46,654 nucleotides of DNA from the NCBI GenBank assembly GCA_024401745.1, contig JAKSKK010000015.1:1-46654 (forward strand), written 5' to 3'. The DNA comes from Bacteroidales bacterium. GTDB lineage: Bacteria; Bacteroidota; Bacteroidia; Bacteroidales; UBA932. How positions within the stretch are numbered: position 1 is the stretch's first letter; each line of letters starts with the position of its first letter. Shown here piece after piece: positions 1-46,654 of the stretch. The notes below the pieces were generated by a model that had not been told where the DNA came from, ran no database searches, and saw only the letters and a program-made list of their open reading frames with translations. Both the position numbers and the translations under genes were made by a program.

Positions 1-1191
1 GACATGGACTTCATGAACCTGAACCAGAGCGCTCACGGCGACATCGAGTTCGGCCACATCTGCACCCGCATGCGCGTTCAGCGCAAGGTCGTAGTGGGCT
101 ACTGGAAGAGCGAGGAGGCACAGAAGAAGATCGCCGTATGGGCACGTGTCGCAGCCGCAGTGGCCGATGCCAAGAGCGTACGCTGCCTCATGTTCGGTAT
201 GAACATGAACAACGTTGCCGTTACCGACGGCGACCGCGTGGAGTTCGAGCAGCGCCTCGGCTATCACGTCGACTACTACCCGGTTTCATCCCTAATGGAG
301 TACTACCGCAAGGTGACCGACGCTGAGGCCGACGCCCTTGTAGAGGAGTACAAGAAGCTCTATACCATCAAGATAGACGAGTCCGGCGAGCAGGTTTACT
401 GGGAGAAGGTGAAGAACTCCGCAAAGGCGGAGATCGCAATCCGCAAGGTCCTCGCCGATGAGGGCGCAACCGCCTTCACCACCAACTTCGACGACCTCGG
501 CGGCGCCGACATCGACATCCCCGAGTTCTTCGGATTCGACCAGATTCCCGGCCTGGCATCACAGCGCCTCATGGAAGAGGGAATAGGCTTCGGTGCAGAG
601 GGCGACTGGAAGACAGCCTGCCTCTGCCGCACCCTCTGGGTAATGTCACAGGGCCTTCCCACCGGTTGCTCATTCCTCGAGGACTACACCCTCAACTTCG
701 CAGGCGACCGCAGCTCCATCCTCCAGAGCCACATGCTCGAGGTGTGCCCGCTCATCGCCAGCGACAAGCCCAAGCTCGAGGTGCACTTCCTCGGCATCGG
801 CATACGCAAGCAGCAGACCGCACGCCTCGTGTTCACATCCAAGACCGGCCCCGGCATCAAGGCTACCGTAGTCGACCTCGGCAACCGCTTCCGCCTCATC
901 GCCCAGGATGTTGAGTGCATCGAGCCCAAGCCCATGCCCAACCTGCCCGTGGCATCTGCCCTGTGGGTACCTCAGCCCACGTTCGAGATAGGTGCAGGCG
1001 CATGGATACTCGCAGGCGGTACACACCACTCTGCTTTCAGCTACGACATCACGGCTGAGTACTGGGACGACTTCGCAGAGATGACAGGCATCGAGTTCGT
1101 GCACATCAGCAAGGACACCACGATAGAGAACTTCAAGAAGGAGCTCCGCACAAACGAAGTGTACTACCTTCTCAACAAGGCCCTCAAGTAA
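1..1191 (+). CDS. araA: L-arabinose isomerase, 3' part (cut by window start)
   Basis: Converts L-arabinose to L-ribulose in the cytoplasm, the first step of arabinose use. The reading frame is open from base 1, so the gene begins before the window; about 396 of roughly 500 usual residues are present. Family hallmarks are visible: an N-terminal [11 protein letters not shown] stretch, AEGDWKTA and FLEDYTLNF with the two metal-binding glutamates, SHMLEVCP with a metal-binding histidine, and a C-terminal GGTHHS histidine pair. One base separates its TAA from the start of the kinase gene, so the two are one operon. The family is certain; regulation cannot be judged because the 5' end is missing. 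Confidence 0.96.
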
Positions 1192-1192
1192 G

Positions 1193-2791
1193 ATGATGGA
1201 CGCTAAGACAACGATATCAGCCGGCAAGGCCGTGCTTGGTATAGAGTTCGGTTCCACCAGAATCAAGGCCGTGCTGATCGACGAGGCCAACAAGCCCATC
1301 GCTCAGGGCAGCCACACTTGGGAAAACAGGCTTGAGAACGGTCTGTGGACCTACAGCCTCGAGGATATCTGGGGCGGCCTGCAGGACTGCTACCAGGACC
1401 TCCGCAAGGACGTGAGCGCCAAGTATGGCGTTGAGATAGAGAGCCTTGCAGCCATCGGCATCAGCGCAATGATGCACGGCTACATGGCATTCGACAAGGA
1501 CGGCGAGATCCAGGTGCCCTTCCGCACCTGGCGCAACACCAACACGGGCAAGGCCGCTGCCGAGCTCTCATGGCTCTTCGGCTTCAACATCCCGCTCAGG
1601 TGGAGCATCTCGCACCTCTATCAGTGCATACTCGACGGCGACGAGCACGTGGCAAAGATCGACTTCCTGACCACCCTTGCCGGCTACATCCACTGGAAGC
1701 TTACCGGCCGCAGGGTCCTCGGCGTAGGCGATGCATCCGGTATGCTCCCCGTCGACTCCGACACCAAGACCTACTGTGCCGACATGGTTGCCAAGTTCGA
1801 CAAGCTCGTGGCTCCCAAGGGCTATCCCTGGAAGCTTCTGGACATCCTCCCCGAGAGCATAGTCGCAGGCGCCGACGCAGGCTGCCTGACCGAAGAGGGC
1901 GCAAAGCTCCTGGACGTCAGCGGTCACCTCAAGGCAGGTGTTCCCCTGTGCCCTCCCGAGGGTGACGCAGGCACCGGAATGGTGGCTACAAACGCCGTAA
2001 AGCAGCGTACAGGCAACGTATCGGCCGGAACCTCATCGTTTTCCATGATAGTGCTTGAAAAGCCTCTGAGCAAGCCTTACGAGGTCATCGACATGGTCAC
2101 CACGCCCGACGGCAGCCCCGTGGCCATGGTACACTGCAACAACTGCACTTCCGACATCAACGCGTGGATCAACATCTTCAAGGAGTTCGAGGAGCTCATG
2201 GACATGCCCGTGGACGTTCCCCAGCTCTTCACCAAGCTCTTCGGCAAGGCCCTGGAGGGCGATCCCGACTGCGGAGGCATACTGTCCTACAACTACATCT
2301 CAGGTGAGCCCGTTGCCGGCCTCGTGGACGGCCGCCCGCTCTTCGTGCGCTCAGCCAACGACAAGTTCAACCTTGCCAACTTCATGCGCGCGCACCTGTA
2401 CGCATCTATCGGTGTGCTCAAGATCGGCAACGACATCCTTCTCAAGCAGGAGGGCGTGAAGGTCGACCGCATCACCGGCCACGGCGGACTCTTCAAGAGC
2501 ACCATAGCCGGCCAGAGAGTGCTTGGCGCAGCCCTGAACTCACCCATCTCCACCATGGAGACGGCAGGTGAGGGCGGCGCGTGGGGCATTGCCCTGCTCG
2601 CTGCGTTCATGGTGAACAATCCTGAGGGACTGACGCTTCCCGACTACCTCGAGAAGGTCGTGTTCGCCGGCAACAAGGGCGTGGAGGTTGCACCCACTCC
2701 CGAAGATGTGGAAGGCTTCAACCGCTACATCGAGAACTACAGGGCAGGTCTCGAGATCGAGAAGGCTGCCTGCCTCGCAAAGAAGCAATAG
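1193..2791 (+). CDS. araB: FGGY-family carbohydrate kinase, probable L-ribulokinase
   Basis: Predicted to phosphorylate L-ribulose to L-ribulose 5-phosphate with ATP. The 532-residue protein has the FGGY fold: an N-terminal phosphate-binding stretch [12 protein letters not shown] near residue 16, a mid-protein [12 protein letters not shown] region and a C-terminal GHGGLFKS adenosine-binding motif. Its position one base after araA supports ribulose as the substrate. It belongs to the Bacteroidetes-type kinase found beside araA and differs from E. coli AraB, so a xylulokinase-like specificity cannot be excluded from sequence. The start is a tandem ATGATG (1193 or 1196). A GC-rich hairpin follows the stop. 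No araD-type epimerase follows, unlike many arabinose operons. Confidence 0.88.
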
Positions 2792-2800
2792 TTTAATCTG

Positions 2801-2829
2801 CCCGGATGCGGCCTGACCGCCCGTCCGGG
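2801..2829 (+). terminator. GC-rich hairpin after the arabinose genes
   Basis: CCCGGA (2801-2806) pairs with TCCGGG (2824-2829), with an inner GCGG/CCGC pairing. A short T-run (TCTTTT) lies about nine bases further on rather than directly after the stem, so this is a possible weak terminator or attenuator between the kinase gene and cca. No TAnnTTTG promoter is visible in the 55-base gap, so cca could be read through from araB. Confidence 0.45.
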
Positions 2830-2846
2830 TCCCAATCTTTTCATGA

Positions 2847-4343
2847 ATGGCAACATTATTGCCCCAGTTCCTGGATAGGAAAATCTTCAAGATAGTTGGA
2901 GAAGTGGCCGCCGAGCATGGCGTAAGGGCTTTTGTGATAGGCGGTTACGTGCGCGACTGCTTCCTCTCGCGCAAGTGCGACGACATCGACATAGTGGTCG
3001 AGGGCAGCGGAATCGACTTTGCCCGCGCGGTGGGGGAGAGGACGGGCAAGTACGTGTCGTACTTCAAGAACTTCGGTACGGCAATGCTCCACTTCGAGGG
3101 CGCCGAGATCGAGTTCGTGGGCGCCCGCAAGGAATCCTACCGCCGCGAGAGCCGCAAGCCCATAGTCGAGAACGGCACCCTCGAGGACGATCAGCTCCGC
3201 CGCGACTTCACCATCAACGCGCTGGCACTCAGCCTGCAGCCGGATTCGTTCGGCGAGCTGGTCGACCCCTTCGGCGGAGTGCGCGACCTCTGCAGCGGCA
3301 TAATCCGCACACCGCTTGACCCCGACACCACCTATTCCGACGACCCCCTGCGCATGCTGCGCGCGGTGCGTTTCGCCAGCAAGCTCAGCACCCCTGAACT
3401 GACTTTTACCATAGTTCCCGAGTCGATGGAGTCCATGCGCCGCATGGCCGACAGGCTGAAGATACTCTCGATGGAGCGCATCACCGAGGAACTGAACAAG
3501 ATGCTGATGACCCCGCGCCCGTCGATGGCCTTCCGCCTGATGGACGAGGCCGGGCTGCTGCCTTACATCCTCCCGGAGCTCTGCGCCCTGAAAGGAGTGG
3601 AAACCGTAGAAGGAAGGGGGCATAAAGATAATTTTGAGCATACGCTTGCTGTTCTCGACAATGTCTCGAACAGCAGCGCATGCGCAGCTTTTGATGGGGG
3701 CTCTGCCCCCATAACGCCCCCCGGCGGCCTGTCGGCCGCTGTCTCTCCGGCGAGCTTATGGCTACGTTGGGCAGCTTTGCTGCACGACGTAGGAAAGCCA
3801 GCTTCTAAGCGTTATGAAAAGGGCGCTGGCTGGACCTTCCACGGCCACGAGATAATAGGCAGCAAGATGGTCCCCGGCATATTCAACAGGCTCAAGCTGC
3901 CCATCGACTCCGGCAAGTACGTGCGCAAGCTGGTGTGGCTGCATCTGCGGCCCATCGCCCTCGTCGACGACGGTGTGACCGATTCGGCGGTGCGCCGCCT
4001 GCTCTTCGACGCCGGCGACGACATCGACGACCTCATGACCCTCTGCAATGCCGACATAACATCGAAGAACGAGGCCAAGGTGGCGCGCATAAAGGCCAAT
4101 TTCGAGCTCGTGAAGCAGAAGCTGGTGGAGGTCGAGGCAAAGGACGCCATACGCAACTTCAAGAACCCCATAACCGGCGAGTACGTGATGCAGCTGTACG
4201 GAATCCCTCCCTGCAAGGCCATTGGCGCCCTGAAGGAGATGGTGAAGGAGGCCATACTCGACGGCGAGATAGGCAACAACTTCGAGGAGGCCGACGCCTA
4301 CATGCGCGCCCACGCCGCCGAATTCGGACTGCAGGAGAAATGA
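2847..4343 (+). CDS. cca: CCA tRNA nucleotidyltransferase with HD domain and an in-frame repeat insertion
   Basis: Adds or repairs the 3'-CCA end of tRNAs. The class II nucleotidyltransferase head carries GGYVRD at residues 32-37 and the metal-binding DID at 46-48, followed by RRDFTINAL; the second half holds an HD phosphohydrolase-type domain (LLHDVGKP, FHGHE). At 498 residues it is somewhat longer than usual relatives. The extra length is a Gly/Pro/Ala/Ser-rich stretch of about 25 residues starting near residue 279, between the DNV helix and LWLRWAALLHD, encoded by a GC-rich palindromic repeat (see 3693-3761). The flanking HD motifs are intact, so the enzyme is probably functional. ATG 2847 is chosen because ATG 2843 opens only a short frame. 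The stop overlaps the next start (ATGA). Confidence 0.93.
   Translation: MATLLPQFLDRKIFKIVGEVAAEHGVRAFVIGGYVRDCFLSRKCDDIDIVVEGSGIDFARAVGERTGKYVSYFKNFGTAMLHFEGAEIEFVGARKESYRRESRKPIVENGTLEDDQLRRDFTINALALSLQPDSFGELVDPFGGVRDLCSGIIRTPLDPDTTYSDDPLRMLRAVRFASKLSTPELTFTIVPESMESMRRMADRLKILSMERITEELNKMLMTPRPSMAFRLMDEAGLLPYILPELCALKGVETVEGRGHKDNFEHTLAVLDNVSNSSACAAFDGGSAPITPPGGLSAAVSPASLWLRWAALLHDVGKPASKRYEKGAGWTFHGHEIIGSKMVPGIFNRLKLPIDSGKYVRKLVWLHLRPIALVDDGVTDSAVRRLLFDAGDDIDDLMTLCNADITSKNEAKVARIKANFELVKQKLVEVEAKDAIRNFKNPITGEYVMQLYGIPPCKAIGALKEMVKEAILDGEIGNNFEEADAYMRAHAAEFGLQEK
3693..3761 (+). repeat. Palindromic repeat, copy A, inside cca
   Basis: The first 33 bases (3693-3725) match 15215-15247 except at two positions: a T/C and an A/G that fall on either side of the same hairpin. 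The core is a perfect GGGGGC-TCT-GCCCCC hairpin (3696-3710). It is followed by TAACGCCCCCCGGC, then a second stem GCGGCC/GGCCGC (3724-3739). CCATAA (3709-3714) can also pair with TTATGG near 3756-3761, closing an outer stem of about 50 bases. The element is read in frame as protein (Asp-Gly-Gly-Ser-Ala-Pro and onward). The right boundary is inferred. Confidence 0.75.
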
Positions 4344-5248
4344 CCGACAAGTTCATAGAGTACATACGCGACATACGCCGCTATTCCCCGCGCACCTGCG
4401 AGATCTACCGCGATGTGCTGAGCGAGTACGTGGCTTTTGCCGGGGGCGTGCTTGTGCCTGAGTATCAGCAGATACGCAACTACGAGGTGCATCTGCTCGA
4501 CGACAAGAAGGAGAACGCCCGCACCGTGAACCTGCACCTGAGCGTGCTCAGCAGCTACTGCAAGTTCCTGATGAAGGAGGGCATGCTGCAGAGCAATCCC
4601 GTGCATCTTGTGACCCGCCCCAAGCAGGAGAAGCGCCTGCCGGTGTTCTACCGCGACGAGTCGATGGACGAGTACTTCGAGTCTCACGTGGGTACCCTGG
4701 AATTCGGCGACTACGACGCGAAGCTGCGCTACATGATAGTGAACCTGCTGGCGAACACGGGCATACGCCGCGCCGAACTCATAGGCCTGGACCGCGGCTC
4801 GGTGGACTTTTCAAGGCGGGTTCTGCACGTCCGGGGCAAGGGAGATAAAATGCGAGAAATTCCAATCGTGCTGTGCGTATGTGAAGAATTATTGTTATAT
4901 TTGAGTGCAGTAAGCTCTTTGAAGGATGCGTCGGACGGACCTGACGCCCCTCTTCTTCAGACAAAGAAAGGCGGGCGGCTGTATCCGGTACTGGTCGACA
5001 GGGCAGTGAAGCAGGAACTTGGAGAGGTGCCTGACATAACCGGGCGGAAGTCGCCGCATGTGCTCCGGCACACGCTGGCAACCGACCTTCTCGGTTCCGG
5101 AACGGACCTCAATTCCATCAAGGAACTCCTTGGCCACTCGTCCCTGGCTGCCACACAGGTCTATACGCACAATTCCATCGAGAGGCTGCAAAGTGTTTAC
5201 AATAACGCCCATCCACGGGCAAAAAACGGAGGTAAAAATGGAGATTAA
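4340..5248 (+). CDS. xerD: Tyrosine recombinase, XerC/XerD type
   Basis: Site-specific recombinase; Xer proteins resolve chromosome dimers at dif. The 302-residue protein has an N-terminal SAM-like core-binding domain (1-95) and a C-terminal catalytic domain with the full set R143, K167, H240, R243, H266 and Y275, at spacings equal to E. coli XerD. The start is the ATG overlapping the cca stop; longer upstream readings run inside cca and are not real. XerC or XerD cannot be told apart here. Housekeeping context and the absence of integrase neighbours, attachment repeats or a tRNA target argue against a mobile-element integrase. Codons 170-197 are unusually AT-rich and contain an exact -7 consensus (4896-4903). 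The 3' end overlaps hpf by 11 bases. Confidence 0.9.
   Translation: MTDKFIEYIRDIRRYSPRTCEIYRDVLSEYVAFAGGVLVPEYQQIRNYEVHLLDDKKENARTVNLHLSVLSSYCKFLMKEGMLQSNPVHLVTRPKQEKRLPVFYRDESMDEYFESHVGTLEFGDYDAKLRYMIVNLLANTGIRRAELIGLDRGSVDFSRRVLHVRGKGDKMREIPIVLCVCEELLLYLSAVSSLKDASDGPDAPLLQTKKGGRLYPVLVDRAVKQELGEVPDITGRKSPHVLRHTLATDLLGSGTDLNSIKELLGHSSLAATQVYTHNSIERLQSVYNNAHPRAKNGGKNGD
4896..4903 (+). promoter_or_regulatory. Possible internal promoter (-7 TATATTTG) within xer
   Basis: An exact Bacteroidetes -7 match lies in a locally AT-rich run of leucine codons (TTA, TTG) inside an otherwise GC-rich gene, about 335 bases before the hpf start. No convincing -33 box was found. It could give hpf its own transcript, which would suit a stress protein, but a chance match is possible. 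Confidence 0.35.
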
Positions 5249-5531
5249 AGTCAAGGCTATTAAGTGCGAAGTCAGCGAGAAGCTCGCCGAGTTCGTAGAC
5301 AAGAAGGTTTCCAAGATCGGAAAATTCTTCGAGGGCGCAGCCCAGCTTGCAGAGGTGACTCTGGAAGACTTGGCAAAGGAAGGCAAGAAGGCAAAGATCC
5401 AGATCCACGTTCCGGGCGATGATCTCGTAATCGAGAAAGTTGCAGACACATTCGAGAACGCAATTACCGAGTGCGCGGACGTGATGAAAGAAAAGCTCAC
5501 CAGAGCCAAGGAAAAGAAATACGAGAATTAA
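5238..5531 (+). CDS. hpf: Ribosome hibernation-promoting factor, short form
   Basis: Binds the 30S subunit and helps park ribosomes as inactive dimers during slow growth. The 97-residue protein matches the HPF/RaiA beta-alpha-beta-beta-beta-alpha fold: an N-terminal EIKVKAIKCEVSEKLAEFV strand-helix, central VTLED and KIQIHVPGDDLV strands, and a C-terminal basic helix ending RAKEKKYEN. It lacks the C-terminal dimerization domain of long HPF, so it is the short type. The ATG at 5238 has GGAGG five bases upstream, a Shine-Dalgarno that is unusual for this phylum, and lies 11 bases inside the end of xer. A strong terminator follows at 5549, so this gene closes the cca-xer-hpf cluster. Confidence 0.9.
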   Translation: MEIKVKAIKCEVSEKLAEFVDKKVSKIGKFFEGAAQLAEVTLEDLAKEGKKAKIQIHVPGDDLVIEKVADTFENAITECADVMKEKLTRAKEKKYEN

Positions 5532-5548
5532 GATAGTGACATAGTCAG

Positions 5549-5580
5549 AGGGCCGGCCGAAAGACCGGCCCTTGTTTTGT
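5549..5580 (+). terminator. Rho-independent terminator after hpf
   Basis: A stem of AGGGCCGG paired with CCGGCCCT around a CCGAAAGA loop is followed by TGTTTTGT. It lies about 18 bases after the hpf stop and is the clearest terminator in this part of the window. Confidence 0.88.
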
Positions 5581-5597
5581 GTAATTATCCTGATTTT

Positions 5598-5638
5598 AAG
5601 TGAAGAATAGCCCGTACTTATATGGCTATTCTTCACTT
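5598..5638. promoter_or_regulatory. Perfect 15-bp inverted repeat ahead of an AraC-family gene
   Basis: The left arm AAGTGAAGAATAGCC (5598-5612) is exactly complementary to 5624-5638 across an 11-base spacer. It ends six bases before the -7 box at 5644, so it covers the place where the -33 element should be. No T-tract follows immediately. An operator for the downstream regulator or a dimeric activator is the likeliest reading; a hairpin acting as a minus-strand terminator is the alternative. Confidence 0.7.
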
Positions 5639-5643
5639 TATCA

Positions 5644-5651
5644 TATATTTG
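5644..5651 (+). promoter_or_regulatory. Promoter -7 element (TATATTTG) of the first AraC-family gene
   Basis: Exact TAnnTTTG match 26 bases before ATG 5678. The region around -33 is occupied by the right arm of the 15-bp inverted repeat. Confidence 0.7.
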
Positions 5652-5677
5652 TGTAAACAAATCTAAACTGCTTCAAC

Positions 5678-6469
5678 ATGACCGATTCACCTTTGAATTT
5701 CTTCGAGTTACAGAGCATTGACGCTCTTCAGACGTACTGTTCCCGCCGCGGTGAATCGTGGATGCTTTCAGTGATTCAGGATCCTGCCTTTGGCTCCGGA
5801 CTCTTCATTGCTCCCAATGCCGCAACAGGTGAATATGAACTCAACTTCAGCCCTGATGTCAAGGGCTGGGCCGTGAGCCTTCCGTCCTTCCTGGTGGTGG
5901 AGAACGCCATACGCAACAACGTCAACGTCAACGTCAACGTCTTCGCCTTCGCCAAGTCATGTCATTTCTGCCGCCTGGGCGACGGCGACTGTTCGCATAT
6001 CAGGCGCTATTTCAAGTCGTTGAGAGACCTGGAGACCGAGACCCCGTCCATCCTTTCATACGAGGCAAGATACCACGTGAGCCATGCCCTGATGGACACT
6101 GTGTGCCTCATGCTGTACAATGGTGTGGCCAGGAATCTGCCCAGGCCTGCCGACGTGGTCTTCCGCTTCATGAAACTCGTGTACGGCAACTGCGAGAAGG
6201 AACGCAAGATGGACTTCTACGCGTCAGATTTCCAGCTTTCCACGAAATATCTTTCAACTGTGATTTCAAACGAGACCGGGCGGTCAGTCTCGAAGTGGAT
6301 AGAGCTGTTTGCCATATCTGCCGCGAAGCAGCACCTTCGCAACAGCTCGCTCTCGATCAATCAGATCTCGACCATGATGAACTTCAGGTCGACGTCTGAT
6401 TTCAGCAAGTATTTCCGCAATGCCACCGGCATGTCGCCGAACGAATACAGGCGGACTCTACCGGCTTGA
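5678..6469 (+). CDS. AraC/XylS-family transcriptional regulator
   Basis: DNA-binding regulator of 263 residues. The last 100 or so residues carry the double helix-turn-helix AraC domain: a first unit around YASDFQLSTKYLSTVI, and a second in SLSINQISTMMNFRSTSDF followed by SKYFRNATGMSPNEYRR. The N-terminal 150 residues resemble an AraC-type ligand/cupin region but no ligand can be named. It has its own promoter and a large upstream inverted repeat, consistent with autoregulation. A four-fold AACGTC repeat at 5918-5941 encodes Val-Asn-Val-Asn in the N-terminal domain. It is a paralogue of the two broken genes that follow, and its 3' end overlaps the minus-strand one by 12 bases tail to tail. 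Unlike them, its frame is intact. Confidence 0.88.
   Translation: MTDSPLNFFELQSIDALQTYCSRRGESWMLSVIQDPAFGSGLFIAPNAATGEYELNFSPDVKGWAVSLPSFLVVENAIRNNVNVNVNVFAFAKSCHFCRLGDGDCSHIRRYFKSLRDLETETPSILSYEARYHVSHALMDTVCLMLYNGVARNLPRPADVVFRFMKLVYGNCEKERKMDFYASDFQLSTKYLSTVISNETGRSVSKWIELFAISAAKQHLRNSSLSINQISTMMNFRSTSDFSKYFRNATGMSPNEYRRTLPA
5918..5941 (+). repeat. Hexanucleotide tandem repeat AACGTC x4
   Basis: Four exact copies in frame inside the first AraC gene, giving (Asn-Val)4. Copy-number change by slippage would add or remove dipeptides without shifting the frame. Confidence 0.9.
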
Positions 6470-7260
6470 TTTCCTGAACTGCAGGGGCGTTGTACCCGAT
6501 GCCTTCTTGAAATATTTGCAGAAGTCGGAGGGTGTGTAGAAGTTGAGCCTTCTCGAGATGGAACTTATTGATTCTGAGCTGTTCACGAGAAGGTTTCTGG
6601 CCTTTTCCATGGTGTATTCCTCAAGCCATTTCATGGCGTTCTTCCCCGTCACCTTCACTATCACGTCCGAGAGGTATTTGGGCGTGATGCAGAGCTTGTC
6701 GGCATAGAAGGATAGCTCTCTTTCCTGCTCGAAATTCTCGCCCGCCAGCTTGATGAAATTGTTTGATATGTCCTGCAGGCGGACGGTGTTGTCGGCTACC
6801 CATTCTGAAGGGTAGAACTTCAGGCAGCTGGCCGTGAGGGCCTGCACCAGATTCTCAAATATGCTGGCGCCGAAAGGCTTCGAGTAGTTCTTTATGGCGT
6901 CGGCCATCATGTGGAAGTAGTTGCCCAGTATCTTTGCCTCGCTTCTGCTCAGCGGCCTCCACGGCTCGGAGTGCATGTTGGATATGATGCTCATGCGGTC
7001 CCAGTGGGGGAGAGTCTTCAGATAGCTCCAGTCAACTCCCAGCAGATAGCCGTTGAACGACCCGCCAGCGACCTTTCCGTATTCCTTGGAGGCAGTATCG
7101 CAAGCCCTTCGCTGGCGCTGGCAGGCATCCCGTTGACCGTGACGCCGGCGCCCGGTTTCGTGACAAGCACGAACAGGCACCAGCTATTGCTGGTGGCGTT
7201 TCGAATGTCTTCTATCGACTGGGGGCTCTTGTATATGAAGGCTGTGTTGAAGTTGTTCAT
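6458..7260 (-). pseudogene. AraC-family regulator split by a 1-base frameshift
   Basis: The N-terminal part reads from ATG 7260 (MNNFNTAFIYKSPQS) through ...SEGLAILPP and then loses frame. The continuation KEYGKVAGGSFNGYLLG and the whole C-terminal AraC HTH domain (SSESISSISRRLNFYTPSDF, KKASGTTPLQFRK) lie in the next frame. The break is at 7086-7087, where restoring one base to a two-base A run (minus strand) rejoins the frames exactly. The span is 803 bases, one short of a whole number of codons, and the repaired protein would be 267 residues, matching its neighbours. It could be a true inactivating mutation, a slippage switch or an assembly error. The longer minus-strand frame starting at 7180 has an unrelated N-terminus and is not the real gene. 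Confidence 0.82.
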
Positions 7261-7286
7261 CAGGGAGTCTGATTTTTATTGCAAGA

Positions 7287-7317
7287 TAGCTCAAAATATG
7301 CTTCTTTATTTTAGCTA
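7287..7317. promoter_or_regulatory. Imperfect inverted repeat between divergent AraC genes
   Basis: TAGCTCAAAATA (7287-7298) faces TATTTTAGCTA (7307-7317). The arms are complementary except for one bulged C. The site lies 27 bases upstream of the minus-strand gene and about 55 bases before the plus-strand -7 box, a plausible shared operator. Confidence 0.45.
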
Positions 7318-7371
7318 TGTGTTAATCTTCACTAAATTCAAGCATCTTTCCTCTATTTCGTGAAAACTGAC

Positions 7372-7379
7372 TATATTTG
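7372..7379 (+). promoter_or_regulatory. Promoter -7 element (TATATTTG) of the third AraC-family gene
   Basis: Exact consensus 31 bases before ATG 7411. An AAAGGAAA purine stretch sits directly before that ATG. An earlier ATG at 7392 opens only a nine-codon frame. Confidence 0.7.
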
Positions 7380-7410
7380 GAAGTGGAAAATATGACGAAA
7401 GTAAAGGAAA

Positions 7411-8230
7411 ATGGCAAATAAAGTATACATGAAGAAGAACCCTAAAGTGGGCTATTCCATGAAGAATGGTAGCGTTGCGCCCTCGTACCTGTTTGTCCTC
7501 TGCATGGCCGGATCGTTCGAATACGTGCTGGAAGGAACCGCCAGGGAGGTGAAGGCGCGCAGCTTTGTGTACGTTCCTTCTTCGACCGTGCTTGAGTCCG
7601 CAATCCCCTGACGCCGAGTTCAAGGGCTACGTTGCCATGCTTACGCAGGACTATGTGCGGAGCCTGCATATCAGCATGAGCAATATTCTCATCTGGGACA
7701 AGATGTTCGACGTTCAGGTGGTGCCTGTATCAAGGCGCCAGTGCGACTCCATCAGGATATTCATGGAGACCATGCTGAGCTGCTGGAAGGACTCTGACAA
7801 TCCCGATTCCGACGAAGCGCTGTGGCATCTTTCCAAGGCCTTCGTGTACAAGTCGCTGCAGCTCTTCGCCACCAGTGAAGTGTCACGTGACGAAGCTGGT
7901 GTGTTTGACCGCAAATCGCAGATAGTCAAGGAGTTCCTTTCTTTGGTCCAGGAGCACGGGTGCAAGCAGCGCAGCCTGGAATTCTATGCCTCCGAAATGT
8001 GCATATCGCCCAAGTATCTCTCGTTCGTGGTGAGCCGCTGCACCGGCCGCAAGGCCCTTGCTTGGATCGAGGAATATGCAATAAACCGTGCGTGCAGCAT
8101 GCTCAAGTCGACCGACCTCAGCATCAACCAGATTGCTGAGGCGCTGAGCTTCTCGTCGCCGTCTGACTTCTGCCGCTATTTCCGCAAGCGCACGGGGAAG
8201 ACTCCCAGAAGCTTCAGGATGGACAAATAG
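7411..8230 (+). pseudogene. AraC-family regulator split by a 1-base frameshift
   Basis: The first 66 codons from ATG 7411 end at a TGA at 7609-7611, right after a CCCC run (7605-7608). Removing one C restores the frame as Ile-Pro-Asp-Ala-Glu-Phe and joins a long downstream part. That part ends in a complete AraC HTH domain: YASEMCISPKYLSFVV, DLSINQIAEALSFSSPSDF, and CRYFRKRTGKTPRSFRM. The span is 820 bases, one more than a whole number of codons; repaired, it is 272 residues. The error type (homopolymer) is the same as in the neighbouring minus-strand gene. If real, only the DNA-binding half could be made, and only by internal initiation. Confidence 0.82.
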
Positions 8231-8250
8231 GCGGCGGGCATTCCAAAGGC

Positions 8251-8281
8251 TTGCCATTATTCCAAATAATTTCTATTTTTG
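8251..8281 (+). promoter_or_regulatory. Promoter of the fakA operon
   Basis: TTG (8251-8253) and TATTTTTG (8274-8281) are separated by 20 bases, the spacing known for Bacteroidetes -33/-7 promoters. The start codon of fakA is about 50 bases downstream. Confidence 0.65.
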
Positions 8282-8330
8282 TAGAATGTAGTTACGCCCG
8301 CCCGTGCGCAGGCAACAACATTGTGTGCTA

Positions 8331-9947
8331 ATGAAAACAATGACCATCGATGGCGGCAGGTATGTGCGGATGATAGGTGCCGGAGCCGCCAGACTGTACG
8401 ACAACCGCAAGGTTGTCAATGACTTGAATGTATTTCCCATTCCCGACGGAGACACTGGGGACAACATGTACATGACCATACGCGCAGGCTGGGATTCCGC
8501 ATCTGCGGAGGGTGCTGTATGCGCAGCCGCCCAGTCGGTTTCCAAGGGCATGCTTCTTGGCGCGCGTGGCAATTCCGGAGTCATACTTTCACGCATTTTC
8601 GCAGGCATCGCCAAGGGCCTTTCAGGCATCGCGACTGCCGGTCTTCCCGAGTTCAAGAATGCCATGCAGTGCGGCGTGGAGGAATCCTACAACGCCGTCT
8701 CCAACCCCGTCGAGGGCACCATCCTTACAGTCTTCAAGGATTCAGTGAACGCCGCAGTGGCCTGCTCTGGCAGTTTCGAGGAATATTTTGACGCTCTCTG
8801 CGCGGAGTCCGAGGCATCGCTCGAGCGCACTCCCTCCCTTCTTGACGTACTGGCCCAGGCCGGCGTGGTCGACAGCGGAGGCGCGGGCCTGGTGCATATC
8901 CTGGCCGGAATGAAGGCCGCCCTTGACCCCGACGCCGAGCTTGCCGCAAACGGCAGTGCGGCTGAGACCAAGGCCGCTTCTGTGGACCTCTCCGCCTTCA
9001 CGGCCGACAGCGTCCTGGAGTTCGGCTACTGCACCGAGTTCCTGCTGCGCCTGCAGAGCTCGAAGGTGGATCTTGCCAGCTTCGACGAGACTGAAATCTA
9101 CGATTATCTCAATTCGGTGGGGGAGTCCGTCGTGGCCTTCCGCGACGACTCCATAGTCAAGGTGCACGTGCATACCCACCGTCCGGGCGACATTCTGAAC
9201 CACTGCCAGCGCTGGGGTGAGTTCCTGACCATCAAGATCGAGAACATGACCCTGCAGCACCACGAGACCCACAAGGCCGCTCCCAAGCGCCCTCACAAGA
9301 AGGCCGCCGTGGTCACAGTGGCTTCCGGCGCCGGGCTCGAGCAGATGTTCACCGACATGGGCGCCGACGTCGTGATCAAAGGCGGGCAGACCATGAACCC
9401 CTCTGCCAGCGACTTTATCAATGCGTTCGAGGAGCTCAATGCCGATGCAATCTACGTCCTCCCGAACAACTCCAACATCATACTCACCGCACAGCAGGCC
9501 GCCGGGATGTGCCAGGGCGCCAAGGTGTGCGTGCTCCCCAGCAAGTCTATAGGCGAGGGCTACACCCTGCTCGGGTCGATAGACTTTGCCGCCGCAGGCC
9601 CTGAGGAGATAGAGGCCGAAGCTTCCGAAATCCTTGCCTCAGTGGTGTCAGGAATGGTTTCCCGCGCAATACGCGCTACCGACGCTGCCGCCGAGGGCGA
9701 CTACATAGGCTTCGTGAAGGACGACATACTTTCCGCTGCCGCTGCCCGCGAGGACGCTCTCTGCGCGCTCTGCGACAGTCTGGGCGCCGCACAGTGCGAC
9801 GTGCTGCTGCTCTTCAGCGGTGCCGACGTGCCCGCCGAGGAGGCCGAGGCTGCCGCCGCAAGGCTTCAGGCGCAGTACCGCAATGCCGAGGTGGTGACAT
9901 ACCCCGGAGGCCAGCCAATATTTGATTATATAGTTGTAATTCAATAG
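8331..9947 (+). CDS. fakA: Fatty acid kinase catalytic subunit (DhaL/YloV family)
   Basis: FakA phosphorylates a fatty acid held by a FakB partner to give acyl-phosphate. The 538-residue protein has the two-domain YloV layout. The N-terminal DhaL nucleotide-binding domain carries the metal-binding motif PIPDGDTGDNM (D39, D41 and D44) and GARGNSGVILSRIFAG. The C-terminal half is the DegV-like extension typical of FakA. ATG 8331 is preferred; a GTG at 8304 would add nine residues without family support. The gene lies three bases before a DegV/FakB gene, which confirms the fatty-acid-kinase reading over dihydroxyacetone kinase. It opens an operon that ends with plsX and an ACP, so exogenous or recycled fatty acids are the likely substrate. 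Confidence 0.9.
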   Translation: MKTMTIDGGRYVRMIGAGAARLYDNRKVVNDLNVFPIPDGDTGDNMYMTIRAGWDSASAEGAVCAAAQSVSKGMLLGARGNSGVILSRIFAGIAKGLSGIATAGLPEFKNAMQCGVEESYNAVSNPVEGTILTVFKDSVNAAVACSGSFEEYFDALCAESEASLERTPSLLDVLAQAGVVDSGGAGLVHILAGMKAALDPDAELAANGSAAETKAASVDLSAFTADSVLEFGYCTEFLLRLQSSKVDLASFDETEIYDYLNSVGESVVAFRDDSIVKVHVHTHRPGDILNHCQRWGEFLTIKIENMTLQHHETHKAAPKRPHKKAAVVTVASGAGLEQMFTDMGADVVIKGGQTMNPSASDFINAFEELNADAIYVLPNNSNIILTAQQAAGMCQGAKVCVLPSKSIGEGYTLLGSIDFAAAGPEEIEAEASEILASVVSGMVSRAIRATDAAAEGDYIGFVKDDILSAAAAREDALCALCDSLGAAQCDVLLLFSGADVPAEEAEAAAARLQAQYRNAEVVTYPGGQPIFDYIVVIQ

Positions 9948-9950
9948 AAT

Positions 9951-10817
9951 ATGTGGACTTTCTTTACTGATTCGGATACTGATTTCAATCTTGAGACCTG
10001 CAAGGAATATGGCTTCAAGCTCATCAGTATGCCATACAGCGTTGATGCAAAGACAGTTTACCCTTACGTGGACTTCCAGACCTTCGATTCCAAGACTTTC
10101 TATGACATGCTCCGCAGCGGTGTGCTTCCTACCACAAGCGCCGTCAGCGTGGAGCAGTACAAGGAATATTTCGAGCCTGAGTTCGCCGCAGGGAACGACA
10201 TCTTCTACATCCATTTCTCCGAGGCCATGACCATGACCTTCGGCAACATGCGCAAGGCTCTCGAGGAGCTCAGGCCCAAGTATCCCGAGCGCCGCTTCGT
10301 GGAGTTCGACACCAAGGGCATCACCATCATCAGCTACCTGATGGTCAAGGAGATGGCCGACGACCTCAAGGCCGGCATGTCAGTCGACGACGTGGTTGCC
10401 AAGTATGAGCCTGAGGTGAACCACTACACCCAGTACTTCTTTGCCGACGACCTGAAGTTCTTCCGCCGCAGCGGCCGCGTGGGTGGCATTGCAGCCACCA
10501 TGGGAGGCCTCATAGGCGTGCGCCCCATCATCTACATGAACGAAGAGGGCAAGATGGTCAGCATAGGCAAGGAGAAGGGCCGCATCAAGGCCATGGAAAG
10601 GCTCGTCAGCTACGTCGAGGAGAAGGGTGACGACATCATGAACCACAGGTTCATCATAGGCCACACCGATGCTCCCGAGATGGTCGAGGAACTCGCAGCC
10701 CGACTCAGGGAGAAGTTCGGCGACCTGAACATAGAGATTGTTCCTACCAACCCCACGGCCGGCAGCCACTGTGGCCCCAACGGAGTCGGTATTGCGTTCC
10801 ATTCCAAGGAAAGATAG
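9951..10817 (+). CDS. fakB: DegV-family fatty-acid-binding subunit of fatty acid kinase
   Basis: The DegV fold binds a fatty acid in a deep pocket and presents its carboxylate to FakA. The protein is 288 residues with the family N-terminal FFTDSDTDF stretch, a conserved GVLPTTSAVS loop (about residues 57-66) expected to hold the carboxylate, and RRSGRVGG plus GVRPII further on, both typical of DegV proteins. It starts three bases after fakA and is two bases ahead of the GNAT gene. Chain-length preference cannot be read from sequence. Only one fakB is visible here; many organisms carry several elsewhere. Confidence 0.9.
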   Translation: MWTFFTDSDTDFNLETCKEYGFKLISMPYSVDAKTVYPYVDFQTFDSKTFYDMLRSGVLPTTSAVSVEQYKEYFEPEFAAGNDIFYIHFSEAMTMTFGNMRKALEELRPKYPERRFVEFDTKGITIISYLMVKEMADDLKAGMSVDDVVAKYEPEVNHYTQYFFADDLKFFRRSGRVGGIAATMGGLIGVRPIIYMNEEGKMVSIGKEKGRIKAMERLVSYVEEKGDDIMNHRFIIGHTDAPEMVEELAARLREKFGDLNIEIVPTNPTAGSHCGPNGVGIAFHSKER

Positions 10818-10819
10818 CC

Positions 10820-11947
10820 ATGATAGAGGTCAAGGAGGTGGCTTCGTGCCGCCAGAGGAGGGAGTTCCTCGATTTCCCCAACAAGCTGTACAAAGGCAAT
10901 CCCTGCTATGCTCCTGCCCTGATGATGGACGAGCGCAAGATCTTCCGCAAGGACTACCACTACTACGACACCAGCGAGGCGGTGTATTACAACGCCTACA
11001 AGGACGGCAGGATGGCCGGACGCATCTCCGGTATACTCCAGCGCTCCAGCAACGAGAAATGGGGCCAGAAACGCGTCAGATTCACCCGTTTCGACGTGAT
11101 CGACGACTTCGAGGTGGCAAAGGCGCTGCTTGAGACCGTGGAGGCATGGGCAAGGCAGAAGGGCATGGACACCGTCTGCGGCCCGCTCGGATTCTCCGAC
11201 CTCGAGAGGGAAGGCCTGCTGATCGAGGGCTTCGACCAGATGTCCACCTTCGAGGAGCAGTACAACGCGCCCTACTACCAGACCTTCATCGAGAAGCTCG
11301 GATACGAGAAGGAGGTTGACTGGACAGAGAGCCAGCTGCGTCCCACCAAGGACCCCGAGACCCTCGAGGAGATGAAGAAGATGTCTGACTTCGTGATGAA
11401 GCGCTACAAGCTCCATTTCGGCCCCGCAAAGAGCACCAAGGAGTTCCTCAAACTCTACGCCGACGACCTCTTCGAGCTGCTTGACAAGTCATACGACCAG
11501 ATATACGGCACCGTGCCTTTCACCAAGGGCATGAAGAAGCTGATGCTCGACAACTTCAACCTCATCATCGACCTCGACCACGTGGCCGTGATCCTCGACG
11601 AGAACAACAAGGCCGTGTGCCTCGGCATCTGCTTCCCCGGCATCGCCAAGCCTCTGCAGAGGTCCGGCGGCCGCCTGACTCCTCTGACCCTCCTGAAGGT
11701 GCTTCACAAGATCAAGCATCCCGACGTGATCGACCTGGCCCTCATCGGCGTGGACCCCGAGTACCTGAACAGGGGAATCAGCGTCGTGTTCGCATACGAG
11801 CTCACAAAGATGCTCCAGGCTCCCGGCATCAAGTATGCCGACACCAACCTCAACCTTGAGGACAACTACGCAATCCTTAATCTGTGGAAGCGCTTCGACC
11901 GTTTCGAGAACAAGCGCCGCCGCTCATATACCAAGAAGATAGCATGA
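10820..11947 (+). CDS. GNAT-fold acyltransferase-like protein (YghO-like), function unknown
   Basis: A 375-residue protein resembling E. coli YghO and related uncharacterized proteins. Landmarks are an N-terminal DFPNKLYKGNPCYAPAL stretch, a central CGPLGFSDLEREGLLIEGFD motif and a C-terminal GNAT-like region with VDPEYLNRGISVVF (acyl-CoA/ACP-binding type loop) near residue 315. There is no signal peptide or membrane segment. It lies two bases after fakB and overlaps plsX by four bases (ATGA), so it is made with the acyl-phosphate and acyl-ACP enzymes. The inference is an acyl transfer using acyl-ACP, acyl-CoA or acyl-phosphate; the acceptor is unknown. It is not the glycine-lipid enzyme GlsB by any motif seen. 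Family placement is from memory and moderately sure. Confidence 0.75.
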   Translation: MIEVKEVASCRQRREFLDFPNKLYKGNPCYAPALMMDERKIFRKDYHYYDTSEAVYYNAYKDGRMAGRISGILQRSSNEKWGQKRVRFTRFDVIDDFEVAKALLETVEAWARQKGMDTVCGPLGFSDLEREGLLIEGFDQMSTFEEQYNAPYYQTFIEKLGYEKEVDWTESQLRPTKDPETLEEMKKMSDFVMKRYKLHFGPAKSTKEFLKLYADDLFELLDKSYDQIYGTVPFTKGMKKLMLDNFNLIIDLDHVAVILDENNKAVCLGICFPGIAKPLQRSGGRLTPLTLLKVLHKIKHPDVIDLALIGVDPEYLNRGISVVFAYELTKMLQAPGIKYADTNLNLEDNYAILNLWKRFDRFENKRRRSYTKKIA

Positions 11948-12963
11948 TAAAGATAGTAGTCGACTGTTTCGGCGGAGACCACAGCCCTCAGGCGAACATC
12001 GACGGCTCTCTTGTCGCACTTGCCTCACTGCCAGACCTTTACCTCATTCTGGCAGGCGACGAGGCCACCATACGTGCGGGCCTTGCCGGCCACAGCTACG
12101 ACGAGTCGCGTGTGGAGATCCTGCATGCGCCCGACGTGATAGGCTGCGACGAGAAGCCCACTGACGCCATCCGCCTCAAGCGCGAGAGTTCCATGGTCAA
12201 GGCCGTGCGTCTCCTGCGCGACGACGACAGCGTCTCCGGCCTTGTGAGCGTGGGTTCCACCGGTGCACTGGTGGCCGCTGCACTCACCAGGGTAGGGCGC
12301 CTGGAAGGCGTGATCCGTCCGGCATTCTGCCCCATACTTCCCACCTTGGACGGCGGGATCGTGGGCATCTGCGACTCCGGCGCGAACGTCGAGGTCACAC
12401 CTGACCATCTGCGCCAGTTCGCCATAATGGCGTCGCTGTACCTGCAGAACGTGTATGGCGTGGAGAGCCCTCGCGTGGCCCTGCTGAACGTGGGCGTGGA
12501 GGCCGAGAAGGGCGACACCCTGCGTCAGGAGACATACAGGCTCCTGCAGCAGACCGAGGGGCTGAACTTCGTGGGAAACATGGAGAGCCGCGACCTCCTG
12601 TCAGGAAAATACGACGTTGTGGTGTGCGACGGATTCAGCGGCAACGTGCTTGTGAAGACCACCGAAGGCACGGCACTGGAATTGCTTAAGAAGCTCAAGA
12701 AGGACATCTTCTCCAGAACCATATATAAGATAGGAGCGGCTCTGATGAAGCGCCTCTTCACCGACTTCAAGTCGTTCATGGACTATCAGAACTACGGCGG
12801 CAGCGTGCTCCTGGGCACCTCCAAGGTGGTTGTGAAGGGCCATGGCAGCAGCAAGGCCGTGGCAGTGCAGAGATGCATCGAGCAGGCCTACCGCGCAGAG
12901 GCCGGCGAGCTTGGCAGAAAGATTGAAACAGAAATACTTAAATATGACCACTATGAGCAGTGA
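11944..12963 (+). CDS. plsX: Phosphate acyltransferase PlsX
   Basis: Interconverts acyl-ACP and acyl-phosphate at the membrane surface, feeding phosphatidic acid synthesis via PlsY or, in reverse, moving FakAB-made acyl-phosphate onto ACP. The 339-residue protein has the family opening IVVDCFGGDHSPQ, the central GLVSVGSTGALVAAAL and VCDGFSGNVLVKTTEG, and a C-terminal GGSVLLGTSKVVVKGHG. The ATG at 11944 overlaps the GNAT stop; a longer frame from 11884 runs inside that gene. plsX often neighbours rpmF and fabH, and neither is here. Instead an ACP gene overlaps its 3' end. Confidence 0.94.
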   Translation: MIKIVVDCFGGDHSPQANIDGSLVALASLPDLYLILAGDEATIRAGLAGHSYDESRVEILHAPDVIGCDEKPTDAIRLKRESSMVKAVRLLRDDDSVSGLVSVGSTGALVAAALTRVGRLEGVIRPAFCPILPTLDGGIVGICDSGANVEVTPDHLRQFAIMASLYLQNVYGVESPRVALLNVGVEAEKGDTLRQETYRLLQQTEGLNFVGNMESRDLLSGKYDVVVCDGFSGNVLVKTTEGTALELLKKLKKDIFSRTIYKIGAALMKRLFTDFKSFMDYQNYGGSVLLGTSKVVVKGHGSSKAVAVQRCIEQAYRAEAGELGRKIETEILKYDHYEQ

Positions 12964-13204
12964 GACAATGTTTCCTGAGGTGCAGCGCATACTTGCGAAG
13001 CAGCTCAGAAAAGATATCGATTCAGTACGTCCGGAGTCTAAGATAAAGGAGGACCTGGGTGCAGATTCCCTCGACATCCTTCAGCTTCTGATGAAGATCG
13101 AGGACGACTACGGCATCGTCATTCCCGACGAGCAGCTTGCCGGATTCGAGAAGGTTTCCGACGTGGTTGCCTTCCTGGATGCGCAGAACGCGAAGAATGC
13201 CTAG
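12953..13204 (+). CDS. Acyl carrier protein, probably a dedicated second ACP
   Basis: A small acidic carrier with the phosphopantetheine site in DLGADSLDILQLL (the serine of DSL), followed by the recognition helix and IPDEQLAGFEKVSDVVAFLD. The sequence after DSL (DILQLLMKIEDDYG) departs from the usual housekeeping AcpP pattern (DTVELIM-type), suggesting a specialised ACP for this operon. Start choice is uncertain: ATG 12944, 12953 and 12968 are in frame, and all lie at or next to the plsX end; 12953 gives 83 residues. The stop shares the palindrome CTAG with the stop of the facing mntP gene. A holo-ACP synthase is needed but none is nearby. Confidence 0.88.
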   Translation: MSSETMFPEVQRILAKQLRKDIDSVRPESKIKEDLGADSLDILQLLMKIEDDYGIVIPDEQLAGFEKVSDVVAFLDAQNAKNA

Positions 13205-13749
13205 AAAAGCAGGCTTGCCCCGATACCTATAAGCACGAGACCACCGACGATCTCGGCCCAGCGGCCGAATTTCCGTCCGATGGTCTTTCCTCCTTCTATA
13301 CCCAGCACGACTGACAGTACAGTCACAGCGAACACCGAGATCACAAGGGGCATCATGCCCTTGAGGTCGGTGCCGGCCATGCATTGTGCAACGCCCACTG
13401 CAAGGGCGTCTATGCTGGTTGCAATGCCTCCGACTATCACGTTCCTGAAGCCGTTCAGGTCCCGTACCTCCTCCTGGTTGCGTATGCCCTCGATGAGCAT
13501 GCTGCCGCCGACGTACAGCAGCAGGAGAAATCCTATGATGTGAGAGGCCTTCTCGACGAAGCCCACGAAGAGGCTGCCGAGAGCCCATCCGGCCGCAAGC
13601 AGGCCGGTCTGGATGACGCCGAATGCCAGGGCTACCTTTAGTACGTCCCTGGTCCTGCTGTCACGTACTGTGACTCCGGAGCAGAGTGACACGGCGAAGC
13701 AGTCCGCGCAGAGCGAGACTGCCATGAGAACTGACTCGAGTATGCCCAT
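13201..13749 (-). CDS. mntP: MntP-type manganese efflux pump
   Basis: Inner-membrane exporter that lowers cytoplasmic Mn2+. The protein has 182 residues and about six hydrophobic segments, arranged as two related halves, each with the family's conserved Asp motif: SLCADCFAVSL near residue 15 and ATSIDALAVGV near residue 110. It starts one base inside the stop of the upstream small gene (TAATG), so both share a transcript. It ends tail to tail with the ACP gene, sharing CTAG. An mntP riboswitch (yybP-ykoY) was looked for upstream and not recognised. Confidence 0.88.
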   Translation of the reverse strand: MGILESVLMAVSLCADCFAVSLCSGVTVRDSRTRDVLKVALAFGVIQTGLLAAGWALGSLFVGFVEKASHIIGFLLLLYVGGSMLIEGIRNQEEVRDLNGFRNVIVGGIATSIDALAVGVAQCMAGTDLKGMMPLVISVFAVTVLSVVLGIEGGKTIGRKFGRWAEIVGGLVLIGIGASLLF

Positions 13750-14195
13750 TATTTTGCTACCCTGAAGTTGCGCTCGATAAGGTTCTGGACCTCGATGATG
13801 GTGCGGTCGTCCTTGCCGGCGAACACTATGATCGCAAGCACGCCGGAGCGTACTTCCTGTGCCAGGAAGCGCATGGGGGAGTCGTCCTCGCAGAGTGCCT
13901 CGAATCCCCAGGCATTCTTGCCGTTGAACTTGATCTTGACTATGGGATTGAAGTCCTCGGGGTCGGACTCGTCGAAGCCGACGGTCTCGGCATAGTTCGC
14001 AAATGCTTGGTCCTCAGCGGTCTCGTCTTCGGGCATGTCGCCTACGTAGATGTCGATCATGGCCTCTTCACGGTCCTTTTCGGAGCCGCAGAGGTGAGCT
14101 TCAAAGTGTGTTACTTCAGTGCCTGACTCGTCCATGTATGAGTCGGTCTCCGATGTCCAGCCATTGGGAAGGGGAAGTAGAATGTCGTATGCCAT
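13749..14195 (-). CDS. Hypothetical protein upstream of mntP
   Basis: A 148-residue acidic soluble protein, not recognised. It starts MAYDILLPLPNGWTSE and continues with alternating strands (SGVLAIIVFAGKDDRTI), suggesting a small alpha/beta fold. There is no signal peptide, membrane segment or metal-binding cluster. An in-frame ATG at 14219 would add eight residues. However, the only good -7 box (TACCTTTG, minus strand, 14221-14228) would start the RNA at or after that ATG, so ATG 14195 is preferred. It is coupled to mntP by TAATG, so a role in metal or stress response is possible, but that is only context. Confidence 0.72.
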   Translation of the reverse strand: MAYDILLPLPNGWTSETDSYMDESGTEVTHFEAHLCGSEKDREEAMIDIYVGDMPEDETAEDQAFANYAETVGFDESDPEDFNPIVKIKFNGKNAWGFEALCEDDSPMRFLAQEVRSGVLAIIVFAGKDDRTIIEVQNLIERNFRVAK

Positions 14196-14220
14196 ATTCT
14201 GAAAATAAGCTATGCTCATG

Positions 14221-14228
14221 CAAAGGTA
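14221..14228 (-). promoter_or_regulatory. Promoter -7 element (TACCTTTG) for the unknown gene and mntP
   Basis: Exact TAnnTTTG on the minus strand. The transcript would begin near 14215, which decides in favour of the ATG at 14195. Confidence 0.65.
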
Positions 14229-14245
14229 GTCTTTTATTTCTTTTT

Positions 14246-14268
14246 TACCTTTAAATCAGTTAATTTTG
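14246..14268 (+). promoter_or_regulatory. Promoter region of the 2-hydroxyacid dehydrogenase gene
   Basis: Two candidates overlap here. TAATTTTG (14261-14268) is an exact -7 match but would place the RNA start at the ATG (14272), giving a leaderless message. TACCTTTA (14246-14253) has one mismatch and would leave a 10-15 base leader. Confidence 0.5.
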
Positions 14269-14271
14269 AAT

Positions 14272-15216
14272 ATGCTTAAGATTGTATATCTCGATGCCGC
14301 CACTTTCGGCGACTTTTCCCTCGAGCCCATTGCCGCCCTGGGAGAGCTTGTGTGCTACCCGACCACCACTGCCCAGGAGGCTCTTGAGCGTGTGGGCGAT
14401 GCTGAAGTCCTGATCGTGAACAAGGTGCGCGTCACCGAGGAACTGCTTGCCGCGGCGCCGAAGCTGAGGCTGGTCTGCGAGGCCGCCACCGGGGTCAACA
14501 ACATCGACCTCGAGGCCTGCGCAAAGCGCGGCATCCCCGTCAGGAACGTGTCGGGATACTCTACCGAATCAGTTGCGCAACTCACTTTCACTCAGATACT
14601 TCGCATGTTCTGCGACGCCACCCGCTACGACGCCTATGTCAAGAGCGGAGACTACACCCGCAGCGGCATCTTCACCGAAGTCTCGGACCCTTACGTCGAG
14701 GCCGCAGGCAAGACCATAGGCATTATAGGAATGGGTGCCATAGGCCAGGCCGTGGCAAGGATCGCGGAAGCGTTCGGGATGAAGGTCATATACTATTCTA
14801 CATCCGGCACGGGGCACTGCACGCTCTATCCCTGCGTCAGCCTCGAGGAACTGCTGAAGAGCAGCGACGTGGTGTCGGTCCACTGCCCGCTCACTCCGGC
14901 CACCGACGGCCTGATAGGGGAGGCACAGCTTGCAATGATGAAGCCCTCGGCATTCATAGTCAACATGGCCAGGGGCGGGATTGTCGCCGAAAAGGCGCTT
15001 GCCGATGCCCTTGATGCGGGCGTGATAGCGGCCGCTGCAGTGGATGTGTACACCTGCGAGCCTATGCCCGCCAGCCACCCGTACATGACGATGGCCCACC
15101 CTGAGCGCATGTTCTTTACGCCTCACGTCGGCTGGGCAAGCCGTGAAGCGATAATCCGCCTCATAGCAAAGGTGGCAGAGAATATCTCCGCCACCTTTGC
15201 TGAGCCGGCTATTTGA
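14272..15216 (+). CDS. D-2-hydroxyacid dehydrogenase, NAD-dependent
   Basis: Predicted to reduce a 2-keto acid (hydroxypyruvate, glyoxylate or similar) with NAD(P)H in the cytoplasm. The 314-residue protein has the split catalytic domain and a central Rossmann fold with GIIGMGAIGQAVA near residue 149. The catalytic Arg lies in NMARGGIV, Glu in VYTCEPMP and His in TPHVGWAS. Length fits hydroxypyruvate/glycerate dehydrogenases better than ACT-containing phosphoglycerate dehydrogenase. The ATG 14272 is used; a TTG at 14266 is less likely. The stop TGA touches copy B of the palindromic repeat. Substrate is not determined. Confidence 0.88.
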   Translation: MLKIVYLDAATFGDFSLEPIAALGELVCYPTTTAQEALERVGDAEVLIVNKVRVTEELLAAAPKLRLVCEAATGVNNIDLEACAKRGIPVRNVSGYSTESVAQLTFTQILRMFCDATRYDAYVKSGDYTRSGIFTEVSDPYVEAAGKTIGIIGMGAIGQAVARIAEAFGMKVIYYSTSGTGHCTLYPCVSLEELLKSSDVVSVHCPLTPATDGLIGEAQLAMMKPSAFIVNMARGGIVAEKALADALDAGVIAAAAVDVYTCEPMPASHPYMTMAHPERMFFTPHVGWASREAIIRLIAKVAENISATFAEPAI

Positions 15217-15283
15217 CGGGGGCTCTGCCCCCGTAACGCCCCCCGGCTCGCTGCGCTCGCAGAGCGCTAACGGGCGTGTTACA
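15215..15283 (+). repeat. Palindromic repeat, copy B, between convergent genes
   Basis: The first 33 bases (15215-15247) match copy A at 3693-3725 with two substitutions. It has the hairpin GGGGGC-TCT-GCCCCC (15218-15232) and then a different second stem (CTGCG/CGCAG around 15251-15262). GTAACGCC near the left can pair with GGCGTGTTAC near 15274-15283. The right end covers the ROK gene's stop codon. It fills the whole 62-base gap between two convergent genes and may also act as a bidirectional terminator there. Confidence 0.72.
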
Positions 15284-16481
15284 TCAGGCCAAGGATCTTG
15301 GCACGGCTGAGAAGGCAGTCTCCTATGGAGGCGGCCTTTCTTCCTAATGTGGAGAGGTGGATCTTTGTGTCGGAGTTCACGCGGGAGAGCGAGAGTCTGT
15401 TGACGGCGGTCTTGATGGGGAGCCTGAGGTAGTCCTTGCCCACGATGAGGCGTCCGCCAATGATTACGAGGCCGGGATTGAAGATGTTGATGACTCCGGC
15501 AATGCCTCGTCCGAGGGTCTCGCCAATCTCGCCGATGCAGTCGATGGCGAGCACGTCCTCCTCTCTGATGGCCTGCAGGATGTCCTCCAGCTCAACGTCT
15601 CCGTTCTCTTTGTAAATCTTTGAAAGTGAAGACCTTTTGCCCTCGCGAAGCTTCTCGATGACCATGCGGTGCAGGGCCGATCCGGACGCGCCGGTCTCAA
15701 GGCAGCCCACCTTTCCGCAGCGGCAGATTATGTTGTTGTCGAGCAGGGGGAAGTGCCCTATCTCGCCTGAGAATCCTGACTTTCCGTAGTACAGGTTGCC
15801 GTCGAGTATGAGGCCCATTCCAAGGCCCCAGCTGAGGTTCACGAAGATGAAGTCCTTGCCTGCCTCGGGGCCGAGAGTCATGTACTCGCCGTAGGTCATG
15901 GCCCTGGAGTCGTTCTCGATGCTCACTGGAACGCCAAGCTCCCTGGTGAAGGCGGCGGTGAGGGGAATGTCCTCGGAAACGAAGTAGCTGAGCGAGTAGC
16001 CCTTCTCGGGATTGACTCGTCCGCTGAGGCTGACGCCTATTCCGAGCACCTTGTCCCATGATATGCCTATGCCCGTCACCTCGTCCTTTATGACCTTGCA
16101 GATGTTCCTGAATGACTCCTCGCTGGCCTCGAGCACGAATTCGATGTCCTGGATGAAGTGGATCATCTCGCCCTTGAAGTTGCATACCGCAAGATGCACG
16201 TGCCTGCGCGCAACGTCCACACCCACGAAGTAGCCGGCGTCAGGGTTGAGGCCGTAGATGTTCGGCCTGCGTCCGCCGGAGGTGCCTATCTTACCCTCAT
16301 CCTGGAGGAATCCTTCCTCGATGAGCTCACCAACGAACTTGGTTGTGGTAGGTACGCTCAGTCCGAGAGATTTGCTGAAATCGGCGATGCTGTGCGTGTT
16401 GTTCACGATGCACAGGCGGATTATCTCACGCTTGGTCGTGGCATTCTTCGAGGAGGTGTCGTCAAGAAATGATTTAGGCAT
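15279..16481 (-). CDS. ROK-family transcriptional regulator
   Basis: A sugar-responsive repressor of the NagC/XylR type, 400 residues. The N-terminal winged helix-turn-helix spans about residues 15-75 (KREIIRLCIVNNTHSIADF, LSVPTTTKFVGEL). The C-terminal ROK sugar-kinase-like domain includes GIGVSLSGRV, SGEIGHFPLL and the zinc-binding CRCGKVGCLE. Whether it still has kinase activity is unknown. It is transcribed away from the sensor/trkH operon, and the two promoters lie side by side at 16508-16536, so it may control itself and that operon. Its sugar ligand cannot be read from the sequence; the arabinose genes at the window start are 13 kb away. Confidence 0.9.
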   Translation of the reverse strand: MPKSFLDDTSSKNATTKREIIRLCIVNNTHSIADFSKSLGLSVPTTTKFVGELIEEGFLQDEGKIGTSGGRRPNIYGLNPDAGYFVGVDVARRHVHLAVCNFKGEMIHFIQDIEFVLEASEESFRNICKVIKDEVTGIGISWDKVLGIGVSLSGRVNPEKGYSLSYFVSEDIPLTAAFTRELGVPVSIENDSRAMTYGEYMTLGPEAGKDFIFVNLSWGLGMGLILDGNLYYGKSGFSGEIGHFPLLDNNIICRCGKVGCLETGASGSALHRMVIEKLREGKRSSLSKIYKENGDVELEDILQAIREEDVLAIDCIGEIGETLGRGIAGVINIFNPGLVIIGGRLIVGKDYLRLPIKTAVNRLSLSRVNSDTKIHLSTLGRKAASIGDCLLSRAKILGLM

Positions 16482-16507
16482 GGCACGTAGATTAAGGGGT
16501 GTGATTA

Positions 16508-16515
16508 CAAAAATA
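16508..16515 (-). promoter_or_regulatory. Promoter -7 element (TATTTTTG) of the ROK gene
   Basis: Exact match on the minus strand, 27 bases before ATG 16481. Its upstream -33 region coincides with the opposing -7 box at 16529. Confidence 0.65.
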
Positions 16516-16528
16516 TGAAAATAATTTC

Positions 16529-16536
16529 TATATTTG
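16529..16536 (+). promoter_or_regulatory. Promoter -7 element (TATATTTG) of the sensor-trkH operon
   Basis: Exact match 30 bases before ATG 16566, followed by a very AT-rich leader. The back-to-back arrangement with the ROK promoter means one bound regulator could block both. Confidence 0.68.
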
Positions 16537-16565
16537 TAAATATTTTTAAATAATTTTTAAAATTC

Positions 16566-17396
16566 ATGAATATCAGAAAATCGGCTGACAAAATCCGCAA
16601 TCCGCACCTCTCGATGCGGGCCAAGCTCACGCTGAGCCTGATGAGCATCGCTGCCATATTGCTGATATCCTGCATCATATCGTACATCGAGTACAGCAGC
16701 ATGACCAACTACGTGTCCGGTCTTGTGGCCGACGACATCAGCAGCATCAACGAGGCGCGCAAGCTTGCCGACATGAGCAACAGCTACAATCTGCAGATGC
16801 TCGCCGTGATAGGCGACGAGACTTCGACCAGCCTTCCTGATTTCGACGACAACTATTTCCTCTCGCACTGCGACCTCCTCCGCACCTCCCTCGCTTCAGA
16901 GGACGTGCGCAACCAGGCGGACTCCGTGATGTACGCATATTCCGCATACATGCTCACCTCGCTCGAGGCCGACAATGTGCTGATGTCTGACTTCATCGAC
17001 TCGCGTTCATGGTACTTCGAGCGCCTGCAGCCCCGTTTCCAGCGCCTGCAGAACGACATCGACAAGCTCTCCAATGCCATCTACGCCGACCTTACGGCCA
17101 ACTCTGCTACCTTCGAGAGAGGCTTCTACCGCAGCGCGATACCCGGCCTTGTGGCCGTGGGAGTGGGAATCCTCCTCGTGTTCATGCTCATGTTCTTTAT
17201 CAACGCGTACTACGTCACTCCTCTCACGAAGATGCTCGACGCACTCAATACCTACAGGAGTAACGACAAGAAATACACCTACACTTTCGAGGGCGACGAC
17301 GAGCTCCGCGAACTTAACGACGGCATAGCTGACGTGACTTCCGAGAACCAGGACCTCCGCCGCCGCATAACAGCACTCAGGAACAAGGAACAATGA
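16566..17396 (+). CDS. Sensor-like membrane protein without output domain
   Basis: A 276-residue protein with a short cytoplasmic N-terminus, a first membrane segment (about 22-42, SLMSIAAILLISCIISYIEY), a periplasmic helical domain of some 140 residues and a second membrane segment (about 192-215). The C-terminal tail of about 60 residues looks like a HAMP-type linker running into a coiled coil (YYVTPLTKMLDALN, ENQDLRRRITALRN). This is the layout of a four-helix-bundle sensor of histidine kinases or chemoreceptors, but it stops before any kinase or signalling domain. The stop overlaps trkH (ATGA), so it may sense or modulate K+ uptake. No frameshifted kinase remnant follows. Function is inferred only from layout and context. 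Confidence 0.75.
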   Translation: MNIRKSADKIRNPHLSMRAKLTLSLMSIAAILLISCIISYIEYSSMTNYVSGLVADDISSINEARKLADMSNSYNLQMLAVIGDETSTSLPDFDDNYFLSHCDLLRTSLASEDVRNQADSVMYAYSAYMLTSLEADNVLMSDFIDSRSWYFERLQPRFQRLQNDIDKLSNAIYADLTANSATFERGFYRSAIPGLVAVGVGILLVFMLMFFINAYYVTPLTKMLDALNTYRSNDKKYTYTFEGDDELRELNDGIADVTSENQDLRRRITALRNKEQ

Positions 17397-18847
17397 ACTG
17401 GAAAGGGATCAGCCGCAACATCGGATACGCGCTCCTCGTGAGTGCGCTGTTCATGCTGATATCCACCGTCGTGGCCATCTGCAACGGGCACGACAGCGCC
17501 CTTGCCGCGCTCAGCATCTCCTTCGTGATAACCTTCATCGTAGGAATCTTTCCCTTCATCTTCGTACGCAAGACCTCAGCCATAACGCTTAAGGAGGGCT
17601 TCATCATAATCACCCTGTCATGGCTGCTGTCGTTCGTGTTCGGCATGCTGCCGTACGCGCTCTGGGGCGGCCCGTTCACCCTCACGAATGCATGGTTCGA
17701 GAGTGTCAGCGGCTTCACGACCACCGGCGCGACTATACTCGAGGACGTGGAGGCTCTGCCGAAGAGCCTGCTCTTCTGGAGAAGCAGCACCCATTTCATC
17801 GGAGGCCTTGGAGTAGTGGTGTTCCTGCTGCTCATCATCCCCGGTGCAAACCAGATGAAGATGCGCCTCGCCAACATGGAACTCAGCACGCTCAGCAAGG
17901 GTGGATACTCTGCCCGCAGCGGCAGGACGGCCTATATCTTCGCCTACGTTTACCTTGGAATATTCACTCTGGCGGCAATCTCGTATGCGCTTGCCGGCAT
18001 GCCCGTTTTCGATGCGGTCTGCCATGCGATGAGCGTATGCGCCACCGGCGGATTCAGTACCCGCAACGCCTCGATCGTGGCCTTCGACTCCCGTCTGATA
18101 GAGCTGCTGACCATGATATTCATGGTGCTGGCTTCGGTGCATTTCGGGCTGGTATTCCTGGCGATTGTAAACCGCTCGCTGAAGCCGCTCAAGAACCCCG
18201 TGCTGCGTTTCTACCTCGGCACTCTGCTCGTGGTGACCATCGTCGTGGGCATGAGCCTCAAGTTCACGGGCGATGTGGCCAACTGGGGCGGCGCAATGTG
18301 GCAGTCGGCATTCCAGACCATCAGCGTTGCATCTACCACAGGCTTCGCCATTGCCGACAACAGCAGCTGGACGTTGCTGCCTAACTTCCTGCTCCTCCTT
18401 GTGGGCATGATGTGCGGCTGCGCCGGAAGCACTACGGGAGGCCTTAAGGCCGACCGCGTGCTGGTGCTCTGCAAGGCCATTTCCTGCAGGGTGGGCCGTG
18501 TGCTGCATCCCAATGTGGTCAACGAGGTGAAGCTCGGCAGCCGTGTACTCAAGGACGACGACGTGGCTCCGCACATACTCTACATCTGCCTGTACGGCCT
18601 GATACTCATAGTTTCGATTATCCTTTCCCTTGCGTTCGGCGTCAACAACCACAGCGCCTTCGCTGCCTCGCTGTGCTCGCTCGGTAACGTAGGCCCCGCG
18701 ATAGGGGAGCTCGGCTTTATGGGCAATTTCAACTCTGTGCCCGTTGCAGCCAAGATCCTTTACACTGCCGACATGTTCCTTGGCCGCGTGGAGATCTATC
18801 CTGTGCTTGCGGTGATAGCAATGGTATTTGACCGCAGACGCAGATAA
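17393..18847 (+). CDS. trkH: TrkH-family potassium uptake protein
   Basis: Membrane-embedded K+ channel/transporter subunit of 484 residues. All four pore loops with a filter glycine are visible: SGFTTTGAT near residue 107, CATGGFSTRNAS near 221, VASTTGFAIAD near 313 and LGNVGPAIGELG near 432, with the expected pairs of membrane helices between them. Such proteins need a cytoplasmic TrkA/KtrA partner, and none is adjacent. The neighbour upstream, overlapping by four bases, is the sensor-like protein instead. The downstream helicase start overlaps the stop by one base. Confidence 0.92.
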   Translation: MNWKGISRNIGYALLVSALFMLISTVVAICNGHDSALAALSISFVITFIVGIFPFIFVRKTSAITLKEGFIIITLSWLLSFVFGMLPYALWGGPFTLTNAWFESVSGFTTTGATILEDVEALPKSLLFWRSSTHFIGGLGVVVFLLLIIPGANQMKMRLANMELSTLSKGGYSARSGRTAYIFAYVYLGIFTLAAISYALAGMPVFDAVCHAMSVCATGGFSTRNASIVAFDSRLIELLTMIFMVLASVHFGLVFLAIVNRSLKPLKNPVLRFYLGTLLVVTIVVGMSLKFTGDVANWGGAMWQSAFQTISVASTTGFAIADNSSWTLLPNFLLLLVGMMCGCAGSTTGGLKADRVLVLCKAISCRVGRVLHPNVVNEVKLGSRVLKDDDVAPHILYICLYGLILIVSIILSLAFGVNNHSAFAASLCSLGNVGPAIGELGFMGNFNSVPVAAKILYTADMFLGRVEIYPVLAVIAMVFDRRRR

Positions 18848-20274
18848 TGGACCGCAGCACTTTCCTATACAAGACTTTCCTGGAGCATTTCAGCGTGGAG
18901 CCTACTCCATGCCAGGACAGGCTTTTCCATACCGTGGCTGACTTTGCCGTAGGCGACGATGCCGACATCCTGGTGGTGAACGGCTATGCCGGAACGGGCA
19001 AGACCACGGCCATGGCTGCGGTGATCAACGCTTTCAGGGAGCTCAAGACGCGTTCCATCCTGCTGGCGCCCACCGGCCGTTCGGCCAAGGTGTTCAGCGG
19101 CATCGCTGGCCTGCCGGCATACACTATACACAAGCACATATACAGGCAGAAGTCGGTGGGTGCCGACGGCTTCGGGCAGTTCAGCCTGGCCCCCAACAAG
19201 GCCAAGGGTGCTCTCTTTGTGGTCGATGAGGTGTCGCTCATAGGCATCGAGGCCGCAGAGAGGCAGAGCAGCTCGCTCTTCGGCACAGGCAACCTGCTCG
19301 AGGACCTCGTGACCTTCGTGCGCAGCGGTGCTGACTGCCGGCTCATTCTCATAGGCGATTCCGCCCAGCTGCCACCAGTGGGCATGGACGAGTCACCTGC
19401 GCTGTCGCCCGACTTCATGGACGGATTTGGCGGCGTGATGTACGCTGAAATGAGCTCTGTAGTGCGTCAGGCGCAGGATTCTGGCATACTCCGCAACGCC
19501 ACCGCCATGCGCGAGCTCATCTCGTCAGCCGACCCCTGCGACACCGTCGAGGGGCTGCATATCGAGACCTCCGACGACGTGTGCCGCGTGAGCGGTTCCG
19601 AGCTCATAGAGACCCTCTCCGACGCATACGGCCGCTACGGAGAAGACGACACCATAGTCCTCTCACGCTCGAACAAGAGAGCCATCAGGTACAACCTCGG
19701 CATACGCTCCACCGTGCAGTTCAAGGAGGAGCGCCTGGTGCGTGGAGACAAGCTGATGATAGTCAAGAACTGCTACCAGTTCGTGGAGAACGCCGAAGGC
19801 CTTGACTACATAGCCAACGGAGACATAGCCAAGCTGGTGAAGATCAGTAACTTCGAAGACCGCTACGGCCTGCATTTCGCCGACGCGCGCCTCTGCTTCG
19901 AGGACTATGACGACCAGGAGATAGACGCAAAGGTGTGCCTCGACACGCTGGAGAGCGAGGCCGCATCGCTCACATACGAACAGCAGAACGCGCTGTATCA
20001 GGGCGTGAACGCCGACTATGACTACATCATCGGCAAGAAGAAACGCTACGAGATGGTGCGGGAAGACAAATACTACAATGCCCTGCAGCTGAAATACGCC
20101 CAGGCCATAACCTGTCACAAGAGCCAGGGTGGCCAGTGGAAGTGCGTGTTCATCGACTGCCCGTTCTGGCAGCAGGAGCAGACCCTCGACGACATTAAGT
20201 GGCTCTACACGGCGTTCACCCGTGCCACTGAGAAGATATACCTTGTAAATTTCAACGACCGGTTCTTCAAATGA
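18847..20274 (+). CDS. RecD-like superfamily 1 DNA helicase
   Basis: ATP-dependent DNA helicase of 475 residues. Visible motifs are Walker A GYAGTGKTT (about residue 46), a Q-rich region ahead of it, motif Ia APTGRSAKVF, Walker B FVVDEVS, motif III IGDSAQLPPVG, and in the C-terminal UvrD_C_2 half ITCHKSQGGQW and YTAFTRATEKIYLV (motifs V-VI). It is shorter than RecD2 and lacks an obvious N-terminal HhH region and nuclease domain. It resembles the stand-alone helicases often labelled ATP-dependent endonuclease in Bacteroidetes. It overlaps trkH by one base and the peptidase by four, so it is translated with unrelated membrane and peptidase genes. Confidence 0.88.
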   Translation: MDRSTFLYKTFLEHFSVEPTPCQDRLFHTVADFAVGDDADILVVNGYAGTGKTTAMAAVINAFRELKTRSILLAPTGRSAKVFSGIAGLPAYTIHKHIYRQKSVGADGFGQFSLAPNKAKGALFVVDEVSLIGIEAAERQSSSLFGTGNLLEDLVTFVRSGADCRLILIGDSAQLPPVGMDESPALSPDFMDGFGGVMYAEMSSVVRQAQDSGILRNATAMRELISSADPCDTVEGLHIETSDDVCRVSGSELIETLSDAYGRYGEDDTIVLSRSNKRAIRYNLGIRSTVQFKEERLVRGDKLMIVKNCYQFVENAEGLDYIANGDIAKLVKISNFEDRYGLHFADARLCFEDYDDQEIDAKVCLDTLESEAASLTYEQQNALYQGVNADYDYIIGKKKRYEMVREDKYYNALQLKYAQAITCHKSQGGQWKCVFIDCPFWQQEQTLDDIKWLYTAFTRATEKIYLVNFNDRFFK

Positions 20275-22106
20275 TAAAGAGATTCATCATAGCGGCAGCA
20301 TCTGTACTGCTGGCAATCGCGGCATACGCCGAAGACATGAACGTGACCGCTTCTCCCGACGGGCTGAAGCAGGCTTTCACCAGGGGCAACGACCTCTGGG
20401 TAAGCAGCAATGGCGTTGAGACCAGGCTCACCTCCGACGGTTCTGACCTCATCCTGAACGGCTATGCATCGTGGGTGTACTACGAGGAGATATTCGGCCG
20501 TGCATCGAAGTACAAGGCCTTCTGGTGGAGCCCCGATTCGAGGAAGATAGCATTCTACCGCTTCGACAACACCAGCGTGCCCATGTTCCCCATATATTCG
20601 CCTTTCGGGCAGGACGGCTCGCTCAGCCTCACACGCTATCCCAAGGCAGGGGAGCCCAACCCGGGCGTGCGCATAGGCATTGCCGACATCGCCACCGGCA
20701 GGATAACCTGGGCCGACTTTCCGGAGGATCCCGACCAGTATTTCGGTACGCCCTTCTGGGGGAACGACAGCGCCGAACTCTTCGTTCCGCGTGAGCCCCG
20801 CCGCCAGAGCCAGCTCGACCTCTACAGCATCAGCGTGGCCGATGGCTCGAAGCAGCTGCGCTACCACGAGGTGTATCCCACCTGGATCGACTGGATCGAC
20901 GAGGTCCTGTTCACTGACAAGGGCCTGTACATGGCCCGCGACTTCCAGACAGGATGGCAGCAGATTTACTTCCTGAGCTACGACGGAAAGACCTTCAAGC
21001 GCCTCACCGACGGCAGGAACTGGGGCATCCAGCTGCTCAAGGTCGACGAGAAGAAGGGCGACGTGTGGTTCGTTGCGAAGCGTGATTCCCGCCTGCATCC
21101 CACCGTGTACAAGGTGAACAGGAAAGGCGTCGTAACTGCACTCACCGACCCTGAACTTTGGGCCGACTTCGTCGGGTTCGCTCCCGACGGAAAGAGCTTC
21201 ACCGCCCGCGTGTCCAATGCCAGAACACCTTGGAAGACAGTGAAATACAGAGCCGACAGATATGGCGTTCTAGGCGTCGAGAAGCCCGCTGATGAAGTGG
21301 ACATGGCAAATACTCCGCTCCCGCAGCAGATAATGATACAGCACGACGGATTCGACCTCTATGGCCTCATCACATACCCGAAGGGCTTCGACCCTTCGAA
21401 GAAGTATCCGGTGATAATGGAGGTCTACGGCGGCCCCGGAACCGCATACGTGCGCGACCGCTGGAACGACCGCGACGCATCCAACCGCTGGGCATGGGAG
21501 AACGACGTGATATGGATGTGCGTCGACCCTCGCTCGAGTGGCGAGAATGGCCGCGAGGGCATGGACCAGGCCTTCCGCCAGATGACCGTGATCGAGCTCG
21601 AGGACTACATCGCCTGGGCTGAATACATGCAGAGCCTGCCATACGTGAAGGGCGACCGCATAGGTGTTGACGGATTCTCCTTCGGCGGCACTACCACCAG
21701 CATGCTCGTCATGCGCTATCCCGAGTATTTCCACTGCGGCATTGCCGGCGGAGGTGTGTACGACTGGACCCTGTACGATTCGGCATACACCGAGCGCTTC
21801 ATGGACACTCCTCAGGCCAATCCCGGCGGATATGAACGGGCGACGGTGCTGAACTACGTCCCTGGATGCTCGCTGTGCCGCGACGGGGGTGAGCCCCGCG
21901 GCTATCTGAAGCTGACTCACGGCACAGGCGACGACAACGTGCACTTCCAGAACACGCTTCAGTTCATCGATGCCCTGCAGAGGAACAACTGCGACTTCGA
22001 CATGATGATATACCCTGACGGAATGCACGGATACCGCGGCCATCAGCATCTCCACGACGTGGATGACGCTGCCAAGTTCTGGACAAGGTATCTGCTTGAC
22101 AAATAG
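20271..22106 (+). CDS. Dipeptidyl peptidase IV-type S9 serine peptidase, secreted
   Basis: Periplasmic or surface exopeptidase predicted to cleave X-Pro or X-Ala dipeptides from peptide N-termini. A signal peptide covers about residues 1-20 (FIIAAASVLLAIAAYA). The beta-propeller holds WVYYEEIFGR with the Glu pair that binds the substrate amino group. The alpha/beta-hydrolase domain carries S470 in GFSFGG, D554 in GTGDDNVHFQ and H586 in GMHGYRG. At 611 residues it is about 100 shorter than classical DPP-IV, with a trimmed propeller, but every catalytic element is present. It closes the operon that begins at 16566, and one base separates its stop from that of the facing methyltransferase gene. 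Confidence 0.9.
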   Translation: MIKRFIIAAASVLLAIAAYAEDMNVTASPDGLKQAFTRGNDLWVSSNGVETRLTSDGSDLILNGYASWVYYEEIFGRASKYKAFWWSPDSRKIAFYRFDNTSVPMFPIYSPFGQDGSLSLTRYPKAGEPNPGVRIGIADIATGRITWADFPEDPDQYFGTPFWGNDSAELFVPREPRRQSQLDLYSISVADGSKQLRYHEVYPTWIDWIDEVLFTDKGLYMARDFQTGWQQIYFLSYDGKTFKRLTDGRNWGIQLLKVDEKKGDVWFVAKRDSRLHPTVYKVNRKGVVTALTDPELWADFVGFAPDGKSFTARVSNARTPWKTVKYRADRYGVLGVEKPADEVDMANTPLPQQIMIQHDGFDLYGLITYPKGFDPSKKYPVIMEVYGGPGTAYVRDRWNDRDASNRWAWENDVIWMCVDPRSSGENGREGMDQAFRQMTVIELEDYIAWAEYMQSLPYVKGDRIGVDGFSFGGTTTSMLVMRYPEYFHCGIAGGGVYDWTLYDSAYTERFMDTPQANPGGYERATVLNYVPGCSLCRDGGEPRGYLKLTHGTGDDNVHFQNTLQFIDALQRNNCDFDMMIYPDGMHGYRGHQHLHDVDDAAKFWTRYLLDK

Positions 22107-22107
22107 A

Positions 22108-23226
22108 CTATTGCACTTTCCTGCAGGCTATGAGCCAACGGCTCTGGCCCGCTGTGCATCCGAATATGTGCGTTCCGTCGTTCGACGGGGCGCACTTCAG
22201 TTTTGCCTTCAGCTGCTCGCTGGTCATGGGGATGTTCCTGGCGCTGACGTCGGCCTTCGGCCATGCCTTTCCGTAGTCCTTGAGCATGGCTCCTGACATC
22301 TGCTCGGCGCGAAGGATGCGGAAGGTCCTGAAGAATGGAGCGGCGCCTTCCGGAAGGGCTTCCTTTCCTGTATAGAGATGCGTGAAAGGTGCAAGCTTGC
22401 CTAGTCCCCAGAGCCGGCAGGGGAGCCGGAATGCTCCGGCCTTGAGAAGCGCTGCGCAGGGTTCGAAGAGGTAGCTGCCTTCCGTTAGCTGCTCTGCCGC
22501 CGTGGCCTGGGCGCTGTTCTCGTCGGCGGGGCTGAACGTGAGCGATGCCCCGCAGTCCAGTACATGGACGTGTATGCGGTAGGGCCTGTCGTTGCCTTTT
22601 CTCAGGATGCAGAGGAGCTCCTTCACTTCTCCCTGCAGGCTTACCACATGCACATCCTCGAGCTCGCTGCCGAGCCTTCTGGCGATGAGTGAGATGTCGG
22701 CCATGGGCGAGAGCTTGAGCATGATCCTCGAGGTCTTCTGCCATAATGCCGGCAGAAGAGTGAGCACGTCGGGAGTGCAGTCCTCGAGCAGGAATACCTT
22801 GCGGCCTGCGTTGTCTCTTCTGGCAGGGTCAAGGTAAATCCAGTCAAGTTCGGGAAGACCCGCTATGAGAGCTTCGTCGGTATGTGCGCAGCTGGCCTGT
22901 ATGTTGCTGATTCCCAGCTTGATGAAGTTGCTCTGCGCGGCTGCTGCCAGCTCGGGGTTCTGCTCGAAGTAGAGCACCTTCCCGGCCACCTGCGAGAAGG
23001 CCCAGCAGTCGGCGCCTATGCCTCCCGTGAGGTCGGCGATGGAGGCGGGGGAGCCAAGGAGGCCGGCCTTGAAGCGGGCGGTCGCCTCGGACGAGCATTG
23101 CTCGAGGCAGAGGTCCGACGGCAGGGTGAGCCCTGGCACCTCTGCCCATAAGGGCAGCTTCTCCTGGAGCTTCCGGGAGCGCCTGCTCTCAACCTGCTGC
23201 AATATTTCTGCAAAACTCTGCTTCAT
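22108..23226 (-). CDS. SAM-dependent methyltransferase, PG_1098-like, THUMP-like domain
   Basis: Class I methyltransferase of 372 residues, resembling the Porphyromonas PG_1098 family with a C-terminal THUMP-like domain. SAM-binding motif I is IADLTGGIGADCWAFS (about residue 62), the acidic end of the next strand is YFEQNPE, and the catalytic-site motif is LDWIYLDPARRD (about residue 129). The remaining 200 residues form the family's ferredoxin-like and THUMP-like parts. An RNA substrate is likely from the domain type, but neither the base nor the RNA is known. It has its own promoter divergent from the phosphohexomutase gene with a very short leader. Confidence 0.82.
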   Translation of the reverse strand: MKQSFAEILQQVESRRSRKLQEKLPLWAEVPGLTLPSDLCLEQCSSEATARFKAGLLGSPASIADLTGGIGADCWAFSQVAGKVLYFEQNPELAAAAQSNFIKLGISNIQASCAHTDEALIAGLPELDWIYLDPARRDNAGRKVFLLEDCTPDVLTLLPALWQKTSRIMLKLSPMADISLIARRLGSELEDVHVVSLQGEVKELLCILRKGNDRPYRIHVHVLDCGASLTFSPADENSAQATAAEQLTEGSYLFEPCAALLKAGAFRLPCRLWGLGKLAPFTHLYTGKEALPEGAAPFFRTFRILRAEQMSGAMLKDYGKAWPKADVSARNIPMTSEQLKAKLKCAPSNDGTHIFGCTAGQSRWLIACRKVQ

Positions 23227-23234
23227 TTCAGTTG

Positions 23235-23242
23235 CAAAATTA
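23235..23242 (-). promoter_or_regulatory. Promoter -7 element (TAATTTTG) of the methyltransferase gene
   Basis: Exact minus-strand match ending nine bases before ATG 23226, so the leader is only a few bases. Its distal end is overlapped by the inverted repeat at 23241-23266. Confidence 0.6.
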
Positions 23243-23266
23243 AGGAATATCCGTAGAAATTCCTTA
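23241..23266. promoter_or_regulatory. Perfect 8-bp inverted repeat touching two divergent promoters
   Basis: TAAGGAAT (23241-23248) and ATTCCTTA (23259-23266) are separated by 10 bases. The left arm shares two bases with the minus -7 box and the right arm two with the plus -7 box, a good position for a dimeric regulator acting on both genes. Confidence 0.5.
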
Positions 23267-23272
23267 TATTTG
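23265..23272 (+). promoter_or_regulatory. Promoter -7 element (TATATTTG) of the phosphohexomutase gene
   Basis: Exact match 40 bases before ATG 23313. The following bases (AAGATTATA, then TTCGAC) are nearly the same as those after the gyrB promoter at 30950. Confidence 0.68.
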
Positions 23273-23312
23273 AAAGATTATAGTTCGACTGAAACCAAAC
23301 ACATATACAATA

Positions 23313-24980
23313 ATGAAAGAATTCGAAATAGTAGCTCAGAGCTGGCTTGACGGCGACTTCGACCAGCAGACAAAGATGCAGGTCCTGGAACTCAGGAACA
23401 ACGATCCTGCTGGATTTGAAGATGCGTTCTACAAGAACCTCGAATTTGGTACAGGAGGCCTGCGCGGCATCATGGGCGTGGGCACCAACAGAATGAACAA
23501 GTACACCGTGGGAATGGCCACCCAGGGCCTTGCGAACTACATCCTTGCCCACTGTCCCGACCAGGACGACGTCAAGGTTGTGGTATCCTACGATTCCCGC
23601 AACAACAGCAAGGATTTCGCAAAGATCACAGCCGACGTGCTCAGCGCCAACGGAATCCATGTATATATCTTCGACAACATACGTCCTACTCCCGAGATGA
23701 GCTACGCAGTGCGCCTCAAGGGAGCCATTGCAGGCGTGATGATCACCGCTTCGCACAATCCCAAGGAGTACAATGGCTACAAGGTCAGCTGGAGCGACGG
23801 CGGCCAGGTAACCTCTCCCGTCGACAAGGAGATCGTCGCCGAGGTGGCAAAGATCACCGACCCTTCACAGGTGAAGTTCAAGGCCGGCCTCAAGTGCGGC
23901 GAAGTCGAGCTCATGGGAGCCGACGTGGATGAGCTCTATCTCCGTGACCTGCTGTCACTCTCGCTCAGCCCCGAAGCATGCGAGAAGCATTCCGACATCA
24001 AGATAGTCTACACCCCTCTGCACGGCTGCGGCGTGCGCCTCGTGCCTGAGATCCTCAAGCGCAAGGGCTTCAAGAACATAATCCACGTGCCCGAGCAGGA
24101 TGTGTCCGACGGCAATTTCCCCACCGTCTATTCTCCCAACCCTGAGGAGCAGAGCGCCCTCAAGATGGCCATCGAGAAGGCAGAGGCAACAGGAGCCGAC
24201 ATCGTCCTCGCAACCGACCCTGATGCCGACAGAATGGGCATCGCCGTGCGCGACAATGACGGCAGGATAGTCCTCTTCAACGGCAACCAGACCGCTTCAA
24301 TGATGACATACTACATCCTCTCGAAGTGGAAGGAGCTGGGAAAGATCCAGCCCGGCAAGTATGTGGTCAAGACCATAGTCACCACCGAGCTCATCACCGA
24401 CATCTGCAAGAGCTTCGGCGTGCCCGTATACAACGTCCTCACCGGCTTCAAGTACATCGCCGAGGTGGTCAAGCGCCAGAAGGAGCAGGGCGGCGAGTTC
24501 ATCTGCGGCGGCGAGGAGAGCTACGGCTTCAACGTGGGCGAGTTCGTGCGCGACAAGGATGCGCAGGTATCCTGCATGATGCTCGCAGAGTGCGCAGCAT
24601 GGGCCGCTGACCAGGGCCTGACCCTCTATCAGCTCATGCAGAAGATTTATTCAGAGTACGGCTACCGTAAGGAGGGCCTAGTCTCTGTTGTCCGCAAGGG
24701 CATCAGCGGCGCTCAGGAGATACAGCAGATGATGGTCGACCTGCGCGGCAACGCTCCCGCAGAGCTCTGCGGCAGCCCCGTCGTAAAGGTGGTGGACTAT
24801 CTGGAGCCCGAGAAGACCGGCCAGCCCAGCAGCAACGTCCTCCAGTTCTTCAGCGAGGCCGGCGACGTTGTGAGCGTACGCCCGTCAGGAACCGAGCCGA
24901 AGATCAAGTTCTACTTCGGGGCAAAGGGCGACAACGCTGACGAGAAGATAGCTGCCCTGAAGGAGCAGTTCTGCAAGTAA
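23313..24980 (+). CDS. Phosphohexomutase (phosphoglucomutase/phosphomannomutase)
   Basis: Moves phosphate between C6 and C1 of glucose or mannose, linking glycolysis with polysaccharide and cell-wall precursors. The 555-residue protein has all four alpha-D-phosphohexomutase loops: the phosphoserine in ITASHNPKEYNGYK (about residue 147), the Mg2+ loop ATDPDADRMG (about 307), the sugar loop CGGEESYGF (about 400) and the phosphate loop RPSGTEPKIKF near the C-terminus. Length matches the long PGM2-like bacterial group. The sugar loop GEES is compatible with both glucose and mannose. Its stop directly abuts the stop of nth on the other strand, with no terminator between. Confidence 0.92.
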   Translation: MKEFEIVAQSWLDGDFDQQTKMQVLELRNNDPAGFEDAFYKNLEFGTGGLRGIMGVGTNRMNKYTVGMATQGLANYILAHCPDQDDVKVVVSYDSRNNSKDFAKITADVLSANGIHVYIFDNIRPTPEMSYAVRLKGAIAGVMITASHNPKEYNGYKVSWSDGGQVTSPVDKEIVAEVAKITDPSQVKFKAGLKCGEVELMGADVDELYLRDLLSLSLSPEACEKHSDIKIVYTPLHGCGVRLVPEILKRKGFKNIIHVPEQDVSDGNFPTVYSPNPEEQSALKMAIEKAEATGADIVLATDPDADRMGIAVRDNDGRIVLFNGNQTASMMTYYILSKWKELGKIQPGKYVVKTIVTTELITDICKSFGVPVYNVLTGFKYIAEVVKRQKEQGGEFICGGEESYGFNVGEFVRDKDAQVSCMMLAECAAWAADQGLTLYQLMQKIYSEYGYRKEGLVSVVRKGISGAQEIQQMMVDLRGNAPAELCGSPVVKVVDYLEPEKTGQPSSNVLQFFSEAGDVVSVRPSGTEPKIKFYFGAKGDNADEKIAALKEQFCK

Positions 24981-25613
24981 CTATTTACTGTTGAATTCTT
25001 TACACCAAGTGCTCAGGGGACACCCTGGGCATTTTGGTTTCTGCGCGGTGCACACGTAGCGGCCGTGCAGGATGAGCCAGTGGTGGGCGATCGGGCGCTC
25101 CTCGACGGGTATGTGCTTCTCGAGGTCAAGCTCGACGGCGCGGGGCGTCGTCCCGCGGGAGAGGCCGAGCCTGTGGGACACTCTGAACACGTGGGTGTCG
25201 ACTGCTATGACAGGCTTGTTCCATACGATCGAGGCCACCACGTTCGCCGTCTTCCTTCCCACTCCGGGGAGGCTCATCAGCTCGTCGATGTCTGAGGGTA
25301 TCTCGCCTCCGAAGTCGTTTACCACCTTCCTGGCCATGCCTACGAGATGGGTGGCCTTGCTGTTGGGGTAGGAGATGCTGTGTATGAGCTCCAGCACGTC
25401 CTCCGCCTCGGCCGCGGCAAGGTGCTGCACGGTGGGGTAGCGCAGGAACAGGTCGGGCGTGGTGAGGTTCACGCGCCTGTCGGTACACTGGGCGGACAGA
25501 ATCACCGCCACGATGAGTTCGTATGGGTTGCTGAAATTGAGCTCCGACTGGGCTACGGGCACGTTCTGCCTGAAATAGTCGAATATAGCCTTGTATCTCT
25601 GGGCCGTCGTCAT
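24981..25613 (-). CDS. nth: Endonuclease III
   Basis: Base-excision repair glycosylase/AP lyase for oxidised pyrimidines. The 210-residue protein has the helix-hairpin-helix LPGVGRKTANVVAS with the catalytic lysine, the catalytic aspartate in AVDTHVFRV, and a [4Fe-4S] cluster motif C-x6-C-x2-C-x5-C at the C-terminus (CTAQKPKCPGCPLSTWC). The ATG at 25613 overlaps the ftsE stop (ATGA); a longer frame reaching 26090 only reads ftsE out of frame. It is therefore expressed from the ftsE promoter, coupling a repair gene to a cell-division gene. Confidence 0.95.
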   Translation of the reverse strand: MTTAQRYKAIFDYFRQNVPVAQSELNFSNPYELIVAVILSAQCTDRRVNLTTPDLFLRYPTVQHLAAAEAEDVLELIHSISYPNSKATHLVGMARKVVNDFGGEIPSDIDELMSLPGVGRKTANVVASIVWNKPVIAVDTHVFRVSHRLGLSRGTTPRAVELDLEKHIPVEERPIAHHWLILHGRYVCTAQKPKCPGCPLSTWCKEFNSK

Positions 25614-26302
25614 CTCTCGACACAGGTTTCGTCGGCGGTCTCGAACACGCGGCCGGGGTAGCGCTCGAGTATGCTGCGGTTGTGGGTGACCATGATTATG
25701 GCTGTTCCCTGCTCCTTGTTTATGCGCTGCAGGAGCTGGAGTATGCCCTCGGCAGTGTCGGCGTCGAGGTTGCCCGTGGGCTCGTCGGCGATGATAACCT
25801 CGGGGCTGTTGAGGATTGCCCTGGCGATTGCGATGCGCTGCTGCTCGCCTCCGGAGAGCTGGTGGGGCATCTTGTGACCCTTGGTCTCCATGCCTACCGA
25901 GATGAGGACTTCCTCGATGCGCTTGTCCATCGCGGCCTTGTCCTTCCATCCTGTCGACTTGAGCACGAAGGCGAGGTTGTCGTTCACGCTGCGGTCCATG
26001 AGAAGCTGGAAGTCCTGGAACACCACGCCGAGCTTGCGCCTGAGCATGGGCACGTCCTTGGAACGTATGCCGTCGATGCTGTATCCGCACACGCTGCCCT
26101 TGCCCTTGAGAAGCCTGTTCTCGGCTATGAGGGTGCGGATTATGGAGGTCTTGCCAGTGCCCACGCGGCCTACGATGTACACAAGGTCGCCGGGGTAGAC
26201 ATCCATGTTGAAGTCGTACACAACCACGGCTTCACCGTTCATGATGTCGGCATCCTTGAAGCTGATTACCGGGATTTTCTCCTCTTGCTCTGCAGTGTTC
26301 AT
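25610..26302 (-). CDS. ftsE: ABC transporter ATPase, FtsE-like
   Basis: ATPase of 230 residues, most like FtsE, which with FtsX couples divisome assembly to periplasmic cell-wall hydrolysis. Visible are Walker A GRVGTGKTS (about residue 45), Q-loop VVFQDFQLL, signature LSGGEQQRIA, Walker B VIIADEPTGNLD and the switch histidine in MVTHN. FtsE-type features are the short length and the DEPTGNLD end. No ftsX follows; the next gene is nth. A LolD/MacB-type exporter ATPase is the alternative, but those are also usually beside a permease. Confidence 0.85.
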   Translation of the reverse strand: MNTAEQEEKIPVISFKDADIMNGEAVVVYDFNMDVYPGDLVYIVGRVGTGKTSIIRTLIAENRLLKGKGSVCGYSIDGIRSKDVPMLRRKLGVVFQDFQLLMDRSVNDNLAFVLKSTGWKDKAAMDKRIEEVLISVGMETKGHKMPHQLSGGEQQRIAIARAILNSPEVIIADEPTGNLDADTAEGILQLLQRINKEQGTAIIMVTHNRSILERYPGRVFETADETCVER

Positions 26303-26332
26303 AAAAACGCAAAAAAACTTTCAACAATGCTA

Positions 26333-26340
26333 CAAATATA
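26333..26340 (-). promoter_or_regulatory. Promoter -7 element (TATATTTG) of ftsE-nth
   Basis: Exact minus-strand match about 30 bases upstream of ATG 26302. Confidence 0.65.
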
Positions 26341-26353
26341 GCAAGAAAATGAG

Positions 26354-26361
26354 TATTTTTG
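26354..26361 (+). promoter_or_regulatory. Promoter -7 element (TATTTTTG) of the TPR-barrel operon
   Basis: Exact match 22 bases before ATG 26384, back to back with the ftsE promoter. Confidence 0.65.
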
Positions 26362-26383
26362 TAAACTATATCATAAAGCGAAT

Positions 26384-29344
26384 ATGAAAGCTAAAATACT
26401 CTCTTTATTGGCAATCGCCATCTGCCTCGTTACGCCTGCGCGCGCGCAGCGTGCGAACGCGGACGAATCTTTCCTTCAGGCCGTGAGCCTGTACCGCAGC
26501 GGCATGTATGAAAGGGCCCGCACTCTGTTCGAGTCATGCAGCGACGACCCCGTCGCCCGCGGATATTCAGTGCTGTGCGCAATGAGGATGCAGGCTCCCG
26601 ATGCCGACGCCCTGTTCGATGCCTATCAGCAGGAGTACAAGTCATCGCCCATGAATGCCGAGATGAACTACAGGCAGGCACTCAGGAAGTTCGACGAGGG
26701 TGAGTTTGAACTCGCCTCAGAGCTCTTCTCGAAGGTGCCCATGAAGGAAATACCCGCACTGGAGCAGACTGCCGCCATCTTCAAGATGGGATACTGCGAC
26801 TATACCAAGGGCCTCTTCGATTCCGCACGCAAGCGTTTCAGGAAGGTCGAGTCAGGAAACTATAACGACTACACCTCCACAGCAAGGTATCTTCTTGGCT
26901 ACATGGACTATCAGGACCGCAGCTTTGCGGATGCCGCAGAGTGGTTCCGCCAGTCTGTGTCAGACCCCCGATTCAAGGAGCTTTCAGAGTTCTATCTCGT
27001 TGACTGCGAATTCAATCTCAAGAACTATGACTATGTGATCGAGAAGGGTGTGGAGATGTTCGAGAACGTTGACGTGGAGCGCCGCGAGCGCCTTGCAAGA
27101 AGCCTTTCCGAGGCCTTCCTCGTAAAGGGCGACAAGGCCAACGCCCTCAAGTACTACAAGTCAGTCTCACGCGAGAACATGAGCCGTTCCGACTACTTCT
27201 ACGCTGGTTCCATGCTCTTCGCGGTAGAGGACTGGAAGGGCGCAGTGGAGAACTACAGCCGCATGACCGACCGCACAGACTCCCTCGGCCAGATTGCCAA
27301 CTACCAGATGGCCGGCTCCTTCATCAAGCTGCACAACAACGTCGCCGCCATGGACGCATTCAAGGCCGCCGCTGACAGGAGCTTCGACAAGAAGATCCAG
27401 GAGGACGCCTTCTTCAACTACGCCAAGCTCTCCTTCGACCTGAACAAGGACCCCAAGGGCTTCACCGACTATATCTCACGCTGGTCTACCAAGGAGAAGG
27501 GCGACCAGATCTATGAGTACATGGCACTCGCCGCACTCGTGAACAAGGACTACGCCGCCGCCGTGGACGCATACGACCACATCGACGAGCTCACTCCCGA
27601 GATGCAGTCGAACTACACCAAGGCCAACTACCTGCGTGCCGGCCAGCTCATCTCCAACGGCGCGTGGAGGGACGCCCTCGGCTGCCTCAGGACCAGCGCC
27701 TACTATCTCCCCAAGACCGACCGCTTCAACCAGCTCAGCCGTTACTGGATAGCTGAGTGCCAGTACAATACCGACAATTTCAGCGCAGCCCGCGAGACAT
27801 ACGTCGACCTCTACAACGGCTCTGCCCTCGACGGCATACCCGAAGGCAACGTGCTCCCTTACAACATCGCATACTGCTGCTATCGTGAGGAGGACTGGGC
27901 CGCCGCCGCAAAGTGGTTCGACAACTACATCCAGTCAGGCGTGCACAACTACCGTGAGGACGCGCTCACACGCCGCGCCGACTGCGACTTCGCCCGCCGC
28001 GACTACAAGAACGCCGTCAAGACCTACCAGACCGTGATAGATGCCTTCGGCTCTCCCGACAACATCTATCCCTACTACCAGCAGGCTCTGTCATACGGCC
28101 TGTCCGGCGACAAGAAGAAGAAGGCCGCTGTGCTTTCAACCGTGCTCAAGGCCTCTCCCGCGGCTCCTATGTACGCCGAGGCCATGTATGAGCTTGGCCG
28201 CTCGCAGATGGACATAAAGGACGATGCCTCTGCGCTCGAGACATTCAAGCTCCTTCGCAAGACCACGTCCGACAGCACCTACGTTGCCAAGTCCCTCATC
28301 GGAATGGGCATGGTGCATCGCAACAGCAAGGAATACGACGCTGCCCTGGGCGACTACAAGAAGGTCGTTTCCATGATGCCCGGCAGCAGCTATGCCGAGG
28401 ACGCTCTCCTCGCCATCGAGAGCATCTACCAGAGCATGAGGCAGCCTGAGAAGTATCTGGAGTACATCGAGCAGAACAGGCTCGGCGCCAAGAAGAGCGC
28501 TGCCGAGCGTGAGAACATGTACTTCAACACCGCCGAGCAGGTATTCCTCGGCGGAGACAGCCAGCGGTCAATCAGCGTGCTGCAGAAATATCTCGACGAG
28601 TTCCCTGAGGGCACGAAGAACGCCCAGGCGTGGTTCTATCTTGCCGAGAGCTACAAGGCTCAGGGCGCAAAGGAGAAGGCCGCCGATGCATACGCACAGG
28701 CAATGGCCCTTGCTTCCGAAGGCTCATATGCCGAGAGCTCACGCCTCGGATTCGCCAACATCTGCTATTCTCTCGAGCGCTATGAGGACGCATACCGCGG
28801 ATTCAGCGAGCTCGGCGAGATCGCCCGCATCGAGACCAACAAGACCAACGCACGCACGGGCATGATGCGCTCAGCATTCCGTGCACGCAACTACGACAAT
28901 GCCATCAGCGCCGCCAAGGAGGTTGAAGATGACCTCAAGTCTTCTGCAGAGACCCGCAGGGAGGCCCGCTACGTTCAGGCCAAGTCATACATGCTCACCA
29001 GCCGCAGAGGCGAGGCCATGGAAATGTTCAGGGCTCTTGCCAAGGAACCTTCGACTGCAGAGGGCGCCGAGGCCAGGTATATCATCATCCAGAACATGTA
29101 CGACACCGGCGACTTCCAGTCAGTCGAGAATGCCGTATATGACTTCTCTGCTTCAGCAGGCGACCAGTCATACTGGCTTGCCAAGGCCTTCATCACCCTC
29201 GGCGACTCATTCATCGAGCGTGGCCTCAGCGATCAGGCAAAGGCTACATTCGAGAGCATACGTGACGGCTATGAGCCTCAGTCACAGAGTGATGACGTAC
29301 AGGAGAACGTAAAACTGAGACTTCAGCGTCTCGCAGCAAAGTAA
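26384..29344 (+). CDS. Large periplasmic tetratricopeptide-repeat protein
   Basis: A 986-residue exported protein. The signal peptide (ILSLLAIAICLVTPARAQ) is followed almost wholly by helix-turn-helix repeats of the TPR type, for example AVSLYRSGMYERARTLFE near residue 33, YNTDNFSAARETYVDLY in the middle and DYKNAVKTYQTVIDAFG later. No enzyme domain is visible. Such solenoids are scaffolds for protein binding in the periplasm or on the inner face of the outer membrane. Six bases after its stop comes a predicted outer-membrane barrel, so the pair probably forms one complex. It resembles long TPR proteins conserved in Bacteroidales whose role is not established. Confidence 0.85.
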   Translation: MKAKILSLLAIAICLVTPARAQRANADESFLQAVSLYRSGMYERARTLFESCSDDPVARGYSVLCAMRMQAPDADALFDAYQQEYKSSPMNAEMNYRQALRKFDEGEFELASELFSKVPMKEIPALEQTAAIFKMGYCDYTKGLFDSARKRFRKVESGNYNDYTSTARYLLGYMDYQDRSFADAAEWFRQSVSDPRFKELSEFYLVDCEFNLKNYDYVIEKGVEMFENVDVERRERLARSLSEAFLVKGDKANALKYYKSVSRENMSRSDYFYAGSMLFAVEDWKGAVENYSRMTDRTDSLGQIANYQMAGSFIKLHNNVAAMDAFKAAADRSFDKKIQEDAFFNYAKLSFDLNKDPKGFTDYISRWSTKEKGDQIYEYMALAALVNKDYAAAVDAYDHIDELTPEMQSNYTKANYLRAGQLISNGAWRDALGCLRTSAYYLPKTDRFNQLSRYWIAECQYNTDNFSAARETYVDLYNGSALDGIPEGNVLPYNIAYCCYREEDWAAAAKWFDNYIQSGVHNYREDALTRRADCDFARRDYKNAVKTYQTVIDAFGSPDNIYPYYQQALSYGLSGDKKKKAAVLSTVLKASPAAPMYAEAMYELGRSQMDIKDDASALETFKLLRKTTSDSTYVAKSLIGMGMVHRNSKEYDAALGDYKKVVSMMPGSSYAEDALLAIESIYQSMRQPEKYLEYIEQNRLGAKKSAAERENMYFNTAEQVFLGGDSQRSISVLQKYLDEFPEGTKNAQAWFYLAESYKAQGAKEKAADAYAQAMALASEGSYAESSRLGFANICYSLERYEDAYRGFSELGEIARIETNKTNARTGMMRSAFRARNYDNAISAAKEVEDDLKSSAETRREARYVQAKSYMLTSRRGEAMEMFRALAKEPSTAEGAEARYIIIQNMYDTGDFQSVENAVYDFSASAGDQSYWLAKAFITLGDSFIERGLSDQAKATFESIRDGYEPQSQSDDVQENVKLRLQRLAAK

Positions 29345-29350
29345 AGAGAT

Positions 29351-30940
29351 ATGAAGAAGCTGCTATCAATATCAGTATTCGTGGCTCTGGCTGTCTCAGC
29401 CGCAGCCCAGGGTGTGAATTCAACAGTGTCTGTGACCAACGACTACCGTTCGCATGCCGCAGATGTGAACAAGCAGACCATGGAGATGCTCGTTCCTGAT
29501 TCACTCCTTCACTTCGACTACAAGTTCGACTATTCGGTCTTCGAGTCTCCTTACAAGGGAGCATACGAGTTCTCTCCCTATTCCATCAAGGTGACTCCCG
29601 AGGCCAGCGGATACAATGCCCGCAAGCTTTACATGAAGGCCGGTGCAGGCTATGCCATGCATCCCGTGCTCGACTTCGTATGGGCTCCCGTGAGCAGCGG
29701 GAAGTGTGCTGTGAGCGTGTTCAACAACGGCCGCGGTTTTATAGGAAACTACATGGGCGGCGCATCAAGCTGCTTCGGCGAGGAGAAGTTCTCGGGTTGG
29801 GACGCTTCCGACAAGTTCGGAGTCGAGTCCCGCTGGACTCTCGACAAGGCTGAGGTCAAGGCCGCCGCATCATACGACTTCATCGGCACCGGCGACAAGC
29901 CGGAGTACATCGGGTCAATGACGCATGCAGTCCACGGCAACGTGGGCGTGGCTTCAGTGGGAGCCGTTCCCGTCGCATACAAGGTGAACGTCTTCGGTGA
30001 GTACCTCATGGGTAACGAGGATTCCTTCATGTCTCAGCTCTCTTACAACGAGTATTCCGCAGGCATCGACGGCAGCGCCGGCATGGGCAGGGGAGCAGGC
30101 CGCATCAAGCTTGACTTCGCGGCCCGCTGCTACGGCTTCAATGCAGGCGAGACCACGGTGGCCCTGCCTCACTTCAGCCTCACGCCTCACTACGACTTCG
30201 TCTATGGCATCCTCAACGTGAGCGCCGGCGTAAGGCTTGACTATACTGACAAGTTCAGCATCGCTCCCGACGTGAGGGTGAGCCTTGGCGCCATGAGCGA
30301 CGACATCACCGTCTATGCCGGAGCCACCGGCGGCCAGTACATCACCGACTTCTACACCCTCAAGCAGGGCTTCCACCGTGCATTGGCTTCTGCCACCACC
30401 ACCGGTGTCACCAAGGAGTCGATCCATGTATATGCGGGCCTCGACGGCCATTCAGGCTCTCCTTTCAGGTATGCCCTCAGATTCGGCTGGGTGAACTATG
30501 AGAAGGCCGCACTGGAGACTTCATACGGCTATGCATCCGCGATGTTCGCACGCATATACGGCAAGCTCAACCTTTCATACGTCAACGAGCGCATAGAGGC
30601 TGACGTGAACCTTGATGTCGCCTCGATGATAATCGACGACGAGAAGGTGGAGGTCGACTTCCTCCGCGATCCTTCGGTCATTGCCGGCGCAAACTTCACC
30701 TACAACTGGAACAAGCGCATATACGCCACTGTATTCGCTCAGGGACGCAGCGCCCGCCAGGGTACCGTGGCCGAGCTTCCCGGATGGGTCAACCTGGGTG
30801 TGCGCGCCGAGCTCAAGCCCAGCGGCAAATGGGGATTCTGGGCCGAGGCCGGGAACCTTCTCGGAATGACTATGTGGCGCAATTATCCCTGCGCTGAGAC
30901 AGGCCGCATATTTACCGGCGGAATCACCCTGACTTTGTAG
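29351..30940 (+). CDS. Predicted outer-membrane beta-barrel protein
   Basis: A 529-residue exported protein with a signal peptide (LLSISVFVALAVSAAAQ). The mature part begins with a short periplasmic region (VPDSLLHFDYKFDYSVFESP) and then consists of alternating amphipathic strands rich in Gly, Tyr and Phe, ending with a short strand FTGGITLTL, as expected for a barrel. The N-terminal region recalls the start of TonB-dependent receptor barrels, but no plug domain or TonB box is seen, and it is shorter than such receptors. It is co-transcribed with the TPR protein. It is not recognised further; transport, anchoring or assembly roles are all open. Confidence 0.75.
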   Translation: MKKLLSISVFVALAVSAAAQGVNSTVSVTNDYRSHAADVNKQTMEMLVPDSLLHFDYKFDYSVFESPYKGAYEFSPYSIKVTPEASGYNARKLYMKAGAGYAMHPVLDFVWAPVSSGKCAVSVFNNGRGFIGNYMGGASSCFGEEKFSGWDASDKFGVESRWTLDKAEVKAAASYDFIGTGDKPEYIGSMTHAVHGNVGVASVGAVPVAYKVNVFGEYLMGNEDSFMSQLSYNEYSAGIDGSAGMGRGAGRIKLDFAARCYGFNAGETTVALPHFSLTPHYDFVYGILNVSAGVRLDYTDKFSIAPDVRVSLGAMSDDITVYAGATGGQYITDFYTLKQGFHRALASATTTGVTKESIHVYAGLDGHSGSPFRYALRFGWVNYEKAALETSYGYASAMFARIYGKLNLSYVNERIEADVNLDVASMIIDDEKVEVDFLRDPSVIAGANFTYNWNKRIYATVFAQGRSARQGTVAELPGWVNLGVRAELKPSGKWGFWAEAGNLLGMTMWRNYPCAETGRIFTGGITLTL

Positions 30941-32995
<2,055 letters not shown>

Positions 32996-33004
32996 GCACA
33001 GCCG

Positions 33005-35035
33005 ATGGAGAAGACCGAAAGGATCAAGCTGGCACTGGCACTCGCCGCAAGCGTAGTGCTGCTTGTGCTGATGATGCCGCGCAAGTCATCGTTCAGCTAC
33101 GACTACCGCAAGGGCCGTGAGTGGAAGAACGAGACTCTCTATGCCGAGTTCGACTTCCCGATAGTGAAGTCGGAGGCGCAGATGAGGGAGGAGAAGGCGT
33201 CGGCACAGCACAGCGTCGTGCCTTACTACCGCTTCTCCAACGACGTCGTGTCCAAGAACCTCAAGGCCGCCGAGTCGCTGCCTATAGGTTCCCTGAAGTC
33301 CGCCGTCATATCCAGCATGCGCGGAATCTACGCCAAGGGCATACTCACCGACGAAGGTGTGCGCAAGTCCATGGCTTCCAATTCCGAGCTGCTCTATGTG
33401 CACAGGGACAAGCGCGCGGTCAAGACACCCGTGGCTGAGGTCTACAAGCTCAGCGAGGCCCGCGCCAAGCTCCTCGAGGACGTGTCGCGCAGCGCTCCAG
33501 GCGTGAACGTGGACTCCATACTCAGGGAGGCTTCCGTGTTCGACCTCATAGTGCCCAACCTCAACTATGACCAGCAGACCACCGAGCTCGTGAGCTCGTC
33601 GAACGAGAGCGCCATATCTCCCACGCTTGGATATGTTTCCGCCGGCCAGCTGATCGTCTCCAACGGAGAGATGGTCACTGCCGAGATAGCGCAGATGCTC
33701 GACTCATACAAGAAGGAATACGAGGCCAACGTGGGCTATGCCGGCCCGAGGTTCTTCCTCTGGCTTGGCAACCTCATCGTCGCGATAGTGCTCGTGTCAC
33801 TGCTTTTCCTCATCATCTACTTCATCGACAACAGGATATTCTTCGACAACCGCTTCCTGTACATGCTGGTTGTGTTCCTGCTGTTCTCGACTCTTGCCCT
33901 GGCTTTCGTGCGGACCAACGAGAAAGCCCTGCTGATGGTGCCCTTCACTCTGGCAGCCCTTTATCTGCAGGCATTCTTCAGGCCCAAGGTCATACTTCCC
34001 ATCTACATAGTCACTCTGTTCCCGCTGCTGATATTCGCACCGAACGGAGCCGTGCTGTTCGTGATGTTCGTGGTGGCCGGCCTTGTGGCAACCTACTTCT
34101 TCCAGTTCTTCAACAAGGGCTGGCACCAGTTCATAGTCGCACTCATCACCTTCGCGGTGCTGGCAATCTCCTATCTGGGCTTCTACCTTCTCGGCCTGAT
34201 CAATGCAGGCCCTGTGTTCAAGGTGCTGTTGAAGCTCTTCGGCGGTTCGATGCTCGCTGTGGCAGGCTATCCTCTCATCTACCTGTTCGAGAAGTTCTTC
34301 AACCTGCTGTCAAGCTCGCGTCTGCGTGACCTCTGCGACACCTCGCTGCCTCTGCTCCGTACACTCGAGCAGAAGGCTCCCGGCACATTCCAGCATTCGC
34401 TCCAGGTCATGAACCTGAGCGACGCCGCTGCCAGGTCGATAGGTGCGAATGCGCTCCTCGTGCGCGCCGGTGCCCTGTATCACGACCTCGGCAAGATGGT
34501 GAACCCTCAGTGCTTCATCGAGAACGAGAGCCTTCTGAACAAGCCTGAGGACCAGAAGTATCACAGCAAGCTCACTCCTGTTCACAGCGCCCAGGACATC
34601 ATAAGGCACGTTTCTGACGGTGTGGACATAGCCCGTCGCAACCGCCTGCCCGAACGCATAGTTGCGTTCATCCTCACTCACCACGGCACCACCCGTACAG
34701 GCTATTTCTGGGGCAAGCACCTCAGCGAAGGCGGCAGTCCTGCCGACGAGCCTGCATTCCACTACAACGGTGAGAAGCCAAAGACCAAGGAGCAGATCAT
34801 ACTCATGCTCTGCGACAGCATAGAGGCCGCGTCCCGTACGCTTCAGGACTACTCTCCCGAGTCCATCTCCGCCTTCGTCGACAAGATCATCGAAGGCAAG
34901 AGGTCCGAGGGCCAGTTCGAAGAGGCCGACATCTCCATCAAGGACCTTGGCACCGTATCGGCGACAATCAAGTCATTCCTCGCTCAGGTTCATCATGAGC
35001 GTATCAGTTACCCTGACAAAAACAACAACATATAG
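33005..35035 (+). CDS. 7TMR-HD phosphodiesterase, PgpH-like
   Basis: Membrane phosphodiesterase predicted to degrade cyclic di-AMP. The 676-residue protein has an N-terminal membrane anchor (about 8-25), a large extracytoplasmic 7TMR-HDED region to about residue 240, seven membrane helices (about 245-435) and a cytoplasmic HD domain. The metal ligands are in FQHSLQVMNL, YHDLGKM, HVSDGVDIARRN and ILTHHGTT. The order matches Listeria PgpH. It is cotranscribed with gyrB and seven bases ahead of the trigger-factor gene. No diadenylate cyclase lies in the window. c-di-AMP controls K+ uptake elsewhere in bacteria and trkH is in the window, but at 14 kb distance this is only suggestive. Confidence 0.88.
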   Translation: MEKTERIKLALALAASVVLLVLMMPRKSSFSYDYRKGREWKNETLYAEFDFPIVKSEAQMREEKASAQHSVVPYYRFSNDVVSKNLKAAESLPIGSLKSAVISSMRGIYAKGILTDEGVRKSMASNSELLYVHRDKRAVKTPVAEVYKLSEARAKLLEDVSRSAPGVNVDSILREASVFDLIVPNLNYDQQTTELVSSSNESAISPTLGYVSAGQLIVSNGEMVTAEIAQMLDSYKKEYEANVGYAGPRFFLWLGNLIVAIVLVSLLFLIIYFIDNRIFFDNRFLYMLVVFLLFSTLALAFVRTNEKALLMVPFTLAALYLQAFFRPKVILPIYIVTLFPLLIFAPNGAVLFVMFVVAGLVATYFFQFFNKGWHQFIVALITFAVLAISYLGFYLLGLINAGPVFKVLLKLFGGSMLAVAGYPLIYLFEKFFNLLSSSRLRDLCDTSLPLLRTLEQKAPGTFQHSLQVMNLSDAAARSIGANALLVRAGALYHDLGKMVNPQCFIENESLLNKPEDQKYHSKLTPVHSAQDIIRHVSDGVDIARRNRLPERIVAFILTHHGTTRTGYFWGKHLSEGGSPADEPAFHYNGEKPKTKEQIILMLCDSIEAASRTLQDYSPESISAFVDKIIEGKRSEGQFEEADISIKDLGTVSATIKSFLAQVHHERISYPDKNNNI

Positions 35036-35041
35036 TACATC

Positions 35042-36031
35042 ATGAAAATCAATCAGAAAAAAATCGACGATCTGAACCTCGAGATCACACTCGAGGTCGA
35101 GGCAGCTGACTATGCTGCCATCCAGAAGAAGAAGTTCAACGAGGTAAAGCGCACTGCTGACTTCAAGGGATTCCGCAAGGGAATGGTTCCCGCATCCCTC
35201 ATCCAGAAGGTCTATGGCGAGCGCATCCTCGTCGAGGCAGTGAACGAAGTTGTAGGTGAGAATCTGGAGAAGTACATCCGCGAGCAGAACCTCAACATCA
35301 TAGGTGAGCCTCTCAACTCTGAGAAGCAGCCCGAGCTCGAGTGGGCAGACGGCAAGGACTACACCTTCATTTTCGACGTTGCAATGGCACCCGTGCCCGA
35401 GTTCGAGGTCGAGAAGTCAGACGAGATCCCTCAGTACAGCGTCACAGTATCAGCTAAGGACAAGGCTCCCATGATCGAGAACCTCAAGAAGTTCTATGCT
35501 GAGAAGAACGAGGAGAAGAGCGACGAGGACATCGAGAAGGAAGTTTCCGAGCGTCTCAAGGATCAGTATCATTCTGAGTCAGAGTGGCGTGTGAACAAGG
35601 ACATCCGCGACTTCTACATCAAGAAGTCAGGCATCCAGCTTCCTGAGGCCTTCCTCAAGCGCTGGCTCGAGTTCGCAAACCAGGGCAAGTTCACCAAGGA
35701 GGACATCGAGAAGGAGTTCCCCGGATTCGCAGAGGATTTCAAGTGGCAGCTTGTACGCGGCTACCTCATGAAGAAGTGGGACCTCAAGATCGAGCAGAAG
35801 GACGTTACCGATGCAGCCGAGGCATTCGTTACCTATCAGTATGCAATGTACGGCATGTCAAATCTTCCCGCAGAGATCCTCAAGGACGCTGTTAACAACG
35901 TTCTCAAGGATGGCAAGCAGGTTGACCGCCTCATCGAGCAGGTTGAGGACGAGAAGGTCCTCGCTAAGGTAAAGGAGATCGCTACCCTCAAGTCAACAAG
36001 GATTTCAGCCGCCAAGTTCCGCGAGCTTTAG
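35042..36031 (+). CDS. tig: Trigger factor lacking the PPIase domain
   Basis: Ribosome-associated chaperone for new polypeptides. The N-terminal ribosome-binding domain (1-115) has the signature FKGFRKGMVPASLIQKVYG around residues 41-59. The usual FKBP-type PPIase domain should follow at about 150-245. Instead the chain passes from VPEFEVEKSDEIPQYSVTV through a short acidic linker (EEKSDEDIEKEV) directly into the C-terminal chaperone arms (WRVNKDIRDFYIKK, LPEAFLKRWLEF). The length is 329 against roughly 430-450 in relatives. The frame is continuous with no remnant of the domain, so this looks like a clean domain loss and not a mutation. A strong bidirectional terminator follows. Confidence 0.9.
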   Translation: MKINQKKIDDLNLEITLEVEAADYAAIQKKKFNEVKRTADFKGFRKGMVPASLIQKVYGERILVEAVNEVVGENLEKYIREQNLNIIGEPLNSEKQPELEWADGKDYTFIFDVAMAPVPEFEVEKSDEIPQYSVTVSAKDKAPMIENLKKFYAEKNEEKSDEDIEKEVSERLKDQYHSESEWRVNKDIRDFYIKKSGIQLPEAFLKRWLEFANQGKFTKEDIEKEFPGFAEDFKWQLVRGYLMKKWDLKIEQKDVTDAAEAFVTYQYAMYGMSNLPAEILKDAVNNVLKDGKQVDRLIEQVEDEKVLAKVKEIATLKSTRISAAKFREL

Positions 36032-36044
36032 TCAATTGATACAT

Positions 36045-36083
36045 AAACAATAAAGCCTGCTCATCGAGCAGGCTTTATTGTTT
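36045..36083. terminator. Bidirectional terminator, 18-bp perfect stem
   Basis: 36045-36062 is exactly complementary to 36066-36083 around a 3-base loop. The stem has a GC-rich top (GCCTGCTC/GAGCAGGC) and A/T-rich flanks that supply U-runs on either strand. It lies between the convergent tig and tdh genes. Confidence 0.93.
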
Positions 36084-36086
36084 GTC

Positions 36087-37040
36087 TTAAAGGAGCTTTT
36101 CCTTCAGGTGGAGTATCATGTCCTGGGTCATTGTCTCCAGATTGTATCTGGGAATCCAGCCCCATTCCTTGCGTGCGCAGGTGTCGTCCATCTTGTTGGG
36201 CCAGGAATCGGCGATTGCCTGACGGACGGGGTCGACCTCGTAACGGATCTTGAAATCGGGGTAGTGCTTCTTGATCTCGCGGTAGATGGTCTCCGGCTCG
36301 AAGCTCATCGATGCGATGTTGAATGAATTCCTGTGCACAAGGTAACGAGGGTCGGCCTGCATGATCCTTACGGCGGCGTTCAGCGCATCGGGCATGTACA
36401 TCATGTCCATGAAGGTTCCGGGTGCGATGGGGCATACGAATTCCTCTCCCTTGACTGCAGCATAATATATCTCGACTGCATAGTCAGTGGTTCCGCCACC
36501 GGGGAGGGTGGTGTAGGATATCAGGCCGGGGAAGCGGACGGAACGGGTGTCCACTCCGTATTTGTGGTAATAGTAGTCGCTCAGGAGTTCGGTGGCAACC
36601 TTTGTGACACCGTACATCGATGTAGGACGCTGGATGGTGTCCTGAGGCGTGTTGTCGCGCGGGGTGTCGGGGCCGAAGGATCCGATGGAACTGGGGGTGA
36701 ACACCGCGCAGTGCTTCTCTCTTGCGACCTCGAGTATGTTGATGAGTCCGTTCATCTGGATATCCCATGCCATGAGCGGCTTGCGCTCGGCAGTTGCTGA
36801 CAGCAGGGCGGCCAGATTGTAGATCGTGTCGATGTCGTACTTGTCTACGATGTCGGCTATCTGCTTGGCGTTGCATACGTTAGCCAATTCTGCAGGACCG
36901 CTTTCGAGAAGCTTTCCCTTGGGCTCTGAACCGGGGATGTAACCTGCTACTGTTGTACCGCCGGAAAGTTCGCGGCGAAGTTTCATTGTGAGCTCAGACC
37001 CTATCTGGCCTGTTGAACCAATTACCAGTATGTTTTTCAT
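36087..37040 (-). CDS. tdh: L-threonine 3-dehydrogenase, short-chain (SDR) type
   Basis: Oxidises L-threonine to 2-amino-3-ketobutyrate with NAD+. The 317-residue protein is an extended SDR/epimerase-like enzyme: NAD-binding VIGSTGQIGSE at the N-terminus, catalytic serine region FTPSSIGSFG (about residue 120) and catalytic YGVTK (about residue 146). The choice of threonine as substrate rests on the sequence type and on the divergent kbl gene, which uses the product. The ATG at 37040 begins at the nucleotide-binding strand; the longer frame to 37145 runs through the promoter. It ends four bases after the shared terminator. Confidence 0.92.
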   Translation of the reverse strand: MKNILVIGSTGQIGSELTMKLRRELSGGTTVAGYIPGSEPKGKLLESGPAELANVCNAKQIADIVDKYDIDTIYNLAALLSATAERKPLMAWDIQMNGLINILEVAREKHCAVFTPSSIGSFGPDTPRDNTPQDTIQRPTSMYGVTKVATELLSDYYYHKYGVDTRSVRFPGLISYTTLPGGGTTDYAVEIYYAAVKGEEFVCPIAPGTFMDMMYMPDALNAAVRIMQADPRYLVHRNSFNIASMSFEPETIYREIKKHYPDFKIRYEVDPVRQAIADSWPNKMDDTCARKEWGWIPRYNLETMTQDMILHLKEKLL

Positions 37041-37073
37041 CGTACGATGTTTGAAATAGTTTGTAAAATTACT

Positions 37074-37091
37074 CAAAATTGAGCAATTTTG
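37074..37091. promoter_or_regulatory. Symmetric control region between tdh and kbl
   Basis: CAAAATT (37074-37080) and AATTTTG (37085-37091) form a perfect inverted repeat with a 4-base spacer. Each arm ends in a CAATTTTG reading on its own strand, one base off the -7 consensus, so the site could be two facing weak promoters and also an operator. It lies 33 bases from tdh and 36 from kbl. Confidence 0.5.
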
Positions 37092-37127
37092 TATGATATA
37101 ACTGCGAAATCTAATAACTATCTGAAT

Positions 37128-38318
37128 ATGTACGGAAAATTTCAAGATTACCTTGCCTCTGAGCTTAAAAGCATAGACGAGGCAGGCCTCTACAAGAGGG
37201 AAAGGGTCATCTGCTCTCCCCAGTCAGCTGAAATCACACTAGCCGACGGAAGCAAGGCGCTGAACTTCTGCGCCAACAACTATCTTGGTCTTGCCGACAA
37301 CCCGAGGCTTATCGCAGCCGCGAAGAACGTCATGGACTCACGCGGTTATGGAATGAGCTCCGTACGCTTCATCTGCGGCCAGCAGGACATGCACATCAAG
37401 CTCGAGAAGGCCATTGCCGATTACTTCCATACCGAGGACACCATACTCTACGCATCCTGCTTCGATGCCAACGGAGGCGTGTTCGAGCCGCTGCTCGGCC
37501 CTGAGGATGCGATCATCTCCGATGCCCTCAACCATGCTTCCATAATCGACGGCGTGCGCCTCTGCAAGGCCGTGCGCTACCGTTATGCCAACGCCGATAT
37601 GGCAGACCTCGAGCGCTGCCTGCAGGAGGCTCAGGCACAGAGGTTCCGCATCATCGTCACCGACGGTGTGTTCAGCATGGACGGCAACGTCGCTCCCATG
37701 GACAGTATCTGTGATCTCGCCGAGAAGTATGACGCCCTCGTGATGGTCGACGAGAGCCATTCAGCAGGTGTCGTAGGCCCTACAGGCCACGGCGTTGCAG
37801 AGCAGTTCGGCTGCTATGGCCGCATCGACATCCACACCGGTACCCTCGGAAAGGCATTCGGTGGCGCTGTGGGCGGCTTCACTACTGGCCGCAAGGAGAT
37901 AATCGACATGCTCCGCCAGCGCTCACGCCCTTATCTGTTCAGCAACTCCATCCCTCCCATGATCGCCGCCGCAGGCCTCGAGACCTTCAAGATCCTCGGC
38001 GAGTCCGATGCTCTCCACACAAAGCTGATGGAGAACGTCGAGTACTTCCGCGACAGGATGATCGCTGCCGGATTCGACATCAAGCCCACTCAGAGCGCTA
38101 TCTGCGCTGTGATGCTGTACGATGCGCCCCTGAGCCAGAAGTTTGCTGCCGAGATCGCGAAGGAAGGCATCTTCGTGACCGGATTCTACTATCCCGTCGT
38201 GCCTAAGGGACAGGCCCGTATCCGCGTGCAGCTCAGTGCGGCACACGAGCGTGAGCACCTCGACAAGGCCATCGCCGCATTCATAAAGGTCGGCAAGTCT
38301 CTTGGCGTAATAAAGTAA
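37128..38318 (+). CDS. kbl: Glycine C-acetyltransferase (2-amino-3-ketobutyrate CoA ligase)
   Basis: PLP enzyme that splits 2-amino-3-ketobutyrate with CoA into glycine and acetyl-CoA, the second step of threonine breakdown. The 396-residue protein is an alpha-oxoamine synthase: NFCANNYLGLA near residue 43, DALNHASIIDGV, MVDESHSAG with the PLP-binding Asp, and TLGKAFGGAVGG with the Schiff-base lysine at about residue 243. The ATG at 37128 fits the family start; ATG 37089 would begin inside the promoter region. It faces away from tdh and is followed after six bases by the dipeptidase gene, suggesting a small amino-acid-use cluster. Confidence 0.95.
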   Translation: MYGKFQDYLASELKSIDEAGLYKRERVICSPQSAEITLADGSKALNFCANNYLGLADNPRLIAAAKNVMDSRGYGMSSVRFICGQQDMHIKLEKAIADYFHTEDTILYASCFDANGGVFEPLLGPEDAIISDALNHASIIDGVRLCKAVRYRYANADMADLERCLQEAQAQRFRIIVTDGVFSMDGNVAPMDSICDLAEKYDALVMVDESHSAGVVGPTGHGVAEQFGCYGRIDIHTGTLGKAFGGAVGGFTTGRKEIIDMLRQRSRPYLFSNSIPPMIAAAGLETFKILGESDALHTKLMENVEYFRDRMIAAGFDIKPTQSAICAVMLYDAPLSQKFAAEIAKEGIFVTGFYYPVVPKGQARIRVQLSAAHEREHLDKAIAAFIKVGKSLGVIK

Positions 38319-38324
38319 TCCTGT

Positions 38325-39674
38325 ATGAAAGAATACATAGAGCAGAACAAGGACCGTTTCTTCGAAGAGCTTTTCAGCATTCTCCGGATTCCTTCAGTGA
38401 GTGCCAAGCCCGAGCACAAAGGCGACATGCGACGCTGCGCGCAGCGTCTTGTGGAGCTACTCCTGGAGGCCGGGGCCGACGAGGCATGCGTCTCCGAGAG
38501 CGCCGGCAATCCCGTCGTGTTCGGCCGCAAGACCGTGGACCCTGCAGCACGTACGGTGCTGGTCTATGGCCACTATGACGTACAGCCCGCTGAACCTTTC
38601 GAGAAGTGGAATTCGGACCCCTTCGAGCCCGAGATTCACGACGGTGCCATCTGGTGCCGCGGAGCGAACGACGACAAGGGTCAGCTGTTCATGCACATCA
38701 AGGCCTTCGAGTTCCTGCTCCGCACGGGCCAGCTCAGGCACAACGTGAAGTTCATGTTCGAGGGTGAGGAAGAGATAGGCAGCCCGTCGCTTCCCGGCTG
38801 GATCAAGGCTCACAGGAGCGAGCTCAAGGCTGACGTCTGCCTTGTGTCCGACACCACCATGATAAGCGAGAAGGTGCCCAGCATCAACTGCGGCATGCGC
38901 GGCCTGGCATATCTCCAGGTGGATGTGACCGGCCCCAACAAGGACCTCCATTCCGGCCATTACGGCGGCGCCGTGGCCAATCCCATACAGGTTCTCTGCG
39001 AGATGATCAGTACACTGATCGATGCCGACGGCCGCGTCACGGTGCCCGGCTTCTATGACGACGTTGTGAATCTCAGCCGTGCCGACCGCAGGATGCTCGC
39101 CAAGGCTCCCTTCGACATGAAGGAGTACAAGGAGTTCCTCGGAGTGCGCGCACTCAGGGGAGAGAAGGGCTATACGCCGCTGGAGCGTACCGGAATCCGC
39201 CCTTGCCTCGACGTGTGCGGCATCTGGGGCGGCTATACCGGAGTCGGCGCCAAGACAGTGCTGCCTTCCGAGGCTCACGCCAAGATATCCATGCGCCTTG
39301 TCCCCAATCAGGACAGCGCTACCATAACACGCCTATTCAAGAAGCATTTCGAGAAACTTGCTCCCAAGTGCGTGAAGGTCAATGTCACTCCCTGCGAGGG
39401 AGGTGACGGCTTCTTGATTCCCATCAGTTCCGACGCATACAAGGCAGCCAGCCGCGCCATTGCCGAGGTTTACGGCATAGAGCCCGTGCCCTCACGTGGC
39501 GGCGGCAGCATCGCGGTGCTTGCCGAGGTGCAGAAGATACTTGGAATAGACCCTCTTCTCATGGGCTTCGGTCTTGAGAGGGATACAATCCATTCACCAA
39601 ACGAGAGCTATCTGCTCAGGCAGTTCTTCGGCGGAATGGAATCGATAGCAAAATTTTATCAGTATTATAATTAA
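38325..39674 (+). CDS. M20-family metallo-dipeptidase
   Basis: Zinc-dependent cytoplasmic peptidase for dipeptides. The 449-residue protein has the M20 set: YGHYDVQP with the first zinc histidine (about residue 84), the bridging Asp in RGANDDKGQ, the catalytic Glu pair in FEGEEEIGS and later zinc ligands in LVSDT and DTIHSPNES. The dimerization domain lies between about residues 195 and 340. It resembles the carnosine-dipeptidase-like group and not PepD/PepV. There is no signal peptide. It lies between kbl and an exported phosphatase, with gaps of six and two bases. Confidence 0.92.
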   Translation: MKEYIEQNKDRFFEELFSILRIPSVSAKPEHKGDMRRCAQRLVELLLEAGADEACVSESAGNPVVFGRKTVDPAARTVLVYGHYDVQPAEPFEKWNSDPFEPEIHDGAIWCRGANDDKGQLFMHIKAFEFLLRTGQLRHNVKFMFEGEEEIGSPSLPGWIKAHRSELKADVCLVSDTTMISEKVPSINCGMRGLAYLQVDVTGPNKDLHSGHYGGAVANPIQVLCEMISTLIDADGRVTVPGFYDDVVNLSRADRRMLAKAPFDMKEYKEFLGVRALRGEKGYTPLERTGIRPCLDVCGIWGGYTGVGAKTVLPSEAHAKISMRLVPNQDSATITRLFKKHFEKLAPKCVKVNVTPCEGGDGFLIPISSDAYKAASRAIAEVYGIEPVPSRGGGSIAVLAEVQKILGIDPLLMGFGLERDTIHSPNESYLLRQFFGGMESIAKFYQYYN

Positions 39675-39676
39675 AA

Positions 39677-41056
39677 ATGAAAAAGGTACTTTTAACTATC
39701 TTCGCCGCCTTCATGGCGTTCACTGCCGTGCAGGCGCAGACTCCCAAGTACGTCTTCTATTTCATCGGAGACGGTATGGGTGCAAACCATGCTTACGCTG
39801 CCGTTGCATACAACCGTGCGATGGGGCAGCCTGATCCCAATTTCTGGAACTTCCCTGTAAAGGGTCTCATCACCACATACAGTGCCAGCTCTCTCGTAAC
39901 TGATTCATCTGCAGCAGGTACCGCTCTTTCAAGCGGAACCAAGATCGTGAATGGCGCATGCGGCGTCGACCCCGAGGGCAACTGGACCACAAGCATTCTC
40001 GAAGTTGCACAGACCAAGGGCTGGGGCACAGGTGTCGCCACCAGCGTCGGTGTGAACCATGCTACTCCCGCAGCATTCTACGGCCATTCAAAGAGCCGCA
40101 ACGACTATGATACCCTCAGCCAGCAGCTTATCGACTCCAAGCTCGATTTCGCAGCAGGTTCATCATTCCTTCACGAGCATCACAGCCAGCAGTACAACGA
40201 CGACTGGATTGCAAAGGCAAAGGAAGCCGGCATCAACGTATTCCGCGGAAAAGAGGAGTACAAGAAGACCAACGGCCGCGTCATCATGCTCTCAAATGCT
40301 CCCAAGGCTTCAGACGACCTCCCTTACGCAGTTGACCGCAAGCCTGGCGACACCAAGCTTGCCGACTTCACCGAGGCAGCCATCGACCATCTCTACTCAC
40401 ACTATGCAAAGAAGGGATTCATCCTCATGGTCGAGGGTGGTATGATCGACCACGCAGCTCACGCCAACGATACAGGCGGCGTGATCGGTGAGGTGAACGA
40501 CATGGCAGAGTCAGTACAGCTCGCACTCGACTTCGCTGCAAAGCACCCCAACGAGACTCTCATCATCGTCACTGCAGACCACGAGACCGGCGGCCTCACC
40601 ATGGGTTATGGCAAGTATGAGATGCATCCTGAGCTTCTCGCCTCACAGAAGGCTACCAAGGACGTTCTTTCTTTCAAGATCGTCAGCCTTCTCCAGAAGG
40701 AGGACGTAAGCTGGAAGGAAGTCAAGAACGTTCTCAAGGAGAACCTCGGTCTCTGGGACACCGTTCCCGTTGACCCCAGGGCAGAGAAGCACTTCACTCA
40801 GCTTTACAAGGAGGCATTCCTCGACAGGGACCTTCAGGAAGACCGCAACCTCTACTCAAGCACAGCACGTCTTGCTTCAGAGGCCATCCAGTACCTCGAC
40901 AATGCCGCTTCCAACCTCTCATGGTCATTCGGCAGCCATTCAGGTGCTCCGCTTCCCGTCTATGCATACGGCGTAAAGGCAGAGGCCTTCGCAACAGTCG
41001 CTGACAACATCGACGTTCCGAAGACCATCCTCAAGGTGACCAGGATTGTGAAATAA
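39677..41056 (+). CDS. Alkaline phosphatase, exported
   Basis: Periplasmic phosphomonoesterase of 459 residues. A signal peptide (LLTIFAAFMAFTAVQAQ) precedes the PhoA-fold enzyme. The nucleophile is S77 in LVTDSSAAGTALSSG; metal ligands are in FIGDGMG, IDHAAHANDTGG, TADHETGGL and GSHSGAPLPV. It is more like the short bacterial group without the E. coli insertions. A two-base gap after the dipeptidase stop indicates cotranscription. No Pho box was recognised; that consensus is not well defined in this phylum. Its stop is followed five bases later by the facing S9 peptidase gene. Confidence 0.93.
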   Translation: MKKVLLTIFAAFMAFTAVQAQTPKYVFYFIGDGMGANHAYAAVAYNRAMGQPDPNFWNFPVKGLITTYSASSLVTDSSAAGTALSSGTKIVNGACGVDPEGNWTTSILEVAQTKGWGTGVATSVGVNHATPAAFYGHSKSRNDYDTLSQQLIDSKLDFAAGSSFLHEHHSQQYNDDWIAKAKEAGINVFRGKEEYKKTNGRVIMLSNAPKASDDLPYAVDRKPGDTKLADFTEAAIDHLYSHYAKKGFILMVEGGMIDHAAHANDTGGVIGEVNDMAESVQLALDFAAKHPNETLIIVTADHETGGLTMGYGKYEMHPELLASQKATKDVLSFKIVSLLQKEDVSWKEVKNVLKENLGLWDTVPVDPRAEKHFTQLYKEAFLDRDLQEDRNLYSSTARLASEAIQYLDNAASNLSWSFGSHSGAPLPVYAYGVKAEAFATVADNIDVPKTILKVTRIVK

Positions 41057-41061
41057 GGTCC

Positions 41062-42786
41062 CTACAGATATTCAGTGAACCAGCCCGTGATCTTATCGTA
41101 AAGATGGTCGCGGGCTTTTCCTTTCATGTTGTGCTCGTCGCAGGGGTAGGGGAAGTAATCGAGCTGCACGCCCTCCATGATGCATTTCTGCACAAAGCTG
41201 AGGGAGTGCTCCCAGACAACGGTGTTGTCGATGGCTCCCTGACAGATGAGAAGCTTGCCGTGCACGTTCTGGGTCTGGTTCATCAGGCTCGTGAGCTCGA
41301 AACCCTCTGGATTGGTCTCGGGGGTGTCCATGTATCGCTCGCCGTACATGACTTCGTACCATTTCCAGTCGATGACGGGACCTCCGGCCAGAGCGACCTT
41401 GAACACATCAGGGTAGTTGGTGAAGAGGCTGATGGTCATGAATCCGCCGTAGCTCCAGCCGTGAACGCCTATGCGGTCGCGGTCAAGCCAGGGGCAGCGG
41501 TCAAGCAACGCTTTCAGGCCGGCCATCTGGTCTGCCATCTCGGCCTGTCCGCAGGCGCGGTTTATGGCCTTCTCGAAGGCGGCTCCGCGGTTTGACGTTC
41601 CGCGGTTGTCCTGTACGTACACAAAGTATCCCAATTGGGCCATCCTTACCTCCCAGGCGCGTATCTGTCCCATCCATGAGTTCCTGACCATCTGTGAGTG
41701 AGGACCGCCATAAACGTAGACTATGAGGGGATATTTCTTCGAGGGGTCGAAGTCCTTGGGACACACGAGACGGTAGTAGTTGTCGAACTGGCCGTCAGCT
41801 GAAGGAGTCGTGCCCATCATCACGTCGCACTGGCTGTAATTGTAGGCGGGCGCCTTCATCTCCATTTTCTCGATTATGCTTCCGTCAAGATTGCGCTTGT
41901 ACCGCGCAGGCTCCGATCTGAGGGAACTGAACGAGTCGGTGAAACTCTGACGGTCTCTGTTCATGCGGATGCTGTGCCAGCCGGGTTCCGGTGTCAGCAG
42001 TTCCGGCTTGCCATATCTGATCTTGCTCCTGCCGGTGATCTTCATGCGGAAAAGATAGTTTTCCACAGGAGACTTCTCTGCGCTTGTATAATAGAGATAA
42101 TTGTCCTGCCATGCTATCAGCTCCACATCGGCGTCGACCTTCGTCAGCCTGCTGACCACTCCGCCACGTGTGCAGAGATAGAGCGACTTGTAGCCGTCGC
42201 GGTTGTCGGTGCGGTAGATGAAATAGTCGTTGTCTATGAAGCAGAGCGGGTCCAGAGGCTCCACCCAGGCTTCGTTCTCCTCGGTAAGCACGGTGCGGAT
42301 GAACTCTCCGTTAAGGGCGCTGTACTCGTTGAGGTGCATATGGTGCTGCTCACGGTCGAGAACCTGGACGAAGATGCTCTGGCAGTCGGGCGCCCAGGTG
42401 ACTCCGGTAAGATAGCGCTCATCGGTGAAGTCGGTGACTTTCAGCGTGGTGAGGATGTTGCCCAGGGTGTCGCACACGCAGAGGTCGATGTGCTCCGACG
42501 GCATGCCGTTCATGGGGTAGCGTATGTGCATCAGGCTGCCTGTGCGGGTGTTGATGTCCAGCAGGGGGAACTGGCTTACGGCCCTCTCGTCCTTGCGGTA
42601 GACGGCCTGTCTGGTGCGGTCGGGCGAGATGAACACTCCGCCTTCGATGCCGAATTCGTTCCTGCTTACGGATGTGCCGTATACTATGCCTTCCTCATTG
42701 CTCTGGGGCAGGGGAAAATCCTGTGAAAAAAGCGGAATGCCCAGCATGAGCACTCCGCCTAATATTGCGATTGCGCGTCTGATCAT
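41062..42786 (-). CDS. S9-family prolyl/dipeptidyl peptidase, exported
   Basis: Second DPP-IV-like serine peptidase of the window, 574 residues. It has a signal peptide (AIAILGGVLMLGIPLFSQ), a beta-propeller of about 300 residues and an alpha/beta-hydrolase domain with S445 in VHGWSYGGFM, an Asp in GAIDNTVVWEHS and a His in CDEHNMKGKARDH. The Glu-Glu pair motif WVYYEE of the 20271 gene is not visible, so substrate preference may differ. The sequence YGERYMDTPETNPEGF is close to DPP-IV proteins. The start overlaps the stop of the small membrane protein upstream (ATGA). Confidence 0.9.
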   Translation of the reverse strand: MIRRAIAILGGVLMLGIPLFSQDFPLPQSNEEGIVYGTSVSRNEFGIEGGVFISPDRTRQAVYRKDERAVSQFPLLDINTRTGSLMHIRYPMNGMPSEHIDLCVCDTLGNILTTLKVTDFTDERYLTGVTWAPDCQSIFVQVLDREQHHMHLNEYSALNGEFIRTVLTEENEAWVEPLDPLCFIDNDYFIYRTDNRDGYKSLYLCTRGGVVSRLTKVDADVELIAWQDNYLYYTSAEKSPVENYLFRMKITGRSKIRYGKPELLTPEPGWHSIRMNRDRQSFTDSFSSLRSEPARYKRNLDGSIIEKMEMKAPAYNYSQCDVMMGTTPSADGQFDNYYRLVCPKDFDPSKKYPLIVYVYGGPHSQMVRNSWMGQIRAWEVRMAQLGYFVYVQDNRGTSNRGAAFEKAINRACGQAEMADQMAGLKALLDRCPWLDRDRIGVHGWSYGGFMTISLFTNYPDVFKVALAGGPVIDWKWYEVMYGERYMDTPETNPEGFELTSLMNQTQNVHGKLLICQGAIDNTVVWEHSLSFVQKCIMEGVQLDYFPYPCDEHNMKGKARDHLYDKITGWFTEYL

Positions 42787-43211
42787 ATTTCGTCAGGGGT
42801 TATTATCGGGATTGTGTTGGTGACCGGATTCGTCTCCTGTACGGAGATGATGTCGTCGACTATGTACTTCTGCATTCCGCGCCAGGGGAGGGCGCCGCGG
42901 TATTCCTTGTAGTGCAGCTCGACCACCTTGCCGCTGCAGCGCATCAGCGAATCTGCCAGGTGCTTGTCCACAACGCTGAAGTCGAACTCGTTAGACTGGA
43001 TGCTGCCGCCGGTCTTGGCTCCCTTGAAGCCGCTCTGGATGAGGCGTCCTTCGTAAGTCTTCCAGACCCATCCCTTGTACATTATCTGATTAAGTTCACC
43101 GGCCTTCACACCCTCGCCGAACACGAAGTAGAACTTCACGTAGCAGAAAGCCGCCAGGGCAAGTATCAGGAGAACGCTTGTCCAGCTGAATATTTTCTTT
43201 ATTACTGACAT
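42783..43211 (-). CDS. Small single-pass membrane protein conserved in Bacteroidetes
   Basis: A 142-residue protein with one membrane segment near the N-terminus (about 9-27, WTSVLLILALAAFCYVKFYF) and an extracytoplasmic part with GELNQIMYKGWVWKTYEGRL and VVELHYKEYRGALPWRG. From memory, close relatives are often mislabelled 6-phosphogluconate dehydrogenase; nothing in the sequence supports that activity. The ATG at 43211 is chosen because the -7 box at 43233-43240 would start RNA downstream of the alternative ATG at 43235. Function is unknown; coupling to the S9 peptidase may point to envelope work. Confidence 0.8.
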   Translation of the reverse strand: MSVIKKIFSWTSVLLILALAAFCYVKFYFVFGEGVKAGELNQIMYKGWVWKTYEGRLIQSGFKGAKTGGSIQSNEFDFSVVDKHLADSLMRCSGKVVELHYKEYRGALPWRGMQKYIVDDIISVQETNPVTNTIPIITPDEI

Positions 43212-43232
43212 GTTTCCAATGTTTATCTGTTG

Positions 43233-43240
43233 CAAATATA
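43233..43240 (-). promoter_or_regulatory. Promoter -7 element (TATATTTG) of the small membrane protein/S9 operon
   Basis: Exact minus-strand match, 22 bases before ATG 43211. It rules out the upstream ATG at 43235. Confidence 0.68.
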
Positions 43241-43250
43241 ATGAATTGGC

Positions 43251-43290
43251 ACAAAAAAGAAAATCCGGAGCACCTTGTGCACCGGATTTT
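43251..43290 (-). terminator. Rho-independent terminator of rpmE2
   Basis: Read on the minus strand: stem AAAATCCGG/CCGGATTTT, with an inner GCAC/GTGC pairing and a single mismatch, then a T-rich tail (TTTTCTTTTTT). It lies about 25 bases after the rpmE2 stop. Confidence 0.85.
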
Positions 43291-43313
43291 TCAACCTATA
43301 CTGTAGCAAGTGA

Positions 43314-43565
43314 TTATTTCTTGCGTGATTTGTAGCGCTGGTAGAACATATCAACACGGCCGGCGGTGTCAAGGATCTTGACTTTACCGGTGTAGAAAGG
43401 ATGAGAAGTGTTAGAAATCTCAAGCTTGTAAAGAGGATATTCTACACCGTCGATCATGATGGTCTCCTTGGTGGTACAGCATGAACGGGTGATGAATACA
43501 TCTTCGTTTGACATATCCTTGAAAGCTACAAGTCGGTAGGTTTCGGGATGGATTCCTGTTTTCAT
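43314..43565 (-). CDS. rpmE2: 50S ribosomal protein L31, type B
   Basis: Ribosomal protein of the large subunit and intersubunit bridge, 83 residues. It reads MKTGIHPETYRLVAFKDMS, SNTSHPFYTGK and DMFYQRYKSRKK, all typical of L31B. It lacks the C-x-C...C-x2-C zinc ribbon of type A; an isolated Cys pair (SCCTTKE) is not a zinc site. In many bacteria type B replaces the zinc form under zinc limitation, but Bacteroidetes generally use it as the normal form. It has its own promoter and terminator, so it is a single-gene unit. Confidence 0.95.
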   Translation of the reverse strand: MKTGIHPETYRLVAFKDMSNEDVFITRSCCTTKETIMIDGVEYPLYKLEISNTSHPFYTGKVKILDTAGRVDMFYQRYKSRKK

Positions 43566-43593
43566 TTTACACTAGTGTTTTTGAAATCGGGCG

Positions 43594-43601
43594 CAAAGAT
43601 A
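43594..43601 (-). promoter_or_regulatory. Promoter -7 element (TATCTTTG) of rpmE2
   Basis: Exact TAnnTTTG on the minus strand, 29 bases before ATG 43565. It lies just after the stop of the upstream DMT-like gene. Confidence 0.65.
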
Positions 43602-43606
43602 GCAAT

Positions 43607-43981
43607 TTATTTCAAAAAACAAAAGAAAACTGCCGCTATGATGCATCCGAAGGCTGCAATGTGGTTCCACTGTATGGGCTGGCTCTTGAATACTAGGGCG
43701 CATATCACCGTGAACACGGTGAGTGAGATGCATTCCTGTATGATCTTGAGCTGCATCAGGTTGAACGGACCGCCGTTGATGCTCGAGCCGATGCGGTTGG
43801 CTGGCACCATCACGAGATATTCCAGGAGGGCAACGCCCCAAGAGAGGAGTATGATGACTATCAGCGGCCAGTTGTCGGATATGTGAAGTTCCGAGAGCTT
43901 GAGCTGCCCGTACCATGCGATGGTCATGAAGATGTTGGATATTACCAGCAGGAGTATTGTCCAGAAAGCTTGCATTTTCAT
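43607..43981 (-). CDS. Small DMT-superfamily-like membrane protein (DUF486)
   Basis: A 124-residue protein with four hydrophobic helices: FWTILLLVISNIFMTIAWYG, WPLIVIILLSWGVALLEYL, ISLTVFTVICALVF and IAAFGCIIAAVFFCFL. Between helices two and three is the conserved PANRIGSS region of DUF486 proteins. The four-helix plan resembles small multidrug-resistance/EamA-type proteins, but no transport substrate is known. The start is ATG 43981 (MKMQAFW); ATG 43975 is a second option. It has its own promoter, divergent from glmM. Confidence 0.85.
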   Translation of the reverse strand: MKMQAFWTILLLVISNIFMTIAWYGQLKLSELHISDNWPLIVIILLSWGVALLEYLVMVPANRIGSSINGGPFNLMQLKIIQECISLTVFTVICALVFKSQPIQWNHIAAFGCIIAAVFFCFLK

Positions 43982-44003
43982 AAGTATTTGCTGAAAGCGG
44001 CCG

Positions 44004-44011
44004 CAAATATA
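44004..44011 (-). promoter_or_regulatory. Promoter -7 element (TATATTTG) of the DUF486 gene
   Basis: Exact minus-strand match, 23 bases before ATG 43981. Confidence 0.66.
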
Positions 44012-44035
44012 GGAATTAAATACATAAGAAATCAC

Positions 44036-44043
44036 TATCTTTA
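44036..44043 (+). promoter_or_regulatory. Likely promoter -7 element (TATCTTTA) of glmM
   Basis: One mismatch (final G to A) to TAnnTTTG, 25 bases before ATG 44069. It is the best candidate in this gap. Confidence 0.45.
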
Positions 44044-44068
44044 CAAGTTGTAAAACAATTTTGAAAGC

Positions 44069-45487
44069 ATGACTCTCATAAAATCGATTTCCGGCATCCG
44101 CGGAACCATAGGCGGACCTAAAGGCGAAGGCCTTACTCCTGTAGACATCGTCAAGTTCACATACGCATATTGTGCAACCCTTCCTCAGCGCAAGCCCCAG
44201 CCCAACGGCGGCAGATACAAGATCGTCGTGGGCCGTGACGCCCGCATAAGCGGCGAGATGGTCGAGCAGCTTGTATGCGGAACCCTTGTAGCCTGCGGCG
44301 TCGACGTCGTGAAGTGCGGTTTCGCCAGCACTCCCACCACGGAACTTGCAGTGGGCTTCGCCGGCGCTGACGGCGGCATCATCCTCACTGCCAGCCACAA
44401 TCCCCGCCAGTGGAACGCCCTCAAGCTCCTCAACGAACACGGCGAGTTCCTCACTGCCGCCGAGGGCCAGGCCATCCTTGACCTCGCAGAGTCAGAGGAC
44501 TTTGACTTTGCTCCCGTCGACGAGCTCGGACATATCGAGGAGCACGACTTCGTAGACGAGCATATCGATGCCGTGCTCGGGCTCGAATACGTCGATGCCG
44601 AGGCAATACGCAAGGCCGGCTTCAAGGTTGTGCTCGACGCCATCAATTCCGTCGGCAGCATAATCATGCCGCGTCTGCTCGGGAAACTTGGCGTGGAGTG
44701 CATCACGCTTAACGGTGAGCCTACCGGCGATTTCGCCCACAATCCCGAGCCGCTCCCCAAGAATCTTGTAGACCTTTCATCGACCGTCGTGAAGGAAGGC
44801 GCCGACCTCGGAATCAGCGTCGATCCTGACGTCGACCGCCTCGCTTTCATCTGCGAGAACGGCGAGCCCTTCGTCGAGGAATACACCCTCGTTGCAGTTG
44901 CCGACTATCTGCTCGACTGCGCAGTGGCAAAAGGCCAGAAGGACCTTGCAACCGTATCCAACCTCTCCAGCAGCCGCGCGCTGCGCGACGTCACCGAGGC
45001 CCATGGCGGCACCTATTATGCAGCTGCTGTCGGCGAGGTGAACGTGACCACGAAGATGCACGCAGTGAACGCGCTCATAGGTGGCGAAGGCAATGGCGGT
45101 GTGATCTATCCCGCAAGCCACTGTGGCCGCGACGCCATGGTAGGCGTGGCGCTGTTCCTCAGCCAGCTGGCTCACAAGAAGATGAGCGTGAGCGAATACA
45201 AGGCAACCCTGCCTCCTTACTTCATCGCCAAGAACCGCATCGACCTTTCCGACAAGGCGATGATCGACCGCATACTCGAGGAGATGAAGGCGCATTTCGC
45301 TTCCGAGAAGATCAATACCATCGACGGAGTGAAGATAGACTTCGAGGCGAAGAAGCAGTGGGTTCACCTGCGCAAGAGCAACACCGAGCCCATTATCCGT
45401 ATCTACTCCGAGGCGCAGACCGAGGCTGAGGCCCAGGCACTGGCGGAGGAAGTGATAGCGATCGCAAACTCCATCATCAACGCATAG
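44069..45487 (+). CDS. glmM: Phosphoglucosamine mutase-like phosphohexomutase
   Basis: Predicted to convert glucosamine 6-phosphate to glucosamine 1-phosphate for UDP-GlcNAc and peptidoglycan. The 472-residue protein has the phosphoserine loop ILTASHNPRQWNA (about residue 109), the metal loop VDPDVDRLAF (about 251), the sugar loop GGEGNGGVIY (about 332) and the phosphate loop RKSNTEPIIRIY. The N-terminal SISGIRGTIGG and the GEGNGG sugar loop favour glucosamine over glucose or mannose. It is distinct from the longer mutase at 23313. One base separates it from the NamZ-like gene, which also deals with amino sugars. Confidence 0.88.
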   Translation: MTLIKSISGIRGTIGGPKGEGLTPVDIVKFTYAYCATLPQRKPQPNGGRYKIVVGRDARISGEMVEQLVCGTLVACGVDVVKCGFASTPTTELAVGFAGADGGIILTASHNPRQWNALKLLNEHGEFLTAAEGQAILDLAESEDFDFAPVDELGHIEEHDFVDEHIDAVLGLEYVDAEAIRKAGFKVVLDAINSVGSIIMPRLLGKLGVECITLNGEPTGDFAHNPEPLPKNLVDLSSTVVKEGADLGISVDPDVDRLAFICENGEPFVEEYTLVAVADYLLDCAVAKGQKDLATVSNLSSSRALRDVTEAHGGTYYAAAVGEVNVTTKMHAVNALIGGEGNGGVIYPASHCGRDAMVGVALFLSQLAHKKMSVSEYKATLPPYFIAKNRIDLSDKAMIDRILEEMKAHFASEKINTIDGVKIDFEAKKQWVHLRKSNTEPIIRIYSEAQTEAEAQALAEEVIAIANSIINA

Positions 45488-45488
45488 C

Positions 45489-46553
45489 ATGTTCAGTTTC
45501 AGGACCACTCCCATAGAGGACCAGGTAGACAAGGCGCTGATGGACGGCACCGTCGGTGTGTTCTGCACGCAGAACTGCTGGGACCCTGCCAAGGGCCGCT
45601 ACGTCTATGACATCTTCCGCGAGCGCGGGAACCTCGGAAAGATATTCATCCCAAGAGACTCCGAGCTCACGCCCGACACGAACCATATCGAGTGGTCGGC
45701 CGAAGACCTTGAAGGCCTCAGCGCCATTGTAGTGGAGATACAGGACGTAGGCTCCCGCTATTTCAACTACACCAGGGACGTGATGCAGCTGCTGGCCATG
45801 CGCGCCCGCAGTTTCGAGGGCCCGTCTATCTATATCATCGACCATATCAACCCCGCCGGAAGGGTGGTGGAGGGTACTATTCCCGCCATTGAATCCGATA
45901 TCTGGACTCCGAAAGTGGCTCACCGTCACGGCCTTACGCTCGGCGAGCTCTGCTGCCTGTACTACGATGAGATTGGCGCGAAGTTCCCTTTGCACGTGAT
46001 CTCCGCCCGCTGTTCCGACGTGGGCAAGAACCTGCTGCCATGGACCATCGCGCCCGCATCCGACATCCCCGGAATGTTCACCTGCGAGATGTACTCGGGC
46101 GGCGGCCTTTGGAACAATACCAGCATTACGCCCGCCATCGGCACTGCCCGTCCGTACGAGTATTTCGGCGCTCCTTTCATCAAGACCGAGGACGTGCGCT
46201 TTCTGCCTGCCCCTCACGGTGTGATGATGCGCCCCTGCTCATTCACTCCCGCAGCCGGCCGCTACAAGGGCGAGCGCTGCCAGGGCTACCAGATAATGCT
46301 GCAGCCCGGCGTGCTGTACCATTCGTTGCTGCATACCCTCCAGCTCATGCGCCATTTCGCCGACAGGTACAGCCAGTTCGAGATGTACGACTCGCTGTTC
46401 GTGAAGGTGGCCGACCCCGTGATAGAGGAGTACCTGCGCGGCCGTCTGAGCTTCGATGTGATCCAGGAACACGTGAAAGTCGAGGAGCAGAAGTGGATTC
46501 GCAAGGCAAAAAGATATATTTTGTACGAAGATGCGCCTTTTAGGATAAAATAA
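45489..46553 (+). CDS. DUF1343 protein, NamZ-like exo-beta-N-acetylmuramidase, no signal peptide
   Basis: Member of the DUF1343 family, which includes NamZ, an exo-acting N-acetylmuramidase in peptidoglycan recycling. The 354-residue protein has the family's early GVFCTQN strand, the IQDVGSRYFNYTRD motif (about residue 85), DHINPAGRVVEGTI and PGMFTCEMYSGGGLWNNTS. It starts MFSFRTTPIEDQ with no signal peptide or lipobox and is shorter than exported relatives, so it appears cytoplasmic. Cotranscription with glmM suggests work on MurNAc-containing fragments inside the cell. Whether it keeps NamZ activity is not shown by sequence alone. Confidence 0.85.
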   Translation: MFSFRTTPIEDQVDKALMDGTVGVFCTQNCWDPAKGRYVYDIFRERGNLGKIFIPRDSELTPDTNHIEWSAEDLEGLSAIVVEIQDVGSRYFNYTRDVMQLLAMRARSFEGPSIYIIDHINPAGRVVEGTIPAIESDIWTPKVAHRHGLTLGELCCLYYDEIGAKFPLHVISARCSDVGKNLLPWTIAPASDIPGMFTCEMYSGGGLWNNTSITPAIGTARPYEYFGAPFIKTEDVRFLPAPHGVMMRPCSFTPAAGRYKGERCQGYQIMLQPGVLYHSLLHTLQLMRHFADRYSQFEMYDSLFVKVADPVIEEYLRGRLSFDVIQEHVKVEEQKWIRKAKRYILYEDAPFRIK

Positions 46554-46554
46554 T

Positions 46555-46585
46555 TTTGGAGAATTGAAATTTATTCCTACCTTTG
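46555..46585 (+). promoter_or_regulatory. Promoter of the tRNA gene
   Basis: TTTG (46555-46558) and TACCTTTG (46578-46585) are 19 bases apart, a textbook Bacteroidetes -33/-7 pair. RNA would start about 15 bases before the tRNA. Confidence 0.75.
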
Positions 46586-46604
46586 CATTCCCGAAAGGCT
46601 AACT

Positions 46605-46654
46605 GCTGGGTTCGTATAACGGTTAGTACTCAAGATTCTCAATCTTGCAATATG
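46605..46654 (+). tRNA. tRNA-Glu (anticodon CTC), 5' part, cut by window end
   Basis: The acceptor 5' strand is GCTGGGT (46605-46611). The D-arm stem GTAT/GTAC encloses a loop with the invariant A14 and GG at 18-19, plus A21. The anticodon arm CAAGA-TTCTCAA-TCTTG (46631-46647) has T33 and the anticodon CTC at 46638-46640, which reads the GAG glutamate codon. The window stops in the variable region, so the T-arm and acceptor 3' strand are not seen. GAG is heavily used in these genes, which suits a dedicated CTC tRNA. Confidence 0.85.

Follow-up and report, generated by a model that had tools for sequence, protein, structure and literature searches.

The insert found within the cca gene of this Bacteroidales genome is very probably a copy of a dispersed selfish palindromic element, which we call element A and which is tolerated in frame in what appears to be a loop of the encoded enzyme. 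The window, meaning the whole stretch of 46,654 nucleotides analysed here, is contig C7 of a 63-contig, 1.99 Mb assembly with an estimated completeness of 71.6%, and element A recurs elsewhere in this genome, in a sister species, and in Treponema. Its presence or absence between species suggests that it is mobile, and we read it as a new family of selfish DNA resembling the Rickettsia palindromic elements (RPEs).

The carrier is an open reading frame of 498 aa on the forward strand (2847..4343, from the ORF list), assigned to the cca-type nucleotidyltransferases by Pfam (PF01743, PF12627, PF01966) and confirmed in this enzyme class by a PDB sequence search. Its PolyA_pol, RNA-binding, and HD domains are all retained, and the frame stays open through the insert, just as the preliminary description had it; judging from this open frame, the insert is presumably translated. 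The insertion itself also stands, but its borders are wider than first drawn, with added or rewritten DNA running from ~3665 to ~3752, and the in-frame excess amounts to 21 residues over the 477-aa orthologues rather than to about 23 of some 25. From left to right, and always on the forward strand, a target-derived hairpin (3647..3675, from hairpin scoring and orthologue alignment) has its outer arm (3647-3654) in native codons of the LAVL region and its inner arm (3668-3675) as an inverted copy absent from the aligned relatives. It is followed by the left end of element A, CTTTTGA (3688..3694), which by reading precedes the core in most of 39 distinct copies, and by the core hairpin ATGGGGGC-TCT-GCCCCCAT (3694..3712) with its covarying pairs. 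Then come the conserved linker AACGCCCCCCGGC (3713..3725), partly common to the Treponema copies, the second hairpin GCGGCC-TGTC-GGCCGC (3724..3739), whose arms differ from copy to copy, and an approximate right end (3740..3752) placed by orthologue alignment and residue numbering, and the native LWLRWAALLHD codons start again at ~3753-3756. A search of window positions 3600-3850 against Rfam gave a single match of 23.2 bits against a gathering score of 55 (E 0.061), which was judged to be chance. To the right of the insert, the native cca codons at 3762-3792 form an imperfect palindrome of their own, CTACGTTGGGCAGC-TTT-GCTGCACGACGTAG, missing in the relatives read by eye though these encode nearly the same residues.

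The two 33-base stretches 3693-3725 and 15215-15247 differ solely at offsets 2 (T/C) and 18 (A/G), which are the two sides of one hairpin pair and make up a compensatory change between T-A and C-G; that they flank the same hairpin had been noticed at the outset. A 29-base pattern shared by both, allowing ≤3 mismatches, has two occurrences in the window, whereas 100 shuffles contain none. The expectation that further copies of the core would lie elsewhere in the genome was borne out. With the 63-base insert as the query, BLAST found 25 places, 24 of them with the core (the remaining one, of 14 bases and E 1.3, was left out of the copy count), and a longer query added C14:18330 and C12:74, giving a total of 26 places in this 72%-complete genome, 19 of which match the 23-base core with ≤2 mismatches. 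Of these, 16 lie in frame in long ORFs of known families, in both orientations, and belong to 14 genes, mostly of the housekeeping kind: cca, lpxB, a WbqC-like gene, galactarate/altronate dehydratase, tilS, atpG, purL, uvrA and dnaX (two copies each), a sigma-54 activator, rsmF, argS, an rlmI-like methyltransferase, and the C-terminal part of an MsrA fusion, this part reading like a YbaK/ProX domain. The other 10 places, whose surroundings lay outside the family-model search, were not assigned to a recognised gene; two of them lie at contig ends. Within the window, the second copy (15208..15264, forward strand, borders approximate) lies at the end of a 2-hydroxyacid dehydrogenase ORF (14266-15216), whose stop codon is the left-end TGA of the element (15214-15216); the 3′ end of this gene holds an adjoining hairpin (15165..15201, forward strand) which is taken as target-derived without orthologue comparison.

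The general formula of element A is CTTTTGAY-GGGGGYTCYRCCCCC-RTAACGYCCCCCGGC, followed by further short hairpins; by reading, the copies start with CTTTTGAY and finish with RTAACGYCCCC. The left end is constant and the right end ragged, the argS and sigma-54 copies stopping directly after CCCCCCG and others continuing. Composite inserts made of several modules are found in atpG, tilS, purL, and galactarate/altronate dehydratase, the last of which has 79 more residues than the orthologue of the relative G022 over the compared stretch. A recurrent companion of ~88 bp, module B, is flanked by complementary arms that vary by copy, and it stands beside element A or alone. Module B was noted at L152 (atpG), L153 (tilS), L154, L155, L163, and L172, and also in the sister-species genes L243 (truB-like) and L247 (comF-like). 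At L017, L021, and L262, the core stands in tandem, joined by GTAACGGCTGCGCCGTT, itself a small hairpin.

The stem of the core keeps its pairing while its letters change. In a set of 39 distinct copies, drawn from two Cryptobacteroides species and two horse-faeces genomes, 26 have C-G as the outer pair, 11 have T-A, and 2 leave it unpaired, and an inner pair is C-G in 24, T-A in 10, G-C in 2, and otherwise composed in 3; the copies cluster in subfamilies, so the 11 T-A cases do not amount to 11 separate events, and intermediates are nearly absent. For the second hairpin, the comparison with shuffled tails showed no significant excess (22 of 39 copies vs. a mean of 18 and a largest value of 26). 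Read forward, the core leaves one of its three frames open (FDGGSAPVTPPG); in the backward reading, none of the three is closed, and PGGVTGAEPPSK or a variant of it is used in 12 of 14 distinct backward cores by manual count (p~2.5e-4 for equal use). Both of the other backward frames encode more arginine, so that this bias is most plainly explained by selection on the peptide.

None of 29 aligned same-genus cca orthologues carries the repeat peptide, which agrees with the preliminary description of an insertion rather than a family-wide loop. Among the 96 same-genus genomes with a cca match (own genome included), 19 align in separate pieces, with breaks close to residues 277 and 302, and five of these 19 ORFs have 477 aa; the loop is naturally variable, with ~7-12 aa in the nearest relatives and up to ~37 aa of unrelated sequence in others. 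The core is absent from 98 of 100 other same-genus genomes, a sample of a larger group, and each of the remaining two has a single copy with two mismatches. For ten genes (cca and nine others), the compared relatives are without the insert; the nine further genes were compared with stretches of G022, G094, and G079, the set of genomes varying by gene, and for purL the absence holds among the matches listed.

The sister species, Ca. Cryptobacteroides choladohippi (G101, contigs JAGHSF), whose Cca is 91% identical, has 26 matches to a 261-base query holding modules A and B. The insert site is common to both species in rlmI, lpxB, atpG, and the MsrA fusion, and in rlmI, lpxB, and the MsrA fusion the core is shared as well. 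In tilS, the sister has the modules in another order and orientation, and in purL it has module B in place of A; both species have inserts in the dnaX linker, not evidently at the same site, and the sister is without inserts in argS, rsmF, and uvrA. Its inserts differ in length from those of the window's genome by -30 nt in cca, +18 in rlmI, +66 in lpxB, and -93 in atpG. In the sister cca, a relic is left in which the second hairpin and the right border are recognisable and the core stem is broken, still in frame. The simplest reading of this relic would be that the cca insertion predates the split of the two species and then decayed under selection for the frame; a hot spot may also have been hit independently in each.

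That the repeat belongs to a new family, as had been proposed, is supported by these copies, but "Bacteroidales" turned out to be too narrow a label, since the same core is frequent in Treponema. An exact scan of GGGGGYTCYRCCCCCRTAACGYCCCC against 84,980 species genomes (the window's own genome perhaps excluded) gave 74 stretches, 63 of which are labelled Treponema or bear another Spirochaetota name; the remaining 11 belong to Ca. C. choladohippi (7), horse-faeces Bacteroidales (2), Caldilineaceae (1), and a record labelled Proteobacteria (1). A 79-base Treponema element has 24, 31, and 29 matches, respectively, in three genomes filed as Treponema bryantii (Treponemataceae), and these copies are unlikely to be an assembly artefact because all three are recorded under strain names, without a MAG label. 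From a reading of their products, purF, carA, carB, and metH would be among the T. bryantii genes with in-frame examples, and carB is filled in one genome and free of the insert in another, with flanks that align at 92% and 75%. The stems GGGCGCA/TTGCGCCC, GCCCGCA/TTGCGGGC, and GGCCGCA/TTGCGGCC of the Treponema copies enclose one and the same loop, ~10 bases before the core. Given that the 26-base identity spans the non-palindromic link TAACG, a common origin of the Bacteroidales and Treponema copies is likelier than convergence. We also observed in T. bryantii purF and metH (L310, L313, L308) another in-frame palindrome, GGTTTCGATAC...CTCAACCACC, with a changing inner hairpin, which fills a loop that holds the element-A type in another genome. 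A phage or plasmid vehicle was considered and rejected: the exact 26-base pattern has no match in viral contigs, and a 61-base query (window positions 15200-15260) has none in phage or plasmid records.

A further trace lies just outside the element. Within 100 bases of a core, perfect hairpins with arms of at least 8 bases reach ~18 times the density found in distant parts of the same loci (17 in 4.2 kb vs. 10 in 43.7 kb), the 17 including the element's own, namely two tandem cores and three downstream hairpins. In a scored test of the 70 bases before the core, with a cut-off of p≤0.05, a hairpin was found upstream, on the CTTTTGA side, at 15 of 21 own places and at 10 of 11 sister places, against less than 5% of random window stretches; on the downstream side, it was found at only 3 of 21 and 2 of 11, respectively. 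The test omits five of the 26 own places (three tandem partners and two at contig ends) and, in the sister, two of 13 loci without a located core; when tandem neighbours are then removed (two own and three sister places), the upstream hairpin is present at 13 of 19 and 8 of 8. The test was framed after the own copies had been seen, and its replication in the sister is partial, three sites being shared (tilS, rlmI, lpxB). Outside Bacteroidales, the excess is weak: among 64 copies, mostly from Treponema and including the Caldilineaceae and Proteobacteria records (one near-end locus was dropped), 33 reach a score of at least 6, vs. 23% of controls, and 7 a score of at least 8, vs. 4%.

At the sites read closely, the arms of this hairpin are 8-20 bases long. 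In cca, atpG, purL, the sister's lpxB, rlmI, and uvrA, the outer arm consists of native codons that orthologues also have, and the inner arm falls in DNA that was added or rewritten; for rlmI and uvrA, where relatives hold a few residues at that point, the inner arm may have arisen by rewriting and not by addition. The MsrA fusion has a similar hairpin and no empty orthologue for comparison; in tilS, the best hairpin has both arms in native codons; and the hairpin falls short of significance at argS, rsmF, the sigma-54 gene, dnaX, and two of the places not assigned to a gene. The corresponding empty sites of relatives have a significant hairpin in 0 of 19 cases, five relatives without an anchor having been dropped. 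In this empty-site test, the element's core itself supplies the best hairpin at four own sites (cca, uvrA, tilS, and lpxB), so that the contrast of filled with empty is clean solely for rlmI, atpG, purL, and the sister's lpxB. A general richness of the window in hairpins was also tried as an explanation and rejected, given that the window has 5 long hairpins vs. 2-8 in five shuffles, and the relatives' loci ~10 per equal length. Because the empty sites are without a significant hairpin and the window is not hairpin-rich, we assign the hairpin to the insertion. Two perfect hairpins of the window lie away from element A, at 5598-5638 and 36045-36083, with arms of 15 and 18 bases, the latter resembling a terminator.

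A short folded DNA with one fixed end and one variable end, accompanied by a one-sided hairpin built from the target, suggests a fold-back route of insertion. The element would be recognised as a folded single strand and not through the sequence of its stem; the 3′ end of a broken host strand would fold back and copy a stretch of itself, and would next switch template to the element, leaving the order outer arm, loop, inner arm, element. Selection would then purge any insertion that disrupts the reading frame or lands in the core of the protein, and later on the hairpin would decay with the frame being kept. We put this copying route forward tentatively, at rather less than an even chance, given that the inner arm of rlmI and uvrA may be rewritten and that the empty-site contrast is clean at some sites only; our confidence in the element itself is not affected by this. 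The full proposal, a selfish family common to Bacteroidota and Spirochaetota that moves by fold-back without a recognised transposase or reverse transcriptase, is a speculative one that we consider doubtful as a whole. If true, it would mean that conserved enzymes gain new stretches of peptide again and again through fold-back, each insertion with its own host-derived hairpin. To our knowledge, nobody knows how the RPEs move, and we know of no such transposition route described for protein-coding palindromes.

Several other readings have to be weighed. A native, family-wide loop with a chance likeness to an intergenic repeat would be consistent with the variable length of the cca loop, ~37 aa in some same-genus relatives, but it is contradicted by the lack of the repeat peptide in all 29 relatives and by the in-frame inserts in 13 other genes, and it is refuted by a copy number of 26, leaving it a nearly negligible probability. 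We likewise hold it very improbable that the inserts are kept as useful, for example in mRNA regulation or as a protein tag: the one preferred backward frame (12 of 14) could be taken in its favour, but the purging of arginine-rich peptides also accounts for that preference, the inserts vary in length, orientation, and peptide, and those shared in cca and atpG are shorter and eroded in the sister. Another reading has hot-spot loops being refilled by unrelated palindromes, with the sister cca insert a separate event and no single moving family at all. The T. bryantii purF and metH sites, where one genome has the element-A type and another genome a palindrome of a different kind, together with the reordered and reoriented modules of the sister tilS and the module B at its purL site, speak for such refilling; the sister cca relic, however, agrees with the copy in the window across the second hairpin and at the right border, rlmI, lpxB, and the MsrA fusion have both site and core in common, and a core shared by 26 places requires copying from a common source, which makes this reading unlikely.

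The remaining two readings accept a moving element and give it another mover. A REP-like element mobilised by a RAYT (a tyrosine Y1 transposase) and landing in genes by chance would account for short dispersed hairpins, which are intragenic in other phyla too according to the available part of PMC3733652. The window's genome has one Y1_Tnp match of 24.2 bits over a cut-off of 23 and one below it, and the horse-faeces genome G103, which has a core copy, has one match over the cut-off (31.1 bits) and one below. (The weak Y1_Tnp matches of the own genome, L269 at C23:45982 and L272 at C61:9122, lie in ORFs of ~300 aa.) In contrast, PF01797 is absent from the sister, from the horse-faeces genome G102, and from the three T. 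bryantii genomes, all of them with copies, whereas the copy-free G094 has a sub-threshold match; in total, it was matched in 3 of the 10 genomes searched, and the copies read have no GTAG tag. Target-derived inverted copies are, as far as we know, no feature of RAYT products. A RAYT as the common mover is not supported, and we consider this reading improbable. Much the same low probability goes to a SINE-like retroelement, whose RNA would end in the A-rich complement of CTTTTGA and be reverse-transcribed at a nick: it fits the constant left end, the right end that stops at various places, and the hairpin standing mostly at the fixed end, but RVT_1 (PF00078) was found in 0 of 8 genomes including those of T. 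bryantii (the window's genome being 72% complete), vs. 3 of 14 control genomes with a match.

The best-known protein-coding palindromes are those of Rickettsia and Wolbachia, and intragenic REPs are known elsewhere. The phenomenon is now seen in two phyla of gut bacteria, named T. bryantii strains among them; a literature search outside subscription journals and preprints found no counterpart in Bacteroidota or Treponema. That conserved enzymes accept from ~20 to ~80 extra residues bears on the origin of new protein segments. The analogy with RPEs drawn in the preliminary description was apt, since element A is palindromic and lies in frame in variable loops of conserved genes. According to the available parts of PMC3767692, PMC2229807, and PMC10969869, the ten RPE families are palindromic, dispersed, and in frame in conserved housekeeping genes, at sites conserved among close species. 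Like them, element A is in frame inside conserved genes (16 of 26 places) and has a palindromic stem-loop with covarying pairs. It occurs in a different phylum, and no Rickettsia is named among the 74 stretches of the exact scan of 84,980 species genomes. Judged by description, it also differs in layout: unlike the long stem-loop of 105-146 bp with terminal inverted repeats described for RPEs in the accessible part of PMC2229807, its shared core measures ~33-60 bp and is followed by separate short hairpins up to a variable right end.

The WPEs of Wolbachia, protein-coding palindromic repeats in the portions seen of PMC2996958 and PMC3767692, are alike by description only. The intragenic GTAG/CGTC REPs, short hairpins in frame in repair, tRNA-synthetase, truB, and uvrA genes (PMC3733652, in part), recall element A in uvrA and argS and module B in the sister's truB-like gene; however, most REPs are intergenic in that same part of the source, vs. 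16 of 26 places of element A in genes, and our copies, judged by reading, show no evident GTAG or CGTC tag of the unpaired kind. PARCEL repeats of Mollicutes and others are likewise palindromic coding repeats across distant lineages (PMC2996958, available part), and they are there tandem, amphipathic protein repeats, in contrast to the single inserts of element A in housekeeping loops. MITEs are small, non-autonomous, and sometimes form in-frame fusions (PMC10969869, available part), whereas element A has no visible constant terminal inverted repeats or target-site duplication in the filled and empty argS, rsmF, uvrA, rlmI, and carB sites compared by eye. Element A also bears a mechanistic trace, the one-sided inverted copy of host DNA, of which the available parts of the sources on RPEs, WPEs, and REPs make no mention, and it is this host-built hairpin, together with the empty sites of the relatives, that makes the mechanism of insertion testable.
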